Position numbers and translations under genes: made by a program
NCBI GenBank assembly: GCA_937871435.1
Contig: CALMQM010000101.1
Coordinates: forward strand, 1 to 64,000
Direction: 5' to 3'
Length of the DNA stretch: 64,000 nt
Source of the DNA: an uncultured Bacteroidota bacterium
Lineage (GTDB): Bacteria; Bacteroidota; Bacteroidia; AKYH767-A; 2013-40CM-41-45
The notes under the pieces: model-generated
Told to the model about the DNA's origin: nothing
The model's database searches: none
Seen by the model: only the letters and a program-made list of their open reading frames with translations
Shown: piece after piece, positions 1-64,000 of the stretch
Numbering within the stretch: the first letter of the stretch is position 1
How the letters are laid out: the number at the start of each line of letters is the position of its first letter

Positions 1-87
1 TAATTACGCGTTTGTGGGCTTCGGGCATAGGGTCAGCGAAGTGGCAAGTAAACGAAAATTTTGATTCCAGTCCATGCAAAATGGTGA

Positions 88-119
88 TTTGCCGGGCTCT
101 TTTGAAATGGTTATTTTTG
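88..119 (+). promoter_or_regulatory. Predicted Bacteroidota promoter for the DUF6526-like gene
   Basis: A -33 TTTG (88-91) is followed after 20 bp by TATTTTTG (112-119), matching the Bacteroidota primary sigma pattern TTTG-N19/20-TAnnTTTG. The ATG used for the downstream gene lies at 140, about 20 nt after the box. That spacing also decides the start, because an in-frame ATG at 74 lies upstream of the promoter. Confidence 0.6.
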
Positions 120-139
120 TTTACTCAGATTTCTTATTC

Positions 140-586
140 ATGAAAAAACAAAGTTATTCAAATCACAGGAGAATTCTCCCCTTTTATCATGTTGTATTGC
201 TGCTTTTAATTGCCGTTTTTCTTGTTTCAGCCGTTGTAAATGTGATGAATATTCTGGATGAGGAAATGATCGCGAAAGGCAACCTTTTTTCTGCTGTTTT
301 GTTAATTCTGGGTGGAATTATTTTCTCTTTTCTCTATTATTATATGCGTGCATTCGCTTTAAGAGTACAGGACAGAGCAATACGATCCGAAGAAAATCTC
401 AGGCATTTCATTTTAACAGGAAAACCAATGGACGGCAGACTTAGAATGTCTCAAATAATTGCTCTCCGATTCGCCCCTGATGATGAATTTATCATTCTCT
501 GTAAAGAGGCAGTAGAAAAACAACTGACAAAGGATGAAATCAAGAAGGCGATTACACGTTGGAGAGGAGATTATCACCGTGCTTAG
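140..586 (+). CDS. Small two-helix membrane protein, DUF6526-like
   Basis: This 148-residue protein has two hydrophobic segments near its N-terminus, roughly residues 14-36 and 48-68, separated by a short charged stretch. A soluble, charged C-terminal tail of about 75 residues follows. The pattern (MKKQSYSNHRR start, two helices, then an ARxRDRAIRxEE-like amphipathic region) resembles the DUF6526 family of inner-membrane proteins of unknown role that I recognise from Bacteroidota. The start at 140 is chosen because a strong promoter (88-119) lies between it and the earlier in-frame ATG at 74. The gene stands alone: paaA follows after 71 bp with its own candidate promoter. Function is unknown. 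Confidence 0.8.
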   Translation: MKKQSYSNHRRILPFYHVVLLLLIAVFLVSAVVNVMNILDEEMIAKGNLFSAVLLILGGIIFSFLYYYMRAFALRVQDRAIRSEENLRHFILTGKPMDGRLRMSQIIALRFAPDDEFIILCKEAVEKQLTKDEIKKAITRWRGDYHRA

Positions 587-625
587 AAACTGACCAACAT
601 CATATTTTGGTGTCATTTGATCTTC

Positions 626-633
626 TACATTCG
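626..633 (+). promoter_or_regulatory. Candidate -7 box for the paa cluster
   Basis: TACATTCG differs from the Bacteroidota -7 consensus TAnnTTTG at one position and lies 24 bp before the paaA start. The nearest TTTG upstream (606-609) is spaced 16 bp away, shorter than ideal, so the assignment is tentative. Confidence 0.4.
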
Positions 634-657
634 ACAAATTAAAACAGCAATAAAAAC

Positions 658-1608
658 ATGAATCAACTCACAGATCAGGAAAGAGAAAAAGAATTCCAGG
701 CAAAGATTGACAGAGGGGAATTGATTGAACCGAAAGACTGGATGCCGGAAAGATACCGTAAGCAATTGATACGGATGATGAGTCAGCATGCGCATTCAGA
801 GGTAGTTGGTATGTTACCTGAAGGCAACTGGATCACACGTGCTCCCAGCCTGCGCAGAAAAGCTGTGTTGCTTGCTAAAGTACAGGATGAAGGTGGGCAT
901 GGATTATATATTTATTGCGGTACAGAAACGCTTGATGTTTCACGATCTCAACTCATCGATGACTTGCTTAGTGGCAAAGCAAAATATTCCAGCATCTTTA
1001 ATTACCCGACGCTGACCTGGGCGGATATCGGCGCCATCGGCTGGCTGGTAGACGGAGCAGCAATTGTTAATCAAACCGCCCTGGCAAAAGGTTCCTATGG
1101 TCCGTATGCACGTGCTATGGTGAGAATCTGTAAAGAAGAAAATTTCCATCACAAACAAGGCTATGAGATCTTAGCCACATTAATGAAAGGTACTCCGGAA
1201 CAGCGCGCCATGGCACAGGATGCGATGAATCGCTGGTGGTGGCCGTCTTTGATGATGTTTGGCCCTTCTGATAAAGACTCTCCAAACAGCGAAGAATTAC
1301 TCCGCTGGAAGGTGAAAAAGTATTCCAACGATGAATTGCGTCAACGATTCATTGACAGAACTATTCCACAGGCAGACAACATTGGATTGAAAGTTCCTGA
1401 CCCGGAATTAAAATTCGATGAGAAGTCAAAGCATTACAGTCACGGTGAAATTAACTGGGAAGAATTTTATAATGTGATTAAAGGAAATGGAATTTGCAAC
1501 AAGGAACGCCTGAAGGCAAGGAAGAAAGCTCACGAAGAAGGTGCCTGGGTGCGTGAAGCAGCAGAAGCTTATGCAGCGAAACAAAACAAAAAATTAGTTG
1601 CAGCCTGA
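658..1608 (+). CDS. paaA: 1,2-phenylacetyl-CoA epoxidase catalytic subunit PaaA
   Basis: PaaA is the diiron oxygenase subunit of the multicomponent phenylacetyl-CoA epoxidase. It uses O2 and electrons from PaaE to form ring-1,2-epoxyphenylacetyl-CoA, the committing step of aerobic phenylacetate degradation. The 316-residue product has normal family length and a recognisable ferritin-like core. Iron-ligand-type motifs are visible as QDEGGHG (about residue 80) and KEENFHH (about residue 160), and a WWWP segment lies near residue 196. It is the first gene of a co-directional run, paaA-paaB-paaC-paaD-paaG, with gaps of about 40-50 bp, as expected for one transcript. The ATG at 658 gives the usual N-terminus for the family. 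Confidence 0.97.
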
Positions 1609-1650
1609 ATCGTCCGCCGGTTAAATTAATTAAACGTCATTCTACACATC

Positions 1651-1935
1651 ATGAGCAATACACAATGGCCTCTTTGGGAGGTATTCACACAAAAAAAATC
1701 AGGTGTCCCTTTTGAACATGCGGGAAGTATCCATGCTCCGGATAAAGAGCTTGCATTACAAAATGCCCGGGATGTATATTCAAGGAGAAATGAAGCAACC
1801 TGTATCTGGGTAGTACCTTCAGAGTTCATCGTTTCCAGTACACCGGAAGATATGGGTTCATTCTTTGAACCTTCAAACGACAAGATCTACAGACATCCGA
1901 ATTTCTATAAGACTCCGGGAGCAAGTTTCGAATAA
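1651..1935 (+). CDS. paaB: 1,2-phenylacetyl-CoA epoxidase subunit PaaB
   Basis: PaaB is the small structural subunit of the phenylacetyl-CoA epoxidase, required for complex activity in characterised systems. The 94-residue product has the family's length and typical features. These are an N-terminal WPLWEVF segment, a VxxRRNEATCIWVV core, and a C-terminal part with Y-R-H-P-x-F-Y. It starts 42 bp after paaA and ends 49 bp before paaC, so it is very probably in the same operon. Nothing unusual is seen. Confidence 0.96.
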   Translation: MSNTQWPLWEVFTQKKSGVPFEHAGSIHAPDKELALQNARDVYSRRNEATCIWVVPSEFIVSSTPEDMGSFFEPSNDKIYRHPNFYKTPGASFE

Positions 1936-1984
1936 GTATAGTCAATTACACACAAGAGTTAACATCAATTTATTTATCGAACAC

Positions 1985-2749
1985 ATGAATGCCAATCAAA
2001 ATAAATCACTCATCAATTATTGCCTTAGGCTGGGTGATAGCAGTCTTGTTCTTGGACAAAGATTAGGAGAATGGTGTGGCCATGGGCCCATTCTTGAAGA
2101 AGATATCGCGCTTACCAATATATCTCTTGATCTGATCGGACAGGCACGTGCATTTTACACTTATGCTGGGGAATTGGAGAACAAAGGAAAAACAGAAGAT
2201 GATTATGCTTTCTTCCGTGATGAAAGAGAATATTACAACTTATTGATTTGCGAGCAACCCAATGGAGATTTCGGTCAAACGATGGTTCGTCAGTTTTTAT
2301 ATAGCGCCTTCTGTTACTATTTTTATTCCGCTCTTAAAAAGAGTTCAGATGCCCGCCTGGCTGCATTAGCAGACAAATCATTAAAAGAAGTAACCTATCA
2401 TCTTCGACACAGCAGCGAATGGTTGATTCGTCTTGGAGATGGAACCGCAGAAAGTCATCGCAGAGTCGCGGACGGAGTTGCAGATTTATGGTGTTTTACA
2501 GGAGATATGTTCGTGATGGATGATGTTGACTCAGCACTTATAAAGGATGGAATTGCAGTTGATCTGAATGCCCTGAAAATGCCCTGGGAAAATAAAGTGA
2601 AGGAAGTCTTTCAACTTGCTAAACTATCTTTACCTGAAAATGTATTTATGATCCAGGGCAGTCGCGACGGAAAACATACCGAACATTTGGGTCACCTGCT
2701 CACAGAAATGCAGGCTTTACCAAGGGCATTTCCCGGAGCGCAGTGGTGA
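1985..2749 (+). CDS. paaC: 1,2-phenylacetyl-CoA epoxidase subunit PaaC
   Basis: PaaC is the second ferritin-like subunit of the epoxidase. It has no catalytic diiron centre and scaffolds PaaA. The 254-residue protein begins at the ATG at 1985 (MNANQNK), which matches the family start; a longer in-frame extension would overlap paaB and is unlikely. Recognisable features are the GDSSLVLGQRLGEWCGHGP segment, EEDIALTNISLDLIGQAR, and a C-terminal HxEHLGHLLTEMQ helix close to the end. Spacing to paaB is 49 bp and to paaD 40 bp. Confidence 0.96.
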   Translation: MNANQNKSLINYCLRLGDSSLVLGQRLGEWCGHGPILEEDIALTNISLDLIGQARAFYTYAGELENKGKTEDDYAFFRDEREYYNLLICEQPNGDFGQTMVRQFLYSAFCYYFYSALKKSSDARLAALADKSLKEVTYHLRHSSEWLIRLGDGTAESHRRVADGVADLWCFTGDMFVMDDVDSALIKDGIAVDLNALKMPWENKVKEVFQLAKLSLPENVFMIQGSRDGKHTEHLGHLLTEMQALPRAFPGAQW

Positions 2750-2789
2750 CGGGATGATCTACTAAACTCCACCTGGTTCTTTAACAATC

Positions 2790-3284
2790 ATGACAAAAAT
2801 CCTGTCTAAAGAATACATTGAAACCATTCTGAACGAAATTCCGGATCCGGAAATACCTGTCATCAGTATTGTAGATCTAGGGATAGTCCGCAAAGTCATA
2901 CTGGAGGATTCTAAAGTTATTGTACACATTACTCCTACTTATTCAGGTTGTCCGGCCATGATGGCCATACAGAAAGATATTGTTTCCAGACTCAATAAAG
3001 AGGGAATTGAACAGGTAGAAGTAAAGCTGGTTGTTGATGAAGTATGGACAACCGACTGGATCAATGAAGAAGCCAGAGAAAGGTTACGTCAGTACGGCAT
3101 TGCGCCTCCTGAAAAAGTAAGTTCAGATAAAAATGTATTGATGGGAAAAAGCAAAACTGTATCCTGTCCGCGTTGCGGTTCAGAACATACTGTTTTGATC
3201 AGTCAGTTTGGTTCTACTGCCTGCAAAGCTTTGTATCGTTGCGAAAATTGCAGGGAGCCTTTTGATTATTTCAAGTGTCATTAA
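2790..3284 (+). CDS. paaD: Phenylacetate epoxidase maturation protein PaaD
   Basis: PaaD belongs to the MIP18/DUF59 family and is thought to assist iron or Fe-S delivery to the epoxidase or its reductase. The 164-residue product has the DUF59 core (IPDPEIPVISIVDLG, then TPTYSGCPAM with its conserved Cys) in residues 1-100. A C-terminal zinc-ribbon-like module follows, with CPRCGS and CENC pairs, ending FDYFKCH. This two-part layout is the normal PaaD architecture rather than the short housekeeping SufT/MIP18 form. The next gene in the run is the paaG-like isomerase. The PaaE reductase that normally accompanies paaABCD is not found downstream. Confidence 0.95.
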   Translation: MTKILSKEYIETILNEIPDPEIPVISIVDLGIVRKVILEDSKVIVHITPTYSGCPAMMAIQKDIVSRLNKEGIEQVEVKLVVDEVWTTDWINEEARERLRQYGIAPPEKVSSDKNVLMGKSKTVSCPRCGSEHTVLISQFGSTACKALYRCENCREPFDYFKCH

Positions 3285-3334
3285 GTACCGCTTACAAGAG
3301 GCAATTTTATTATCTGATTTTTTACTAAAATATA

Positions 3335-4123
3335 ATGCGCATGAATTCAGAGTTCATTCTTTATTCGGTCGAGAACGGTGTTGCCGATATCAGGCTGAAC
3401 CGTCCTGACAAATACAATAGTTTCAACCGGGAAATGGCAATGCAACTGCAGCAGGCACTTGATAAGGCTGCAGGTGATCCAATTGTGCGTGCTGTCCGTT
3501 TAACCGGAGAAGGAAAAGCATTTTGTGCCGGTCAGGATCTTGCGGAAGCAATTGATCCGAATGGCATTGGAATACAAAGGATCGTTGCAGAACATTACAA
3601 TCCAATTATTCTGAAGATCAGAAATCTTCAAAAGCCGGTTGTGTGTGCTGTTAATGGTGTTGCGGCAGGCGCAGGAGCAAATCTTGCATTTGCCTGTGAC
3701 ATTGTTCTGGCAGCTGTTGGCGCTTCTTTTATCCAGGCTTTCAGTAAAATCGGATTGGTTCCTGACAGTGGCGGTACGTTTATTCTTCCAAGACTTATCG
3801 GAATCCAGCGTGCTGCTGCTTTGATGATGCTTGGGGATAAAGTGTCGGCGCCGGAGGCCTTACAAATGGGAATGATTTACAAAGTTTGTGAAGATGATAA
3901 ATTGCAATCAGAATCTGAGAGCATTGCAAATACACTGTCGCAAATGCCTACGAAAGGAATCTGGCTGACAAAGAAATTGCTGAATGAATCGATGACCAAC
4001 TCTCTGGAGCAACAATTAAAGAGAGAAGAAATCATTCAGGCTGAAGCGGGAGAAACAGAAGATTATAAGGAAGGAGTAAATGCATTTTTAGAAAAAAGAA
4101 AACCTGCATTTAAAGGTCGCTGA
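3335..4123 (+). CDS. paaG: Ring-1,2-epoxyphenylacetyl-CoA isomerase, PaaG-like enoyl-CoA hydratase family protein
   Basis: This crotonase-fold protein of 262 residues most likely isomerises the epoxide made by PaaABC to the oxepin, given its position at the end of the paa cluster. Crotonase signatures are visible: GKAFCAGQDL (residues about 58-67, oxyanion-hole region), NGVAAGAGANLAFACD (about 108-123), and a PDSGGTF segment near residue 143. The Asp in LVPDSGG corresponds to the usual PaaG acidic residue. The C-terminus (EGVNAFLEKRKPxFKGR) also resembles PaaG. Two close ATGs (3335 and 3341) are possible starts. A role as a generic enoyl-CoA hydratase cannot be excluded. A strong bidirectional terminator follows at 4165-4195. 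Confidence 0.88.
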   Translation: MRMNSEFILYSVENGVADIRLNRPDKYNSFNREMAMQLQQALDKAAGDPIVRAVRLTGEGKAFCAGQDLAEAIDPNGIGIQRIVAEHYNPIILKIRNLQKPVVCAVNGVAAGAGANLAFACDIVLAAVGASFIQAFSKIGLVPDSGGTFILPRLIGIQRAAALMMLGDKVSAPEALQMGMIYKVCEDDKLQSESESIANTLSQMPTKGIWLTKKLLNESMTNSLEQQLKREEIIQAEAGETEDYKEGVNAFLEKRKPAFKGR

Positions 4124-4164
4124 ATAGTTCCTGATATTAGCTTATTAAACTAAATTTTATTCAA

Positions 4165-4195
4165 TAAAAAAACCCCGCATGTAGCGGGGTTTTTT
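4165..4195. terminator. Bidirectional intrinsic terminator between paaG and hup
   Basis: A GC-rich stem CCCCGC/GCGGGG (4173-4178 and 4184-4189) with a 5-nt loop is flanked by an A-run on the left and a T-run on the right. It can therefore terminate both the rightward paa transcript and the leftward hup transcript. Confidence 0.9.
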
Positions 4196-4213
4196 ATTCT
4201 TGAGTGCTGTGAA

Positions 4214-4486
4214 TTACTTGATACGGGAAGAAAGTTCAGCACCAGCTTTGAACTTAGCAACTTTTTTAGCAGCAATCTTAATCGGCTTACCGGTTTGAGG
4301 ATTGCGACCATTACGAGCAGCACGTTTTGCTACAGAAAATGTACCGAAACCTACAAGAGCAACGCGCTCTCCTTTTTTCAAAGTCTTAGAGGTAACAGTC
4401 ATAAACGCTTGCAGCGCACGACCAGCATCGGCTTTGGTGATCTTGGCTTCTGATGCCATAGCATCAATCAATTCAGCTTTGTTCAT
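4214..4486 (-). CDS. hup: HU-family DNA-binding protein
   Basis: HU is a small dimeric nucleoid protein that bends and compacts DNA. The 90-residue product has the standard length and fold signatures: an N-terminal [11 protein letters not shown] helix, the GFGTFSV beta-turn near residue 47, and the R-NPQTG-I DNA-arm motif near residues 60-70. It is transcribed leftwards from a well-formed promoter at 4534-4565, giving a leader of about 40 nt, and shares its terminator with the paa cluster. A second, divergent HU/IHF-type gene lies at 48263-48577; this one is the canonical HU. Confidence 0.96.
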
Positions 4487-4533
4487 TTGCTTCTTAGTTT
4501 TTAGTGATTAATAGTTAGGAATAATGACTTGTT

Positions 4534-4565
4534 CAAAAGTAGGTACACCGAGCCCCTGTTGCAAA
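4534..4565 (-). promoter_or_regulatory. hup promoter, TTTG-N20-TAnnTTTG
   Basis: On the minus strand a -33 TTTG (4565-4562) is followed by a 20-bp spacer and TACTTTTG (4541-4534). This is one of the best full matches to the Bacteroidota sigma consensus in the window and would give a 5' leader of about 40 nt before the hup ATG. Confidence 0.7.
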
Positions 4566-5002
4566 TTTCAGCATTGCAAATGCCATGAATTGTTAATAAA
4601 AACTAGTGTTTGTTGAAAACTAAGAATGCAAATGAGCCACAGGAGCAGGATTGAGAGATGCGATGTTGTTATGCTCATTCTTCGAATTCCATGTACACAC
4701 TGAGTTATTTTACAAACGGATTATTCGCGAATGAAATTTACTCTGATTGAAAAAAGATTACTGATGGTATATAATCACGATTTTCAAAATAACTCCATAC
4801 AAAACTATTCACGAATTAAACCGACGAAAGAATAATTATTCCAGGTCATTGAATGCTTACACAGATACTTCCGTATTGGAACCGTTGATTTCTGTTCGCG
4901 TGTTCATTTCCCAATCTCTTGCTAATAAAGAACCTGACAATCGTTGCTATCTCACAAATGCGATATTTTCAGGCTCCTGTGCAGAATTCCAAATGTGTAT
5001 TG

Positions 5003-5010
5003 TATCTTTG
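5003..5010 (+). promoter_or_regulatory. dnaX -7 box
   Basis: TATCTTTG matches TAnnTTTG exactly and ends 16 nt before the dnaX ATG at 5027. No clean -33 TTTG is seen at 18-21 bp spacing. Confidence 0.55.
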
Positions 5011-5026
5011 TTTCTCTCCCTGACTC

Positions 5027-6823
5027 ATGGATAAGTTCATCGTTTCTGCCCGAAAATACAGACCTGTTACCTTTGATACGGTAGTCGGACAACCTTCTAT
5101 TACCAACACTTTAAAAAATGCGATTCGGAATAATCATCTCGCGCAAGCTTTTCTTTTTACAGGTCCAAGAGGTGTAGGAAAAACGACTACGGCCCGGATT
5201 CTGGCCAAGACCATCAACTGTGAAAATGTTTCTTCCAATGTAGAAGCCTGTAATGAGTGTGCATCGTGTGTTTCCTTTAATTCCGGAAGTTCTCTGAACA
5301 TTTATGAATTGGATGCCGCTTCAAACAACTCCGTTGATGACATCCGGGCACTGGTGGAACAAGTCCGGTATGCACCGCAGCTTGGTAAGTACAAAGTGTA
5401 TATTATCGACGAGGTACACATGCTTTCCGCATCCGCTTTCAATGCATTCCTGAAAACGCTTGAAGAACCACCCAGCTATGCTGTTTTCATCCTTGCCACC
5501 ACCGAGAAGCATAAAATTATCCCGACTATACTTTCCCGTTGTCAGATATTCGATTTCAACAGAATCACAGTGGAAGATATTGCCATGCATCTTCGGGATA
5601 TCGCCACGAAAGAAAACGTCACTGCTGAAGATGATGCTCTTCACATCATAGCCCAAAAAGCTGACGGAGCACTTCGGGATGCGTTGAGTTTGTTTGACCA
5701 GCTTGTAAGTTTTGCCGGCTCTACACTCAACTACAAGGATGTAATTGAAAACCTCAACATTCTTGATTACGATTACTATTTTAAAATTACCGATGATTTA
5801 TTGGCGGGAAATATGTCAGCCGTATTACTTGCTTACAATGAAATTCTGAACAATGGATTCGACGGTCATAATTTCATCAACGGAATTGCGTCTCATTTCA
5901 GAGATTTACTTGTCTGTAAGGATGAGATAACATTGCCTTTGCTGGAAGTGAGTCCGAATGTTCGGGAAAAATATAAAGTGCAAAGCCGAAACTGTTCGGC
6001 AAACTGGTTATTGGATAAACTGGAAATCGCGAACAAGGCGGATATGGGTTTCAAAGCTTCAAAAAACCAACGGCTTCATATCGAACTTTCATTACTCCGA
6101 ATGTGCGGGACTGTTTCTTCCTCACCTGCCCAGCCTGAATCTGTCAAAAAAAAAGTTGAGTCAGGATATTCCTCCACGCCTACTGCTGCAGTAAATGTAG
6201 CAGCTTCAAATGTCATTCCTTCTCCTACCATTGTTGCTGGTGCAGCCGTCAAAGCTTCGCAGGAAACAACAACTTCTGTTGTGAATGCAGCACAACCGGT
6301 AGATATCACCCCAACACCTGCTCCTGTAAAAGAAAGAACTGCAGCTCCAAGTACAACCCAACGCAAAACAATTTCCATCAGCACCAAGCTGTATAAGGAT
6401 TCAGAGGCAGCAGTTAATCAACAGGCAGCGGAGAGTTTACCGGATCTGCAGGAAGCATTCAGTATTGATGAACTACAAGCAGCCTGGAAGGCATATGCCC
6501 AGACATTACAGGATCAGGGAAGGATGACCTTATCCGCAGCTCTCACAAAACGAATTCCGGAGTTGGGAGAAGGATTTATGATTCAGTTTTATGTTGACAG
6601 TGCAGCGGCTGAAAAAGATTTGAATGACCAAAAAGTTGACTTGCTTTCTTTTCTGAGAAAGAAACTTTCAAACTACAAATTGAATTTGACTGTGAGTATC
6701 GGAGCTGCGGATTCAGCGAACAGTGTTCCGTATACACCTTCTGAAAAATTTAAAAAGCTGGCAGAAAAAAATCCATTGCTGCACGAGTTGAAAAAAAGAT
6801 TCGATCTTGAAATCGAATATTAG
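5027..6823 (+). CDS. dnaX: DNA polymerase III clamp-loader subunit gamma/tau
   Basis: DnaX is the AAA+ subunit that drives loading of the beta clamp and, as tau, links the clamp loader to polymerase and helicase. In the 598-residue protein, Walker A lies at about residues 46-53 (GPRGVGKT). The zinc module uses Cys 65, 75, 78 and 81. Walker B is DEVHML, followed by the TTEKHKIIPTILSRC sensor/arginine-finger region and clamp-loader lid domains to about residue 355. Residues about 360-450 form a low-complexity Ala/Pro/Thr/Val linker, and a tau-like C-terminal domain follows. The gene is monocistronic: gyrB starts 420 bp downstream with its own signals. No slippery frameshift site was evaluated in detail. 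Confidence 0.96.
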   Translation: MDKFIVSARKYRPVTFDTVVGQPSITNTLKNAIRNNHLAQAFLFTGPRGVGKTTTARILAKTINCENVSSNVEACNECASCVSFNSGSSLNIYELDAASNNSVDDIRALVEQVRYAPQLGKYKVYIIDEVHMLSASAFNAFLKTLEEPPSYAVFILATTEKHKIIPTILSRCQIFDFNRITVEDIAMHLRDIATKENVTAEDDALHIIAQKADGALRDALSLFDQLVSFAGSTLNYKDVIENLNILDYDYYFKITDDLLAGNMSAVLLAYNEILNNGFDGHNFINGIASHFRDLLVCKDEITLPLLEVSPNVREKYKVQSRNCSANWLLDKLEIANKADMGFKASKNQRLHIELSLLRMCGTVSSSPAQPESVKKKVESGYSSTPTAAVNVAASNVIPSPTIVAGAAVKASQETTTSVVNAAQPVDITPTPAPVKERTAAPSTTQRKTISISTKLYKDSEAAVNQQAAESLPDLQEAFSIDELQAAWKAYAQTLQDQGRMTLSAALTKRIPELGEGFMIQFYVDSAAAEKDLNDQKVDLLSFLRKKLSNYKLNLTVSIGAADSANSVPYTPSEKFKKLAEKNPLLHELKKRFDLEIEY

Positions 6824-7111
6824 AATCTCAACGTTTGACAGGAACATTTTTTGAGTGTCCGATTATTTGTTCTTCGAAAACCCTTGTCTTTCTTTAAATT
6901 GAAATGAACTAAAAACAGAAGGCATTTAGTCGCTGAAATGACATCAGATTCTGCGAAGAATTCATCATTTTTTGTAAAAAAATCAGCATAAATTTCAGTT
7001 CAATAAACCATTAAAATCGCCCTTTTTCACGAGTCTGATTTTCAATTAAATACATGCATGAAAATTGTTGATTAATTGGTCGAAAATACCTGATTTTCAA
7101 CATGAAAATGC

Positions 7112-7142
7112 TTGTTTCAGAGGTGGCTTTTATGTAAATTTA
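7112..7142 (+). promoter_or_regulatory. Candidate gyrB promoter
   Basis: TTG (7112-7114) and TAAATTTA (7135-7142) are separated by 20 bp. The -7 box deviates from TAnnTTTG at its last base. The position, about 100 bp before gyrB, would give a long leader containing two hairpins. Confidence 0.4.
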
Positions 7143-7153
7143 CAAGCTATGGT

Positions 7154-7179
7154 GGCTGATATAAATAATCAGCCTTTTT
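7154..7179 (+). terminator. Terminator-like hairpin in the gyrB leader
   Basis: A perfect 7-bp stem GGCTGAT/ATCAGCC (7154-7160 and 7168-7174) with a 7-nt loop is followed directly by five T residues. It lies 65 bp upstream of the gyrB ATG and over 330 bp after dnaX. It could be an attenuator of gyrB or a late dnaX terminator. A second short hairpin (TGCCC/GGGCA, 7190-7205) follows. Confidence 0.5.
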
Positions 7180-7231
7180 AATGCCATTATGCCCTTTTTG
7201 GGGCAAACAATTGGGGTGGGGGAAATTCTAA

Positions 7232-9247
<2,016 letters not shown>

Positions 9248-9268
9248 TCATTTAAAAAACTAATCCAT

Positions 9269-9299
9269 AAAAAAAGCGCCTCAAGCGGGCGCTTTTTTT
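9269..9299. terminator. Bidirectional terminator between gyrB and the M20 amidohydrolase
   Basis: A stem GCGCC/GGCGC (9276-9280 and 9288-9292) is extended by flanking A7 and T7 runs that also pair. It can serve both the rightward gyrB transcript and the leftward hydrolase transcript, since the latter ends at 9321. Confidence 0.88.
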
Positions 9300-9320
9300 A
9301 TGTTTTCTGAATTTGATTTA

Positions 9321-10511
9321 TCAGGATTGCAATTCTCTCAGAGTCATCCAGGCCATCAATCCCATGCCAGTTTCCAATGCGCTTTCATCCGCATCAAATG
9401 TGGATGTATGGACCGAAGAGACAATTCCCTTCTCTTCATTCCTTACGCCCAACCTGTAAAAACATGCCGAAGCCTGTTGTGAGTAGAAAGCAAAATCTTC
9501 TGCTGCCATCCAGATTTCAAGGTCTTCAATATTTTCTTCTCCTACATATTCACCGGCATAACTTCGAATACGGTCAGTGAGTACTTCATCGTTGATTAAA
9601 AACGGATAACCTCGAACAATGGTAAATTCACATGAGCCATTCATGCTTTCCGCAATCCCCTCCGCCATCTTTTTCATTTTGTGGTGTGCTTCATCCCGCC
9701 ATTCTTCATTCAATGTTCGAAAAGTTCCTTCAAGATATACTTCATCCGGTATCACATTGGTGGCACCATTCGCAATCACTTTACCAAAGCTCAATACAGA
9801 AGGCATGCTTGGCTTAGCTGTTCTGCTTACAATTTGTTGCAATGCAACCAATATCTGAGCTGTAATCATCACAGGATCTACTGTAAGATGCGGCATGGCT
9901 CCGTGTCCGCCTTTGCCCTTCACCTTTACATATATTTCATCTGTACTGGCCATATACAAACCCTTTCGGAAGCCAATTTTCCCGGCCTTAATCTGCGGCA
10001 TTACATGCTGACCGATTACAGCTTGTGGTGCAGGATTCGATAACACTCCTTCTTTAATCATCATGGAAGCTCCGCCTGGCAATTTTTCTTCTCCTGGCTG
10101 AAAAATAAATTTCACAGTACCTTCAAAATCTTCCTGTACTGAATTCAATATTCTGGCTACTCCCAGCAAGGAAGAAGTATGTACATCATGACCACATGCA
10201 TGCATCACTCCATCGTTTTTGGAAACATAAGAGGTATTATTTGTTTCCTGAATAGGTAAAGCGTCCATATCAGCACGGAGAGCGACTACTTTACTGGCAG
10301 GATTTTTTCCTTCAATCAAAGCAACAACACCCGTATTCGCCATTCGTTTAAAATTATTAATACCGTATTCGCGTAATTTCTGTTCAACAAATTTCTGCGT
10401 TTCAATTTCTTTGAAGCTAAGTTCCGGATGCATGTGCAGATGCCTCCTGCACGAAACGATGTCTGGATGAAATGTCTTCGCAAGCTGCTTGATTTTATCT
10501 ATTGGAATCAT
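9321..10511 (-). CDS. M20-family metallo-amidohydrolase (peptidase M20D type)
   Basis: This 396-residue protein is a dinuclear zinc amidohydrolase of the hippurate/N-acyl-amino-acid/IAA-conjugate hydrolase group, expected to cleave an N-acyl bond of an amino acid or peptide. Family motifs are RRHLHMHPELSF (about residues 22-33), ADMDALP (80-86, with Asp81), ACGHDVH (105-111, with Cys106 and His108 as metal ligands), and the FQPGEEK segment near residue 138. Near the C-terminus, AEDFAFYSQ and VHTSTFD supply the final ligand. The exact substrate cannot be read from sequence. It lies 61 bp downstream of the large envelope gene at 10572-13859 on the same strand and may be co-transcribed with it. 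Confidence 0.9.
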   Translation of the reverse strand: MIPIDKIKQLAKTFHPDIVSCRRHLHMHPELSFKEIETQKFVEQKLREYGINNFKRMANTGVVALIEGKNPASKVVALRADMDALPIQETNNTSYVSKNDGVMHACGHDVHTSSLLGVARILNSVQEDFEGTVKFIFQPGEEKLPGGASMMIKEGVLSNPAPQAVIGQHVMPQIKAGKIGFRKGLYMASTDEIYVKVKGKGGHGAMPHLTVDPVMITAQILVALQQIVSRTAKPSMPSVLSFGKVIANGATNVIPDEVYLEGTFRTLNEEWRDEAHHKMKKMAEGIAESMNGSCEFTIVRGYPFLINDEVLTDRIRSYAGEYVGEENIEDLEIWMAAEDFAFYSQQASACFYRLGVRNEEKGIVSSVHTSTFDADESALETGMGLMAWMTLRELQS

Positions 10512-10571
10512 CAGAATTAAATATTGTTACGCTGTGAGTTTGGAATGAGAAATATTCAGCAATACCGGAAA

Positions 10572-13500
10572 TCAAAAATCAAGTCCGAGAGAAAAATAAA
10601 ATCTGTAAGGAAGAACTTCCCGGTTTTGAACTCCCCATGCCCAGTCGGCACGAAGAAAATAACCAAGCAAACGACTACGCAAGCCAAATCCAAAACCACC
10701 AACTATAGGTTCGTTCTGACTCGTGATGGTGATTAGGAATGGTTGTTGGAACACTGTTCTCTTGTTAAGAGCATTTGTGGAATCGTAAGGAGAAATTCCG
10801 TTCCACGCAGTACCGATATCTCCGAAACCAACAATCTGGAAATTCCTCACAAAATCTGATTTGATCGGACGATTCAATAAATAACGAAATACCGGAACAC
10901 GCAATTCACTGTTGATTAAAGCAAAAGTATTTCCGTTCCGAATATTTTGTTCAAAGCCTCTGAGATTTGTAGCCAGTGCCTGGAAATAATAGTTCTGACT
11001 GAAATCAATTGGAGTTTCATTATTGAAGCGAGGTACAAGCCAGTTATCAGTTGATCCGAGATAGTAAATGATTCGCTCTTCCCCAAAGCTGGTTCCTGAA
11101 GCAAAACGATTTGCCCAGATAATTTCACGGTGTATTTTCTGGTAATGACGAATATCTGTTCCCAAGACTACCATTCCGGTCTTGGAAATATCCGCCTGCT
11201 TAAAATATTCACCGAAAATTTTTAATCGAGTTCCATTGTACAAATTCACACCTGTAGGAAGTGTGTTGTCAAACACATACTCCAATCGTCCGCTCAACCA
11301 ATGCAGATATTGATTCGGAAAACGAAGAGAATTGTAATCCGTTGCGAGAGCGACGAGACGGTCATTCCGATATGCTACTGAACCCCGAACAGCGGAGACA
11401 TCGCTGAATGGCCATTTACCCTGGAATCGTAATTCATGGGAGTGCAGCTTGGCTCCATACTCAGGAAGCAAAAGAGCCTGACGATAAAAAGTAATCTGTT
11501 TATCAAAACGTTTCTTGAGATTTTCATAGCTCAAAAAATACTCATTAGAATTAAGGTCACCCGCAAGTTTAAATCCTCCTGTAATTCTGAAATCTTCCAT
11601 GAGATCACTGATTCCGAGTTTGAAAAATCCATTCAATCCCGGATTGTAGTAGATCGCTCCGCCTCCTGTAAACAACTGATAACTCTGATTGAGTAATGTG
11701 TTATCAAGCTGGCTGACAAAATACGTAGAGGAGAAAGCTGTTTCGTAATTCCTTTGTTTGGGAAGAATAGAATTCAGTGAATCCTGATTTACCGGTGCAG
11801 GAGTTGTTTGTGCAACTGTTTCTGTCTGCTGCATTTCAGCCTCCCTTTTTTTCTCTTTCCGGCTCTTTGATTTAGGAAAATCACTCTGGAAAATATAATT
11901 GTCGATGTCCACTTTGTTGGAATCAACAGCAGGATTTTGCTGCTCAACAGGTGGAGACTCTCCGGATGGCTGTGGAGTAATTGCCGGCGGCTGTAGAGAG
12001 GCTTTGCGTTCTTCTTCGTTTCTGTACAAAGTTCTCGGCAACATACTACTTGACAATACCGGTTTTGTCAGATAATCAACTTTCATTCTTAATCTGCCTT
12101 CTTTGAAAAAAATCTGACTTACACGTGTTCTGGAATAATTAATGTCCTGAGCTACGACATTTCTGGAATAATTCGTGAGTGGAAAATTCTCCACGATCAT
12201 CCGGTAATGTTCTGTTGTATCCACATATGCTAATGCACTGTCAAGATTTGCAAGATACCTGTTAACAATACCATTTTCATCACTGAGATAAGCGATATGT
12301 GCGGAATCATATTGCATGGGCTGAGTCTCATTGTAATCAGCTGTATTTGTAATTCGTTTCAACAAAGTTGATTTTGTCGAATAGTCGTAATAAAAAACAT
12401 CAAAATTATTATTCGCAGGTAAAACGGCTTTCTTATCTACGCCCAAAGTATCATTCACCCGATTTGAAGAAAACACAATTGCTGAAGAGCGGTTGATAAA
12501 ACGCGCATTTAAATCATCATAAAAATCCTTTGTGATTTGTTCGTAGGTACGGGTACGAAGATTATACACATAAATATCACTTTGTCCTTTTTGTACGGCT
12601 GACATCACGAGAAGCAATCCATCGTCTGAATAGGCAAAATCAAGAACTTTTTCAAAATTAAACAGCTTGCCCTCTTCGTATTTTTTTGATTCAAGTGAAT
12701 ACGTGCCCAACCAGAGAAATCCTTTTCTTTCACGAATTACTGCAAACAGTTTTCCTGTAGGATGCCAGGCAATCAATGGGAATGATTGATCAGTCTCCTG
12801 AGTATAGGAACGATAACCGCTCTTTAAGATTCGTTTTGTCCGCTTTTTTTCTGAATCATAAAGCCGCACTTTGTATTTCCCTAAATCATTGCTTACATAC
12901 ACAGTGTATCTCCCGTCGCTGCTGGTTTTGAGCTGTGAATACAAGATGTTTATTTTCGGTTTCTTCAGGAGACCAAGCGTGGTAACACTGTCACGGTTCA
13001 CATCGCTTTGACCATAAATATTGACCATCGAATCCCGCCAGTTTTTGGAGAGTTCCTTGATATTCAATCCGAGTACATACATGAATCCGCTTTCAATATT
13101 CCTGTTGACTCTGGTCATGTACAGAAGATTGGAAACAGAGGATTCGGTATAGGTGTCAATAATGTATTTCCAGATAGAATGACCCGCTACCTGAGCATCC
13201 ATTCCGGTCAGGTGATTAAACTTCAGATATTTTTTGCTCACAATACCATCACGCAGTCGATTGTCGATATTGACATCCCAGTTTCTCGAAACATAAGACA
13301 CGAGACCGTTGATATACCAGTCGGGCAAAGTAAGCAGAGCTGAATTCTGAATTCGTTCCTTTACATCGCCACCATACATGATCTGATCTATCAGCACACG
13401 GGCAATTCCTGCTCTGATCTGTCTACGAAACAATTCGTGGTCACCCGTGAAATAAAGGAAAACTTTATTGCCTACTATCTTCGTTATCCCACCGGTATTG

Positions 13501-13859
13501 TTGTTCAGGTCATCCGTCTCCAAACCAATGTTGGTCTGTTTTGCTTCACTCAATTTATTGTAAATAATAAATTGAATTCTTCCATCCAGCTTGTAATCGA
13601 ACAACTTTTCAATTTCTTCCAAATCAGCATCCGCAGTTTTTCCTGTAAACGCGGCAAGTTCCAGTCCTCCGAGGTAATAATACGTATCGAAATTTTTGAA
13701 TTTCATAAAAGTCCAGAAGCGATCATCGTACTGAACTCTGTTTTTTCCAAACTGCATTTCATAGCCATTGTAAAACTGGCCACGAACCGAAAGTGAAAAA
13801 AACATCAGGAGAAAGATGCAAACTTTACGGATGAGTCGGGGAGTTGAAAAAGCAGTCAT
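10572..13859 (-). CDS. Large envelope protein: degenerate peptidase-MA-like region, TolB-like propeller, Omp85-like barrel
   Basis: The 1095-residue product starts with a signal peptide (MTAFSTPRL, then a hydrophobic stretch ending SVRGQ). This start at 13859 is preferred over upstream in-frame codons without signal-peptide character. Residues about 20-300 resemble the peptidase-MA-like domain, with an LPDWYINGL segment where active relatives have a ligand Glu, but the HExxH helix reads RAGIARVL, so catalysis is unlikely. Residues about 310-560 look like TolB/PD40 propeller blades (SSDGRY, WHPTGK, YSDDGLL). A Pro-rich, charged linker follows (about 650-720). The last 350 residues resemble the Omp85/surface-antigen barrel (LRGFEQNIRNGN, GFGDIGTAW, GFGFGLR) and end in F. 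Function is unknown; it probably sits in the outer membrane. Confidence 0.75.
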   Translation of the reverse strand: MTAFSTPRLIRKVCIFLLMFFSLSVRGQFYNGYEMQFGKNRVQYDDRFWTFMKFKNFDTYYYLGGLELAAFTGKTADADLEEIEKLFDYKLDGRIQFIIYNKLSEAKQTNIGLETDDLNNNTGGITKIVGNKVFLYFTGDHELFRRQIRAGIARVLIDQIMYGGDVKERIQNSALLTLPDWYINGLVSYVSRNWDVNIDNRLRDGIVSKKYLKFNHLTGMDAQVAGHSIWKYIIDTYTESSVSNLLYMTRVNRNIESGFMYVLGLNIKELSKNWRDSMVNIYGQSDVNRDSVTTLGLLKKPKINILYSQLKTSSDGRYTVYVSNDLGKYKVRLYDSEKKRTKRILKSGYRSYTQETDQSFPLIAWHPTGKLFAVIRERKGFLWLGTYSLESKKYEEGKLFNFEKVLDFAYSDDGLLLVMSAVQKGQSDIYVYNLRTRTYEQITKDFYDDLNARFINRSSAIVFSSNRVNDTLGVDKKAVLPANNNFDVFYYDYSTKSTLLKRITNTADYNETQPMQYDSAHIAYLSDENGIVNRYLANLDSALAYVDTTEHYRMIVENFPLTNYSRNVVAQDINYSRTRVSQIFFKEGRLRMKVDYLTKPVLSSSMLPRTLYRNEEERKASLQPPAITPQPSGESPPVEQQNPAVDSNKVDIDNYIFQSDFPKSKSRKEKKREAEMQQTETVAQTTPAPVNQDSLNSILPKQRNYETAFSSTYFVSQLDNTLLNQSYQLFTGGGAIYYNPGLNGFFKLGISDLMEDFRITGGFKLAGDLNSNEYFLSYENLKKRFDKQITFYRQALLLPEYGAKLHSHELRFQGKWPFSDVSAVRGSVAYRNDRLVALATDYNSLRFPNQYLHWLSGRLEYVFDNTLPTGVNLYNGTRLKIFGEYFKQADISKTGMVVLGTDIRHYQKIHREIIWANRFASGTSFGEERIIYYLGSTDNWLVPRFNNETPIDFSQNYYFQALATNLRGFEQNIRNGNTFALINSELRVPVFRYLLNRPIKSDFVRNFQIVGFGDIGTAWNGISPYDSTNALNKRTVFQQPFLITITSQNEPIVGGFGFGLRSRLLGYFLRADWAWGVQNREVLPYRFYFSLGLDF

Positions 13860-14066
13860 TCTATGCATAGAAGTAACCGGTAAAATAAACACCGGGTGTT
13901 CGGAATCAGACAATGCGAATGTAACTAAATTTGCAGAATTAAAGAAGTGATCAACGCTATTCCTGTCTCGGGTGGACATTCAGAAAATTGTTAAAATCAA
14001 TGAGTTTCTTTAAGATGAAGACCATCCGTGACAGAATGTACTGCTCAAGTTAAATAATATGACAAC

Positions 14067-14711
14067 ATGATTACAATCCGCTCCTTTACATTCAATCCGT
14101 TTGAAGAAAATATGTACGTTTTATATGATGAAACCAAAGAGGCTGTAATCATTGATCCAGGATGTTATTCGGAAAATGAAAAATCAGAGCTGGCAGAATT
14201 TATCCTGAAAGAAAATCTGATTCCTGTTAAACTCATCAATACACATGCTCATCTTGATCATATGCTCGGCAATAATTTTGTTGCTTCGAAATACAAGCTG
14301 AAGCTGCATATGCATAAGGATGATCTTGACTTGTTGCGTTCAGCACCTGTTTATGGACAGATGTGGGGAATAAAACCTGAACCATCTCCCGATCCGGAAT
14401 TTTTTCTTCAGGAAGGCGATCTGGTAAACTTCGGCAATTCCTCTCTGCTGGTATTGTTTACTCCCGGTCATTGTCCCGGCAGTCTGAGTTTTTATTCTGC
14501 GAAAGATCAATTTGCAATTGTGGGTGATGTTCTCTTTTATGGCAGCATAGGACGAACTGATCTTCCGGGTGGCAATCTGGAAATTCTTCTAAAATCCATT
14601 CGTGAAAAACTGTTTGTGTTACCGGATCAGACAATCATTTATCCCGGACACGGTCCGCATACAACAATTGGGTTCGAGAAAAAACACAATCCGTTTCTCG
14701 TGCAGGATTAG
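14067..14711 (+). CDS. Metallo-beta-lactamase fold hydrolase, glyoxalase II-like
   Basis: This 214-residue protein is a stand-alone MBL-fold hydrolase of the YcbL/glyoxalase II-like type. The metal-binding THAHLDH motif lies at residues 59-65 (His60, His62, Asp64, His65). Further ligands appear in TPGHCPGS (about residue 134) and GDVLFYGSIGRTDLPGG (about 152), and the terminal YPGHGPHT provides the last His. Such proteins hydrolyse thioesters such as S-lactoylglutathione or related thiol adducts, but the substrate is not determined here. It ends tail-to-tail with the PAP2-like gene, overlapping it by 4 bp. Confidence 0.9.
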   Translation: MITIRSFTFNPFEENMYVLYDETKEAVIIDPGCYSENEKSELAEFILKENLIPVKLINTHAHLDHMLGNNFVASKYKLKLHMHKDDLDLLRSAPVYGQMWGIKPEPSPDPEFFLQEGDLVNFGNSSLLVLFTPGHCPGSLSFYSAKDQFAIVGDVLFYGSIGRTDLPGGNLEILLKSIREKLFVLPDQTIIYPGHGPHTTIGFEKKHNPFLVQD

Positions 14712-15361
14712 TTAATCCGGCTATTCAGGTATTTTTTATTGAAGACAAAACACATCCATGTAAATAATGGGGCGAAGATAACGTCAATGGTATAATGTAC
14801 ATGTTGAACAAGAACCAGAAAACCGACCATGATGACAAAAAAGGCCAGCAATGATTTTCTTCCTTTATGAGTAACCCCAAAATACATTGTACTGATAGTA
14901 GATACATGGCCGGAAAAGAACAAGTCTTTGGAAATAATTCTGCCTCCATTTGTAAAAAACTGAACAATTGGTTCACGCAATGGCACATAACCGGCAGGTG
15001 GTTCCAAAGGAAAAAGAGTGATGGATAGTATCCTCACCAGGGTCACAAGTATATATGTTTGCAAAGTGAGCAATAAAGCTTTCGGATGATTCCAGTTACT
15101 GAACAACGCCAATGCAATTCCTGAATACAGGAAGAAAAATACAACCCATGAAACATTGTGCACAGGTAAAATATCCAGTAAAGGATCGCTGAGTTGTACA
15201 CCCATTCTGCTCTCAGCGTAATCAAAGAACCAATTGAAAATGCCTGAAAAAGACACCAGCAATAATAACGAAACAATAAATTGAATTCGGAAATTGCGCT
15301 GTTGCCAGGCATTCATCCAGGCAGATTTGGAAGTCGGCATTTCAGAAAAGGATTGACTCAA
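14708..15361 (-). CDS. Sphingomyelin-synthase-like PAP2 family membrane enzyme
   Basis: The 217-residue protein has about six hydrophobic segments. It carries the two catalytic motifs of the sphingomyelin synthase/PAP2_C family: KDLFFSGH (His152) and HYTIDV (His189, Asp193). Together these form the expected His-His-Asp triad of phospholipid/ceramide head-group transferases. An RILSITLFPLEPP stretch near residue 110 resembles the conserved family loop. The usual PAP2 phosphatase motif (KxxxxxxRP) is absent, which favours a transferase-type reading. It is transcribed 18 bp downstream of kmo on the same strand and is probably in the same operon. The substrate is unknown; many Bacteroidota make sphingolipids, so a ceramide-linked head group is possible. 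Confidence 0.8.
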   Translation of the reverse strand: MSQSFSEMPTSKSAWMNAWQQRNFRIQFIVSLLLLVSFSGIFNWFFDYAESRMGVQLSDPLLDILPVHNVSWVVFFFLYSGIALALFSNWNHPKALLLTLQTYILVTLVRILSITLFPLEPPAGYVPLREPIVQFFTNGGRIISKDLFFSGHVSTISTMYFGVTHKGRKSLLAFFVIMVGFLVLVQHVHYTIDVIFAPLFTWMCFVFNKKYLNSRIN

Positions 15362-15379
15362 CAGTTAAAGGGACGATCA

Positions 15380-16732
15380 TCAGGAAATTTTATCTAGAAT
15401 CAATTTCTCCACTTCTGCTGAATCCCATTTATTTTCTATTTGTGGCATAGACATTACTTCCTGCATTATCGCCTGCTGTCTGCGTCCATTTGCCAACGCT
15501 TCCGCGTAGGGAATAGAACTGAATGTAACCTGGGAATAAAGTGGCAACCATTTCTGAGGATGTTTTTCATGTATCCTGGCTTCAATTTTTTTCTGTAAAA
15601 GAAATGTAGGACTTCCTACAAGGTCTCTCATTTCAATGAAATTCATCACTGCCAGATCAGCGATGGCATCGGAATTGGGTTTGCGCGCCAATTGGTATTC
15701 CGGCAATATTTTTTTCCAGTCACCTTTATGTGTTTCAATCAATGCATCCAGCACAGTACAATCTTCAAAACCACAATTCATTCCTTGTCCATAAAAAGGT
15801 GTAATGGCATGCGCTGCATCACCGATTAATGCAAGTTTATCCTGATAGGACCATGGAAAACATTTGACTGTTACAAGCCCGCTTGTTGGATTATGAAAAA
15901 AATCTTCGACTAATGTTGGCATCAACGGAACAGCATCGGGGAATACACGGTTGAAGAATTCAAGGCATTGCTCCGGATTTTTTATAGAAGAAAAGGAATC
16001 TTTTCCTTCAAAAGGAAAAAATAATGTCACTGTAAAACTTCCGTCGAGATTTGGTAATGCAATCATCATATAACCTCCACGGGGCCAAATATGCAACGCA
16101 TGTTTCTCCATTTGAAATGCTCCGGATGCTCCGGCAGGAATCATCAGTTCTTTGTAGGCATGATCCAGATAATTCTGGGAATACTGAAAACGATCCGTAC
16201 TCATTTGCATTTGCAAACGGGCAGCAGAGAAAGCGCCATCCGCTCCAAAAATCAAGTCACTCGTATTGGAACTAACAATTTTCGTGATGGCGTTTTCAAA
16301 CCTGCACACTTTATGTTCTATGTCGATTCCGGTGCAGCGTTCATTGAAGTGAATTTTTACTCCGTTCTTTTCGGCAAGGTTCATCATTTCACAATTCAGA
16401 ATTCCTCTTGATGTGGCGTAAATAGCCTGATCCTTTTCTCCGTATTGCTGATAAGTGAGATCACCTGATACACTGTGCATCATTCTTCCACTCATCGGAA
16501 TTCCGATTTTCCGGATCTCTGCCTCAATTCCTACTCCCTCAAGTCCTCTCCAACCTCTGTCACTAAGTGCCAGATTGATTGATCTGCCGGCAGGAATATT
16601 TTCTTTGCGCATATCCGGTCTCCTCTCGAAAATAGTTACCGAATACCCTCTTTTCGAAAGATAAATAGAGAGTAAACTGCCAACCATTCCGGCACCGAGG
16701 ATGGTAATATTTTTAACAGTGGATGTTGCCAT
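15380..16732 (-). CDS. kmo: Kynurenine 3-monooxygenase
   Basis: Kmo is a flavoprotein hydroxylase that uses NADPH and O2 to convert kynurenine to 3-hydroxykynurenine. The 450-residue protein starts with a Rossmann FAD motif (GAGMVGSLLS, about residues 13-22). It has an NLALSDRGWRGL segment near residue 53 typical of KMO, and the second FAD motif GDAAHAITPFYGQGMNCGFEDC near residue 310. The C-terminal region (about 385-450) fits the membrane/activity helix region of KMO. kynU lies 63 bp upstream on the same strand and the PAP2-like gene 18 bp downstream. Together with KynU it would yield 3-hydroxyanthranilate, a precursor of quinolinate and NAD. Confidence 0.95.
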   Translation of the reverse strand: MATSTVKNITILGAGMVGSLLSIYLSKRGYSVTIFERRPDMRKENIPAGRSINLALSDRGWRGLEGVGIEAEIRKIGIPMSGRMMHSVSGDLTYQQYGEKDQAIYATSRGILNCEMMNLAEKNGVKIHFNERCTGIDIEHKVCRFENAITKIVSSNTSDLIFGADGAFSAARLQMQMSTDRFQYSQNYLDHAYKELMIPAGASGAFQMEKHALHIWPRGGYMMIALPNLDGSFTVTLFFPFEGKDSFSSIKNPEQCLEFFNRVFPDAVPLMPTLVEDFFHNPTSGLVTVKCFPWSYQDKLALIGDAAHAITPFYGQGMNCGFEDCTVLDALIETHKGDWKKILPEYQLARKPNSDAIADLAVMNFIEMRDLVGSPTFLLQKKIEARIHEKHPQKWLPLYSQVTFSSIPYAEALANGRRQQAIMQEVMSMPQIENKWDSAEVEKLILDKIS

Positions 16733-16795
16733 GTTTTTAGAAATCGAATATTATAGATTACTTAATTATAAATTGATGTTGATGATATTCCTGAA

Positions 16796-18109
16796 TCAGG
16801 AATGTGATGCTATCGCGGCATGCAACAACTGACCGAAACAAAACACATCTTCAAATGAATTGTATAATGGTACTGGTGCCACACGGATTACATCCGGTTC
16901 ACGCCAGTCAACTATGACACCTTTCTCCGTTAGCTGTTTGTATATATCCTTTCCGTTTTTGCTCAGGATGAGGGAAAGCTGACAACCACGTTCATCCGGG
17001 TTCAAAGGTGTGATGATTTTTACCGGAATAAAATCCTTTTCTTTTTTGAAGTGATCATTTATCTCATTCAATATAAACTCGAGATAATTTGTCAGCGATT
17101 TACTTTTCGCGCTCAACGCATTCATTCCGGCTTTTTCAAATATATCTAATGATGCTTTCAATGCAGCCATAGATAAAACCGGCGCATTGCTTAATTGCCA
17201 TCCTCTTGCACCTGAAGCAGGCACAAAATTCCGCGGCATTGTAAACCGGGTTGCAGGATCATTTCCCCACCAACCCGCAAGTCGTGGCAGAGAAGCATTG
17301 TTCCCATGTCTTTCGTGAACAAAAATTCCTGAAACGCCTCCCGGACCCGCGTTGAGATATTTATAACTGCAAAAACAGGCATAGTCAACATTCCAATCAT
17401 GCAATTTCATTTGCACATTACCAGTAGCATGCGCCAGGTTGTATCCACACGTTGCACCGACTGCATGAGCAGCTGAAGTAATTTTTTCCAGATCAAAATA
17501 TTGTCCTGTGTAATAATTCACCGCCCCTAACATGACGGTTGCAAGCGAATCTCCATGAAGCCGGATTGATTCCAGAATATCTTCCGTTCTCAGGCAATAT
17601 TCCCCTTCTCTTGGTTTCAGATACACTATGGCATTTTCCGGATCAAATCCGTGAAAGGAAGCTTGTGATTGTACGGCATATAAATCAGAAGGAAAAGCAT
17701 CGTATTCACAGATGATTTTATAGCGTGTAGCTGTTGGTCTGTAAAAAGAAATCAGCAACAAATGCAAGTTGGTGGTGAGAGAATTCATAGAAACCACTTC
17801 ATCAGCCTTTGCACCCAAGAGACTTGCAAGTTGATTGGTCAAAATATCCTGATAATGAAACCAGGGCATACGTGCATGAAAATGACCCTCCACTCCCCAG
17901 GTTGCCCAATCTTCCATTTCATTGAGTACATATTCCTGGGCAGACTTAGGCTGTAGTCCCAAAGAGTTCCCTGTAAAATACTTCACGGGGATTCCATTTA
18001 TCAAAGGGAAATAAAATTGATCCTTGAAATTTTTCAGCGGATCTCCTGCATCTTTCTTTCTGGAAAATTCCAGACTATTTTGCAAAGGAGCAGTTTCAGT
18101 TAATGGCAT
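16796..18109 (-). CDS. kynU: Kynureninase
   Basis: KynU is a PLP enzyme that cleaves kynurenine or 3-hydroxykynurenine to (3-hydroxy)anthranilate and alanine. The 437-residue protein shows YFTGNSLGLQP near residue 44 and the MNSLTTNLHLL segment near 110. The PLP-lysine motif is CSYKYLNAGPGG (Lys250), and WWGNDP lies about 35 residues further on. The ATG at 18109 is chosen because the codon 18 nt upstream that would extend the frame is TTG with no added family similarity. It is the first gene of the leftward kynU-kmo-PAP2-like cluster and is divergent from hemL. Confidence 0.95.
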   Translation of the reverse strand: MPLTETAPLQNSLEFSRKKDAGDPLKNFKDQFYFPLINGIPVKYFTGNSLGLQPKSAQEYVLNEMEDWATWGVEGHFHARMPWFHYQDILTNQLASLLGAKADEVVSMNSLTTNLHLLLISFYRPTATRYKIICEYDAFPSDLYAVQSQASFHGFDPENAIVYLKPREGEYCLRTEDILESIRLHGDSLATVMLGAVNYYTGQYFDLEKITSAAHAVGATCGYNLAHATGNVQMKLHDWNVDYACFCSYKYLNAGPGGVSGIFVHERHGNNASLPRLAGWWGNDPATRFTMPRNFVPASGARGWQLSNAPVLSMAALKASLDIFEKAGMNALSAKSKSLTNYLEFILNEINDHFKKEKDFIPVKIITPLNPDERGCQLSLILSKNGKDIYKQLTEKGVIVDWREPDVIRVAPVPLYNSFEDVFCFGQLLHAAIASHS

Positions 18110-18282
18110 AGACAATCGTGTTATCAATCAAAGTATTCCGGTTTTCAGACAGAATTTTTCCGGAGAAAACAGGAAAATGAGATTCATCCTTTTACTATAT
18201 ATAAGGGTTCCTTACCTTGGCCCCGGTTAACAAGCCAAAGTTAAAAGAATTGAATTGAATTGATAATACCTGCAAAATAACC

Positions 18283-19602
18283 ATGAAAAGATCACAATCA
18301 GAAGGACTGTTCAAAAAAGCACAGAATTATTTTCCGGGTGGTGTAAACTCACCGGTGAGAGCGTTCCGCTCGGTAGGCGGTACACCCTTGTTTCTTGAAA
18401 AAGGTGACGGATGTCATATAGTGGATGCCGATGGGAATCAGTTCGTTGATTTTTGCTGCAGTTGGGGACCACTCATTCTTGGTCACAATCATCCCGGAGT
18501 ACGCGAAGAAATTGTGAAGGCTGTTTCGAATGGTACTTCTTTTGGCGCTCCTACCCGTAAAGAAAATGAGTTGGCTGAACTTATTCTTCAGCACAATCGC
18601 TATATCGAAATGATTCGTTTTGTGAGTTCGGGGACAGAAGCTGTCATGTCTGCACTCCGACTTGCAAGAGGAGCAACAGGTAAATCCGTCATCATCAAAT
18701 TTGAGGGCTGTTACCACGGACATGTTGATTCCTTATTGGTAAAAGCGGGAAGTGGCTTGTCAACTTTTGGAATTTCTTCCTCCGCGGGAGTTACAGAATC
18801 GGTAGCAAAAGATACTCTTGTATTACCATTGAATGACAAGAGAGCATTGGACATTGCGATCTCTGATTTTGCACATGACATCGCGGCAATCATTATTGAA
18901 CCTGTTCCCGCAAATAATGGATTGATGTTGCAGGACAAATCCTTTCTGGAATACCTTCGAAAAGTAACACATGAACATAACATCCTTCTCATTTTCGACG
19001 AAGTGATTTCCGGATTTCGTGTAGGCTTTGAAGGCGCTGCGGGATATTATAACATTCAACCCGATATAATTACTTATGGGAAAATTATCGGCGGAGGAAT
19101 GCCGGTTGGAGCCTATGGCGCAAGCAGGAAACTGATGTCCAACATCGCTCCTGAAGGAAATGTTTATCAGGCCGGAACTTTATCCGGAAATCCGGTCGCG
19201 ATGTCGGCCGGTATTGCACAACTTCGTGCATGTTTAAAACCCGGCTTTTACGACGATCTTGAACAAAGAACGAAAGCATTCACAAGTCAGTTGAACAATC
19301 ATGCCGCGAGTAGAAAATACCTGTTCAAAGTATTTTCTATAGGATCCATTTTCTGGTTTGCCTTTACTGAAAAAGAAAAAATTTCTTCAGCGGAAGAAAT
19401 TGATTCGGAAAGCATGAAATATTTCCGTGCCTTGCATGCAGAATTACTTGAGAGAGGAATTTACCTTGGGCCTTCCGGATATGAAGTTGGTTTTGTATCC
19501 GAAGCACATACTCCTGAGATCCTGAAGAATGCTGCAGATCAAATTTGTACCGCATTGGATCAGGTGTTTAGTTCTTTACCGGAAGGGGTTTCCAAAGTTT
19601 AG
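18283..19602 (+). CDS. hemL: Glutamate-1-semialdehyde 2,1-aminomutase
   Basis: HemL converts glutamate-1-semialdehyde to 5-aminolevulinate in the C5 tetrapyrrole pathway, using PLP. The 439-residue protein has the N-terminal PGGVNSPVRAF motif (about residues 19-29), FVSSGTEAVMSALRLAR near 111, FDEVISGFR near 245, and the catalytic lysine in YGKIIGGGMPVG (Lys267). Length and motifs are normal. It reads rightwards alone. Its last 27 bp overlap the 3' end of the convergent small unknown gene. Confidence 0.96.
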   Translation: MKRSQSEGLFKKAQNYFPGGVNSPVRAFRSVGGTPLFLEKGDGCHIVDADGNQFVDFCCSWGPLILGHNHPGVREEIVKAVSNGTSFGAPTRKENELAELILQHNRYIEMIRFVSSGTEAVMSALRLARGATGKSVIIKFEGCYHGHVDSLLVKAGSGLSTFGISSSAGVTESVAKDTLVLPLNDKRALDIAISDFAHDIAAIIIEPVPANNGLMLQDKSFLEYLRKVTHEHNILLIFDEVISGFRVGFEGAAGYYNIQPDIITYGKIIGGGMPVGAYGASRKLMSNIAPEGNVYQAGTLSGNPVAMSAGIAQLRACLKPGFYDDLEQRTKAFTSQLNNHAASRKYLFKVFSIGSIFWFAFTEKEKISSAEEIDSESMKYFRALHAELLERGIYLGPSGYEVGFVSEAHTPEILKNAADQICTALDQVFSSLPEGVSKV

Positions 19603-19998
19603 AAGATTCCAGAAAAAGTTTTTTTCTCCCTTCTTTTCCCGCAACTGAATTTCTCTTGCAAGGAGAATCCAGCCTTTGTGTCCGAACTGAATCAACCAAT
19701 TTACGGCATTGGCTTTTCCGTCGCAGGCTTCTGCAAACGCGGCTAATTCTCTGTTTCCACTTGTGATCAGGAATACTTTCGCTTTGTCATCACCCGACAT
19801 AGCATCCACCGTTGCAGCCAGTTGTTTGTATCCATTTTGCATCAGCCACTGAAAAGACTTTTCCACACCGACAAAAGCATCCCAGAATTCTGATAATTCC
19901 GGATAGCCATTGTCGACAAGCCATTGTTGAGCAAGTTCATCATTTTCTCTGGCACACAATACCAGGCGTTCAAATGCTTCTATAGGATAGGATTTCAT
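19576..19998 (-). CDS. Conserved hypothetical protein, 140 residues
   Basis: I do not recognise a characterised family. The protein is soluble, predicted mostly helical, with no signal peptide. It contains three loosely repeated blocks ending in a W-L-x-x-x-G(Y/H) pattern: QQWLVDNGYPEL, FQWLMQNGYKQL and VNWLIQFGHKGW. These suggest a small repeat fold of about 35 residues per unit. The C-terminus is basic and aromatic. Its ATG overlaps the stop of the upstream UbiA-like gene by 4 bp (19995-19998), so the two are translationally coupled. The 3' end overlaps hemL antisense by 27 bp. Confidence 0.7.
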   Translation of the reverse strand: MKSYPIEAFERLVLCARENDELAQQWLVDNGYPELSEFWDAFVGVEKSFQWLMQNGYKQLAATVDAMSGDDKAKVFLITSGNRELAAFAEACDGKANAVNWLIQFGHKGWILLAREIQLREKKGEKNFFWNLLNFGNPFR

Positions 19999-20867
19999 GC
20001 TGACTGTATTGCTAAATATACAAAAACAAATTGCAGGATCATAGTACCATCTACGAAAACTTTACAGAAATATTTTGGTGGATTTAATTTTACGAGAACA
20101 ATCCAGGCCATAGCTACAAAAAAAGAGAGATCAAGGGCAAATATTACCGCCGGAGAAAGCATGAGAAAATCTCTTGCAACGTGTCTGAGAACGACCCCGA
20201 ATACCAGAATCAGTATTCCCGTGATACGTGTGATCCGTAAACCATACACAACAGGCAAAGTATTGGTTCCCCACTTTTTTTCTGAATCAGCATCACGGAT
20301 TTCGAATGGGATACACAGGCCATAAATGAACAATGCGCGTGCAAATGCCTGTGCAAGAATTTGTCTGTTGTCAATCACATATTCATTTTCAAGTAAAGGA
20401 ATAAGCACTGTCGCCGCGGCCCATGTAAGGGCAAGAAAAGGAAGTTTCAGGAGCAGAGATTCACGAATTTTTCTTCTTCTTCCGTTCCATTTTACCAATG
20501 GAATACTATACAGAATACTTACAATTGACAAAGAAGCGAATGCAATCAGAATTGCAAGATTCATCCAAATCAGTGAAATTAAAATTCCAATTGCAGGTAT
20601 AAGCAGAAAAATAATTTCTCTGAAATTCATATTTCGTTTTTTCAATGAATCTATGAATTGAGAGAACGTTCCGAAATCGAGATGGTGGGAATGATGATGA
20701 AAATTATAGTAGAACCAGGTTGCGAAAAAAACAAGCCATACAGCGGGACTGAAATGCAAAGGAATTCCGTTCAGAAGGTAGGTGGTAAATACCAAAGCCA
20801 CCGAACACACTCCAATATAAATGTTTCCGAAAACGAGGAGGTCAACAATTTTCGTGAATTGTTTCAA
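19995..20867 (-). CDS. UbiA-like polytopic membrane protein
   Basis: The 290-residue protein has about eight or nine hydrophobic segments and an overall layout like UbiA prenyltransferases. The second Asp-rich loop is recognisable as IRDADSEKKWGTNTLP near residue 195. The first UbiA motif (NDxxDxxxD between helices 2 and 3) is not visible; the corresponding loop instead carries a His cluster, FHHHSHH, near residue 56. It may therefore be a divergent or non-prenyltransferase member. It is co-directional with, and overlaps by 4 bp, the 140-residue unknown gene, and lies 31 bp downstream of the secreted protein at 20899-21495. Confidence 0.65.
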   Translation of the reverse strand: MKQFTKIVDLLVFGNIYIGVCSVALVFTTYLLNGIPLHFSPAVWLVFFATWFYYNFHHHSHHLDFGTFSQFIDSLKKRNMNFREIIFLLIPAIGILISLIWMNLAILIAFASLSIVSILYSIPLVKWNGRRRKIRESLLLKLPFLALTWAAATVLIPLLENEYVIDNRQILAQAFARALFIYGLCIPFEIRDADSEKKWGTNTLPVVYGLRITRITGILILVFGVVLRHVARDFLMLSPAVIFALDLSFFVAMAWIVLVKLNPPKYFCKVFVDGTMILQFVFVYLAIQSA

Positions 20868-20898
20868 ATCCTTTTCTGATTTACCCGAAAATTTAAGG

Positions 20899-21495
20899 TC
20901 AATAAATGAGATTGAAAATCACCGATCCGGCTACGAAACCTATGAGTCCGCTTATTACTCCATTCCTGATTTTTCTGTCCCTCGCCTTTCGTTCATATCC
21001 TTCGCGATAGTTAGGATTTAATATCAGGTTCTTATCTGAAACTTTTTGCTTTTCCATATTAGGAGAAAAAGCACCGACAATTGATCCATACAAAGGTGCT
21101 ACTGCAAGTCCATAGAAACCAAGTAAACTTCCTCCGGCACCAAATGCTAAACCAAAACCTTTATTCAGATTGTTTCTGTAAAACTTGTGCGCATCCTGTT
21201 CACCCAAAATAAACATCCTCATTTCTTCCGGTTTAAAATCTTCTGTGTCCATTGAGTCACTCGTATAAATAACTTTTTCGCTTCCATCACGGTAACGAAT
21301 TGAAAAAACTCTTTCAGGATCAATGGTCTTCAGGCGACTTTTTCCATCCATTTTCCGGTAAGCAATAGTGTAATCTTTAAGATCCACAGATTTGACTACA
21401 ATGACTCTCCCATTAATGAGAACGAGGGAATCCTGCGCCATTGATGGAGCTGAATACAAGAGGAAAAAAAACAAGGAAAAAAGAAGGATACGCAT
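20899..21495 (-). CDS. Secreted or envelope hypothetical protein, 198 residues
   Basis: An N-terminal signal peptide is clear (MRILLFSLFFFLLYSAPSMAQ, cleavage after AQ). Residues 22-100 form a beta-rich domain (LVLINGRVIVVKS, then RVFSIRYRDGSEKVIY) of the kind seen in Bacteroidota periplasmic proteins of unknown role. The C-terminal half has two Gly-rich hydrophobic stretches (about residues 113-140 and 178-198) that look like membrane helices. It is upstream of, and co-directional with, the UbiA-like gene. No function can be assigned. Confidence 0.7.
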   Translation of the reverse strand: MRILLFSLFFFLLYSAPSMAQDSLVLINGRVIVVKSVDLKDYTIAYRKMDGKSRLKTIDPERVFSIRYRDGSEKVIYTSDSMDTEDFKPEEMRMFILGEQDAHKFYRNNLNKGFGLAFGAGGSLLGFYGLAVAPLYGSIVGAFSPNMEKQKVSDKNLILNPNYREGYERKARDRKIRNGVISGLIGFVAGSVIFNLIY

Positions 21496-21595
21496 AAGAT
21501 TGAGGTCAATTCTCCAAAACTACAATAAATTATCCTTGAAAAAAATTCAGTTTGGCGAAAGAACATTTGTCAACCTTAAAGCGGCCAATATTCAC

Positions 21596-21603
21596 TACAT
21601 TTG
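21596..21603 (+). promoter_or_regulatory. gcvP -7 box
   Basis: TACATTTG matches TAnnTTTG exactly and ends 26 nt before the gcvP ATG. It lies downstream of an alternative in-frame start at 21552, which supports the ATG at 21630. Confidence 0.6.
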
Positions 21604-21629
21604 CAGCCGAATTCTTATTCCCTAAAAGT

Positions 21630-24497
21630 ATGTCTCATTTCGATTTTACTTCCCGTCACATTGGTCCTGATGAACAGGATATTCAACACATGTTAAAAGA
21701 AATCGGTGTCCAAAATCTGGATCAACTGATAGACGAAACGATTCCATCATCCATTCGTCTGAAAAAAGCGTTGGATTTACCGCAAGCACAAAGTGAATAT
21801 CAGTTCCTTAAAGAACTTCGGAAAGTTGCAGAGAAAAATACTGTCGCGAAATCCTACATAGGTTTGGGGTATTATGATACCATCACTCCCGGAGTTATAC
21901 AACGGAATATCCTTGAAAATCCGGGCTGGTACACGGCATACACTCCGTATCAGGCTGAAATTTCGCAGGGAAGACTTGAAGCTTTATTGAATTATCAGAC
22001 CATGGTTCTGGATCTGACAGGAATGGAAATAGCGAATGCATCTTTGTTGGATGAAGCAACGGCAGCGGCAGAAGCGATGCATTTATTTTACGCAAGTCGT
22101 ACGAAAGAACAACAGAGTAACAATGCCAATAAACTATTTGTTGATGCATCCTGTTATCCACAAACTCTTGACGTTTTAAAAACCAGATCTGAACCATTGG
22201 GGATCGAACTGGTGATTGGAGATGCTTTCAGCTCTACTCTCAACTCATCTTATTTCGGAGCCATCCTTCAGTATCCCGCCATGAATGGTGAGATACATGA
22301 TTACAAGCAATGGGTAGAAAAAGCCCATGCATTGAATATTCGTGTAGGAGTGGGAACCGATTTACTTGCATTAACACTCCTGACTTCACCCGGTGAATGG
22401 GGAGCTGATGTAGTGTATGGTAACTCACAACGATTCGGTGTTCCTCTCGGATATGGTGGTCCGCACGCCGCTTTCTTTGCAGCCCGTGAGGATTTCAAAC
22501 GTGAGATGCCGGGAAGAATTATTGGTGTATCAATAGACGCGCAAGGGAACCGGGCTTTACGCATGGCTCTTCAAACGAGAGAGCAACACATTCGTCGCGA
22601 CAAAGCTACTTCCAACATTTGTACTGCCCAGGTATTACTGGCAGTAATGGCCAGTATGTATGCTGTCTATCACGGACCGGAAGGATTAAAACATATCGCA
22701 GAACAGGTTCATCTCAATACAGTTCGTCTTTCAGAAGTGTTGACCCAGCTTGGTTATAGTGTATCGAACAAGATGTATTTTGACACTCTTCATATAGATG
22801 CCGGTGAATTGACAACAAAAATCCGTCAGCAGGCAGAGTCACAAAAAATTAATTTACGCTATACAGATAACAACAAAATTGTCCTTAGTCTCGATGAAAC
22901 AACAGATGCTGATGAAATGAGTCGTTTGTTATCTCTTTTTTCCTCTGTAAAAGGAAAAGCAGCACCATCCTGGAGTTCACGAACGAACGGTATCATTGCA
23001 GACAGTTCTTTTTCCAGAACATCTCCGATTCTGACACATCCTGTATTCAACCAGCATCATTCAGAAACAGAAATGCTGCGTTACATCACCGGATTGGAAA
23101 ACAAAGATCTTTCACTCAACCATTCGATGATTGCATTAGGCTCATGTACCATGAAGCTGAATGCCACCAGCGAAATGGTTCCGGTGAGCTGGCCGGAATT
23201 CAATGGTCTTCATCCATTTGCCCCTGTTGAACAGGCAGCCGGTTACCAACTAATTATCAGAGAACTTGAAAGTTACCTCTGTACCATCACCGGTTTTTCA
23301 GCTGTATCACTTCAGCCGAATTCAGGAGCACAGGGTGAATATGCAGGGTTAATGGTGATTCGCGCTTATCACCACAATAGGAATGAAGCGCACAGAGACA
23401 TTGTTCTTATTCCTTCTTCCGCACACGGCACCAATCCTGCCAGTGCAGTGATGGCAGGAATGAAAGTAGTGGTTGTTAAATGTGATGACCACGGAAATAT
23501 TGACATCAGCGACTTAAGAGCCAAAGCGGAGCAGAATAAAGAAAAACTTTCCTGTCTGATGGTGACTTATCCTTCTACGCATGGAGTATACGAAGAAGGT
23601 ATCCGTGAGATTACTCAGATTGTTCATGATTGTGGCGGACAAGTTTACATGGATGGAGCAAATATGAATGCACAAGTCGGACTTACAAATCCGGCCACTA
23701 TCGGTGCAGATGTTTGCCACCTGAATCTGCACAAAACCTTTGCAATTCCACATGGCGGAGGCGGGCCCGGAATGGGTCCAATTGGTGTGGCTCCTCACCT
23801 CGCACCGTTTCTGCCCGGACATCCGGTTGTGAAAATGGGTGGAAGTACGCCTGCTGTTTCAGCAGCACCATGGGGAAGCGCAAGTATCTTACTTATCTCT
23901 TATGCATACATCCGCATGTTGGGAAATAAAGGAGTGACTGATTCAACGAAATATGCTATTCTGAACGCGAATTATATCAAAGCTAGACTGGAGTCACATT
24001 ATCCTATTTTATATGTAGGCAGTAACAACAGGGTGGCGCATGAAATGATCGCAGACTGCAGGCCTTTTAAACTGAGTGCCGGAATTGAAGTAGAAGACAT
24101 CGCCAAGAGGCTTATGGATTACGGATTCCATGCTCCAACAATGTCATTTCCGGTTCCCGGAACGATTATGATTGAGCCTACAGAAAGTGAATCCAAAGCC
24201 GAGCTTGACAGGTTCTGTGACGCCCTCATTTCCATCCGAAAAGAAATCGAGGAAATAGAAAAAGGAATCGCAGATCGCAAAGACAATGTATTGAAGAATG
24301 CACCCCACACCTTAGCAGAAATTACGAAGGATGAATGGGCACATTCTTATACCAGAAAGAAAGCAGCATTCCCGCTGAGTTATATCCAGCATCACAAATT
24401 CTGGCCTTCAGTAGGTCGGGTCGACAATGCTTACGGAGACAGGAATCTTGTTTGTGCTTGTCCGCCTGTTGAAAGCTACGCGGAAGAAACAGTATAA
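21630..24497 (+). CDS. gcvP: Glycine dehydrogenase (decarboxylating), GcvP
   Basis: GcvP is the PLP-dependent P-protein of the glycine cleavage system. It decarboxylates glycine and passes the aminomethyl group to lipoylated GcvH. The 955-residue protein is the single-chain form with N- and C-terminal aminotransferase-like halves. Visible features are [12 protein letters not shown] at the start, [21 protein letters not shown] near residue 75, and SHGTNPASA-type and [11 protein letters not shown] motifs. The PLP-lysine segment is [16 protein letters not shown] (Lys702). The start at 21630 fits both the family N-terminus and the promoter position. No gcvT or gcvH is present nearby. Confidence 0.97.
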
Positions 24498-24499
24498 AG

Positions 24500-24519
24500 C
24501 CTTATCTAATAAGGGTTTT
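24500..24519 (+). terminator. Weak terminator-like hairpin after gcvP
   Basis: CCTTAT/ATAAGG (24500-24505 and 24509-24514) with a 3-nt loop is followed by GTTTT. The stem is AT-rich and the T-run short, so it is a weak candidate. Confidence 0.4.
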
Positions 24520-24557
24520 AACAGTTCTCCGGACTTTGAGAAAGTCTGGAATATTAT

Positions 24558-24565
24558 TACATTTG
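24558..24565 (+). promoter_or_regulatory. -7 box for the first T9SS cargo gene
   Basis: TACATTTG matches TAnnTTTG exactly. It lies 36 nt before the ATG at 24602. Confidence 0.55.
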
Positions 24566-24601
24566 AATCCCTCTATAAACAACCAAAACCATCTGTAAAC
24601 A

Positions 24602-26356
24602 ATGAAAAATTCTACGCGCATTTTTATTTTCATGCTGCTCGCATTGGCCTCTACAGGGCTTTCTGCCGGCACGCGTCAACGCGGTTCAATGCCTTCGGAT
24701 ATGGGTTCTACAAAGCCCCTCCGTCATGCAACACCTAACCGGATTCAGGCAGTTCCATTTTACAGCCAGGATTTCAGTGGTGGAATTCCGGGAAACTGGC
24801 AAGTGATTGACCACTCGGGCAATGGACTAAACTGGACCTGGACAACTACCGGTTCTTTTTCTGCTTCTCCGGGAATTGATTCCCTGAGTACCAGCGGTAC
24901 TTCAGCAGCTAACGGATACATGATATTCGACAGCGACTCTGCCGGCGGTGTTGGCGGAGAAGATGGTGATCTGATTACAGAAACTATCGATTGTTCAGCA
25001 AACATTGCTGTTCATTTAACATTCAACCAATTGCTTGTGCACTTTGCTGAAGCAGCTCGTGTATCTGTTTCGAATGACGGTGGAGCAAGCTGGAATGACG
25101 TATATGACGCCAGTGCCGGTTTAGCTCAGTATCAGGCCACACCAAATCCTGATTTTGTGGATGTAGACATCACAGCATATGCTGCAGGTCAGGCTACAGT
25201 TCAGGTGAAATTTAATTTCCAGGGTAATTATGATTTCTGGTGGATGATTGATGATGTTCAACTGTATGAACCTTCATCAACTGATGGCGGAGTTTCAGCT
25301 ATCAATGGTCCATTGTCTTCATGCACACTTCTTGGAGCTACTGAAAGCATCTCCGTCGAAATCAACAATTACGGTGGTGTTGAAATCCATGATTTTGATG
25401 TGAACTATATAGTTGATAATGGAACTACTGTGACTGAAACTGTGACCGATACAATTGCTTCCGGATCATCACTTTCATACACGTTCACTACTCCTGCAGA
25501 CCTCAGCGCAGCGGGAACACACACTATCGTTGCTTTCACTACAATTTCCGGTGATACCATTCCTGGCAATGACACTGCTTCAACTTCTATTTACAACGGA
25601 TCACATGTTGCAAATGCATCAACAAGTTATGTGATGGGCTTTGAAGACAATGAAGATCTGAGCACATGGGCTACTGAAGATGTCAATATTGACGGTTACT
25701 TCTGGAATCTGGTTACAACCAATCCTCATTCAGGATCTGTATGTGCGAGAATGGCTTCTCCAAATGTTGCAGCAGGAGCTGATGACTGGCTGTTTACTAC
25801 TTGTCTCGAGTTGAATGACTCTACGAATTATGATTTGAGTTATTACTATCGTACTTCCAGTACTTCTACTCAGGCGAATCTGACAGTAATGATGGGTACA
25901 GATCAAAATTCCGGAGCGATGACAACCACATTGATCCCATCTCATGTGATAACCAACATTTCTTACCTGATGAATATCGCCAGCTTCACAGTTCCTGCTA
26001 ACGGAATTTACTACATCGGATTCCATGTAAGCGCTTCTGATTCTACAGCGAATTTGCGTATTGATGATATTGATTTATCAGGATCATCAGGTGTTGGAAT
26101 TAAAGAATTTGGTAAAAATCAGGTGTCTGTTTATCCAAATCCCGGAACAGGTAATTTCTATCTCAATTCAGATATCAAATCATCTGCTTTCCTTGTATCT
26201 GTTTGCAACACAATCGGACAAGTGGTTTTTGAATCAAAATACAGTAATATGATCAATCAGGAAATGAATTTATCTCAGCTTCCTGTAGGTCAGTATTTTG
26301 TAAAAATCGTTTCAGATGCGGGAGTGAGTACACAGACAATCTCTATCGTTCGATAA
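24602..26356 (+). CDS. T9SS-secreted protein with two choice-of-anchor-J-like domains
   Basis: The 584-residue protein has a signal peptide (first about 22 residues). Two beta-sandwich domains resembling choice-of-anchor J/cleaved adhesin follow: SQDFSGGIPGNWQVID to the DDVQLYE segment at about residues 57-223, and GFEDNEDLSTW to LRIDDIDL at about 348-490. An intervening CARDB-like region (about 228-335) separates them. The last 80 residues form a type A Por secretion tail (VSVYPNPGTGNFYL, then VGQYFVKI, ending ISIVR), so it should be exported by the type IX system and anchored or released. It is a tandem paralogue of the next gene, with its own terminator (26378-26409). Confidence 0.88.
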   Translation: MKNSTRIFIFMLLALASTGLSAGTRQRGSMPSDMGSTKPLRHATPNRIQAVPFYSQDFSGGIPGNWQVIDHSGNGLNWTWTTTGSFSASPGIDSLSTSGTSAANGYMIFDSDSAGGVGGEDGDLITETIDCSANIAVHLTFNQLLVHFAEAARVSVSNDGGASWNDVYDASAGLAQYQATPNPDFVDVDITAYAAGQATVQVKFNFQGNYDFWWMIDDVQLYEPSSTDGGVSAINGPLSSCTLLGATESISVEINNYGGVEIHDFDVNYIVDNGTTVTETVTDTIASGSSLSYTFTTPADLSAAGTHTIVAFTTISGDTIPGNDTASTSIYNGSHVANASTSYVMGFEDNEDLSTWATEDVNIDGYFWNLVTTNPHSGSVCARMASPNVAAGADDWLFTTCLELNDSTNYDLSYYYRTSSTSTQANLTVMMGTDQNSGAMTTTLIPSHVITNISYLMNIASFTVPANGIYYIGFHVSASDSTANLRIDDIDLSGSSGVGIKEFGKNQVSVYPNPGTGNFYLNSDIKSSAFLVSVCNTIGQVVFESKYSNMINQEMNLSQLPVGQYFVKIVSDAGVSTQTISIVR

Positions 26357-26377
26357 TTACCTACTTATTTTTTCATG

Positions 26378-26409
26378 AAAAAAGGACACTTTAACAGGTG
26401 TCCTTTTTT
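26378..26409 (+). terminator. Intrinsic terminator after the first T9SS cargo gene
   Basis: Stem GGACAC/GTGTCC (26384-26389 and 26398-26403), extended by flanking A6 and T6 runs that also pair, lies 20 bp after the stop codon. Confidence 0.85.
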
Positions 26410-26485
26410 CATTTATGAACTTCATAGAATCGCTTAAAACATGGCATTTCCAGAGTAAAACAGGCCATTAATTTAACATGTTACA

Positions 26486-26516
26486 TTTGATTCATTTTAA
26501 AAAAAAAGTACATTTG
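26486..26516 (+). promoter_or_regulatory. Promoter for the second T9SS cargo gene
   Basis: A -33 TTTG (26486-26489) is separated by 19 bp from TACATTTG (26509-26516), a full match to the Bacteroidota consensus. The -33 element is itself part of another TACATTTG (26482-26489), so tandem promoters are possible. The ATG follows at 26548. Confidence 0.7.
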
Positions 26517-26547
26517 CCATTCTTAAAATATCTCTAACCAAAAGATC

Positions 26548-28377
26548 ATGAAAAAATTTACTATTCTCTGCGCGATAGTATTTGCCTCTGTATCTGTATT
26601 TGCTACAAGCGGCAACAATATCGTTAATTCCAGAAGCGGAAAAGCTCATTCAAGGCTTGCTCCTGCTTCTGCCCGTCACATTCAGTTACCACATGCAACT
26701 CATCAGCAAAGTCGTGTAGCTTTCTTTACAGAAGACTTTTCTGCCGGTATCCCTGCAGGTTGGACAAATGTTGACAGTAACAACGTAGGTGTTGCCTGGA
26801 AATGGACAACTACCGGCGCGTTCCAGCCTAATGTAAATGGAGATGATAATTTTCTGTCACCTACAGGTACAAGTGCAGCGAACGGATACATGATGTATGA
26901 CTCAGACTCAGCGAACGCTTCTATCGGTGGTGAGTGGGCGATTCTTACTTCCAATGCTATCGACTGTTCAACACATCCTACTGTTCGTTTGACTATGAAC
27001 GAATACTTCCTGATGTTCGAAGATGCAGCTGCTATCTTCCCAAATACAGGACATGTTTATGTTAGTACTGACAGCACAACATGGTATTTAGTGCATGCTG
27101 CTGAGGCCGGACTCACCAACAATACAGGTACTCCTAACCCATCTGCTGTTGTAGAAAATATCAGTGCTATTGCAGGTGGCGCAAGCACTGTGTATCTGAA
27201 ATTCGTATTTACCGGAGACTGGTCATGGTACTGGATGTTTGATGATGTTGAATTGTCAGAACTCCCTTCAGTTGACGCTGGTGTTGTTGATGATGGTTTC
27301 ATCGGAGAATATCCTGAAATTCCAATCAACCAGGCTGAAGCATTCGCGATAGAAGGCCGCATTGTGAACAACAGCGGATCTGATTTGACCAATGCAAGTC
27401 TTAGTTTTGATGTGTTCCTGAATGATCTTTCAACGAACGTATTCACCGGTACTTCTTCAGTAGTTCCATTAATTGCTGCCGGTGATACATCACCTGTATT
27501 GACTGCAAGTTATGTTCCTTCTGATACAGGATTGTACATCCTTCGTCAGGTTGTTTCTGTTGCTGGTGATGCTGATGGTTCTAACGACACTACTTTCTCT
27601 GTAGTTTATGTGAACGATTCAGTTTACGCACGTGACTTCACTGATTTTGACGCATCCGGATACCTTGGTGGTTTCGGTTTCAATGGTGGTCAGGGAACTT
27701 TGGGACAAATGTTCCATATTTATCAGGGTTCACAGTTTACCTCTGTAACTGGTTTCTTTGATGCTCCGACAGAAGGTGACAGCATTCGTTTCAGTGTATA
27801 CACAACAGCCGCAGGAATGCCTGATCTGTTGATTGCAAGTACAGATGCTTATGTAATTAATGCTACTGATGCGGCAGGTGGATTTATCACCGTTGAATTC
27901 CCGAATAACGTAAACGTATTGCCTGGTGATTACTTCGTTGGTGTTGAGCAAATCAATACAAACAACGTAACTATTGGTGCTATCTCTGAGCAATATACTC
28001 CCGGAAAAGTTTTCTTTGATGGCGGATCAGGTTGGGTAGCGTCTGAAGATGCAGGATTTAACTTCGCTTTCATTCTCCGTCCGAATAATCCTTCTTCTAC
28101 TTTTGTTGGAGTGAAGAATGTAACTGCTGCTTCTGAAGTAACAGTTTATCCTAACCCAAGCAAAGGCGTTGTTTATCTGATGAACAATGGAGTTGCTGAG
28201 AAAGATGTAACTGTAAACGTTATCAACTCAGTTGGACAAGTAGTAATGAGCCGCACTTTCAGTTCATTTATGAACGAGAAAATCGACTTACGTAACTGCG
28301 CTGATGGTGTTTACACACTTCAGGTTCGTACTGCAACAGGTGTAACAAATAAATCAATTGTTATTTCTGCAAAATAA
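26548..28377 (+). CDS. T9SS-secreted protein, paralogue of the preceding gene
   Basis: The 609-residue protein starts with a signal peptide (MKKFTILCAIVFASVSVFA). The first choice-of-anchor-J-like domain (TEDFSAGIPAGWTNVD to FDDVELSE, about residues 60-235) is clearly homologous to that of the upstream gene, sharing TSAANGYM and the TTGxF spacing. A CARDB-like middle part follows (about 250-355). Next is a third beta domain (about 360-515) with GDYFVGVEQ and GSGWVAS, and then a type A Por tail (VTVYPNPSKGVVYL to the terminal SIVISAK). It is expected to be exported by the type IX system. Own promoter and terminator indicate a monocistronic gene. Confidence 0.88.
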   Translation: MKKFTILCAIVFASVSVFATSGNNIVNSRSGKAHSRLAPASARHIQLPHATHQQSRVAFFTEDFSAGIPAGWTNVDSNNVGVAWKWTTTGAFQPNVNGDDNFLSPTGTSAANGYMMYDSDSANASIGGEWAILTSNAIDCSTHPTVRLTMNEYFLMFEDAAAIFPNTGHVYVSTDSTTWYLVHAAEAGLTNNTGTPNPSAVVENISAIAGGASTVYLKFVFTGDWSWYWMFDDVELSELPSVDAGVVDDGFIGEYPEIPINQAEAFAIEGRIVNNSGSDLTNASLSFDVFLNDLSTNVFTGTSSVVPLIAAGDTSPVLTASYVPSDTGLYILRQVVSVAGDADGSNDTTFSVVYVNDSVYARDFTDFDASGYLGGFGFNGGQGTLGQMFHIYQGSQFTSVTGFFDAPTEGDSIRFSVYTTAAGMPDLLIASTDAYVINATDAAGGFITVEFPNNVNVLPGDYFVGVEQINTNNVTIGAISEQYTPGKVFFDGGSGWVASEDAGFNFAFILRPNNPSSTFVGVKNVTAASEVTVYPNPSKGVVYLMNNGVAEKDVTVNVINSVGQVVMSRTFSSFMNEKIDLRNCADGVYTLQVRTATGVTNKSIVISAK

Positions 28378-28402
28378 TAATCCTGAATAAAGGAAACGAG
28401 TA

Positions 28403-28437
28403 CAAAAAACCCTCACCATGTGGTGAGGGTTTTTTTT
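28403..28437 (+). terminator. Strong terminator after the second T9SS cargo gene
   Basis: A 10-bp stem ACCCTCACCA/TGGTGAGGGT (28409-28418 and 28421-28430) is preceded by six A residues and followed by a T-run. It precedes the heptamer repeat region. Confidence 0.92.
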
Positions 28438-28449
28438 ATAGCAAGATTA

Positions 28450-28599
28450 GGGACGATAGACGAGGGACGAGGGACGGGAGACGAGAGACAATTAATATTA
28501 TTTCAGTGACTAGATGTCAATAAGTACATCCTACTCTTCACTATCAACTCATCACCATTCACTCTTCACCCTTCACTTTTTACTCTTCACTCCTTAAAC
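28450..28599. repeat. Heptanucleotide-periodic repeat element 1 between convergent genes
   Basis: The left arm (28450-28490) has GAC recurring exactly every 7 nt six times (28452, 28459, 28466, 28473, 28480, 28487) in units like GACGAGG. After a 40-bp AT-rich centre, the right arm (28530-28599) has ten CT-rich 7-nt units such as TTCACTC, TTCACCC and TTCACTT, ending on the stop codon of the mlaF-like gene. A 20-nt segment (28559-28578) reappears as an exact reverse complement at 36529-36548. No coding potential is evident. Confidence 0.8.
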
Positions 28600-29343
28600 T
28601 TTTTTCACATTCTTCGCCAGCTTACTCGCAAAAATAAATTCGTTTAATTCTTTGTTATCTGTTCGGAGAATATCATCCACAGTACCCTCCCACCACTTCT
28701 CACCTCGGTGCAAATACAAAATTTTGTCTCCAATTTCGAGAACAGAATTCATGTCATGCGTATTGACAATCGTAGTAATGTTGAACTCCTCTGTAATTTC
28801 TTTGATCAGGTTATCTATCACAATAGAAGTTCGTGGATCCAAACCTGAATTCGGTTCATCGCAAAACAAGTAACTGGGATTTGGAGCAATAGCACGGGCA
28901 ATGGCAACACGTTTTTTCATCCCTCCACTCAATTCAGATGGAGAAAGTTTGTTTGCATTGACAAGGTTGACACGATTCAGGCAAAAATTTACTCTGTCGA
29001 GTTTTTCTTCGAGCGACATTTTGGTAAACATATTCAAGGGGAACATAATGTTTCGCTCTACCGTGAGTGAATCAAATAATGCTCCTCCCTGGAATACCAT
29101 CCCGATTTCCTGGCGAAAGGGTTTGCGTTCGCTGTTGTCAAGACCGGAAAAAATTTTTCCGTCGTACCACAGTTCGCCGGAATCCACCTCCACCAATCCA
29201 ACCATGCATTTCATCATCACGGTCTTTCCACTGCCACTTCCTCCTATCACCAGGTTGATATGTCCTTTTTCAAAGGTGGTTGTGACATTATTCAGAATCA
29301 CACGACCGTTGAAGCTTTTGCTGATGCCTTTCAGTTCGATCAT
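28594..29343 (-). CDS. mlaF: ABC transporter ATP-binding protein, MlaF-like
   Basis: This is the ATPase of a Mla/MCE-type lipid transporter. The 249-residue protein has Walker A GGSGSGKT (residues 34-41), the signature LSGGMKKR, and Walker B LFCDEPNSGLD. The EPNSGLDP form and the overall length match the MlaF/TtgA group. Its ATG overlaps the stop of the MlaE-like permease gene by 4 bp, indicating coupled translation. The MCE substrate-binding protein (MlaD) that usually follows is absent, and the gene instead ends in the heptamer repeat region. Confidence 0.9.
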   Translation of the reverse strand: MIELKGISKSFNGRVILNNVTTTFEKGHINLVIGGSGSGKTVMMKCMVGLVEVDSGELWYDGKIFSGLDNSERKPFRQEIGMVFQGGALFDSLTVERNIMFPLNMFTKMSLEEKLDRVNFCLNRVNLVNANKLSPSELSGGMKKRVAIARAIAPNPSYLFCDEPNSGLDPRTSIVIDNLIKEITEEFNITTIVNTHDMNSVLEIGDKILYLHRGEKWWEGTVDDILRTDNKELNEFIFASKLAKNVKKV

Positions 29344-30134
29344 GTGAGAATTAATTGAGTGAGTATGTAGTCGAAAACAAGAATCAGAATGCTGCTGTAT
29401 ACAACAGCGTTGGTGCTGGATTGTCCAACTTCCAGAGCTCCGCCTTCTGTATGATATCCGTGATAGGCTGAAACAGTTGTGATGATGTAAGCAAAAGTGA
29501 GTGTCTTAATCATCGCAAAAGTGATGTTAAACGGAACAAATGAATCCTGAATCCCTTTGATGAATTCCGCAGAACTGATTACTCCTGCCATTGTACCGGC
29601 AAACCAGCCTCCGAAAATTCCTAAAAACATACTGATGGAAACTACAAACGGAAAGATCAGAATAGCTGCGACAACTTTCGGCAACACGAGATACGCGGAA
29701 GAATTAATACCCATAATCTCCAATGCATCAATCTGCTCAGTTACCCGCATGGTACCAATTTCAGAAGCGATACTTGACCCAATTTTCCCTGCTAAAACCA
29801 GAGACATCATCGTTGGTGAAAACTCCAGAATGATTGAATCTCTGGCAACAATTCCTACCGCTGACATTGGTACAAGTGGATTGACCAGATTGTAAACTGT
29901 TTGGATTGTAATTACAGCTCCCATGAACACCGATGTGAGCGCAACAATCCCCATCGATCCATAGCCAAAATTGTCGAGCTCCCTAACCAGCTGCCGCCAG
30001 TAAATGGAAAATTTTTCAGGTTTGGTCATCATCTCTTTGATGAAGATCCAATATCGTCCCAGGTGAAAAAGCCAATTCATATGGTGGCTAAAATAAGAAT
30101 TAATAGCTGGTTGAAAGATTCTCCAAAGATTCAC
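29340..30134 (-). CDS. mlaE: ABC transporter permease, MlaE-like
   Basis: This is the inner-membrane permease of an MCE-type phospholipid transporter. The 264-residue protein has five or six hydrophobic segments and the MlaE hallmark region ARDSIILEFSP, then GKIGSSIASEIGTMRVTEQIDALEIMGI near residues 100-140. The GTG at 30134 gives a slightly long N-terminus; an ATG at 30080 (MNWLFHLG) is an alternative start. It is divergent from the small lipoprotein gene, with only about 35 bp between them, and forms an operon with the MlaF-like gene. Confidence 0.9.
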   Translation of the reverse strand: MNLWRIFQPAINSYFSHHMNWLFHLGRYWIFIKEMMTKPEKFSIYWRQLVRELDNFGYGSMGIVALTSVFMGAVITIQTVYNLVNPLVPMSAVGIVARDSIILEFSPTMMSLVLAGKIGSSIASEIGTMRVTEQIDALEIMGINSSAYLVLPKVVAAILIFPFVVSISMFLGIFGGWFAGTMAGVISSAEFIKGIQDSFVPFNITFAMIKTLTFAYIITTVSAYHGYHTEGGALEVGQSSTNAVVYSSILILVFDYILTQLILT

Positions 30135-30156
30135 GTTTCAACAATATCAACAGTTT

Positions 30157-30164
30157 TATCTTTG
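30157..30164 (+). promoter_or_regulatory. -7 box of the 45-residue lipoprotein gene
   Basis: TATCTTTG matches TAnnTTTG exactly, but only 4 nt separate it from the ATG at 30169. The predicted transcription start would coincide with, or lie within a few bases of, the start codon. Confidence 0.6.
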
Positions 30165-30168
30165 TAAA

Positions 30169-30306
30169 ATGAACAGACGCCGAATCGGGATGCTCAGCAT
30201 CGTTTTCCTCATGTTAGTTGCTTTTACTTCCTCCGGTTGTTTTTTAACCAAAAAAAAATGCGACTGTCCGAAATTCAGTAAGGTAAAACACAAATCAAGG
30301 TCGTAA
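30169..30306 (+). CDS. Small putative lipoprotein, 45 residues
   Basis: The peptide reads as a short basic N-terminus (MNRRRIGM), a hydrophobic stretch (SIVFLMLVAFTSS) and GC, a plausible lipoprotein cleavage site at Cys24. A tiny mature tail with KKKCDCPKF follows. Small lipoproteins with a K-K-C-x-C-P tail are a recurring type in Bacteroidota genomes. The lipobox is imperfect, with Ser at -3. The promoter box directly before the ATG supports the gene being real and perhaps leaderless. Its neighbours are the divergent Mla-type permease and downstream feoAB. Function is unknown. Confidence 0.7.
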   Translation: MNRRRIGMLSIVFLMLVAFTSSGCFLTKKKCDCPKFSKVKHKSRS

Positions 30307-30346
30307 TCCCCTGAATCCTGATTTTTTCCGTTGAATTAATTGAAGG

Positions 30347-30377
30347 GCACTTCTAAAACTTATAATAGTTGAAGTGC
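30347..30377 (+). repeat. Interrupted inverted repeat downstream of the small lipoprotein gene
   Basis: GCACTTC and GAAGTGC pair perfectly. After a TAA bulge, AACT/AGTT extend the stem inward with a 6-nt loop. A short T-run occurs about 10 nt later. It may terminate the lipoprotein transcript. Confidence 0.45.
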
Positions 30378-30498
30378 AAAATGATTTTTATGCCATTTGA
30401 GGCCCGGCGAAGGTGGTTTCTGAATCAATTATCTGTCCGACGAACATCCAATTATTGCAAAAAAGAGATCAGGCAGTGAATTTATCCTAAATAAAGTG

Positions 30499-30532
30499 AG
30501 GAAAGGTCTTCCTCTTTCCTGAGGGATTTTTT
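30499..30532 (+). terminator. Hairpin and T-run upstream of feoA
   Basis: AGGAAAG (30499-30505) pairs with CTTTCCT (30514-30520), and GAGGGATTTTTT follows. An alternative short stem CCTC/GAGG directly before the T-run overlaps it, so the two structures are mutually exclusive. Confidence 0.45.
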
Positions 30533-30585
30533 AAAAGTATCCTTAAGCTGGTGATTAAAATCATGCTTTTAATTCAAAATTTCGC

Positions 30586-30593
30586 TACTTTTG
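30586..30593 (+). promoter_or_regulatory. feoA -7 box
   Basis: TACTTTTG matches TAnnTTTG exactly and lies 31 nt before the feoA ATG. No -33 TTTG is seen at the ideal distance, which would be compatible with an activator-dependent or weak promoter. Confidence 0.55.
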
Positions 30594-30597
30594 AATC

Positions 30598-30620
30598 CTA
30601 TTTAAAATCGTTCTAAATAG
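30598..30620 (+). promoter_or_regulatory. Palindromic candidate operator in the feoAB leader
   Basis: CTATTTA (30598-30604) and TAAATAG (30614-30620) are perfect inverted half-sites around a 9-bp centre. They are placed just downstream of the -7 box and 5 bp before the feoA ATG. The site would overlap the transcription start, a typical repressor position, and an iron-responsive regulator is the obvious but unproven candidate. Confidence 0.5.
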
Positions 30621-30624
30621 CTAA

Positions 30625-30861
30625 ATGGGCCTCGAGGTGAAATATTTATCTGAATTGCACAAAGGACAGTTCGGCATCATTGACTCTTTTACAGACTATG
30701 AACTATCGTTAAAATTGCTGGAGATGGGATGTATTCCGGGTGAAAAAATAGAAGTCATCCGAATTGCTCCGCTTGGTGATCCAATCGCTATCAGTATAAC
30801 AGGGTATATGCTTAGCCTGCGAAAAGACGAAGCAGCGACTGTCAGGGTCAGACTGAGTTGA
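30625..30861 (+). CDS. feoA: Ferrous iron transport protein A
   Basis: FeoA is a small SH3-like cytosolic protein required for FeoB-dependent Fe(II) uptake. The 78-residue product has the family signatures: LSELHKGQFGII, LSLKLLEMGCIPGEKIEVIRIAPLGDP near residues 28-55, and SLRKDEA near the end. It precedes feoB by 78 bp on the same strand. The upstream palindrome suggests metal-dependent control. Confidence 0.95.
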   Translation: MGLEVKYLSELHKGQFGIIDSFTDYELSLKLLEMGCIPGEKIEVIRIAPLGDPIAISITGYMLSLRKDEAATVRVRLS

Positions 30862-30939
30862 TTCTTTAAACTATTTCTCCTGTCAATTCAAATTCCAACC
30901 CTACAACTCCATCCAACCAGAAAATAATCAAGCAGCTTC

Positions 30940-33066
30940 GTGTCGAGGAAATTAAAAATAGCTCTTGTAGGAAATCCGAACAGCGGAAAATCATCTGTGT
31001 TCAATGGATTGACAGGTCTCAATCAAAAGGTTGCCAATTTTCCGGGAGTTACTGTTGACAAGAAAATGGGCTTTGCAAATCTGAAAGATGAGCAAGGCGG
31101 GCAAATACAGGTAGAGTATATTGATTTACCGGGAACCTATAGTTTATATCCGAAATCACCGGAAGAAAAACTTCCATTCCAGATTCTATGTGATCCCAAC
31201 AACGAATCACACCCTGATCTTACTGTCGTTATAGCTGACGGAACAAATCTCAAACGAAATCTTTTTCTCTGTTCCCAGATTATTGATCTGAAAATTCCGG
31301 TGATCCTTGTGATCAACATGATGGATCTGGTTCGGTTTAAAAAAATCGAAATTGATTTCAATAAACTTTCTCAAAAACTTGGTATTCCTGTGATCCCGAT
31401 GAACGGGCGCAAACAGGAAGGGATTGACGATTTAAAGAAAGCTATTATTCAACCGCTTCATATTCCTGACAACGACTTTATCGATGTAAGAGTTTTTGCT
31501 CCGGAGGTGATTGAAACGATCCGGCACATTGTGAATGTACATAGCAACTACAATGCATTCCTGGTCGCGAATAATCTTGAGTTGATCACAGCATTTGAAA
31601 TTCATCAATGGAAGCGTGATAAAATTACCGCTTCGTGTGCTGAACATCATTTTGACTCGCAACAGATGCAGGCGAGAGAAACGCTTGAACGATACAAAAT
31701 TATTACAGGAATAATGAATGATTGTGTGCGGAATCCCGATACGCCCATACAAAAATCCTACTCCTACAAAATCGATAGTTTACTCACGCACAGAGTATGG
31801 GGTTATTTTATTTTTCTTGCCGTATTGTTTGTCGTTTTTCAGGCAATATTTTCATGGGCAAGCTATCCGATGGATCTGATTGATAGCGGGTTTCAGTCAT
31901 TGAGTAGCTTTGTGAAAACTTCTCTGCCGAAAGGATTGATCAATGATCTGATTGTAGGCGGACTGCTTGCCGGTTTGAATGGAATCGTCGTATTCATTCC
32001 ACAGATTGCATTGTTGTTCTTCTTCATTGCAATTCTGGAAGACACCGGTTATATGGCAAGGGTAAGTTTTATAATGGATCGTTTGCTGAGAAAATTTGGC
32101 CTAAATGGAAAATCACTCATTCCTCTTATCAGCGGTGTAGCGTGCGCGGTACCTGCGATTATGTCGACACGTACCATTCAGAACTGGAAAGAACGACTGA
32201 TCACAATTATGGTCACTCCGCTGATGAGTTGTTCAGCCAGATTGCCGGTGTATACGCTGTTGATCGCGTTGATTATTCCAAAAGATTATGTGTATGGAAT
32301 CAATCTGCAGGGACTTGCTTTAATGCTTCTCTATTTCATCGGGTTTGCCGCTGCGGTTGGAGTTGCCTGGCTGATGAAGAATTTCATTAAATCAAAAGAA
32401 CGTAGTTTTTTTGTGATGGAACTTCCGATGTACAGAGTACCACGCTGGTCATCCATTGGATTACACATTCTGGAAAAAGTAAAAATCTTTTTGTTTGATG
32501 CCGGTAAAGTCATCATCATCATCTCTATTATTTTATGGGTGCTTTCTTCGTTCGGGCCATCCGGAAAATTTGAAGGGATTGAAAAAAAGTATTCCTCTCC
32601 CGAATACACCAATGTTCTTCCTGCGAATGAAATTGATCAGAAAATTCAAACGGAAAAACTCGAAAGTTCATATGCGGGAATGCTTGGCCATGTGATTGAA
32701 CCTGCAATCAGACCACTGGGATTCGACTGGAAAATCGGAATCGCGCTGATTACATCGTTTGCTGCCAGAGAAGTTTTTGTAGGCACAATGTCTACGATAT
32801 ACAGTGTGGGCGACAGCGAGTCCTCCAAGCATACGCTGAAGGAGAAGATGCAATCTGAAATGAATCCGGACACAGGAGGACCGCGCTACAGTTTTGCAGT
32901 AGGACTCGCTTTGATTTTATTTTATGCTTTTGCGATGCAATGCATGAGTACAGTTGCAACTGTTTACAGGGAGACCAAAAGAATCCGTTACCCTTTGATC
33001 CAGATTTTATATATGAGCGGAATGGCATATCTAGCAAGTCTGATCTGTTATCAATTGTTGAAATAA
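30940..33066 (+). CDS. feoB: Ferrous iron transport protein B
   Basis: FeoB is the inner-membrane Fe(II) transporter with an N-terminal GTPase. The 708-residue protein starts at GTG and immediately shows the G1 motif GNPNSGKS (residues 11-18), the G3 region DLPGTYSL, and the G4 motif NMMD. Two Gate-type membrane domains follow (about residues 280-480 and 510-705), with the conserved SGVACAVPAI and TPLMSCSARLPVY segments. Length is typical. It is co-directional with feoA and ends 131 bp before the SprT-like coding start, with an inverted repeat in between. Confidence 0.96.
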   Translation: MSRKLKIALVGNPNSGKSSVFNGLTGLNQKVANFPGVTVDKKMGFANLKDEQGGQIQVEYIDLPGTYSLYPKSPEEKLPFQILCDPNNESHPDLTVVIADGTNLKRNLFLCSQIIDLKIPVILVINMMDLVRFKKIEIDFNKLSQKLGIPVIPMNGRKQEGIDDLKKAIIQPLHIPDNDFIDVRVFAPEVIETIRHIVNVHSNYNAFLVANNLELITAFEIHQWKRDKITASCAEHHFDSQQMQARETLERYKIITGIMNDCVRNPDTPIQKSYSYKIDSLLTHRVWGYFIFLAVLFVVFQAIFSWASYPMDLIDSGFQSLSSFVKTSLPKGLINDLIVGGLLAGLNGIVVFIPQIALLFFFIAILEDTGYMARVSFIMDRLLRKFGLNGKSLIPLISGVACAVPAIMSTRTIQNWKERLITIMVTPLMSCSARLPVYTLLIALIIPKDYVYGINLQGLALMLLYFIGFAAAVGVAWLMKNFIKSKERSFFVMELPMYRVPRWSSIGLHILEKVKIFLFDAGKVIIIISIILWVLSSFGPSGKFEGIEKKYSSPEYTNVLPANEIDQKIQTEKLESSYAGMLGHVIEPAIRPLGFDWKIGIALITSFAAREVFVGTMSTIYSVGDSESSKHTLKEKMQSEMNPDTGGPRYSFAVGLALILFYAFAMQCMSTVATVYRETKRIRYPLIQILYMSGMAYLASLICYQLLK

Positions 33067-33128
33067 TATTCGCTTTTAATTTCGATCCAAAATGTGGTGC
33101 AATCAAAATCCACATTTGTGAATAAACG

Positions 33129-33150
33129 GCCGGAAGAAAACTATTCCGGC
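33129..33150 (+). repeat. Inverted repeat downstream of feoB
   Basis: GCCGGAA (33129-33135) and TTCCGGC (33144-33150) form a 7-bp GC-rich stem with an 8-nt loop. No T-run follows, so it is at best a weak or Rho-assisted terminator or an mRNA 3'-stabilising structure. Confidence 0.45.
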
Positions 33151-33175
33151 AGATGTATCAACAAATCACTATCTG

Positions 33176-33183
33176 TATCTTTG
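33176..33183 (+). promoter_or_regulatory. -7 box inside the nominal 5' end of the SprT-like frame
   Basis: TATCTTTG matches TAnnTTTG exactly. It lies 23 bp downstream of the first in-frame ATG (33153) and 15 bp upstream of a TTG codon (33198), which argues for the later start. Confidence 0.55.
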
Positions 33184-33197
33184 TAAAAAGTCAGGTC

Positions 33198-33833
33198 TTG
33201 TCGAAAGAAACCATCGCTTCCGTATTGTCCAAATATGTTCCTGCTCCTGCATTGGACATCTGTACAACATGGATTGTTTCTAAGAATATTCATCTCAAAA
33301 TTACGCGGGGACGATCTTCAAAATTTGGTGATTATATGCCACTTGGTCCCGGAAAAGGGCATCGAATTACAGTCAACCACGATCTGAATAAATATGCATT
33401 TCTGATTACGTTTGTGCATGAAGTTGCTCATTTACATTGTTTCGAAAAATACCATCGCAGGCATGAGCCACATGGTAAGGAATGGAAATATGAATTCCGG
33501 ATTTTGCTGAGCGATTTTGTTTCACAGGGAATTTTTCCGGAAGACATTCAGGTTGCGTTGAATAAATATCTGTTCAATCCTGCTGCTTCCAGTTGCTCTG
33601 ATCATGACTTAATGAGGGCTTTAAAAAAATACGATGCACCTCATCTGGAATCCGTAGTACATCTGGAGGATGTTCCTGAAAAATCAATTTTCCGGATTCA
33701 CCAAACCCGTGGTGATTTCATGTTTCAAAAAGGACAACGTCGCAGAACTCGATTTCAATGCCTTGAATTGAAGACCAAACGCCTGTATTTTGTAAACGCC
33801 CTGACTGAGGTAATTGTACTGGAAAATGTCTGA
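33198..33833 (+). CDS. SprT-like zinc metalloprotein
   Basis: The 211-residue product has a gluzincin-type HExxH motif (HEVAHLHCFEKYHRRHEPHG), giving two His and the catalytic Glu near residue 75 plus a third His-rich stretch, as in SprT-like proteins. A small C-terminal beta domain (about residues 140-211) has a FQKGQRRRTRFQCLEL segment and lacks the zinc-ribbon cysteines of SPRTN. The role is unknown; SprT-like enzymes are linked to DNA-protein crosslink repair in eukaryotes. The start is set at TTG 33198 (SKETIAS) because a promoter box sits between it and the ATG at 33153. If translation begins at 33153, the protein has 15 extra residues. Confidence 0.8.
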   Translation: MSKETIASVLSKYVPAPALDICTTWIVSKNIHLKITRGRSSKFGDYMPLGPGKGHRITVNHDLNKYAFLITFVHEVAHLHCFEKYHRRHEPHGKEWKYEFRILLSDFVSQGIFPEDIQVALNKYLFNPAASSCSDHDLMRALKKYDAPHLESVVHLEDVPEKSIFRIHQTRGDFMFQKGQRRRTRFQCLELKTKRLYFVNALTEVIVLENV

Positions 33834-34006
33834 TGTACAAAAAGTATGAGGGTTTGAAAGGGCGACAGGAAGGTCAGAAATTGGCACTAAAAAATCACGA
33901 TTGAAAATCAATTCAGGCTTTAGATCGCCTCATTATTTTCGTTTTCAAAGAACTAAAAAATACCTGCTTTTTCCTAATTTCATCGGGCTTTTGACAAGTA
34001 TTTATG

Positions 34007-34014
34007 TACATTTG
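34007..34014 (+). promoter_or_regulatory. -7 box for the aminotransferase gene
   Basis: TACATTTG matches TAnnTTTG exactly and ends 31 nt before the ATG at 34046. Confidence 0.5.
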
Positions 34015-34045
34015 TCAGTAGTCAATATATCAAACGCTCCATATT

Positions 34046-35338
34046 ATGTCTGAGACGTTAATCGCGCACCGCCATCCTCTGCAAGTTTCAGAAATGGCTG
34101 AAAACCTGATTGGATCCGAAATCATAAAATTAGCCGCAGAAATTCAGGAAAAAATTCGAAACGGTGAACGCATTTTCAACTACACCATTGGTGACTTTGA
34201 CCCGAAAATTTTTCCTATTCCTCAGGAATTAAATGACGAAATAATTTCCGCTTACAAACAGCATCACACGAATTACCCGGCAGCGAACGGTATGCCGGAA
34301 TTGAGAAAAGTGGTTGCCGATTTTTTAAAAGATCGAGAAGATCTGTCCTACTCCGCCGATGAAATTTTGATTTCCGGTGGCGCCCGTCCGCTTATCTATG
34401 CAACCTATGTTACTCTTTTAGACAAGGGCGACACAGTTGTATTTCCTGTACCCTCCTGGAACAACAATCATTATTGTCATTTATCCGATGCAAAGGCTGA
34501 ATTTGTAGAAACCCGTCCGGAGAATCATTTCATGCCTACAGCTGATGAAATTCGTCCTCATTTAAAGAATGCTACACTCTTATCGTTGTGTTCCCCATTG
34601 AATCCTACAGGTACAGTTTTCAATAAAGAACAGCTCACAGAGATTTGCGATCTTGTATTGGAAGAAAACCGTCGCCGTGGTCCTAATGTAAAGCCATTAT
34701 ACCTGATGTATGATCAGATTTACTGGGTGTTAACTTTCGGTAAAACGGAGCACTACAATCCGGTGAGTCTGCGTCCTGAAATGAGAGAATACACAATATT
34801 TATTGATGGGATCTCAAAATCGCTGGCTGCGACAGGCGTGCGTGTTGGTTGGGCATTCGGACCTCAAAGAGTGATTGATAAAATGCGCGCTATTCTTTCG
34901 CATGTTGGAGCATGGGCACCAAAAGCCGAACAGGTTGCTACAGGAAAATATTTGCAGAACAAAAGTTCGTTGAACTCATTTCTGGAGAATTTCAAAAAGG
35001 AAATTGATATGCGCCTGCATGGATTCTATGAAGGATTTATGGAGTTGCAAAAAGCCGGCTTTAAAGTTCAGGCAATAGCACCACAAGCGGCTATTTATCT
35101 CACGATACAATTGGATCTGAAAGGGATGAAAACCCAAAATGGAAAAGTCCTTTCCAGTCAAAAAGATGTTACCCAATACATTCTTGACGAAGCAAAACTT
35201 GCTGTAGTGCCCTTCTCGGCATTTGGCTCTTCGGATGATTCTTCGTGGTACCGCCTGTCTGTGGGTACATGCAACGCGAAAGAGATTCCTGAAGTGTTTC
35301 AGTCGTTGAAAAAAGTACTCAGCAGTCTGAATGCCTGA
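34046..35338 (+). CDS. Fold-type I PLP aminotransferase, class I/II
   Basis: The 430-residue protein belongs to the aspartate aminotransferase superfamily. Visible features are the NYTIGDFDPK substrate-loop region (about residue 45), YPAANGMPELR near 78, the CSPLNPTGTVF segment with the conserved NPTG near 190, and the PLP-lysine motif DGISKSLAATGVRVGW (Lys258). A C-terminal Arg-containing region (WYRLSVGT) would bind the carboxylate. The amino donor and acceptor cannot be decided from sequence; an amino-acid/2-oxoacid transamination is expected. It stands alone, 102 bp before manC. Confidence 0.9.
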   Translation: MSETLIAHRHPLQVSEMAENLIGSEIIKLAAEIQEKIRNGERIFNYTIGDFDPKIFPIPQELNDEIISAYKQHHTNYPAANGMPELRKVVADFLKDREDLSYSADEILISGGARPLIYATYVTLLDKGDTVVFPVPSWNNNHYCHLSDAKAEFVETRPENHFMPTADEIRPHLKNATLLSLCSPLNPTGTVFNKEQLTEICDLVLEENRRRGPNVKPLYLMYDQIYWVLTFGKTEHYNPVSLRPEMREYTIFIDGISKSLAATGVRVGWAFGPQRVIDKMRAILSHVGAWAPKAEQVATGKYLQNKSSLNSFLENFKKEIDMRLHGFYEGFMELQKAGFKVQAIAPQAAIYLTIQLDLKGMKTQNGKVLSSQKDVTQYILDEAKLAVVPFSAFGSSDDSSWYRLSVGTCNAKEIPEVFQSLKKVLSSLNA

Positions 35339-35440
35339 ACACAAACTTGATCCACGAATTAAAAAATTGCTTTAATCTTCATTCATTTTTTGCCTATCGA
35401 CTGATTTTTACTGCACACATTTGTCGATTAAATTATCCTG

Positions 35441-36526
35441 ATGAAAAACAATTACTGTATCATCATGGCCGGTGGCATTGGTAGCCGTTTCTGGCCAATG
35501 AGTCGTAACAATTTCCCGAAGCAATTCATTGATATTCTCGGTAGCGGAAAAACACTCATCCGTCAAACTTATGAGCGATTTCTTTCCATTTGTCCCTCTG
35601 AAAATATATTCATTGTGACAAATGAACAATATCTGGAATATGTGTATGAGCAAATTCCGGAGTTACCAAAAAACCAGGTGCTGTCAGAACCTCAACGAAG
35701 GAATACGGCTCCATGCGTTGCATATGCTGCCTATAAAATCGCCCAATTGAATCCGCAGGCAAACATGGTGATTGCTCCATCTGATCATGTGATAAAAGAC
35801 GACTCAAGTTTCCATGAAGCACTAAAAAAGGGCCTTGACTTTACAGCCAAGAATGAATGTTTACTTACAATTGGTATTCATCCGAGCAGGCCGGATACCG
35901 GCTATGGCTATATTCAATTCCAGGAAGATGACCGTGAAGAAAAATTCAAGATCAGTAAAGTGAAAACTTTCACTGAAAAACCGAATCTTGAAATGGCCAA
36001 ATTCTTTCTAAAAAGCGGAGACTTTCTATGGAACGCCGGAATTTTTGTGTGGAACATCAATTCCATCCTGAAAGCTTTTGAAGAACATCTCCCGGATATG
36101 GCGGCCATATTCAAGGAAGGAAAAGAGAATTATAATACGCCTTCTGAAGGAGATTTCATTCGTCGTGCATATACACTGTGTACCAATATTTCCATTGATT
36201 ATGGAATCATGGAAAAAGCTAAAAATGTATTTGTTCTGAGTGCGGAATTCGGATGGAGTGATCTCGGTACATGGAAATCATTGTACGAACAATTGCCACA
36301 TGATAATCATGGAAATGCTTCTGTAGGACCCCATATTCTACTTGATCATACTTCGAATTGTATCATCAATATGCCGAAGGATAAGCTGGCTGTAATTCAG
36401 GGATTGGAAAATTTTATTGTAGTGGAAACTGACAATGTCCTGTTGATTTGTCCGAAAGATGATGAACAACAAGTCCGCAATCTGGTAAACGAAGTCAAGC
36501 TTAAAAAGGGTGATAAATATGTTTAG
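35441..36526 (+). CDS. manC: Mannose-1-phosphate guanylyltransferase
   Basis: The enzyme makes GDP-mannose from mannose-1-phosphate and GTP for glycan synthesis. The 361-residue protein has the pyrophosphorylase signature MAGGIGSRFWPMSRNNFPKQF at residues about 9-29, and also EPQRRNTAPC near 84, IAPSDHVI near 105, and FTEKP near 178. It is the short, single-domain form without the C-terminal phosphomannose isomerase cupin. It is convergent with fumC, and heptamer repeat element 2 fills the gap right after its stop codon. Confidence 0.93.
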   Translation: MKNNYCIIMAGGIGSRFWPMSRNNFPKQFIDILGSGKTLIRQTYERFLSICPSENIFIVTNEQYLEYVYEQIPELPKNQVLSEPQRRNTAPCVAYAAYKIAQLNPQANMVIAPSDHVIKDDSSFHEALKKGLDFTAKNECLLTIGIHPSRPDTGYGYIQFQEDDREEKFKISKVKTFTEKPNLEMAKFFLKSGDFLWNAGIFVWNINSILKAFEEHLPDMAAIFKEGKENYNTPSEGDFIRRAYTLCTNISIDYGIMEKAKNVFVLSAEFGWSDLGTWKSLYEQLPHDNHGNASVGPHILLDHTSNCIINMPKDKLAVIQGLENFIVVETDNVLLICPKDDEQQVRNLVNEVKLKKGDKYV

Positions 36527-36528
36527 AG

Positions 36529-36666
36529 AAGTGAAGGGTGAAGAGTGATTTTTTTCGTCACTCGTCACTCGTCCCATAGTATTATCAGCCAGACATACTC
36601 TTTAAAATACGACAAAACATTTTACCTCATACACTCCCTTTTTACTCTTCACCATTCACTTATTAC
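36529..36666. repeat. Heptanucleotide-periodic repeat element 2 between manC and fumC
   Basis: AAGTGAAGGGTGAAGAGT (36529-36546) and ACTCTTCACCATTCACTT (36644-36661) form an 18-bp terminal inverted repeat with one mismatch. Inside the left part, units of 7 nt continue as GTGAAGG, GTGAAGA, GTGATTT, then CGTCACT twice and CGTCCCA (36556-36576). The right arm units TTTTTAC, TCTTCAC, CATTCAC and TTATTAC run into the fumC stop codon. It shares a 20-nt exact inverted match with element 1 (28559-28578). Confidence 0.8.
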
Positions 36667-38057
36667 ATTCCTACCATTTCTTCCGGCTTCACCCATTCAT
36701 CAAATTGTTCTGAAGTAACATAACCCAGGTCTATCGCAGTTTGTTTTAATGTTTTTCCCTGCTTATGGGCAGTTTGCGCAATTTCAGCTGCTTTGTAATA
36801 TCCAATTTTTGTATTCAGAGAAGTGACAAGCATAAGAGAGTTCTCCAGATTTTTGCGAATGTTTTCTTCTATCGGAGCGATTCCCACCGCGCATTTATCA
36901 TTGAAAGAAACGCAAACATCACCTATCAGTCGTGCTGAGTGCAGGAAGTTGTAAATCATCACCGGCTTGAACACATTGAGTTCAAAGTGACCGGTGGCTC
37001 CACCAATGTTGATCGCGACATCATTACCTAATACCTGTGCAGCTACCATTGTCATCGCTTCACATTGAGTTGGATTCACTTTACCGGGCATAATAGAAGA
37101 GCCGGGTTCATTATCCGGAATAAACAATTCTCCAATTCCGCAACGAGGTCCGGACGCAAGTAAACGGATATCATTCGCGATTTTCATCATTGAACAGGCG
37201 ACGGTTTTCAAGGCACCATGTGCTTCTACAATTGAATCGTGTGCAGCGAGTGCTTCGAATTTATTTTCCGCGGTAATAAATGGAATTCCTGTGAGTTTCG
37301 CGATATGTCGGGCAACATTTTCGGAATATCCTTTCGGAGTATTAATTCCTGTACCCACAGCGGTTCCACCCAAAGCAAGTTCAGCAAGATGCGGAAGTGT
37401 ATGTTCAATGGCACGAATACCATGATCCAACTGTGAAACATATCCTGACAATTCCTGTCCCAAAGTGAGAGGAGTAGCATCCATCAAATGTGTACGTCCG
37501 ATTTTCACAATGTGCATGAACTCTTTTGACTTCGCAGCGAGAGTATCACGAAGTTTTTTAATTCCGGGCAGCGTAGTTTCCTTCAGAATAATGTATGCAG
37601 CAATGTGCATAGCAGTAGGGAAAGTATCATTGGACGATTGAGATTTGTTTACATCGTCATTCGGATGAATGATCTTTTTTTCATCCATCAGACTCCCTCC
37701 GCTGATCACATGAGCTCTGTATGCGACTACTTCATTCACGTTCATGTTGCTTTGAGTTCCTGAACCCGTTTGCCAAACTACCAATGGAAACTGATCATCG
37801 AGCTTGCCGGCCAGAATCTCATCACATACCTGACCGATGAGTGTACATTTTTCTTTTGGCAGAACTCCGGCTTCAAGATTGGTGATGGCGGCCGCTTTTT
37901 TCAAATGAGCAAATGCACGAACAATCTCTTTGGGCATTTTATTGATGTCCTGAGCAATTTTAAAATTTTCGATTGATCGTTGTGTTTGTGCTCCCCAGTA
38001 AACATTGGCAGGAACGTTGACGATACCCATGGTATCTTTTTCTTGGCGGAATTCCAT
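36663..38057 (-). CDS. fumC: Class II fumarate hydratase
   Basis: FumC is the iron-independent fumarase of the TCA cycle, interconverting fumarate and malate. The 464-residue protein has the superfamily signature [13 protein letters not shown] near residue 315, plus [14 protein letters not shown] near 96 and [16 protein letters not shown] near 186. Length and motifs are standard. A full promoter (TTTT-N19-TAATTTTG at 38120-38150 on the minus strand) precedes it with a leader of about 55 nt. It is convergent with manC across repeat element 2. Confidence 0.96.
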
Positions 38058-38119
38058 AATTTTTTTTCTATTGTATTAATTATACCTCACAAGGAGGAAA
38101 ATGACAGAGTTTAATTTGA

Positions 38120-38127
38120 CAAAATTA
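38120..38127 (-). promoter_or_regulatory. fumC -7 box
   Basis: On the minus strand TAATTTTG matches TAnnTTTG exactly. A TTTT tract 19 bp further upstream is a weak -33 element. Confidence 0.55.
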
Positions 38128-38199
38128 CTATGTAACGAACCGGAAGAAAATGATGTTTGTTGCCCGGGGAGGAACCGATATAACATGAATTGATTCTTT

Positions 38200-38544
38200 C
38201 TACAATAATTCGAGTACTCTTTGCGGGGGTCTCCCGATAATAGCTTTACCATCTCTGATAAAAATCGGGCGTTCTATCAATTCCGGATTTTGACTAAGGA
38301 TTTTAACCCATTCGGAATTGGTCAGTTTTTTGCCGGCATATTTTTTTTGATACAATTCCTCTTTGGTTCTCACTAAATCAAATGCTTTTATCCCCAGCAT
38401 TTTCAGTATTTCACGAATATCTTTTTGCGTTGGTTTTTCACGCAAATATTCATACATCTCAATATCATCTACTCCTTCATCCTGTAAAACCGCGAGTGCC
38501 TTTCTGCAGGTGCTACATGTAGATTTGAACCAAATCTTGAGCAT
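38200..38544 (-). CDS. ArsC/Spx-family thioredoxin-fold protein
   Basis: The 114-residue protein has the ArsC/YffB/Spx fold signature: a CSTCRK motif near the N-terminus (Cys10 and Cys13), a KYAGKKLTNSEW middle, and the terminal IIGRPPQRVLELL block. It could be a glutaredoxin-dependent arsenate reductase or a general thiol reductase of the YffB type. No other arsenic genes are nearby, so a housekeeping redox role is at least as likely. It starts 1 bp after prfB ends on the same strand, so the two are very likely co-transcribed. Confidence 0.88.
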   Translation of the reverse strand: MLKIWFKSTCSTCRKALAVLQDEGVDDIEMYEYLREKPTQKDIREILKMLGIKAFDLVRTKEELYQKKYAGKKLTNSEWVKILSQNPELIERPIFIRDGKAIIGRPPQRVLELL

Positions 38545-38545
38545 A

Positions 38546-39632
38546 TCAGTTTTTACTTTCCTCCATCAGATATGCCTTAATAAATGGATCAAGATTGCCA
38601 TCAAGCACACCTTGTGCATCGGATGTTTCCACATCTGTTCGGATATCTTTCACCAGTTTATAAGGATGCAAAACATAATTTCGAATCTGAGAACCCCATT
38701 CGATTTTACGTTTGGTCGCTTCTGTAGCGGCTTTTGCCGCAAGTTGCTTACGCATTTCGAGTTCGTAAAGCTGCGATTTGAGCATCTTCATTGCACGCTC
38801 TCTGTTACCGCCCTGAGATCTTTCAACCTGACACACGACAACAATTCCTGTAGGTTTGTGGGTAAGCTGAACTTTGGTCTCGACTTTATTTACATTCTGT
38901 CCTCCTGCACCACCTGAACGGGAAGTCTGAATTTCTATATCCGCGTCCTTGATTTCAATTTCAATGGTATCGTCCACTACCGGATAAGCAAAAACTGAAG
39001 CAAAAGAAGTGTGACGTCTTGCATTCGAATCATAAGGTGAAATACGCACGAGACGGTGTACTCCGCTTTCTCCTTTCAGATAACCATACGCAAATTCCCC
39101 GCTGATTTCCAAAGAGCAGGATTTTATTCCGGCAGTATCTCCATTTTGAAGATCCAATTCCGTCACTTTGTAACCGTGTTTCTCCGCCCACATAATATAC
39201 ATACGCATGAGCATCGAAGCCCAGTCCTGGCTTTCAGTTCCACCTGCACCGGAATTTATATTCACTATCGCATCGAGGTGATCTTCCTCGCTGCCGAGCA
39301 TATTCTTAAATTCCAGGTCTTCTATCTGTGCAAGTGAATGCTGAAGGGCAGTTTCAATTTCCTCCTCCGAAACATCGCCGGCTTTGTAAAAATCAAAAAG
39401 TACGTTCAGGTCGTCAACTGCACGTTGGCAACTTTCAAACGCATCAGTCCAGTCTTTTTTTTGTTTGATTCCTTTCAGCAATTTCTCTGCTGCTTTTGGA
39501 TTGTCCCAGAATCCGGGGGCATGTGATTGAGCTTCCTCTTGACGGATCGCCGCTAGTTTGCTATCGATGTCAAAGATGCCCCCTCAGGGCTTCAACGCGC
39601 TCCTTAATCTCTTTTAATTGGTCAGCTGTCAT
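38546..39632 (-). CDS. prfB: Peptide chain release factor 2, with programmed +1 frameshift
   Basis: RF2 reads UAA and UGA stop codons and triggers peptide release. Translation starts at ATG 39632 and runs 20 codons to an in-frame TGA (39572-39570). This is preceded by CTT and an AGGGGG Shine-Dalgarno-like stretch, the classic prfB autoregulatory +1 frameshift site. Skipping one base moves reading into the frame ending at 38546, for a total of 361 residues, close to E. coli RF2. The GGQ motif is present (GGAGGQNVN). The tripeptide anticodon region reads SPYDS where E. coli has SPF; I recall SPY in other Bacteroidota RF2, so it is probably lineage-typical. The ArsC-like gene follows at once. 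Confidence 0.95.
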
Positions 39633-39817
39633 AGTGGTGCGAAAATAACAAAATGACCTGAATCCATTTCAATTCCATGAATCTTTGCTTTTTTCTCCAA
39701 AATTTACCCAAGATTTTCAAACTCTCATGGCTATTAATCGCCTGTTCGCCAACTTTTTGTACTGTGGATTATACTGATACGTAAAAACCTCTACATTCGA
39801 CTGATAAAGATTCTCTC

Positions 39818-41572
39818 ATGAAAAAACTCCTACTATTTATCCCGATTTATTTGCTTTTTTCTTCGGACCTATATGCTCAGGTAGATGCGATCCGTCCTTC
39901 GAATGGATTCAGAGGGCAAACGCTGAATACAAACATCACGATTACATCCGCGATGATGACATCAGCCTCTCCACCTTATTATAATACAGATGTGTATTTG
40001 CAAAATGGGGCTTCCATTTTGAATTGCGATAATTTTTCTCTGTACGGTGGTTTTCCATTTACCCCTGATTCCTTGTTGGCTACCTTCACCTTAAACCAAT
40101 CATTACCACCAGGGCCTTATGACGTTCACGTTACTACTTATAATTTCGATCAATGGACAGGTAGTGTAATTTCTGTAGATAATGTATTAACCAATGGATT
40201 TATAATCAACGGATCGGCGGGAATCATTGAAGGTGACGTTTATTATGACGCCAACCAGAATGGAAGTCGCGATGTTGGTGAATGGGGTTTATACGGTAAA
40301 ACAATTTTACTGCAACCTCAGAACTATACAGGCCTGACAGATCATCTGGGGCATTACAAGTTATACGTTGACACCGGATCCTATACATTGACCGTCTTAC
40401 CGGGTGCTAATTTTTCGATTACGTCTTTGCCAACATCTTATTCAGTGAGCGCCCCGCCTTCTTCCTCCGGTAATGATTTTGGTCTTTATGCTCCTCCTCC
40501 TGCCGGAAATGAAACACAGAATTTTTCAGTCTGGACACATCCCATGCGATGTGTGTATACCGGTTTTTCAAGTTTCTCCTTGACTAATAATTCCCTTAAC
40601 TCTGCCGGACAATTCGGAAGTGTAACAGTAGAGCATTCCCCTAATCTGACTTTCTATCAATCCGGTGTTTCACCGACTTACATTTCAGGAAATATTCTTC
40701 ATTGGGATTATAGCGGATTACTACCGGGAGATCAGTTCTCCTCTTCGGTAATGTATAATAATCCTCCTGCAGGTGATACCGTCTGGTATATTGTGACAGA
40801 CAGTGTTTTTGATGTCACATTCAGTGTATTGCAGCAGGTGTATGTAGATTCATTTGGTACAGTCACATCTTGTTCTGTGGATCCAAATGATAAACACGTT
40901 TTCCCTGAGGGAGAATTCGCGGATCACTATACTTTGATGAATTCCGCTCTCACCTACACGATAGATTTTCAGAATACGGGAACAGACACTGCATTCATTG
41001 TGATCATTTACGATACTCTGGATACTGACCTTGATCCTGCATCCATTGAGATCCTGGCCTCAAGTCATCCTGTCGATTTTCAAATGGACATGAATGGCGC
41101 GATGAAATTTACATTCGATCACATCATGCTTCCTGACAGTAGTATAGATTTACCGGGAAGCAACGGATTTGTCACCTATCGAATCAATCCTCATATTGGT
41201 CTCGCCGATCCGACATTGATTGAAAACACAGCTTATATTGTTTTTGATATAAATGATCCGGTGGTTACCAATACTGCATTCAACACTATGGTGAATCAGA
41301 TACCGCTTGGAATTACTTCCCTGCCGGATCACATCAAAGCTAAAGTTGTACCCAATCCTGTAAGCAATCGTTCAGAGTTACGATTTGGTATACAGGGAAA
41401 AAATATCCACTATGAAATTTTCGACTCCACAGGAAAAAAACTCCTGTCAGGAGAAACTATGCAGAGTTCCATGATTATTGACAAAAACCTCTTTTCCACA
41501 GGCCTGTATTATTACCGGATTACCATCGCAGGCGGTGAACCGGTAGATGCAGGAAAATTCATCGTCCGTTAA
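39818..41572 (+). CDS. T9SS-secreted protein with DUF11/DUF7619-like domain
   Basis: The 584-residue protein has a signal peptide (MKKLLLFIPIYLLFSSDLYA). Residues about 22-130 form a beta domain beginning IRPSNGFRGQ. Next comes an SdrD-B-like module (about 135-225) with EGDVYYDANQNGSRD and DHLGHYKL. A region around residues 350-495 contains SVDPNDK, YTIDFQNTGTDTA and ENTAYIVFDINDPVVTN, the pattern I know as the DUF7619/DUF11-like repeat of Bacteroidota surface proteins. The final 80 residues are a type A Por secretion tail (VVPNPVSN, then GLYYYRITIAGG, ending KFIVR). A weak -7 box (TACATTCG, 39792-39799) precedes it, and a strong terminator follows. Confidence 0.87.
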   Translation: MKKLLLFIPIYLLFSSDLYAQVDAIRPSNGFRGQTLNTNITITSAMMTSASPPYYNTDVYLQNGASILNCDNFSLYGGFPFTPDSLLATFTLNQSLPPGPYDVHVTTYNFDQWTGSVISVDNVLTNGFIINGSAGIIEGDVYYDANQNGSRDVGEWGLYGKTILLQPQNYTGLTDHLGHYKLYVDTGSYTLTVLPGANFSITSLPTSYSVSAPPSSSGNDFGLYAPPPAGNETQNFSVWTHPMRCVYTGFSSFSLTNNSLNSAGQFGSVTVEHSPNLTFYQSGVSPTYISGNILHWDYSGLLPGDQFSSSVMYNNPPAGDTVWYIVTDSVFDVTFSVLQQVYVDSFGTVTSCSVDPNDKHVFPEGEFADHYTLMNSALTYTIDFQNTGTDTAFIVIIYDTLDTDLDPASIEILASSHPVDFQMDMNGAMKFTFDHIMLPDSSIDLPGSNGFVTYRINPHIGLADPTLIENTAYIVFDINDPVVTNTAFNTMVNQIPLGITSLPDHIKAKVVPNPVSNRSELRFGIQGKNIHYEIFDSTGKKLLSGETMQSSMIIDKNLFSTGLYYYRITIAGGEPVDAGKFIVR

Positions 41573-41584
41573 ATCTTTTCTAAC

Positions 41585-41626
41585 CAAAAAAAACAGGCGC
41601 TGGTTGATGCAGCGCCTGTTTTTTTT
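41585..41626. terminator. Terminator between the T9SS gene and recX
   Basis: A 10-bp stem AACAGGCGCT/AGCGCCTGTT (41592-41601 and 41611-41620) is preceded by an A-run and followed by a T-run. It can act for both the rightward and the leftward gene. Confidence 0.9.
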
Positions 41627-41682
41627 GCATTATTGTGAGTATTGTTCTGATGATTGAATTTCAGAAATACTTTTTAATCAAA

Positions 41683-42156
41683 CTATTCTACATCTTCAGT
41701 ACGGAGTAATTCCCAAACCAAATCCGGTTCAAATCCACGTTGAATCGCATATGCAGCGACCTTGTATTTCTTTTTCACCGAATCTTTTTCAGCAATCATT
41801 TTCGATTTCGAAAGCAATACTTGTTGCAATGTTTTGAGGTAATCGCGTTGATCGATAGAATTGAGTGCCTGACGAATCAATGGTTCGGAAACTTTTTTCT
41901 CACGCAGAGCAATTTTAATTTTTATCCTGCCCCATTTTTTCATACGAAATTTCCCTCCTGCAAAGGCGATAGCAAATCTTTCTTCTTTAAGAAATCCGTC
42001 TGCAATCAGTTGTCCGATTGCCTGTTCCACTTCCCTGCGATGCAATCCGAGCGCATACAATTTATCACGCACTTCCTGCTGGCTTCTCTCCTGGTAAGCG
42101 CAATACTTAAGAGCTTTGGAATATATTCTGGAAAAATCCGGTGCAGTGAATGACAT
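41683..42156 (-). CDS. recX: Regulatory protein RecX
   Basis: RecX binds RecA filaments and modulates recombination. The protein (157 residues from the ATG at 42156) shows three helical RecX repeats. The typical signatures are ALKYCAYQERSQQEVRDKL near the start, IGQLIADGFLKEERFA in the middle, and KKYKVAAYAIQRGFEPDLVWELL at the end. recA is not adjacent. A TACATTTG box ends only 3 nt before this ATG and no other in-frame ATG is close, so a leaderless mRNA is implied. Confidence 0.92.
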   Translation of the reverse strand: MSFTAPDFSRIYSKALKYCAYQERSQQEVRDKLYALGLHRREVEQAIGQLIADGFLKEERFAIAFAGGKFRMKKWGRIKIKIALREKKVSEPLIRQALNSIDQRDYLKTLQQVLLSKSKMIAEKDSVKKKYKVAAYAIQRGFEPDLVWELLRTEDVE

Positions 42157-42159
42157 ATG

Positions 42160-42167
42160 CAAATGTA
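42160..42167 (-). promoter_or_regulatory. recX -7 box abutting the start codon
   Basis: On the minus strand TACATTTG matches TAnnTTTG exactly and is followed by CAT and then the ATG at 42156. The expected transcription start lies at or inside the start codon. Confidence 0.55.
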
Positions 42168-42200
42168 CATATTCACAAGCAAAAAGGAATCGACCCGAAA

Positions 42201-43604
42201 TCAGTCTTTGATGAATGTGGTTGAATATCTTTTTCTTCCGTCTTCGATGAGAATACAGTATTTACCGATCGTATCTGATCTCATATCAATTTTAATTTCC
42301 TCGTCGCAATTATATAGATCCTGAAACACAAGTACTCCTCTTTGATCAAGTACCTGCACTTTCATTTTACTCTTCCGGGAATATGTAGTCCGGATATTGA
42401 GAATGTCCTGAACAGGATTTGGATAAACAGCTACCTGCCCCTGTTGCCTATCCTGTGCAACAGAATTTACCAATAACTGTTGTCTGAAAATAAAATTACA
42501 CAATCCAACTCTGCTGAATGATCCACCCAAGGATACACCATACGCCTGAAATGAACAGGAAGCTCCTGTTGCATTCGGGTCGTCTATTTCAGAAAGTGAT
42601 GTGGCGTTCTCATATGCAAGATAAATTTTCCCATCCGGAGCGAGTTGTAAATAACCTTCATTATAACTTCCGGAAAAAGGAATCGTACCTATTAAAGTTT
42701 TGGATGCAACAATCGCGGCTTGTGTAAAAACACCTATGGAATACTGGTATATATGAGTATCGTATAATCTGGTTGTATACACTTTTCTTCCATCCGGACT
42801 GAACTCCAGACCGAATGATCCATTTTGATCCGGAACAGTAATCGGGTTCGAAACTACTCCTGCGTCTATATCAAAGTCAAAAAGTTCATACACTCCACTG
42901 AGATATAAAGCCAGACCCAGTTTTGATCCGTCAGGAGAAAAATTCATTTGTCCCATTGCATTGTGAGCATATCCATAACTGCCACCTGTATGAACTGATC
43001 CTACTGCACTGATTACAGGTACGGTATCTAATCCATATGAATCCAGTTTGTAAGCTCTGAATTGATTTGAATTCCATTCATGCGCGATGACCCACCAGAA
43101 ATCAAGATGAAAATTATAAATGCAACACATTTTTTCTGAAGCGGGAGTGATAAGTGGAATATTCTTCAACATTACTTCACCCATTCCTCCCTGTCTTGAC
43201 ATATCCACTGTGCTGTAACAGAAACCTGCTCCGTTTGCAAATTCAGATGTGGTAAATACATAAAATTCCTTCAGGCTTTCAGGTTTGGGAATGATCATAG
43301 CGCATTGACCTCCTGTAGTACTCCCTGCCAGTCCTGACCCATTGAACATCACCGAATGATTGTATGTCCAGATGGTTTCCCCATCAGAATAAAATAACAG
43401 GCTGCCAAATCTGTCAGCGATAGCTGCGGAACAATCCCATGTATCAATCGAGCCATTGGTCAGAGCCAGAGGACTACCAGAATTAAAATCCAGCCCGGCG
43501 TGATTGCCAAAGTACCATATGTTACCCTGCTTGTATTCAAAACTGAAAGTTGATTGTGTAAATAATATCAGGGTACTAAAAAACAAAACATGTAATCTAA
43601 GCAT
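42201..43604 (-). CDS. T9SS-secreted protein with a propeller-like body
   Basis: The 467-residue protein starts at the ATG at 43604 (MLRLHVLFFSTLIL), giving a clean signal peptide; the codon that would extend the frame is TTG at 43634. The body (about residues 25-375) starts with GNIWYFGNHAGLDFNSG and contains FSPDGSK, FSPDGRKVY and LAPDGKIYLA repeats. This is typical of Bacteroidota propeller-type proteins found on the cell surface. The last 75 residues form a type A Por tail (VAVYPNPVQDILNI, then DTIGKYCILI, ending TTFIKD). The terminator of the gene upstream on this strand ends 12 bp before the ATG, so it has its own start signals. Confidence 0.85.
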   Translation of the reverse strand: MLRLHVLFFSTLILFTQSTFSFEYKQGNIWYFGNHAGLDFNSGSPLALTNGSIDTWDCSAAIADRFGSLLFYSDGETIWTYNHSVMFNGSGLAGSTTGGQCAMIIPKPESLKEFYVFTTSEFANGAGFCYSTVDMSRQGGMGEVMLKNIPLITPASEKMCCIYNFHLDFWWVIAHEWNSNQFRAYKLDSYGLDTVPVISAVGSVHTGGSYGYAHNAMGQMNFSPDGSKLGLALYLSGVYELFDFDIDAGVVSNPITVPDQNGSFGLEFSPDGRKVYTTRLYDTHIYQYSIGVFTQAAIVASKTLIGTIPFSGSYNEGYLQLAPDGKIYLAYENATSLSEIDDPNATGASCSFQAYGVSLGGSFSRVGLCNFIFRQQLLVNSVAQDRQQGQVAVYPNPVQDILNIRTTYSRKSKMKVQVLDQRGVLVFQDLYNCDEEIKIDMRSDTIGKYCILIEDGRKRYSTTFIKD

Positions 43605-43615
43605 AGCGAAAAAAT

Positions 43616-43656
43616 TTAAAAAGCCTGATTGCAAATTTTATGTATGCAATCAGGCT
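43616..43656 (-). terminator. Terminator of the SRPBCC/GyrI-like gene
   Basis: A perfect 12-bp stem AGCCTGATTGCA/TGCAATCAGGCT (43622-43633 and 43645-43656) is followed, on the minus strand, by TTTTTAAATTTTTT. It lies between the stop of the 43693 gene and the start of the next T9SS gene. Confidence 0.85.
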
Positions 43657-43692
43657 CTAATATAAAGAATACTATTCAACCTTCCTATTACA

Positions 43693-44703
43693 TTACTCTA
43701 TCGGGTAATATACATCTGTCTCCCATTTCATGGTGTCTTTTTCTGTCATTGGATCAGTCATGTACACTTCCCATGGCGCGCCGGTAATTTTCTTTCCATG
43801 TTCTCCAACATATTGATGAATCATTGCATGCGCATCGGCTGTTTTTTCATAAGGGCCAAAGAATTTTACCAATAAAGCGTTTCCACCTTTGATTTCACCG
43901 GGTAAAACATTGCCATCTGCTTTTCCGGGTTTGTTCACTTGTACGGCAGCATCCATGTCAAAATTCATAGAACTCTCGGAATAATAAATCGCGAAAGGAG
44001 CTCCCGACATTTCCAGTTTTTGTTTTTTCATAGCCGCTCCGATTTTCCCGTAGTTAGTTCCAAGTTTCATGGAAATGGTTGCAATGCTTGCAGTATCACG
44101 AACAGCTAAATAATGAAAAGGATTGACAGTCACTTCTTCTACTTTCATTGCGGAAGTGATTCCCCCGGCAGGCATTGATTCAATTACTGATTTCAATTTG
44201 GCGAGACCTTTTTCAAAATCTTTTCCTACCATACTATCCATGAATTTGCCCATAATGCGTAACAGTGGATTGAAACCCATGTCCACTTCCATAGCCCAGA
44301 CGACAGTAGTTCCGGTGGCTGATGCTTTGAACTGGTATTCTGATTTTGCTACTCCATTCTCCATGAAGTTCAGATCCTGTTTAATGAGATCAGGAGCGAC
44401 TGATTCAGTTATTGTCATACTTCCGCTTCCGACATTTTTATTAGTGCTTGTCCATGACAAAACAGCGCCTTTTCCTGAATGTGGTCCGGAGAATTCATAA
44501 TGAGCAGTGGTATCTAATTCATACCAGGGTGACCATGAATTCCAGTTGTCGAAATTATTGACAAATGCATGTACCGTGTTTGGATCAGCTTTGATATCAG
44601 TCGATCTGTCAACACGTACATGAGATGGCAGCAGTAATCCGATTCCTGCAACGAGAAGAAGCAGAATTGCAATGATTAACAGAATTCGTTTGAAAATTTT
44701 CAT
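43693..44703 (-). CDS. Membrane-anchored SRPBCC domain fused to a GyrI-like effector-binding domain
   Basis: The 336-residue protein has an N-terminal hydrophobic anchor (residues 5-26). An SRPBCC/START-like lipid- or ligand-binding domain follows (about 27-180), with NNFDNWNSWSPWYELD and AMEVDMGFNPLLRIMGKFMD. A C-terminal GyrI/AraC-effector-like domain (about 185-336) contains YLAVRDTA and a terminal TGAPWEVYMTDP-DVYYPIE pattern. The adjacent gene upstream on the same strand encodes only the anchor plus an SRPBCC domain, so a duplication is likely. The ligand is unknown. Confidence 0.82.
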   Translation of the reverse strand: MKIFKRILLIIAILLLLVAGIGLLLPSHVRVDRSTDIKADPNTVHAFVNNFDNWNSWSPWYELDTTAHYEFSGPHSGKGAVLSWTSTNKNVGSGSMTITESVAPDLIKQDLNFMENGVAKSEYQFKASATGTTVVWAMEVDMGFNPLLRIMGKFMDSMVGKDFEKGLAKLKSVIESMPAGGITSAMKVEEVTVNPFHYLAVRDTASIATISMKLGTNYGKIGAAMKKQKLEMSGAPFAIYYSESSMNFDMDAAVQVNKPGKADGNVLPGEIKGGNALLVKFFGPYEKTADAHAMIHQYVGEHGKKITGAPWEVYMTDPMTEKDTMKWETDVYYPIE

Positions 44704-44770
44704 GAGTGTGGTTTACGATTAATGATGTATGGTCTGATTATCCTTCGTGAGGATTGAATTATACAATATA

Positions 44771-45358
44771 TTATTTCGCTGAATCCACAGGAATGACAGG
44801 AGCTTGTTCTGCAGGAATCGGAGCCGGAGCTGATTCAGAAGCTTTTTTCAAATCATTTAATCCACCTTCAAAAATACCTCCAAGCATTCCATCCATCATA
44901 CTTCCCATCAGTCGGAAAAATGGATTGTTACCAAGATTGGCGTCAAATCCCCAAGTCGCTTTCGTTCCTTCGCCTTCCGGTTCAAATTTGAAATAGGCAT
45001 GTGATTCATTCATGCCTTCGAATTCAATTTTGGTTTTTACTATCGAAGGAGCAGTGCTTTCTTCAATAGTCATTTTACCTTTTCCAACATTAGAATTCTG
45101 ACTATCCCAGGTATAGTTGGCTCCTGTTCCGGAAGATGGTTCACTGTAAACCATTTTGCATGAAGGATCCATTTTATACCATGGCGACCAGTTTGGCCAG
45201 TTTTTTAAATCATTCACCTGAGCAAAAGCCGCTTCCGGTTTTGCATTAATGGTGACAGAACGTTCAACATGTCTGGTAGAAGGCATCAGGAAACCAATGA
45301 CAATCAAAGCCAGAACTAATACAACCAGAACGAGGACAATTTTCTTGAGGATTTTCAT
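44771..45358 (-). CDS. Membrane-anchored SRPBCC-family protein
   Basis: The 195-residue protein has an N-terminal hydrophobic helix (residues 4-24), then an SRPBCC fold (about 30-170) with LKNWPNWSPWYKMDP, WDSQNSNVGKGKMTIEES and WGFDANLGNNPFFRLMG. These segments align with the N-terminal half of the neighbouring 336-residue protein, including the unusual NPxxRxMGxxMD helix. The short Pro/Ala-rich tail replaces the GyrI-like domain. Both genes are co-directional with a 67-bp gap and probably one transcript. Function is unknown. Confidence 0.8.
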   Translation of the reverse strand: MKILKKIVLVLVVLVLALIVIGFLMPSTRHVERSVTINAKPEAAFAQVNDLKNWPNWSPWYKMDPSCKMVYSEPSSGTGANYTWDSQNSNVGKGKMTIEESTAPSIVKTKIEFEGMNESHAYFKFEPEGEGTKATWGFDANLGNNPFFRLMGSMMDGMLGGIFEGGLNDLKKASESAPAPIPAEQAPVIPVDSAK

Positions 45359-45540
45359 AATAATAGGTTGAGAAGATTTTCTGCGAATCTAAAAAAGTTG
45401 CCTTGGAATCCAAACTGCCGGGCCACGATTCACGAAAGAAGACAGGTAAAAATTATACAAATAGGCTTATTCCAAAATAGGGAAATTTTAAAGCTATTCT
45501 GGACAATTTACAGTGAAAAAACCTCATCAGTTCAAAGAAT

Positions 45541-45579
45541 AAAAAAGGAAATCAAAATCCTCTATCAGATTTTGATTTC
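45541..45579 (-). terminator. Terminator overlapping the rng stop codon
   Basis: A perfect 12-bp stem GAAATCAAAATC/GATTTTGATTTC (45548-45559 and 45568-45579) has the rng stop codon (45567-45565) in its loop. On the minus strand it is followed by a T-run (A-run 45541-45546 on plus). The upstream half of the stem encodes the last residues of the protein. Confidence 0.75.
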
Positions 45580-47127
45580 TTCTTCGTTTTTATTGAAATA
45601 ATGATATTCCATGATATGATAGGCACTGTTTCCGGAAACCTTCAACTTGACTTTGTATTTCTTTTTCCATTTGTGGGCCACAGATGAATAAAAGAGTCCC
45701 TTGTTAAGGTATGCTTCAATATATGGATGAACAAAAAGATGCAGTTCTTTTTCATTTTGCTCCTGAACAAAGTAGCGCAAATTATTCTCGATTTCGTCCA
45801 TGAGCAAAATACTTGCTTTGATTTCTCCAGTACCATCGCATGCAGGACATTTTTCTACTGTAACAATGTTTGTTTCAGGTCTGACCCGCTGACGGGTGAT
45901 CTGGATCAATCCGAATTTACTTGGAGGAAGAATCGTATGCTTAGCACGGTCACGCTTCATCTCAGTGCGTAGTTTTTCAAACAGTGCTTTTCGGTTCAGC
46001 GGATTGTGCATGTCGATGAAATCGACGACAATTATTCCTCCCATATCGCGCATGCGAAGAAGTCTTGCAACTTCTACAGCCGCGTCCATGTTTACTTGTA
46101 GCGCATTATTTTCCTGACTGGAATCTCCGTCTGATTTTACTCTTCCTCCGCTATTGACATCAATGACGTGCATTGCTTCGGTATGTTCGACAATCAAATA
46201 GGAACCATTTGCCATGGTCACTGTTTTCCCGAAGCTGGATTTAATCTGTTTGTCGATCCCGAAATGTTCGAAGATCGGCAGTTTGCCCTTGTACAACTTA
46301 ACGATATCCGTTTGTTCCGGCGCGATACCGCTGATATACGATTTAATCTCCTCCGCCAGTGCGGCATCATTTACATGAATGTTTGCAAAATTTGGATTTA
46401 ATAAATCACGGAGAATGGTTGAAGTACGATTGAGCTCGCCGAGAATTTTTGTTGGAGGCTTGGCGGTGACCAGTACTTCAAAGGTGGTTTTCCATTTGGT
46501 AACCAGATCCTGAATATCTTTATCCAGTTCAGCGACTTTTTTTCCTTCCGCCACTGTTCTCACGATCAAACCGAAGCCTTTCGGTTTAATGCTCATGGCA
46601 AGTCGCTTTAGTCTTTGTCTTTCCTCTGCGCTTTTGATTTTCTGTGAAATGGATACCATTTCTGAAAATGGCACCAGCACAACAAATCTTCCTGCTAAAG
46701 AAAGTTCGGAGGTAATGCGTGGACCTTTGGATGAAATAGGTTCTTTGGCGACCTGCACCAATACCCATTGATTGGGAGAAAGCACCTGAGTGATCTTTCC
46801 TCCTTTATTGATATCCCCTTCCAGTTGAAAATTGGTGAGTAAGGGATCCGGAGATTTACCGGTGGTGGTAAGTTTGATGAGTTTATTGAGCGATTGTACC
46901 TGCGGGCCGAGGTCGAGATAATGCAAAAAGGCATCCTTCTCGTGACCAACATCCACGAAAGCGGCATTCAGGCTCTGGATCAGCTTTTTCACACGTCCGA
47001 GATAAATATCTCCGACCTGGAAACCCTGATCTTTTTTTTCACTGTTTAATTCAACCAGCCGCTTGTCTTCAAGCATGGCGATAGTTACTTCGCCGGCAGT
47101 TGAATTGATTACTAATTCGTTGTTCAA
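45565..47127 (-). CDS. rng: Ribonuclease G/E family endoribonuclease
   Basis: RNase G cleaves single-stranded AU-rich RNA and matures rRNA. The 520-residue protein has the S1-like RNA-binding region early (DIYLGRVKKLIQSLNAAFVDVGHEKDAFLHYLD, residues about 40-75). Catalytic acidic residues sit in HVIDVNSGG and GGIIVVDFIDM. The zinc-link motif CPACDGTGE is near residue 434. It lacks the long C-terminal scaffold of E. coli RNase E, so it is the short RNase G-like type. It belongs to the Bacteroidota neighbourhood with HU, mutY, ssb and gld genes. The terminator overlaps its stop codon. Confidence 0.95.
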   Translation of the reverse strand: MNNELVINSTAGEVTIAMLEDKRLVELNSEKKDQGFQVGDIYLGRVKKLIQSLNAAFVDVGHEKDAFLHYLDLGPQVQSLNKLIKLTTTGKSPDPLLTNFQLEGDINKGGKITQVLSPNQWVLVQVAKEPISSKGPRITSELSLAGRFVVLVPFSEMVSISQKIKSAEERQRLKRLAMSIKPKGFGLIVRTVAEGKKVAELDKDIQDLVTKWKTTFEVLVTAKPPTKILGELNRTSTILRDLLNPNFANIHVNDAALAEEIKSYISGIAPEQTDIVKLYKGKLPIFEHFGIDKQIKSSFGKTVTMANGSYLIVEHTEAMHVIDVNSGGRVKSDGDSSQENNALQVNMDAAVEVARLLRMRDMGGIIVVDFIDMHNPLNRKALFEKLRTEMKRDRAKHTILPPSKFGLIQITRQRVRPETNIVTVEKCPACDGTGEIKASILLMDEIENNLRYFVQEQNEKELHLFVHPYIEAYLNKGLFYSSVAHKWKKKYKVKLKVSGNSAYHIMEYHYFNKNEEEIKI

Positions 47128-47293
47128 AAAGATGATGTTTTAAAACACCTCATCCTTCCCGATTTGCGGTGATGCGAAAAAAACGGAACAGAAATGCACG
47201 GTTGGTCAAGTTACGGCAGGCGACGCATCGCAAGCCACGAAATGTGATTTGAAAAGCCAACATTCAGACTGACGCCAGTCTTTGTGCGGAAAC

Positions 47294-47321
47294 GGAAAAA
47301 GGAGGGCATCCGGAGATGCCC
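47294..47321 (-). terminator. Hairpin after the mS38-like gene
   Basis: GGGCATC/GATGCCC (47304-47310 and 47315-47321) with a 4-nt loop is followed, on the minus strand, by TCCTTTTTCC. It lies just after the stop of the 31-residue gene. Confidence 0.65.
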
Positions 47322-47326
47322 AGGCC

Positions 47327-47422
47327 TTACCGGTTTTTCTTCTTATGTCTGTTCTTTCTAAGACGCTTCTTACGCTTGTGCGTCGCCATCTTATGTCTTT
47401 TTCTTTTCTTACCGCTTGGCAT
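47327..47422 (-). CDS. 31-residue basic protein, AURKAIP1/COX24 (mS38)-like
   Basis: The peptide (MPSGKKRKRHKMATHKRKKR, then LRKNRHKKKNR) is extremely basic. It matches the tiny AURKAIP1/COX24-domain proteins annotated across Bacteroidota, which are related to mitoribosomal mS38 and to small ribosome-associated proteins of other bacteria. A ribosomal association is therefore likely but not shown here. It is encoded between rng and a TPR gene on the same strand. Both the TPR gene stop (47434) and rng start (47127) are close, and a terminator-like hairpin follows it. It is shorter than most gene-calling cut-offs. Confidence 0.85.
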   Translation of the reverse strand: MPSGKKRKRHKMATHKRKKRLRKNRHKKKNR

Positions 47423-47433
47423 GGTTAAAGTGT

Positions 47434-48255
47434 TTAGTGGTTATTGATTTGATTAATTAAACTATTTACTTCCTGATTAAGTTGCGGATCGGAAGACTCC
47501 TTTTTGACCTGCTCGAAATTAAGTAATGCTTTCTTATTGTCACCCAACTTCATGTAAGTTTGTCCGAGGAGGTACCTTGCCTCTATCCTTTTCGGATTGA
47601 TAGCAAGAACTTTTTCAAAACGTTCCGCCGCTTTTTCCATTTGTCCTGATCGAACCGAGAGTATTCCCAGATTGAACTGAGCACTTTCATGTTCAGGATT
47701 CTGTTTTACTACTTCCCTTAGCATCAGGATTCCCTGCATCGGGTTGCCGGTTCCTTCCGCATAACAGACTCCAAGATCTGTTTGCGCATCAAGATTGGCC
47801 GGATTAATCTCGAGTACTTTTTTGTAGCTGGAGATTGCTTTATCTACCATAATACTACGCAGGGTACTATCGGCAGATGATTTGAAAGCGTCAAAGTAGC
47901 GATACGCTGCATTGATCCAGTTTTTCTCTTCGGGTTTCTTTAATGCGATCTGCTCGAAATAATGAGAAGAGATAACCGGGAACTGAGCTAAATCCCACAA
48001 CTTGCCAAGTGAATCGAGTAAAGCGAGATTGGACGTATCTTTTTGAAGTGAAGATTCAACTTTCCGGATGGGATCCAACTCCTGCCTTTTGAGCTGAGCT
48101 TTGGCTTGTTCCAGCAAACCTTCAAAAGAGAAACCTGAAGGCGATTCTTTTCCCGGTTTTTCAGATTGCGTTTGCTGTCTGGGAGCAAAATATAGAATCG
48201 CGGTGAGGATAATCGCACCTGCGACGAACAAGAGTTGCTTGGTGCCGACTCTCAT
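47434..48255 (-). CDS. Membrane-anchored TPR protein
   Basis: The 273-residue protein starts with a short basic segment and a transmembrane helix (about residues 8-24, ending APRQQ). A charged linker follows, then tetratricopeptide repeats from about residue 130 to 265. Repeat signatures include AISSYKKVLEINPANLDAQTDLGVCYAEG, LREVVKQNPEHESAQFNLG and FEKVLAINPKRIEARYLLGQTYMKLGD. It is likely an envelope-facing scaffold. The ATG at 48255 is chosen over the adjacent GTG. It begins 7 bp after the HU/IHF gene ends and is co-directional with it and the mS38-like gene. Confidence 0.85.
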   Translation of the reverse strand: MRVGTKQLLFVAGAIILTAILYFAPRQQTQSEKPGKESPSGFSFEGLLEQAKAQLKRQELDPIRKVESSLQKDTSNLALLDSLGKLWDLAQFPVISSHYFEQIALKKPEEKNWINAAYRYFDAFKSSADSTLRSIMVDKAISSYKKVLEINPANLDAQTDLGVCYAEGTGNPMQGILMLREVVKQNPEHESAQFNLGILSVRSGQMEKAAERFEKVLAINPKRIEARYLLGQTYMKLGDNKKALLNFEQVKKESSDPQLNQEVNSLINQINNH

Positions 48256-48262
48256 CACCTAA

Positions 48263-48577
48263 TTAATCGATAGCCTCAGTTGTCTGATTCTTTTTGATTT
48301 TGGCATTCTTCACCTTGTTGGCGAAAGTTTTAGCCGGTTTGAACGCAGGGATATTATGTTCAGGAATGATGATGGTAGTGTTCTTGGAAATAATACGACC
48401 TAATTTTTGTGCACGTTTCTTAACGATGAAAGAACCGAATCCACGCAGATAAACATTTTCTCCGTCAGCCATAGTGTTTTTGATCACTTTCATGGCTGCT
48501 TCTACAGCTTGCAATGCAACAGTTTTTTCGATTCCGGTCTTAGTCGAAATTTCGGCAACTAATTCTGCTTTTGTCAT
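48263..48577 (-). CDS. HU/IHF-family DNA-binding protein
   Basis: The 104-residue protein is an HU/IHF-fold nucleoid protein (MTKAELVAEISTKTG, then YLRGFGSFIVKKRAQK and the PAFKPAKTF arm region). It differs from the canonical HU at 4214-4486: the DNA-arm motif reads ISKNTTIIIPEHNIPAF instead of NPQTG, and the C-terminal tail is longer and charged. This IHF-like subgroup is commonly found next to mutY in Bacteroidota. A TATCTTTG box on the minus strand (48613-48620) precedes it. It is divergent from mutY. Confidence 0.92.
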   Translation of the reverse strand: MTKAELVAEISTKTGIEKTVALQAVEAAMKVIKNTMADGENVYLRGFGSFIVKKRAQKLGRIISKNTTIIIPEHNIPAFKPAKTFANKVKNAKIKKNQTTEAID

Positions 48578-48612
48578 TTCTTTGAGTATTAATGTATTGA
48601 ATATTAGGGCGG

Positions 48613-48620
48613 CAAAGATA
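48613..48620 (-). promoter_or_regulatory. HU/IHF gene -7 box
   Basis: On the minus strand TATCTTTG matches TAnnTTTG exactly, 36 nt before the ATG at 48577. A TTTTT tract lies about 18 bp further upstream. Confidence 0.55.
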
Positions 48621-48896
48621 AGCGTTCAAGTGAAATAGAAAAACCTTAAAAATCAATTTTTTCTGATTTCAGAATAAATCCAAACGATTTGAGAATAAAG
48701 TTGCTTAAATGCATTAATTTCAAGGCTTTTCAAAAAAAATTGATCTCAAAAAAATATTAACAATTGAACTTTTGAGGTCCAAAACCTCCCTTCCGGACTG
48801 GTTTCAGACTGATCAGAAAGCCTCATCAGAGGATGATTCCGGTCCGGATTTGATCCGGGTTTTGCTTCAAAAATTTACGATTGAACGGCAAACATC

Positions 48897-48904
48897 TATT
48901 TTTG
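48897..48904 (+). promoter_or_regulatory. mutY -7 box
   Basis: TATTTTTG matches TAnnTTTG exactly and ends 20 nt before the ATG at 48925. It confirms that ATG over the far upstream TTG. Confidence 0.55.
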
Positions 48905-48924
48905 TCGGTTATAAATTTCCGGTA

Positions 48925-49983
48925 ATGTCATTCGGCGATATACTCTTACACTGGTATCAGAGGAACAAAAGGGAACTTCCATGGAGGTCAACCAGGAACC
49001 CTTATTACATATGGCTGAGTGAAATTATATTGCAGCAAACCCGGGTTGAACAGGGTTTGAATTATTACCTCCGCTTCATTGAAAAATATCCGGATGTAAA
49101 AAAGCTGGCAGAAGCTCCGCTTGATGAAGTATTAAAAATGTGGCAGGGACTCGGTTATTATTCCAGAGCCAGAAACCTGCATGCCGCGGCAAAATTCATT
49201 GTAACACATCATGATGGAAAATTCCCGGATCATTATGAAGCAATACGTAATCTGAAAGGTGTAGGTGATTACACAGCGGCCGCCATTTCCTCCTTTGCAT
49301 TTGATGAAAAGCAGGCAGTAGTAGATGGAAATGTATTTCGTTTTCTCAGTCGGTATTTTGGCATTTCCACTCCGATTGATTCCGGGAAAGCAAAAAAAGA
49401 ATTCCGTGAAATAGCATTTGGCTTGATGGATAAACATGCACCGCATGAATTCAATCAGGCAATCATGGAATTTGGATCTAAACAATGCAAGCCCGGTTCA
49501 CCGGATTGCAGCAATTGCCCGATGAATGTATCCTGTTTTGCATTTGAAAACAACAGGGTTAATGATTTTCCAGTAAAAAATAAAAAACTCAAAGTAAAGC
49601 ACAGATACTTTCATTATCTGATAATAAAGAGTGGCAAATCCATCTTTATTCAAAAAAGAACAGAGAAGGATATTTGGGCTGAGCTCTATGATTTCCCTTT
49701 ATTAGAATCAGACAAAAAACAAAGTGAAAAAAAATTTCTCAGTTCTGATGAATGGAAACAGTGGTCAAAGCAACATCCGGTAGTGATTGACAAAATCAGT
49801 TCAGAAAAAAAACACCTGCTGAGTCACCAAACGATACATGCCCGATTTATTCATTTGCGACCGAAGAATGAGAAGACATTTAAACCTCAAAAAGGATGGA
49901 TTCTGGTGAATAAAAACGGATTCAGGAAATATGCAATCCCACGACTGACAGATCGCTATTTAGCCGCTGAACCGGCATTCTGA
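48925..49983 (+). CDS. mutY: A/G-specific adenine glycosylase
   Basis: MutY removes adenine mispaired with 8-oxoguanine. The 352-residue protein begins MSFGDILLHWYQRNKRELPWR. Motifs are EIILQQTRVEQG with the catalytic Glu region near residue 35, the helix-hairpin-helix LKGVGDYTAAAI near 110, and the 4Fe-4S cluster motif CKPGSPDCSNCPMNVSC near 195. A C-terminal NUDIX-like domain (about 220-350) reads 8-oxoG. Start and promoter agree. It forms a conserved neighbourhood with ssb and gldE/gldD downstream. Confidence 0.96.
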   Translation: MSFGDILLHWYQRNKRELPWRSTRNPYYIWLSEIILQQTRVEQGLNYYLRFIEKYPDVKKLAEAPLDEVLKMWQGLGYYSRARNLHAAAKFIVTHHDGKFPDHYEAIRNLKGVGDYTAAAISSFAFDEKQAVVDGNVFRFLSRYFGISTPIDSGKAKKEFREIAFGLMDKHAPHEFNQAIMEFGSKQCKPGSPDCSNCPMNVSCFAFENNRVNDFPVKNKKLKVKHRYFHYLIIKSGKSIFIQKRTEKDIWAELYDFPLLESDKKQSEKKFLSSDEWKQWSKQHPVVIDKISSEKKHLLSHQTIHARFIHLRPKNEKTFKPQKGWILVNKNGFRKYAIPRLTDRYLAAEPAF

Positions 49984-50115
49984 CAATAAGAAAGCAACCG
50001 ATTTTCCCCGATAAATTCGTACCTTTAGAGTGTAAATAAAACTCTTTCACTCACAATGTAAGAGGGATAAAATAGAATCCTGCTTTTACAGTTTTTATGC
50101 AGGAAAGAGTTGGTT

Positions 50116-50123
50116 TACTTTTG
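50116..50123 (+). promoter_or_regulatory. ssb -7 box
   Basis: TACTTTTG matches TAnnTTTG exactly. A TTTTT tract (50092-50096) lies 19 bp upstream. The leader to the ssb ATG is about 110 nt, unusually long for this genome. Confidence 0.55.
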
Positions 50124-50233
50124 TCGGATACTATTCAAAGTAATTTTTGTATTTCTGAATTGCTTTGATTTCATCAGACCATGGTAAATCGCGAACATAA
50201 TTTCTAACAACAAAATCTAAAAATCTAAATCCC

Positions 50234-50653
50234 ATGAGCGGAGTAAACAAAGTAATCCTGATTGGAAACGTCGGCAAAGATCCTGAAGTAAGGTATCTTG
50301 AAGGCGGAGTACCTGTTGCAAAATTCCCATTGGCAACAAGTGAAGTGTATAAAAACAAAGAAGGTCAAAAAGTTGAAACGACCGAATGGCACAATATCGT
50401 GTTGTGGCGTGGTCTTGCGGAGATCGCTGAAAAGTGGGTGCGCAAAGGCAACAAAATATACATCGAAGGAAAAATCCGGACCAGAAGTTATGGTGAAGAA
50501 AACAATAAGAAGTGGTTCACTGAAATCGTAGCCGACAACATGACTATGCTCGGTGGCGGACCACGCAACGATTCTGAAAACAAAATTCCGGAACCGGTGA
50601 ATGCTGACACTCCACTGCCAACTGCAGCACCAGCTGATGACCTGCCATTTTAA
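50234..50653 (+). CDS. ssb: Single-stranded DNA-binding protein
   Basis: SSB protects and organises ssDNA in replication and repair. The 139-residue protein has the OB-fold pattern MSGVNKVILIGNVGKDPEVRYL, WHNIVLWRGLAEIAEKWVRKG and YIEGKIRTRSY. A short acidic/Pro-Ala linker follows, with the conserved tip DDLPF that recruits partner proteins. It is followed by a perfect 15-bp inverted repeat (50666-50704) and then the gldE-gldD ORF. Confidence 0.95.
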   Translation: MSGVNKVILIGNVGKDPEVRYLEGGVPVAKFPLATSEVYKNKEGQKVETTEWHNIVLWRGLAEIAEKWVRKGNKIYIEGKIRTRSYGEENNKKWFTEIVADNMTMLGGGPRNDSENKIPEPVNADTPLPTAAPADDLPF

Positions 50654-50665
50654 GTTTATGCATTT

Positions 50666-50704
50666 ATTTCAGGCGTAAAGTTTTCTTAGCTTTACGCCTG
50701 AAAT
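50666..50704 (+). repeat. Perfect 15-bp inverted repeat after ssb
   Basis: The arms at 50666-50680 and 50690-50704 are exact reverse complements around a 9-nt loop. No T-run follows, so it is unlike the intrinsic terminators elsewhere in the window. It may be a 3'-end stabilising stem or a Rho-assisted stop. Confidence 0.65.
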
Positions 50705-50839
50705 ATACCTCTGACAGAGGTGTTTACCATTGTTTCTACTATGGTATAACCAATTAGATTACAGATGTTTCTATTCGTGTTTTCGGAAACAAGCAGAAGA
50801 TTGGTATATTTCACCCCTGTATATTAATCACATCCCGCC

Positions 50840-52786
50840 TTGAACCCTGATAGTTGCCAATTGCTTATACTCTTACAGGATTCTCCCTCCTATCTTAACC
50901 CGACCTTTTCCTTTTCTCTTGGATATATTTTTGAGGCAGTAGTGCTTGCTTCACTCTTGTTGCTTTCCGGTTTTTTTTCCGGAGCGGAAACCGCATTCTT
51001 TGCTATCAATCCGACACAACTATTTACTTTAAAAGAATCTGAGCGCAATGCGTCCAGATTGGTTTATAAATTACTGGAAAAGCCAAAACGATTGTTGGCA
51101 ACACTATTAATCACAGTCAATTTTATCAATATCGCCATCGTCGTAATTTCTTCACTGATGATTTCCCAGGTGTTTGACTTTTCACAACATCAAACGATAG
51201 GTTTTCTGATCCAGGTTGTCGCCGTTACCTTTGTGATTGTTCTTTTCTGTGAAGTGATGCCGAAAGTGTATGCTACACAAAACGCTCTTTCATTTTCACA
51301 GTGGAGTTCTATCCCTGTTTTTCTGGTCGACAAAATCCTTCGCCCGCTTAGCAGCCTGCTTGTATTTTCTACTTCTATCGTTGACAAACGTATGGTTCAC
51401 AAAGGCTATGACGTTTCCATGGATGAACTGACACACGCCATCGATGTAACAACAGATAAAAACACACCGGATGACGAAAAGAAAATCCTGAAAGGAATCG
51501 CGAAGTTCGGGAATATCGATGTGCGACAGATTATGAAATCGCGGATGGACGTGATAGCGTTTGACAAAACTCTCACCTTCCCTGAATTGTTTCCTGTTAT
51601 CGTGGAAAATAAATATTCCCGTGTACCGGTTTACGAAGGATCTTTTGATACTGTCATTGGAGTACTGTATATAAAAGATCTTCTGCCCTTTCTGCACAAA
51701 CAGGATGATGCATCATTTGATTGGTTGAAAATAGTGCGTCCCGCATATTTTGTTCCTGAAAGCAAGAAAATCAATGACCTTCTGCAGGAATTTCAGGAGA
51801 AGAAAATCCACCTTGCAATTGTAGTGGATGAATACGGAGGCAGTTCCGGAATCGCGACGATGGAAGATGTACTGGAAGAGATTGTCGGCGAAATCAACGA
51901 TGAATTTGATGACGATGAAGTTTTTTATTCTAAACTTGATGACAACAATTATGTGTTCGAAGGCAAAACCTTGTTGAATGATCTAAGCAGGGTCACCGAG
52001 ATTGATCGTGATCTTTTTACAACCGGCGATTCTGATGCTGAAACTCTCGCCGGATTTATTCTTGAAAAGAAAGGCAGTATTCCATTCCGTAACGAAGTGT
52101 TTACTCATGAAGGGATTCAATTTACAATTGAATCTGCCGACAGAAAAAGAATTAAACGTGTAAAGGTGACATTACCGGAAAAGAAAACTAACTCCAGTGA
52201 TGATGGCAATCATTTCGGAATGATGGCTCTGATTCCATTGCTCTTTATTCTCAGTCTCAGTTCCTGCGACCAGGATTACGTTCCAAAACCAAGAGGATAT
52301 TTCAGAATTGCTGTTCCGGAAAAAGCCTACACTACATTCTCTCCCGAAACTTGTCCTTTTCAATTTGACATTCCGGTATATTCTGAAATAGTAAAAGATC
52401 CCTCACCCAAAGCTGAACCCTGCTGGATGAATATTGAATTCCCAAAATTCAAAGCGACTGTTTACCTGAGCTATAAAGATGTAAAAGGGGATTTGAACAA
52501 ATTCATTGAAGACAGCCGATCACTTTCTTTCAAACATATTTCTAAAGCTTCAGGTATTGAAGAAGCGAATATTTCCGATCCGGTTCATCGAGTATTCGGA
52601 ACAAGCTACCAGGTAAAAGGAAACGCTGCATCCTCTTACCAATTTTTCCTCACAGACAGTACGCATCACTTTCTGCGCGGCTCATTGTATTTTTATGCAA
52701 TCCCGAATCCGGATTCACTCGCACCGGTCAATGATTTCATTACAAAAGACATTGAACATCTTATCGAAACTTTTCGCTGGAAATAG
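50840..52786 (+). CDS. gldE: GldE-GldD fusion ORF (CNNM/CorC-type membrane protein plus gliding lipoprotein)
   Basis: Residues about 1-460 are GldE. They comprise three or four N-terminal helices with the DUF21 motif SGFFSGAETAFFAINPTQL, two CBS domains (RQIMKSRMDVIAFD onward; FVPESKKINDLLQEF to EEIVGEI), and a CorC/HlyC domain up to RIKRVKVTLPEKK. Without any stop codon the frame continues through MMALIPLLFILSLSSC (residues 461-476, a lipoprotein signal with lipobox SSC) into GldD (about 477-648: KPRGYFRIAVPEKAY to the terminal HLIETFRWK). In relatives these are two adjacent genes. The start is taken at TTG 50840, since no ATG fits. It may be a true fusion, or gldD may be translated from ATG 52220. 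Both proteins are linked to gliding and type IX secretion. Confidence 0.88.
   Translation: MNPDSCQLLILLQDSPSYLNPTFSFSLGYIFEAVVLASLLLLSGFFSGAETAFFAINPTQLFTLKESERNASRLVYKLLEKPKRLLATLLITVNFINIAIVVISSLMISQVFDFSQHQTIGFLIQVVAVTFVIVLFCEVMPKVYATQNALSFSQWSSIPVFLVDKILRPLSSLLVFSTSIVDKRMVHKGYDVSMDELTHAIDVTTDKNTPDDEKKILKGIAKFGNIDVRQIMKSRMDVIAFDKTLTFPELFPVIVENKYSRVPVYEGSFDTVIGVLYIKDLLPFLHKQDDASFDWLKIVRPAYFVPESKKINDLLQEFQEKKIHLAIVVDEYGGSSGIATMEDVLEEIVGEINDEFDDDEVFYSKLDDNNYVFEGKTLLNDLSRVTEIDRDLFTTGDSDAETLAGFILEKKGSIPFRNEVFTHEGIQFTIESADRKRIKRVKVTLPEKKTNSSDDGNHFGMMALIPLLFILSLSSCDQDYVPKPRGYFRIAVPEKAYTTFSPETCPFQFDIPVYSEIVKDPSPKAEPCWMNIEFPKFKATVYLSYKDVKGDLNKFIEDSRSLSFKHISKASGIEEANISDPVHRVFGTSYQVKGNAASSYQFFLTDSTHHFLRGSLYFYAIPNPDSLAPVNDFITKDIEHLIETFRWK
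52220..52786 (+). other. gldD: Possible separate gldD start inside the fusion ORF
   Basis: ATG at 52220 (or 52223) would give a 188-residue product of normal GldD length. It begins with a lipoprotein signal peptide (MMALIPLLFILSLSSC), so Cys16 could be lipidated. Separate initiation here would restore the usual GldD lipoprotein while the long ORF makes the fusion. Confidence 0.5.
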
Positions 52787-52897
52787 ATCAGGGCTGATCG
52801 CGAACATTTGATCATACCTGAATTTTCAGGAGACAAAAATCATGTTTATCCTTAGAAATTGATTGTGTGAACCAGATCTTTTATTCTGAATCTTGTA

Positions 52898-52905
52898 TAC
52901 ATTTG
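52898..52905 (+). promoter_or_regulatory. -7 box for the 53-kb envelope protein gene
   Basis: TACATTTG matches TAnnTTTG exactly and ends 12 nt before the ATG at 52918. It rules out the GTG at 52867. Confidence 0.6.
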
Positions 52906-52917
52906 CAGACAAAATTC

Positions 52918-53733
52918 ATGGTTATGCGTTACAAAGTGCAACTGCTTCTGATTCTTTCCATTTTTTCCTTTCTTTCAGTATTTGCTCAGAATCCTTCGGG
53001 AACTGAAGCAAAACCAAAGGAGAAAGGATCCTTCTATTTTACGTGGGGTTACAATAAAGACTGGTTTTCAAAAAGTGATTTGCATTTTGAAAGTGATGGA
53101 GAAGATAATTATTCATTCACCTTGTATGATGTTACGGCCAAAGACCTGCCTAAAGTGGATCATGCATTTGACGTGAACCTTTCAATTCCTCAGTATGTTT
53201 ATCGTTTTGGATATTATTTTGGGAAAAATAAAAATCTTGGAATTGAATTAGCCTTCGATCATGCGAAATACATCATGGTGCAAAATCAAACCGCGCATGT
53301 GAAAGGTACAATCCATGGTGAGTACATGGACAAAGACACGGTTCTTGGAGTGAGTTTTGTAAAATTCGAACATACGAACGGCGCGAATTTCCTCATGTTG
53401 AATTTAATGAAACGACATCAGTTTCTTGCAAGCAAAAACAATCATCATCGTTTACAAGGTGTGATGAAACCCGGACTCGGAATAGTAATTCCTCAAAGTG
53501 ATGTGAGTTTATTTGGTCACAGGCAAAATAACTATTACCATGTAGCAGGGTATATTTTTGGATTGGATCTTGAATTACGTTATGAATTCCGGAAACACAT
53601 ATTTGTAGAAACCGGATTCAAGGGAACATTTGCAAATTACACGAATGTTCTGACTGTTGGCGATGCAAGAGCCAATCATCATTTCTGGTGCATGCAGTAT
53701 ATTGGTGCTGTTGGTTATCAGATTGCTCTCTGA
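52918..53733 (+). CDS. Putative outer-membrane beta-barrel protein, 271 residues
   Basis: The protein starts MVMRYKVQLLLIL with a signal peptide ending SVFAQ. The body is rich in alternating hydrophobic/polar stretches ending in aromatic residues: GSFYFTWGYNKDWFSKSDLHF, YVYRFGYYFGKNKNLGIELAF, FGLDLELRYEF and FVETGFKGTFANY. It ends VGYQIAL. This is consistent with a small outer-membrane beta barrel of the acyloxyacyl hydrolase/OmpA-barrel type, but no specific family is certain. It is convergent with the heme A synthase gene, 2 bp apart. Confidence 0.7.
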   Translation: MVMRYKVQLLLILSIFSFLSVFAQNPSGTEAKPKEKGSFYFTWGYNKDWFSKSDLHFESDGEDNYSFTLYDVTAKDLPKVDHAFDVNLSIPQYVYRFGYYFGKNKNLGIELAFDHAKYIMVQNQTAHVKGTIHGEYMDKDTVLGVSFVKFEHTNGANFLMLNLMKRHQFLASKNNHHRLQGVMKPGLGIVIPQSDVSLFGHRQNNYYHVAGYIFGLDLELRYEFRKHIFVETGFKGTFANYTNVLTVGDARANHHFWCMQYIGAVGYQIAL

Positions 53734-53734
53734 T

Positions 53735-54760
53735 TCAACTCTGTGCTGATCTGCGTGAATGAAAAAGCAGAAACAGCGTCGAACTGAATAAAAAGAATGC
53801 GCCAATCTGATGCAGAGATGCAAGTACTATTTGTACTTGTGATAAAAGGGTAAATACACCCAACAGAAACTGCAGTACCACTGCCGCCAACAGAAAATGC
53901 AAACCTTTTCTTTGCACTGAAGTTAATTCCATTTTTCTCATTTTGTTCCAGATGATAAATACAAGGAGAAGAATGAGAATGGCAAAAGTTCTGTGGATGA
54001 ATTGAACCAACACCTGATTACTTGTCAGGTTTTCCAAAATGGAAGTATTGTTTATAATACCGGAAGGAATCCATTGTCCGTCCATTAATGGCCATGTGTT
54101 GTACATAAGTCCGGCATGCATTCCGGCGACAAATGCTCCATATACAATTTGTATCATGAGCAGAACAAACAGAGCTGTGAGTCTTCCTGAATCTTTCGTT
54201 TTTCCTGTTGAAGATTTATCATACACCAATTGCAATCCGTACCAGAAAGTAAATCCGAATGTGATTAATGCAGCCATGAGATGAATGGCAAGACGAATGT
54301 GGCTCACACTTGTCCGTTCTGTGAGTCCGCTTTTCACCATAAACCATCCGAGAAATCCCTGCAGGCCTCCGAGGGCGAATAAAAAGAGAGCTTTGCGAAT
54401 AGTAGCTTTATCCAGTTGTTTTGTGAAAAGAAACCAGCAGAATGGAAGAATGAATACGATGCCGATAAGTCTTCCGATAAGACGGTGAATATACTCCCAC
54501 ATAAAAATGGATTTAAAATCTGAGAGTGTAAAATGCGCATTGACTTTTTGGAATTGTGGAATTTGCTGGTACTTATCAAAAGCTTCCTGCCACTGTACAT
54601 CATTCAATGGCGGAATGGCTCCCATAAAAACATTCCACTCAGTAATAGATAATCCGGAACCGGTGAGTCGGGTGATTCCTCCTATGACAACCATGGCAAA
54701 AATGAGGAAACATCCACTGAACAACCAAAGAGCTACACGACGCTTTGAATCTTCCTTCAT
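53735..54760 (-). CDS. ctaA: Heme A synthase, COX15/CtaA family
   Basis: CtaA/COX15 oxidises the C8 methyl of heme O to a formyl group, producing heme A for cytochrome c oxidase. The 341-residue protein has about eight transmembrane segments with the paired heme-binding histidines. These are visible in EYIHRLIGR (about residue 91), SHIRLAIHLMAA (about 157), QFIHRTFA (about 260) and ASLHQIGAF (about 320). The N-terminal GGITRLTGSGLSITEWN motif is typical of the COX15 type. A respiratory heme-copper oxidase must therefore exist elsewhere. It is upstream of no obvious partner gene here. Confidence 0.94.
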   Translation of the reverse strand: MKEDSKRRVALWLFSGCFLIFAMVVIGGITRLTGSGLSITEWNVFMGAIPPLNDVQWQEAFDKYQQIPQFQKVNAHFTLSDFKSIFMWEYIHRLIGRLIGIVFILPFCWFLFTKQLDKATIRKALFLFALGGLQGFLGWFMVKSGLTERTSVSHIRLAIHLMAALITFGFTFWYGLQLVYDKSSTGKTKDSGRLTALFVLLMIQIVYGAFVAGMHAGLMYNTWPLMDGQWIPSGIINNTSILENLTSNQVLVQFIHRTFAILILLLVFIIWNKMRKMELTSVQRKGLHFLLAAVVLQFLLGVFTLLSQVQIVLASLHQIGAFFLFSSTLFLLFHSRRSAQS

Positions 54761-54799
54761 ACAAAATGGAAAATTAAACCCTGAAATAATACGAGCCTG

Positions 54800-56287
54800 T
54801 TAATCGTATTTCGGTTTGATGAACCAACGATCATTCAGTGTAAATCCAAGAGTGAAACGAATGTATTTTTCACGAATGAGTTGATTGTCTGTAGTACCGC
54901 GACTTCCTGCTTCAACCGCAAGCTGAATAGTGGATGCAACACGTCGAATCGGGAAACCGAAACCGAGTGATGCTCCCATCTCGTTGAGCTGGGTTTGATT
55001 CAGATTCAGGAATGTCTGAGAATAGTGAAAACCGAGACGGTATTGAATTGTTTTGAGATACGATTTTAGTGCTCTGTCGTTTGGAGTAAACTGTGCTCCG
55101 GCACCAAGTCTCCAACTGTCAGACAAAGAATCATTTTGTCCGAAGGAAGAATATTCTTTCCAGTTTTGCAGATTGAAATCGGCTCCCATGATCCATTTTG
55201 ATCCCTTTCTGGCAGCCAAACCAAAACCCATACTGAGAGGCAACTTCAACGTTCCTTTTTCACTCCTTGTATCCACAATTGTATCACGGATCAAAATACT
55301 GTTATCAATGCCGTATTTGAAGTTGTAGATCAGAGTGGAATTCCTTGCGTTCAAACCTGCAGAAGGAGCCAGACTAAAACCTGTTGTAATACTCCAGTCG
55401 CCTTTGACATGACGATTCACAACTGAAGAGCGATTTTCTTTTGCTTGTTTGATTGAATTTTCAAATCTCACTATATTCTCCTGAATGCCTGCTGAAGACA
55501 AACTATCTTTAGATGATTTGATCAGTTTATTGAGGTGTTTGATTGAATCTTTGGCGAGAGAAATCTCTCTTTCAAACATCAGTATAGAATCACTTGGCGA
55601 TACTTTTAAGCTATCGAAAGAGTATTGAAGTCCGAAATTAAAATGAAACCAACCAACAGCAGTTGAATTGGAAACATTCGTGTTGTAGAAAGACTTATCA
55701 ATAAATTCAACAGTACGATCCTGATTCAGAACTCCGAACATGTATGAAGCAGTAACACCAGCAGAAAGGTTTTTCGCCACACGAATTCCATTCGAGAAAA
55801 AAAACTGGTTCAACCCACCGGAGCCTTTGTAGGTGTGTAACTCTTCAATATTGAGAACATTCGTACGAAGGTCCAGGATAGAATAACCTACATTACTATA
55901 AGGCAAAAGCCCAAAGCCCATTCCCCACTTTTTTAGTTTCACAGGAAAACCGAAAGCAAAATAGCCGAGAGAAGAAGTATGATTCTGTTGTTTGATCTTT
56001 GATGTCTCCAATTCATTCAACGCGAAATTTACTCCGAGCTCATAGGTTGTAAGTGAGATGGAAGAAAAGGAAGCCGGATTACCCAAATTCAGATAATAAG
56101 GATGATCCATTGCCTGAGAGATTCCTCCCATGGCGGTGTTTCTGGAGAAACCGTTGAATTGAATATCACCAATTCCAAAACGTGAATATGGAGAACTGGA
56201 TGCATTTTGTGCAAACACAGTCCGGGACTGAAGCAGGTAGCACCCAACAAACAGTAAAAGAATCAGCAACCTACTCCTTTGAATCAT
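54800..56287 (-). CDS. Outer-membrane beta-barrel protein, FadL/OmpP1-like
   Basis: The 495-residue protein has a signal peptide (MIQRSRLLILLLFVGCYLLQSRTVFAQ) and begins its mature part NASSSPYSRFGIGDIQF. That pattern (SPYSRFGxGD, then NTAMGGISQAM) occurs widely in Bacteroidota outer-membrane proteins related to the FadL transport family. Long predicted beta strands alternate with polar turns to the C-terminus. A central helical insert (about residues 215-285, FEREISLAKDSIKHLNKLI onward) looks like coiled coil. Its start overlaps the 3' end of coaX by 17 bp on the same strand. The substrate is unknown. Confidence 0.72.
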   Translation of the reverse strand: MIQRSRLLILLLFVGCYLLQSRTVFAQNASSSPYSRFGIGDIQFNGFSRNTAMGGISQAMDHPYYLNLGNPASFSSISLTTYELGVNFALNELETSKIKQQNHTSSLGYFAFGFPVKLKKWGMGFGLLPYSNVGYSILDLRTNVLNIEELHTYKGSGGLNQFFFSNGIRVAKNLSAGVTASYMFGVLNQDRTVEFIDKSFYNTNVSNSTAVGWFHFNFGLQYSFDSLKVSPSDSILMFEREISLAKDSIKHLNKLIKSSKDSLSSAGIQENIVRFENSIKQAKENRSSVVNRHVKGDWSITTGFSLAPSAGLNARNSTLIYNFKYGIDNSILIRDTIVDTRSEKGTLKLPLSMGFGLAARKGSKWIMGADFNLQNWKEYSSFGQNDSLSDSWRLGAGAQFTPNDRALKSYLKTIQYRLGFHYSQTFLNLNQTQLNEMGASLGFGFPIRRVASTIQLAVEAGSRGTTDNQLIREKYIRFTLGFTLNDRWFIKPKYD

Positions 56288-56996
56288 GGAATTTCAATAT
56301 TTCTTTCAGCCCGATATTGACTAAATCCGGGGCGGCAAAGATGGGTAAATTTAGCTTTCTGACAAAACGGGAAGAATCGCCACCGGTCATGATAAGTTTT
56401 AGATTTTTCGCTTTTTTTCGGTAGAGTGAAATGAAACCGGAGATTTCATTTTGCATCCCCAACTCCACACCGGAAAGAATAGATTCTCGGGTATTTTTAC
56501 CTGTTAAAAAAGGAACTCTGCCAGGTTCAACCAGCGGTAATTTTCCGGTGAAGGTATGCAGCGCCTGATAGCGCATGTGAAGTCCGGGTGAAATAGAACC
56601 TCCTATGTATTCATTCTTTGAATTGACGAAATCATACTTAATGCAAGTACCGGCATCAATGATCAATACATTTTTCCCAGGATAGATTGACGCTGCAGCT
56701 ACCGCTCCCGCCAGTCGGTCATTTCCAAGTGTTTCAGGACTTCTGTACTTATTTTTAATTGGCAATGACGCGCTGTTGAACTGAATCAATTTGAGCGAGG
56801 AGTTCAGTTGGTGAATGATCTCCCTTGAATTTTTAACTACTGTTGCAATAATTGCTGTGGATGGTTGATATTCCCGCTGCACTTTTTTCAATTGAGTGAC
56901 AGTCAGTTCTTTAAATACTCTTTTATAGACAATTCGATCGTTTTTAAAAAGCACCAGTTTAGCGGATGAATTGCCGATATCGAGTGTGAGGTACAT
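56271..56996 (-). CDS. coaX: Type III pantothenate kinase
   Basis: CoaX phosphorylates pantothenate in CoA synthesis and is not inhibited by CoA, unlike CoaA. The 241-residue protein begins MYLTLDIGNSSAKLVLF (phosphate-binding loop, residues 1-17). It shows GNDRLAGAVAA near residue 90, IIDAGTCIKYD near 110, and a GGSISPGLHMRYQALHTFT segment typical of the family, with MTGGDSS near the end. The ATG at 56996 is used because extending the frame upstream gives only a TTG at 57050. The FadL-like gene follows with overlap, so the pair is co-transcribed. Confidence 0.95.
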   Translation of the reverse strand: MYLTLDIGNSSAKLVLFKNDRIVYKRVFKELTVTQLKKVQREYQPSTAIIATVVKNSREIIHQLNSSLKLIQFNSASLPIKNKYRSPETLGNDRLAGAVAAASIYPGKNVLIIDAGTCIKYDFVNSKNEYIGGSISPGLHMRYQALHTFTGKLPLVEPGRVPFLTGKNTRESILSGVELGMQNEISGFISLYRKKAKNLKLIMTGGDSSRFVRKLNLPIFAAPDLVNIGLKEILKFHDSKE

Positions 56997-57072
56997 GAAA
57001 ATTGATTTATCCTGCAAGGTAAAATTTTGAATGAATTGATTGAATCGCAATTTGGAGGAAATAATAATTTAT

Positions 57073-57102
57073 TTTGGAGGAGTGTTTTTTTTTCTACTTT
57101 TG
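57073..57102 (+). promoter_or_regulatory. tRNA-Phe promoter
   Basis: A -33 TTTG (57073-57076) and TACTTTTG (57095-57102) are spaced 18 bp apart. The tRNA 5' end is at 57127, leaving a short leader. Confidence 0.7.
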
Positions 57103-57126
57103 CGCACGCTTCACAGCGCCTTTGCC

Positions 57127-57202
57127 GGTGATGTAGCTCAGTTGGTAGAGCAAAGGACTGAAAATCCTTGTGTCAGTGGTTCGATTCCACTCATCACCAC
57201 CA
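57127..57202 (+). tRNA. tRNA-Phe (anticodon GAA)
   Basis: The 76-nt sequence folds as a standard cloverleaf. The acceptor is GGTGATG/CATCACC, the D-stem GCTC/GAGC, and the anticodon stem AAGGA/TCCTT with loop CTGAAAA (anticodon GAA). The T-stem is AGTGG/CCACT with TTCGATT. The discriminator A is followed by an encoded CCA. The response-regulator ATG comes only 28 bp after the CCA, with no separate promoter box in between. Confidence 0.97.
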
Positions 57203-57230
57203 CTCAAATCAACGTGTTCAAAACGTACAT

Positions 57231-57641
57231 ATGAAAAGCTCTGAACAACCCTATAAATTTGAACGGGTACTGTTGATAGACGATAACGACATTGACAATT
57301 TCATCAATGAGCGTATGATTACCACGAACCAATTTTCCAAACTTGTGGTGGTTAAAAATTCGGCTGAGTCAGCACTTCAATTTTTGAAAGAAAACACAGG
57401 CAATTCTGCCATCCTGCCACAGGTTATTTTCCTTGACCTGAACATGCCGGTGATGGACGGATTTGGTTTTCTCTCCGAATATGAAAAACTGGATGAATCC
57501 ATCCGCAAATTCTGCAAAGTGATCGTCCTTTCTTCTTCTATTAGTCCGGAAGACATTAACAGAGCAAGTACAAATCCGCATGTTGTTAAATATGTGAACA
57601 AGCCTCTCAACGAAAAATACCTGGACGCGATTAATTTTTAA
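57231..57641 (+). CDS. Single-domain response regulator (REC)
   Basis: The 136-residue protein is a CheY-like receiver domain with no output domain. Phospho-acceptor features are VLLIDDND near residue 13, the Asp69 in VIFLDLNMPVMDG, VIVLSSS near 103, and the conserved Lys in VVKYVNKPL near 125. Such proteins act as phosphorelay or signalling intermediates. No histidine kinase lies nearby. The ATG at 57231 is 28 bp after tRNA-Phe and the gene ends in a strong terminator, suggesting it is produced from the tRNA transcript. Confidence 0.92.
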   Translation: MKSSEQPYKFERVLLIDDNDIDNFINERMITTNQFSKLVVVKNSAESALQFLKENTGNSAILPQVIFLDLNMPVMDGFGFLSEYEKLDESIRKFCKVIVLSSSISPEDINRASTNPHVVKYVNKPLNEKYLDAINF

Positions 57642-57657
57642 TCCTAAGAAATTGATA

Positions 57658-57690
57658 AAAAAAACCTGTCGCTTCCGACAGGTTTTTTTT
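57658..57690 (+). terminator. Terminator after the response regulator
   Basis: CCTGTCG/CGACAGG (57665-57671 and 57676-57682) with a 4-nt loop is flanked by an A-run and followed by eight T residues. Confidence 0.92.
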
Positions 57691-57728
57691 GTGCCAATAT
57701 ATTCTCGAATCAGGATCAATTTATATTC

Positions 57729-57770
57729 AAAAAAAATGCCGGACAATCTTTTGTCCGGCATTGATTTTTT
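57729..57770. terminator. Bidirectional terminator for the leftward helical-protein gene
   Basis: A 12-bp stem AATGCCGGACAA/TTGTCCGGCATT (57735-57746 and 57751-57762) has a 4-nt loop. On the minus strand it is followed by eight T residues, and on the plus strand a shorter T-run lies a few bases further. Confidence 0.88.
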
Positions 57771-57784
57771 ATCTTCAGGAAAAA

Positions 57785-59242
57785 CTATTCTTTGATTGGG
57801 TTCGCCATGCGGCGAATGAGTGCTTCATCCAGTTTCACATACCAAAGCATGCGTTTGTTGCCAACATTGGCCTGACAGAAATTATCATAGATTTCCGTGA
57901 GCTTTTTGACTTTCTTTCTGAACTCTTCAGGTTTGATTGCTGTCTTCAACATTTTGATAAAGATCAGAGCAGGTTCGTACAACTTTTCGTCGTCCGTGAT
58001 TTGTCTTTTCACACTTTGTAAAAGCTGACTACACAATCCGTCTTCGCCCATGAAGCAATACTGTAAAGCCTGGAAGAGTTTGTATTCAACATCCGTGAAC
58101 AAATATTTTTTCAGACTCAGTTCGTTACGCAAACTGTTCATTGTACGTGCAGCGGAAGAATAATCACCTTCGTAAAATTTGCACACTGCAAGAAAGCGAC
58201 GGAAGGACACATAAGGATAAGGCTCATTCGGGTCCACATCAAAATTCGGTTCTAGTTCCGCATTCAGGTCATTCAGATCCGAGATGTTTCCCGACTCCAT
58301 GAATCGTTCGATTTTCGATTGCAGGAATTGAGTGACATAGAAACTGAACATCGGACGGAAAGCGACTTCCGGAACATCTTTATTAATGATTTTGTAGTAA
58401 TGATCCGCACGTACTGAATTACCTGTTTTCTGATAATATTCAAAGTACAGGTAATCGACCATAAATTTGATGCTTTGATAAAAAGTATCCAGCTCAAATT
58501 TTTCAAAATTCTTTTTAATCTGTTGAAGGATTCCATCCACTTCAAGTTCCAGGGACTTCAGATTTTCGGAACGTGATGTAAAGAGACAGAGATAATAGAT
58601 ACGAACGATATTGTAAAGAATGAACAAGCGATGTCCGTGATAGAGTTCTGAAATATTTGTCAGTTCACGCAAATTCGCCTGTACCGCTTCCAGATCTCTT
58701 TCATCGCGCGTCAACTGATAGTTTCCGGCACGTTTTACGAAGTCATAGAAAAGATCTTCCGCTTTCACTACCGCAAGTGAATAAGCGACATGGCGATTGT
58801 ATTCTTTTTCGTAATAATCGAAATCACCGTTATACATACTCAAACGGGCGAGTACCTTATATACAACGATCAGTTCATTCGATAAATCATATTCGATCAG
58901 TTGCTTTTCAAGATTTTTGAGCGCACGGATTGCTACTTCACGGTCGTTGCTGAACAACATCGCCGGCACCATGGCTACTTTATCTTTCAGCGCACTGATA
59001 GGATTTTTTACATTCTTGGAAAGATATTGCGCGATTCTTTCGTTGAGCCTGGACTTTAGTGTATAGTACGTGCTCGGATTCACGCCAAGCAAATCCATCA
59101 TCTGGCTTTCGTCATAATTTTCTTTGCGCGCCGCTTCCAGCACCAGATAAGGTTTGTTGTTTTTTCTACCTGCAACAGCTGAAAGCAGTTCCTGGTATTC
59201 ACCTTCATTAAGCTTTTTGATCGTCTTGTTAAGTGTATCCAT
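57785..59242 (-). CDS. Unknown all-helical protein with an N-terminal HTH-like segment
   Basis: The protein, 485 residues from the ATG at 59242 (MDTLNKTIKKLNEGEYQ), has no signal peptide or membrane segment. Residues about 30-70 contain a helix-turn-helix-like stretch: EARKENYDESQMMDLL, then GVNPSTYYTLKSRLNERIAQYL. The remainder is almost entirely helical with TPR-like pairs (ALKNLEKQLIEYDLS, YNGDFDYYEKEYNRHVA, FYEGDYSSAARTMNSL), suggesting an alpha-solenoid of unknown partner. I recognise it only as a conserved type in Bacteroidota. It is transcribed alone between two strong terminators and a 303-bp upstream gap. Confidence 0.75.
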   Translation of the reverse strand: MDTLNKTIKKLNEGEYQELLSAVAGRKNNKPYLVLEAARKENYDESQMMDLLGVNPSTYYTLKSRLNERIAQYLSKNVKNPISALKDKVAMVPAMLFSNDREVAIRALKNLEKQLIEYDLSNELIVVYKVLARLSMYNGDFDYYEKEYNRHVAYSLAVVKAEDLFYDFVKRAGNYQLTRDERDLEAVQANLRELTNISELYHGHRLFILYNIVRIYYLCLFTSRSENLKSLELEVDGILQQIKKNFEKFELDTFYQSIKFMVDYLYFEYYQKTGNSVRADHYYKIINKDVPEVAFRPMFSFYVTQFLQSKIERFMESGNISDLNDLNAELEPNFDVDPNEPYPYVSFRRFLAVCKFYEGDYSSAARTMNSLRNELSLKKYLFTDVEYKLFQALQYCFMGEDGLCSQLLQSVKRQITDDEKLYEPALIFIKMLKTAIKPEEFRKKVKKLTEIYDNFCQANVGNKRMLWYVKLDEALIRRMANPIKE

Positions 59243-59545
59243 AGTATCCCGTAAGAATGTTATGTATGATTTTCTTAGGAGTCTAACGAGCATTCATTTT
59301 TTTTGGATACAGTGAAAGCCATTTTTCGCACAAAAGAGATGGCTCTGATATTTCATTCACAGAAAATGGATATTCAGGCAGAAAAAGTCCTTTTTAAGCT
59401 GAATTGAACTTTTTCCTAATCATTCGCCGGCATTTTTTAACACAAAAAGGCAAAAACCTTACAGATGTAAGAAGCCGGGATTATTGCCTTAACCGCAAAG
59501 TGCCCTACAAGTATATATTGTTCAAAGAATAAAACCCTTTCAAAA
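59243..59545. other. Divergent intergenic region (303 bp)
   Basis: The region separates the leftward helical-protein gene from the rightward secreted-protein gene. It is AT-rich and contains a small hairpin (CTTAC/GTAAG, about 59459-59472). I see no full promoter match, RNA gene or ORF. Confidence 0.45.
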
Positions 59546-60076
59546 ATGAAAACTTCTATCTCAAAAACAATTAGTGGAATTCAGACTACCGATGCAATGC
59601 GGTCAATCAAGGAGAAGGCTACATCAAACCGGTTCTTTGTTTATGCATTAGAACTGGTACTCCTTTATGTATTGGTATTTGCAGCGGTAAGTGCATTTGC
59701 ACAAGAACCTGCAAAAGCCGGTAAAGAAACCGGAAAACTTGAGTTTGTTAAAGAAACAATGGTTTTCAATTCCGGTAAGGTTTACATCAATTGGGTAGTA
59801 AAATCGAATTCTGATGATTGCATTTATGTAATCGAAAGATCCGTTGACGGTACAGAATACGAACCGGTAGGCCTTAAAGAAGGTATTGGATCACCACTTG
59901 AGCTCTTATATAGCTGGGTTGACACTAAACCTGTAAGCGGAACTGCTCAATACAGAATCAAACAAATCAATAATGAAGGTAACCTCGTTGCTCAGGCAGA
60001 ACCAAAAACTGTTGTGACACCGGAAGGCAGTCCTCTATTTATTGACAAGAGTAACCGGATGGTTCAGGTAAAATAA
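59546..60076 (+). CDS. Small secreted or anchored protein with a fibronectin-like domain
   Basis: The 176-residue protein has an N-terminal hydrophobic segment at about residues 29-52 (FFVYALELVLLYVLVFAAVSAFAQ), either a late signal peptide or an anchor. The body (about 60-160) resembles the beta-sandwich that often precedes Por tails in Bacteroidota: KVYINWVVKSNSDDCIYVIERSVDGTEY, then SGTAQYRIKQINNEG. No Por tail is present; the protein stops about 20 residues after the domain. It lies 71 bp before the giant PKD gene on the same strand, so a functional or operon link is plausible. Confidence 0.7.
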   Translation: MKTSISKTISGIQTTDAMRSIKEKATSNRFFVYALELVLLYVLVFAAVSAFAQEPAKAGKETGKLEFVKETMVFNSGKVYINWVVKSNSDDCIYVIERSVDGTEYEPVGLKEGIGSPLELLYSWVDTKPVSGTAQYRIKQINNEGNLVAQAEPKTVVTPEGSPLFIDKSNRMVQVK

Positions 60077-60147
60077 ACCTGAACCTCCGGTCTGCGCATT
60101 ACGGAGCGTGGACCTTAAACGGGACGTTGATCAATCTTTTTTCAATC

Positions 60148-63100
60148 ATGGGAACCATTACGCTGATAAAACGAATAAAAGCACCGAACCTGACAAGAGT
60201 TCTGGCATTCGCCCTTATACTATTAGGCGCGTCAGTCTCCGCGGCTCCGGTTGCTTCATTCACAGCAGACCAGACCACAGGATGTACACCTCTTAGTGTA
60301 CAATTCACCAGCACCTCCACCGGAGCTGTTTCATATTATTGGGATCTGGGAAATGGAAACACTTCTACCCTTCCCAACCCAACGAACCTTTACACAACTC
60401 CGGGCACTTATACTATTTCTTTAATAGCCTATGATGCAGGCGGAAATTCCGACACTGCTACTTATACCAATTACATCACTGTAATCGGGAAGCCCACAGC
60501 TCATTTCTCGAGCGCTTCACAAGCTTCCTGTCTTGACAACAACTCTTTTACTTTCACCAACGCTTCAACAGGAGCTGTTACTTACCTGTGGGATTTTGGT
60601 GATGGTACCACATCAACACAAACCAACCCGACGCATGTTTATACTTTGTCCGGTAGTTTTACAGTAACGCTTATCGCGACAAATTCATTCGGTTGTCAGG
60701 ATGTAAGAATCAGAAATCAATACATTACCATTTATCCGAAACCGGATGCAAGTATTACCGCGAATACAACAGCCAGTTGTGATCCGAGTACTGCATTTCA
60801 ATTCAGCAATTCGGGAAGCAATATCACTTCGTGGAACTGGACTTTTGGAGATGGAGGTACTTCCACATCACAAAACCCTTCACACACTTATTCATCTGCA
60901 GGACAATATCAGGTATCATTGATGGTGACCAATTCATTTGGTTGTCGGGATACTGCAGACAGTCCGACACAGATTAATGTGGGAGTTTCAAACTGGGCAG
61001 ATTTTTCAGTGGACGAAGACAGCGGTTGTGCTCCGGTGATTGTCAACTTCAGAAATCTTAATGCCAACACTACATCGAATTTTTGGGATTTCGGTGATGG
61101 TACTACTTCTACTTCTCTTTCACCTCCCCATACATATACGAATGCCGGTGTATACACTGTAACACTTATAGTGAGCACTACTTCCGGATGTACGGACACA
61201 GTAAGAAAGCCAAACCTCATTGTTGCCGGAATAAAACCGACAGCAAGTTTTATTTATACCAATAGTGTCGGTTGTGGACCATTGACGGTTCAGTTTACCA
61301 ACACATCACAGAATTTTGTCGGTTGCCAGTGGTTTTTTGGAGATGGAACAAATTCACTTTCTATCAATCCATCCCATACGTATACCAACAGCGGAACATT
61401 TGATGTAACACTCAAATGCTGGAGTGCTACCGGATGTATCAAAAGCATTGTCTACAGAAATATTATCAAAGTAACCTCTACCGAAGCACTCTTCACAGCT
61501 ACTCCGCGAATTGGTTGTCCGCCACTGGATGTTACCTTCTCGGCATTTTCTCCGGGCAGTGGCCTGACTTATCACTGGGATTTCGGTGATGGCGGAACTT
61601 CTACTTTACAAAATCCATTGCATACTTATAATAGCTCGGGAAATTTTGATGTCACACTGGTTGTGACAGATTCTCTGGGCTGTTCTGATACATTACGGAA
61701 GGTTTCCTATATCCGTACAGTGAATCCTTCAGCTAACTACGTTCCTCCTCCCACTATGGTAGGATGTGCGCCGCTTACTACACAATTTACTGATGCTACC
61801 ATCGGCGCCATTTCCTGGCTCTGGAATTTCGGGGACGGAACTACTTCAACTTCTCAAAATCCAGTGCATACTTATTCGGTTCCCGGATTTTACACAGTCT
61901 CCCTGACTACAACTTCAGCAGGGGGTGGATGTGTACAAACAATTAATACGTTCGGGACATTCGATGTACGTGGCGGGTATGCAGGATTTACACATACTGA
62001 AACAATTTGTCCTCCTTACGAGGCAACTTTTACAGATACCTCTTTGAATGCAGTATCATGGTTATGGGATTTCGGTGATGGAACAACATCGACTGATCAG
62101 AACCCGAGCCATGTTTTCGCTGTTCCGGGATATCATAGTGTATCGTTGTCGATAACTACAGCTGATGGTTGTACTTATTCTACCATGCAAAGTAACAGTG
62201 TTTACTTTGTTCCGTTTGGTGCACACTTCTATGGAGTTCCTCAAGGATTAACTTTCCCTATGCCAGTGCAGTTTTATGCAAACTCTGTAGGAGCTACTTC
62301 ATGGTTGTGGGATTTTGGTGACAGCACAACTTCTTCACTGGAAAATCCATTTCATATTTATCAAACAAACGGTAATTATAATGTGACACTGACTATTTCA
62401 AACGGACTGTGTACATTATTCTATGATCCGCCTCCGTTTAATTTTGGTACTCCGGATACAACACCTGTGAATACAGGAAATCCGGGTGTTCCGGAAGTTC
62501 AACAAGGATGTGCGCCGCTCACCGTGAATTTCACGAATGTAATTCCGGGTTCAGTTGTCTGGCATTGGGATTTTGGTGATGGCGATACCTCATCGTTACA
62601 ATTCCCAAATCATACCTATGAAAATGCAGGTATCTATACTGTCAGTCTGACAACTACAGATACACTCGGAATTGTGCAGATCTATCAAATGGACAGCATA
62701 GTTCGGGTGGCCGGACCGCGAGCCGGCTTCATTGTGAGTCAGTCGGCGAGCTGTACATCGACACAAGTATCATTCATTGATACATCACAGAATGCGACTT
62801 CATGGGAATGGGATTTCGGAGACGGAAATACATCCACTTTGTCAAGCCCATCACATGTGTACAGCAGCGGAATGCCGAATTATATCATTACCCAGACTGT
62901 AAGTGATACAATGGGTTGTACAAGTGCAATATCAACCAGTATCTATTCCAATTTTGTAAGTCCGCTGCTTGCCAGTGAAACAGAAATTTGCGGTCTGGAT
63001 ACCGTAGATTTTTATACGAGTCTGCAAAATTACGCTTCCTATCTCTGGGATTTTGGTGACAGCACGACATCGACGCAGGTTTCTCCGAAACATGTGTATG

Positions 63101-64000
63101 CACACGAAGGAGTTTATACAACGACTCTCACGGTAACTGACCAGGCAGGTTGTTCACAGACTTTCCAGGTAAATCCTCCTATCACAGTAAGTTTACCTGA
63201 AGTGGCATTTACGACAACAACCGGTCGTCAAGGTTGTAATACGATTAACATTCAATTTGTCAATCAATCTTCCAACGCGGATTCGTACTTGTGGAATTTC
63301 GGAGATGGAACAATTTCTTCTCTTGAAAACCCAATGCACTCCTATCTGGATCCGGGACATTATGACGTGTCTCTCACTATCTTCAGGGGAAACTGTGCAA
63401 GTACTTTGAACTATCCCGAATACATTCGTGTAGATACGGCTCATGCTGATTTCACTATGACAGGCAACAGCATCTGTATGCCTTATGATATTCAATTCAC
63501 AGACCTGAGTGCAAATGCCGTTAGCTGGGCATGGAACTTCGGTACCGGTGATTCATCAAACGTGCAAAACCCCTTGTATACTTTCTCGGACTATACAGGA
63601 TTGGTGATGTCACTTGCTATTGTGGACGTAAACGGATGCCGTGACACAGCCTTCAGTCCGCCACCGTCTCCTCTTTTAGCCGACTTCAAAGCATCTCTTG
63701 ATACCGGATGTATTCCGATGGTTGTTCACTTCGATAACAGCTCATTGAATGCGGTACATTATTTCTGGGATTTCGGTGATGGAACTACCTCGACTGATGT
63801 TTCTCCGGATCATACCTATACACAAGCTGGTGATTACAACGTAAAACTGATTGTACAGTCGACACCATTCTATGGAAGTTGTACTGATACACTTGATATG
63901 CAGGCGTTGATTCATGCACGCGAACCGATTGCAGGATTTTCTACTCCGGATCGTTATGCATGCGCACCTTCACTGGTGAATTTTACAGATCTTTCACTTG
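60148..64000 (+). CDS. Giant PKD-repeat surface protein (5' part, runs off the window)
   Basis: An ATG at 60148 starts a signal peptide (MGTITLIKRIKAPNL, then RVLAFALILLGASVSA). The frame then stays open to the window end for more than 1284 codons. At least 15 PKD-type repeats of about 80-90 residues are visible, each with a W-x-FGDG-x-(T/S)S core such as LWDFGDGTTSTQ. They begin with C-x-P-L-x-V-x-F-like strands and end in V-T-L-like strands, and a sixteenth is starting at the edge. Most repeats carry two cysteines. Such repeats are extracellular beta-sandwiches used in adhesion or polysaccharide contact. The C-terminal end, where a type IX secretion tail might be, is not in the window. Confidence 0.9.
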   Translation, partial: MGTITLIKRIKAPNLTRVLAFALILLGASVSAAPVASFTADQTTGCTPLSVQFTSTSTGAVSYYWDLGNGNTSTLPNPTNLYTTPGTYTISLIAYDAGGNSDTATYTNYITVIGKPTAHFSSASQASCLDNNSFTFTNASTGAVTYLWDFGDGTTSTQTNPTHVYTLSGSFTVTLIATNSFGCQDVRIRNQYITIYPKPDASITANTTASCDPSTAFQFSNSGSNITSWNWTFGDGGTSTSQNPSHTYSSAGQYQVSLMVTNSFGCRDTADSPTQINVGVSNWADFSVDEDSGCAPVIVNFRNLNANTTSNFWDFGDGTTSTSLSPPHTYTNAGVYTVTLIVSTTSGCTDTVRKPNLIVAGIKPTASFIYTNSVGCGPLTVQFTNTSQNFVGCQWFFGDGTNSLSINPSHTYTNSGTFDVTLKCWSATGCIKSIVYRNIIKVTSTEALFTATPRIGCPPLDVTFSAFSPGSGLTYHWDFGDGGTSTLQNPLHTYNSSGNFDVTLVVTDSLGCSDTLRKVSYIRTVNPSANYVPPPTMVGCAPLTTQFTDATIGAISWLWNFGDGTTSTSQNPVHTYSVPGFYTVSLTTTSAGGGCVQTINTFGTFDVRGGYAGFTHTETICPPYEATFTDTSLNAVSWLWDFGDGTTSTDQNPSHVFAVPGYHSVSLSITTADGCTYSTMQSNSVYFVPFGAHFYGVPQGLTFPMPVQFYANSVGATSWLWDFGDSTTSSLENPFHIYQTNGNYNVTLTISNGLCTLFYDPPPFNFGTPDTTPVNTGNPGVPEVQQGCAPLTVNFTNVIPGSVVWHWDFGDGDTSSLQFPNHTYENAGIYTVSLTTTDTLGIVQIYQMDSIVRVAGPRAGFIVSQSASCTSTQVSFIDTSQNATSWEWDFGDGNTSTLSSPSHVYSSGMPNYIITQTVSDTMGCTSAISTSIYSNFVSPLLASETEICGLDTVDFYTSLQNYASYLWDFGDSTTSTQVSPKHVYAHEGVYTTTLTVTDQAGCSQTFQVNPPITVSLPEVAFTTTTGRQGCNTINIQFVNQSSNADSYLWNFGDGTISSLENPMHSYLDPGHYDVSLTIFRGNCASTLNYPEYIRVDTAHADFTMTGNSICMPYDIQFTDLSANAVSWAWNFGTGDSSNVQNPLYTFSDYTGLVMSLAIVDVNGCRDTAFSPPPSPLLADFKASLDTGCIPMVVHFDNSSLNAVHYFWDFGDGTTSTDVSPDHTYTQAGDYNVKLIVQSTPFYGSCTDTLDMQALIHAREPIAGFSTPDRYACAPSLVNFTDLSL

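Follow-up and report, generated by a model that had tools for sequence, protein, structure and literature searches.

One reading frame for GldE and GldD in several families of Bacteroidia: a putative polyprotein with an internal lipoprotein signal

The window, by which we mean the whole 64,000-nucleotide stretch of DNA analysed here, contains on its plus strand a single stop-free frame at 50840-52786 that encodes 648 amino acids and comprises GldE, a short linker and GldD, both proteins being complete. The GldE profile TIGR03520 matches residues 38-445 with 515 bits against a curated cut-off of 376 (profile positions 3-407 of 408), and the GldD profile TIGR03512 matches residues 468-648 with 239 bits against a cut-off of 120 (positions 2-182 of 182). 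Pfam domains follow along the frame in the order CNNM, two CBS, CorC_HlyC and GldD_lipo. With both profiles above their cut-offs and no stop between them, the original prediction that gldE and gldD are joined in one frame with the lipobox retained holds. The frame, annotated here with a TTG start, is open in the same way at 27 loci. Upstream of the first transmembrane helix the frame contains no ATG, and a TTG (at 50840 or at 50861) or some other alternative start codon would be used.

All parts of the gene lie on the plus strand. The CNNM transmembrane domain of GldE (residues 37-208, 50948-51463; PF01595, E 3e-36) is modelled with long helices at 27-54, 82-111 and 118-147, and is followed by the cytoplasmic part, a CBS pair and CorC_HlyC up to residue 446 (51464-52177; PF00571, PF03471). 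A disordered linker of residues 447-460 (52178-52219) covers the usual end of gldE, since the GldE of split relatives ends about here. Two in-frame ATGs come next (residues 461-462, 52220-52225), at the positions 52220 and 52223 given in the original prediction; they open the hydrophobic segment that corresponds to the former GldD signal peptide (residues 461-475, 52220-52264; modelled helix 465-473). The lipobox LSSC occupies 52256-52267 and ends in Cys476. From the ATGs to this cysteine the fused protein reads MMALIPLLFILSLSSC, which is found at residues 461-476 as claimed before. Mature GldD (residues 476-648, 52265-52783; TIGR03512, PF25593) forms a separately folded domain in the model. 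The residues after the lipobox cysteine (52268-52279 and the equivalent positions in relatives) are often acidic in fused genes (DQDY, DEEF, GDDY, EDDY) and less strongly so in split ones; they recall the lipoprotein export signal of Bacteroidota (PMC5080379).

The AlphaFold model, built with an alignment of 100 rows, has a mean pLDDT of 87.6 and a pTM of 0.48. Its modules are confident (GldE at about 27-444 and GldD at about 497-648) and are separated by disordered stretches at 451-462 (pLDDT below 50) and 475-485; the low pTM reflects that no confident packing of GldE against GldD is predicted. The modelled GldE part matches the fold of the archaeal CNNM protein 7m1t (MtCorB), and its CBS part matches 7cfi with a TM-score of 0.90 by target length. 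A second CNNM/CBS paralogue lies outside the window, about 24 kb downstream (G000:C101:76196-77440), and scores under the GldE cut-off; paralogues of this kind are found in most relatives.

Upstream of the fused gene are ssb (50234-50653, +; PF00436) and mutY (48772-49983, +; PF00730, PF14815). The order mutY-ssb-gldE-gldD is also present in Parabacteroides, and in Flavobacterium psychrophilum gldD likewise has mutY and ssb upstream (PMC5682007). The fused gene therefore sits in the normal locus and is not the result of a rearrangement.

Within the GTDB family of the window (f1), the joint frame is open in 8 of 11 genomes. The seven fused relatives share 52-67% identity with the window, and the remaining members G001, G006 and G010 are split. 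The original prediction would have been undermined by uniformly split genes in sister genomes, and this is not what the family presents. Fusions were seen in six further families (f8, f9, f14, f25, f31 and f32), reaching 6 of 8 genomes in f31, 7 of 16 in f32 and 3 of 9 in f14. Of 395 Bacteroidia genomes sampled evenly, 257 gave a match at E-values up to 1e-100, at least 26 of them fused. After removal of duplicates we retained 27 fused and 103 split loci, a ratio that is not a prevalence, as the fused set was enriched through the choice of families. Two candidates for further fusions, G384 and G284, have long open frames, yet are split. G010 is counted as split since the end of gldE and gldD lie in different frames on contig C123. 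All sampled loci named as Bacteroidales, Chitinophagaceae, Flavobacteriaceae or Hymenobacteraceae are split, which suggests that the split state is very likely the ancestral one.

Across the linkers of the fused loci there are no stops in the coding frame versus 46 and 30 in the two other frames, although the zero is partly a matter of definition, since an open frame is what made a locus count as fused. Likewise, linker lengths within fused clades vary by multiples of three (69-99 nt in f1, 84-90 nt in f31), which is again partly by definition because out-of-frame loci were counted as split. A second, free GldD was sought in the 27 fused genomes and none was found. As the fused copy is the sole GldD match in each of them, the fused gene must supply the GldD function.

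A tree of GldE plus GldD with the linker excluded (127 rows) requires 10 changes between the fused and split states, at least eight of them forced by supported branches. The more careful tree of 59 rows requires 11, at least nine of them forced, with 10-11 over the bootstrap trees. The counts do not say which of these changes are fusions and which are returns to the split state; f1 may have seen both kinds. Judging from these trees, related bacteria have acquired the gldE-gldD join several times. Within genus g2, G008 is fused (L008) and G001 and G010 are split (L013, L176, L177), so that the state changes on short time scales. The split gene pair of G001 has a four-base ATGA overlap between gldE and gldD. 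Among split genes in general, the ATG of gldD precedes the end of the gldE stop codon in 56 of 86 cases, with a median overlap of four bases. Because such short overlaps, with the two genes in different frames, are frequent, an indel of one or two bases can join gldE to gldD; such an indel across the overlap, by which the gldE stop or frame break would be lost, is a likely route to fusion.

The lipobox cysteine is present in all 27 fused loci, as is a small residue (S, G or A) at position -1, while L, F or I stands at -3 in 26; the lipobox pattern as a whole is passed by 25. The hydrophobic stretch before the cysteine is no weaker than that of split genes. We defined a usable GldD start as an ATG 14-40 codons before the cysteine followed by a net positive n-region. 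Such a start is found in 96 of 102 split loci and in none of the 27 fused ones. Paired on the tree, 8 of 8 independent pairs agree in nearly all random pairings and 7 of 7 in the remainder (sign test, median p 0.008). The ten residues before the hydrophobic segment contain on average 1.78 acidic residues in fused loci versus 0.21 in split loci (p 3e-15, relatedness ignored); p-values that ignore relatedness overstate certainty, and the more trustworthy tree-paired version gives a weaker contrast (median p 0.03). The uncharged run is also longer in fused loci (18 versus 15 residues). The acidic flank and the longer run would fit an internal transmembrane segment and not an N-terminal signal peptide. 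Whereas a standard lipoprotein carries its signal at the N-terminus with its own start and a charged n-region, the signal of fused GldD is internal (residues 461-475). GldE and GldD are thus encoded by one frame that has neither a stop between them nor a proper start for the second protein.

We propose that GldE-GldD is a polyprotein from which Lgt and signal peptidase II (LspA) release mature GldD at Cys476, a reading to which we assign a probability of roughly 0.7 and whose topology, lipidation, cleavage and sorting are deduced from sequence. Both proteins would be translated as one chain, the CNNM domain inserting in the inner membrane and the CBS/CorC part and the C-terminus of GldE staying in the cytoplasm. 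Members of the CNNM/CorC family carry their CBS and CorC parts in the cytoplasm. A hydrophobic segment that follows them would therefore run outward through the membrane and bring the lipobox to the periplasmic side; the former GldD signal peptide would act here as an internal N-in/C-out transmembrane helix. Lgt would then lipidate Cys476 on the periplasmic side and LspA would cut before it, freeing mature GldD as a lipoprotein, and the old signal helix would remain on GldE as a C-terminal anchor. LspA was found in 26 of the 27 fused genomes; none was detectable in G130, a fused genome that is 95% complete.

A fusion that stays uncut, the strongest competing account, would hold GldD in the periplasm, joined to GldE through the transmembrane segment, and would fix the two partners together permanently. 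It gives the right topology without any cleavage, and the neighbourhood of GldE and GldD across the class suggests that they work jointly. However, a mere tether needs neither the lipobox cysteine nor the small residue before it, and both are kept in every fused locus over several changes on the tree; LspA, too, is present in nearly all of these genomes. Since the cysteine is retained throughout, we favour cleavage. The periplasmic tether that the original prediction derived from a real fusion is conceivable, as is an uncut chain that carries the lipid, and we regard such a tether as unlikely as the final state of the protein. The release of GldD might also be the work of a protease other than signal peptidase II that cuts in the linker, which is disordered in the model, but the sequence and length of the linker vary strongly among fused loci and the lipobox does not; we consider this account very improbable.

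Initiation inside the joint frame would make GldD the main product and the long form a minor readthrough. The window itself offers ATGATG at 52220-52225, and some ATG 14-40 codons before the cysteine remains in 7 of the 27 fused loci, but these starts are not conserved, our survey of the 27 loci having ruled out a conserved internal ATG. Relatives such as L006, L008, L132 and L147 have no ATG, GTG or TTG in that range. When GTG and TTG are allowed within 27 codons, only L141 is rescued, as a plausible signal might begin at its TTG; within 40 codons they are found in seven fused loci, most often as a GTG that lies within or beside the conserved GldE end. The window ATGs would yield a signal without any positive charge before the cysteine, and the idea that they give rise to the lipoprotein thus finds no support. 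Because all fused loci have lost the ATG with a charged n-region that split genes so regularly have, internal initiation is unlikely as a general route, and we give it little weight for the GldD of the window as well. As for an assembly or sequencing error that removed the frame break, the fused and related genomes with known titles come from metagenome assembly, and one window on its own might contain an indel. Nevertheless, 27 distinct loci are in the same state, and f1, f31 and f32 each contain groups of fused relatives, so that the indel at the end of gldE suggested earlier is rejected and an error is extremely improbable. A real fusion, shared by these loci and old in several clades, is what the comparison supports.

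Release of GldD from a polyprotein would extend beyond the window. We think it probable that these genes represent a natural class of bacterial polyproteins with several origins in Bacteroidia. Each chain would hold a multi-pass protein of the inner membrane and a lipoprotein, which Lgt and signal peptidase II would part at a lipobox inside the chain, and the former signal peptide would stay behind to anchor the first product in the membrane at its C-terminus. The fusion ties GldE, a poorly understood protein of CNNM type, directly to GldD, and its repetition is genomic evidence that the two act in one place and in matching amounts. GldK, a core lipoprotein of type IX secretion and gliding, scored above its cut-off in all 31 genomes searched. 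In a Foldseek comparison the predicted fold of GldD (52265-52783) is similar to that of PsbP/CyanoP (best E-value 3.5e-5, TM near 0.5; spinach PsbP 2vu4) and less so to that of DcrB. Some PsbP-like proteins help to assemble photosystems, and a similar role would fit the need of GldJ and GldK for GldD in order to be stable. In F. johnsoniae, GldJ and GldK depend on the lipoprotein GldD (PMC9127263).

Because more than 450 residues, in the membrane and in the cytoplasm, precede the signal of fused GldD, the fused genes are natural substrates with which to ask if lipoproteins can mature without a signal at the N-terminus. The recurrent GldE-GldD fusions may be seen as natural trials of lipoprotein processing where the signal is internal, and predictors or annotation limited to N-termini would miss lipoproteins of this kind. 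We know of no lipoprotein whose processing from an internal signal has been demonstrated. The literature that we searched, which excluded most subscription journals, describes neither a joined gldE-gldD gene nor a lipoprotein that is freed at an internal signal. Domain databases probably list the GldE-GldD architecture automatically.

Compared with the separate gldE and gldD genes of, e.g., Flavobacterium and Parabacteroides, the fused gene is alike in having both complete domains above their cut-offs and in its order behind mutY and ssb; it differs in having one frame, a GldD without its own start or charged n-region, and an internal signal. The GldE part is similar in sequence and fold to the CNNM/CorC magnesium transporters (MtCorB 7m1t, bacterial CBS 7cfi), but it belongs to the Bacteroidota subfamily and has here an added C-terminal transmembrane segment followed by GldD. 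A like design is reportedly found in FbcH of Bradyrhizobium, a cytochrome b/c1 polyprotein in which a membrane protein and an exported partner are made in one chain and split at an internal signal. FbcH is said to be cut by signal peptidase I, whereas GldE-GldD retains a lipobox for signal peptidase II, at which we infer cleavage from the sequence.
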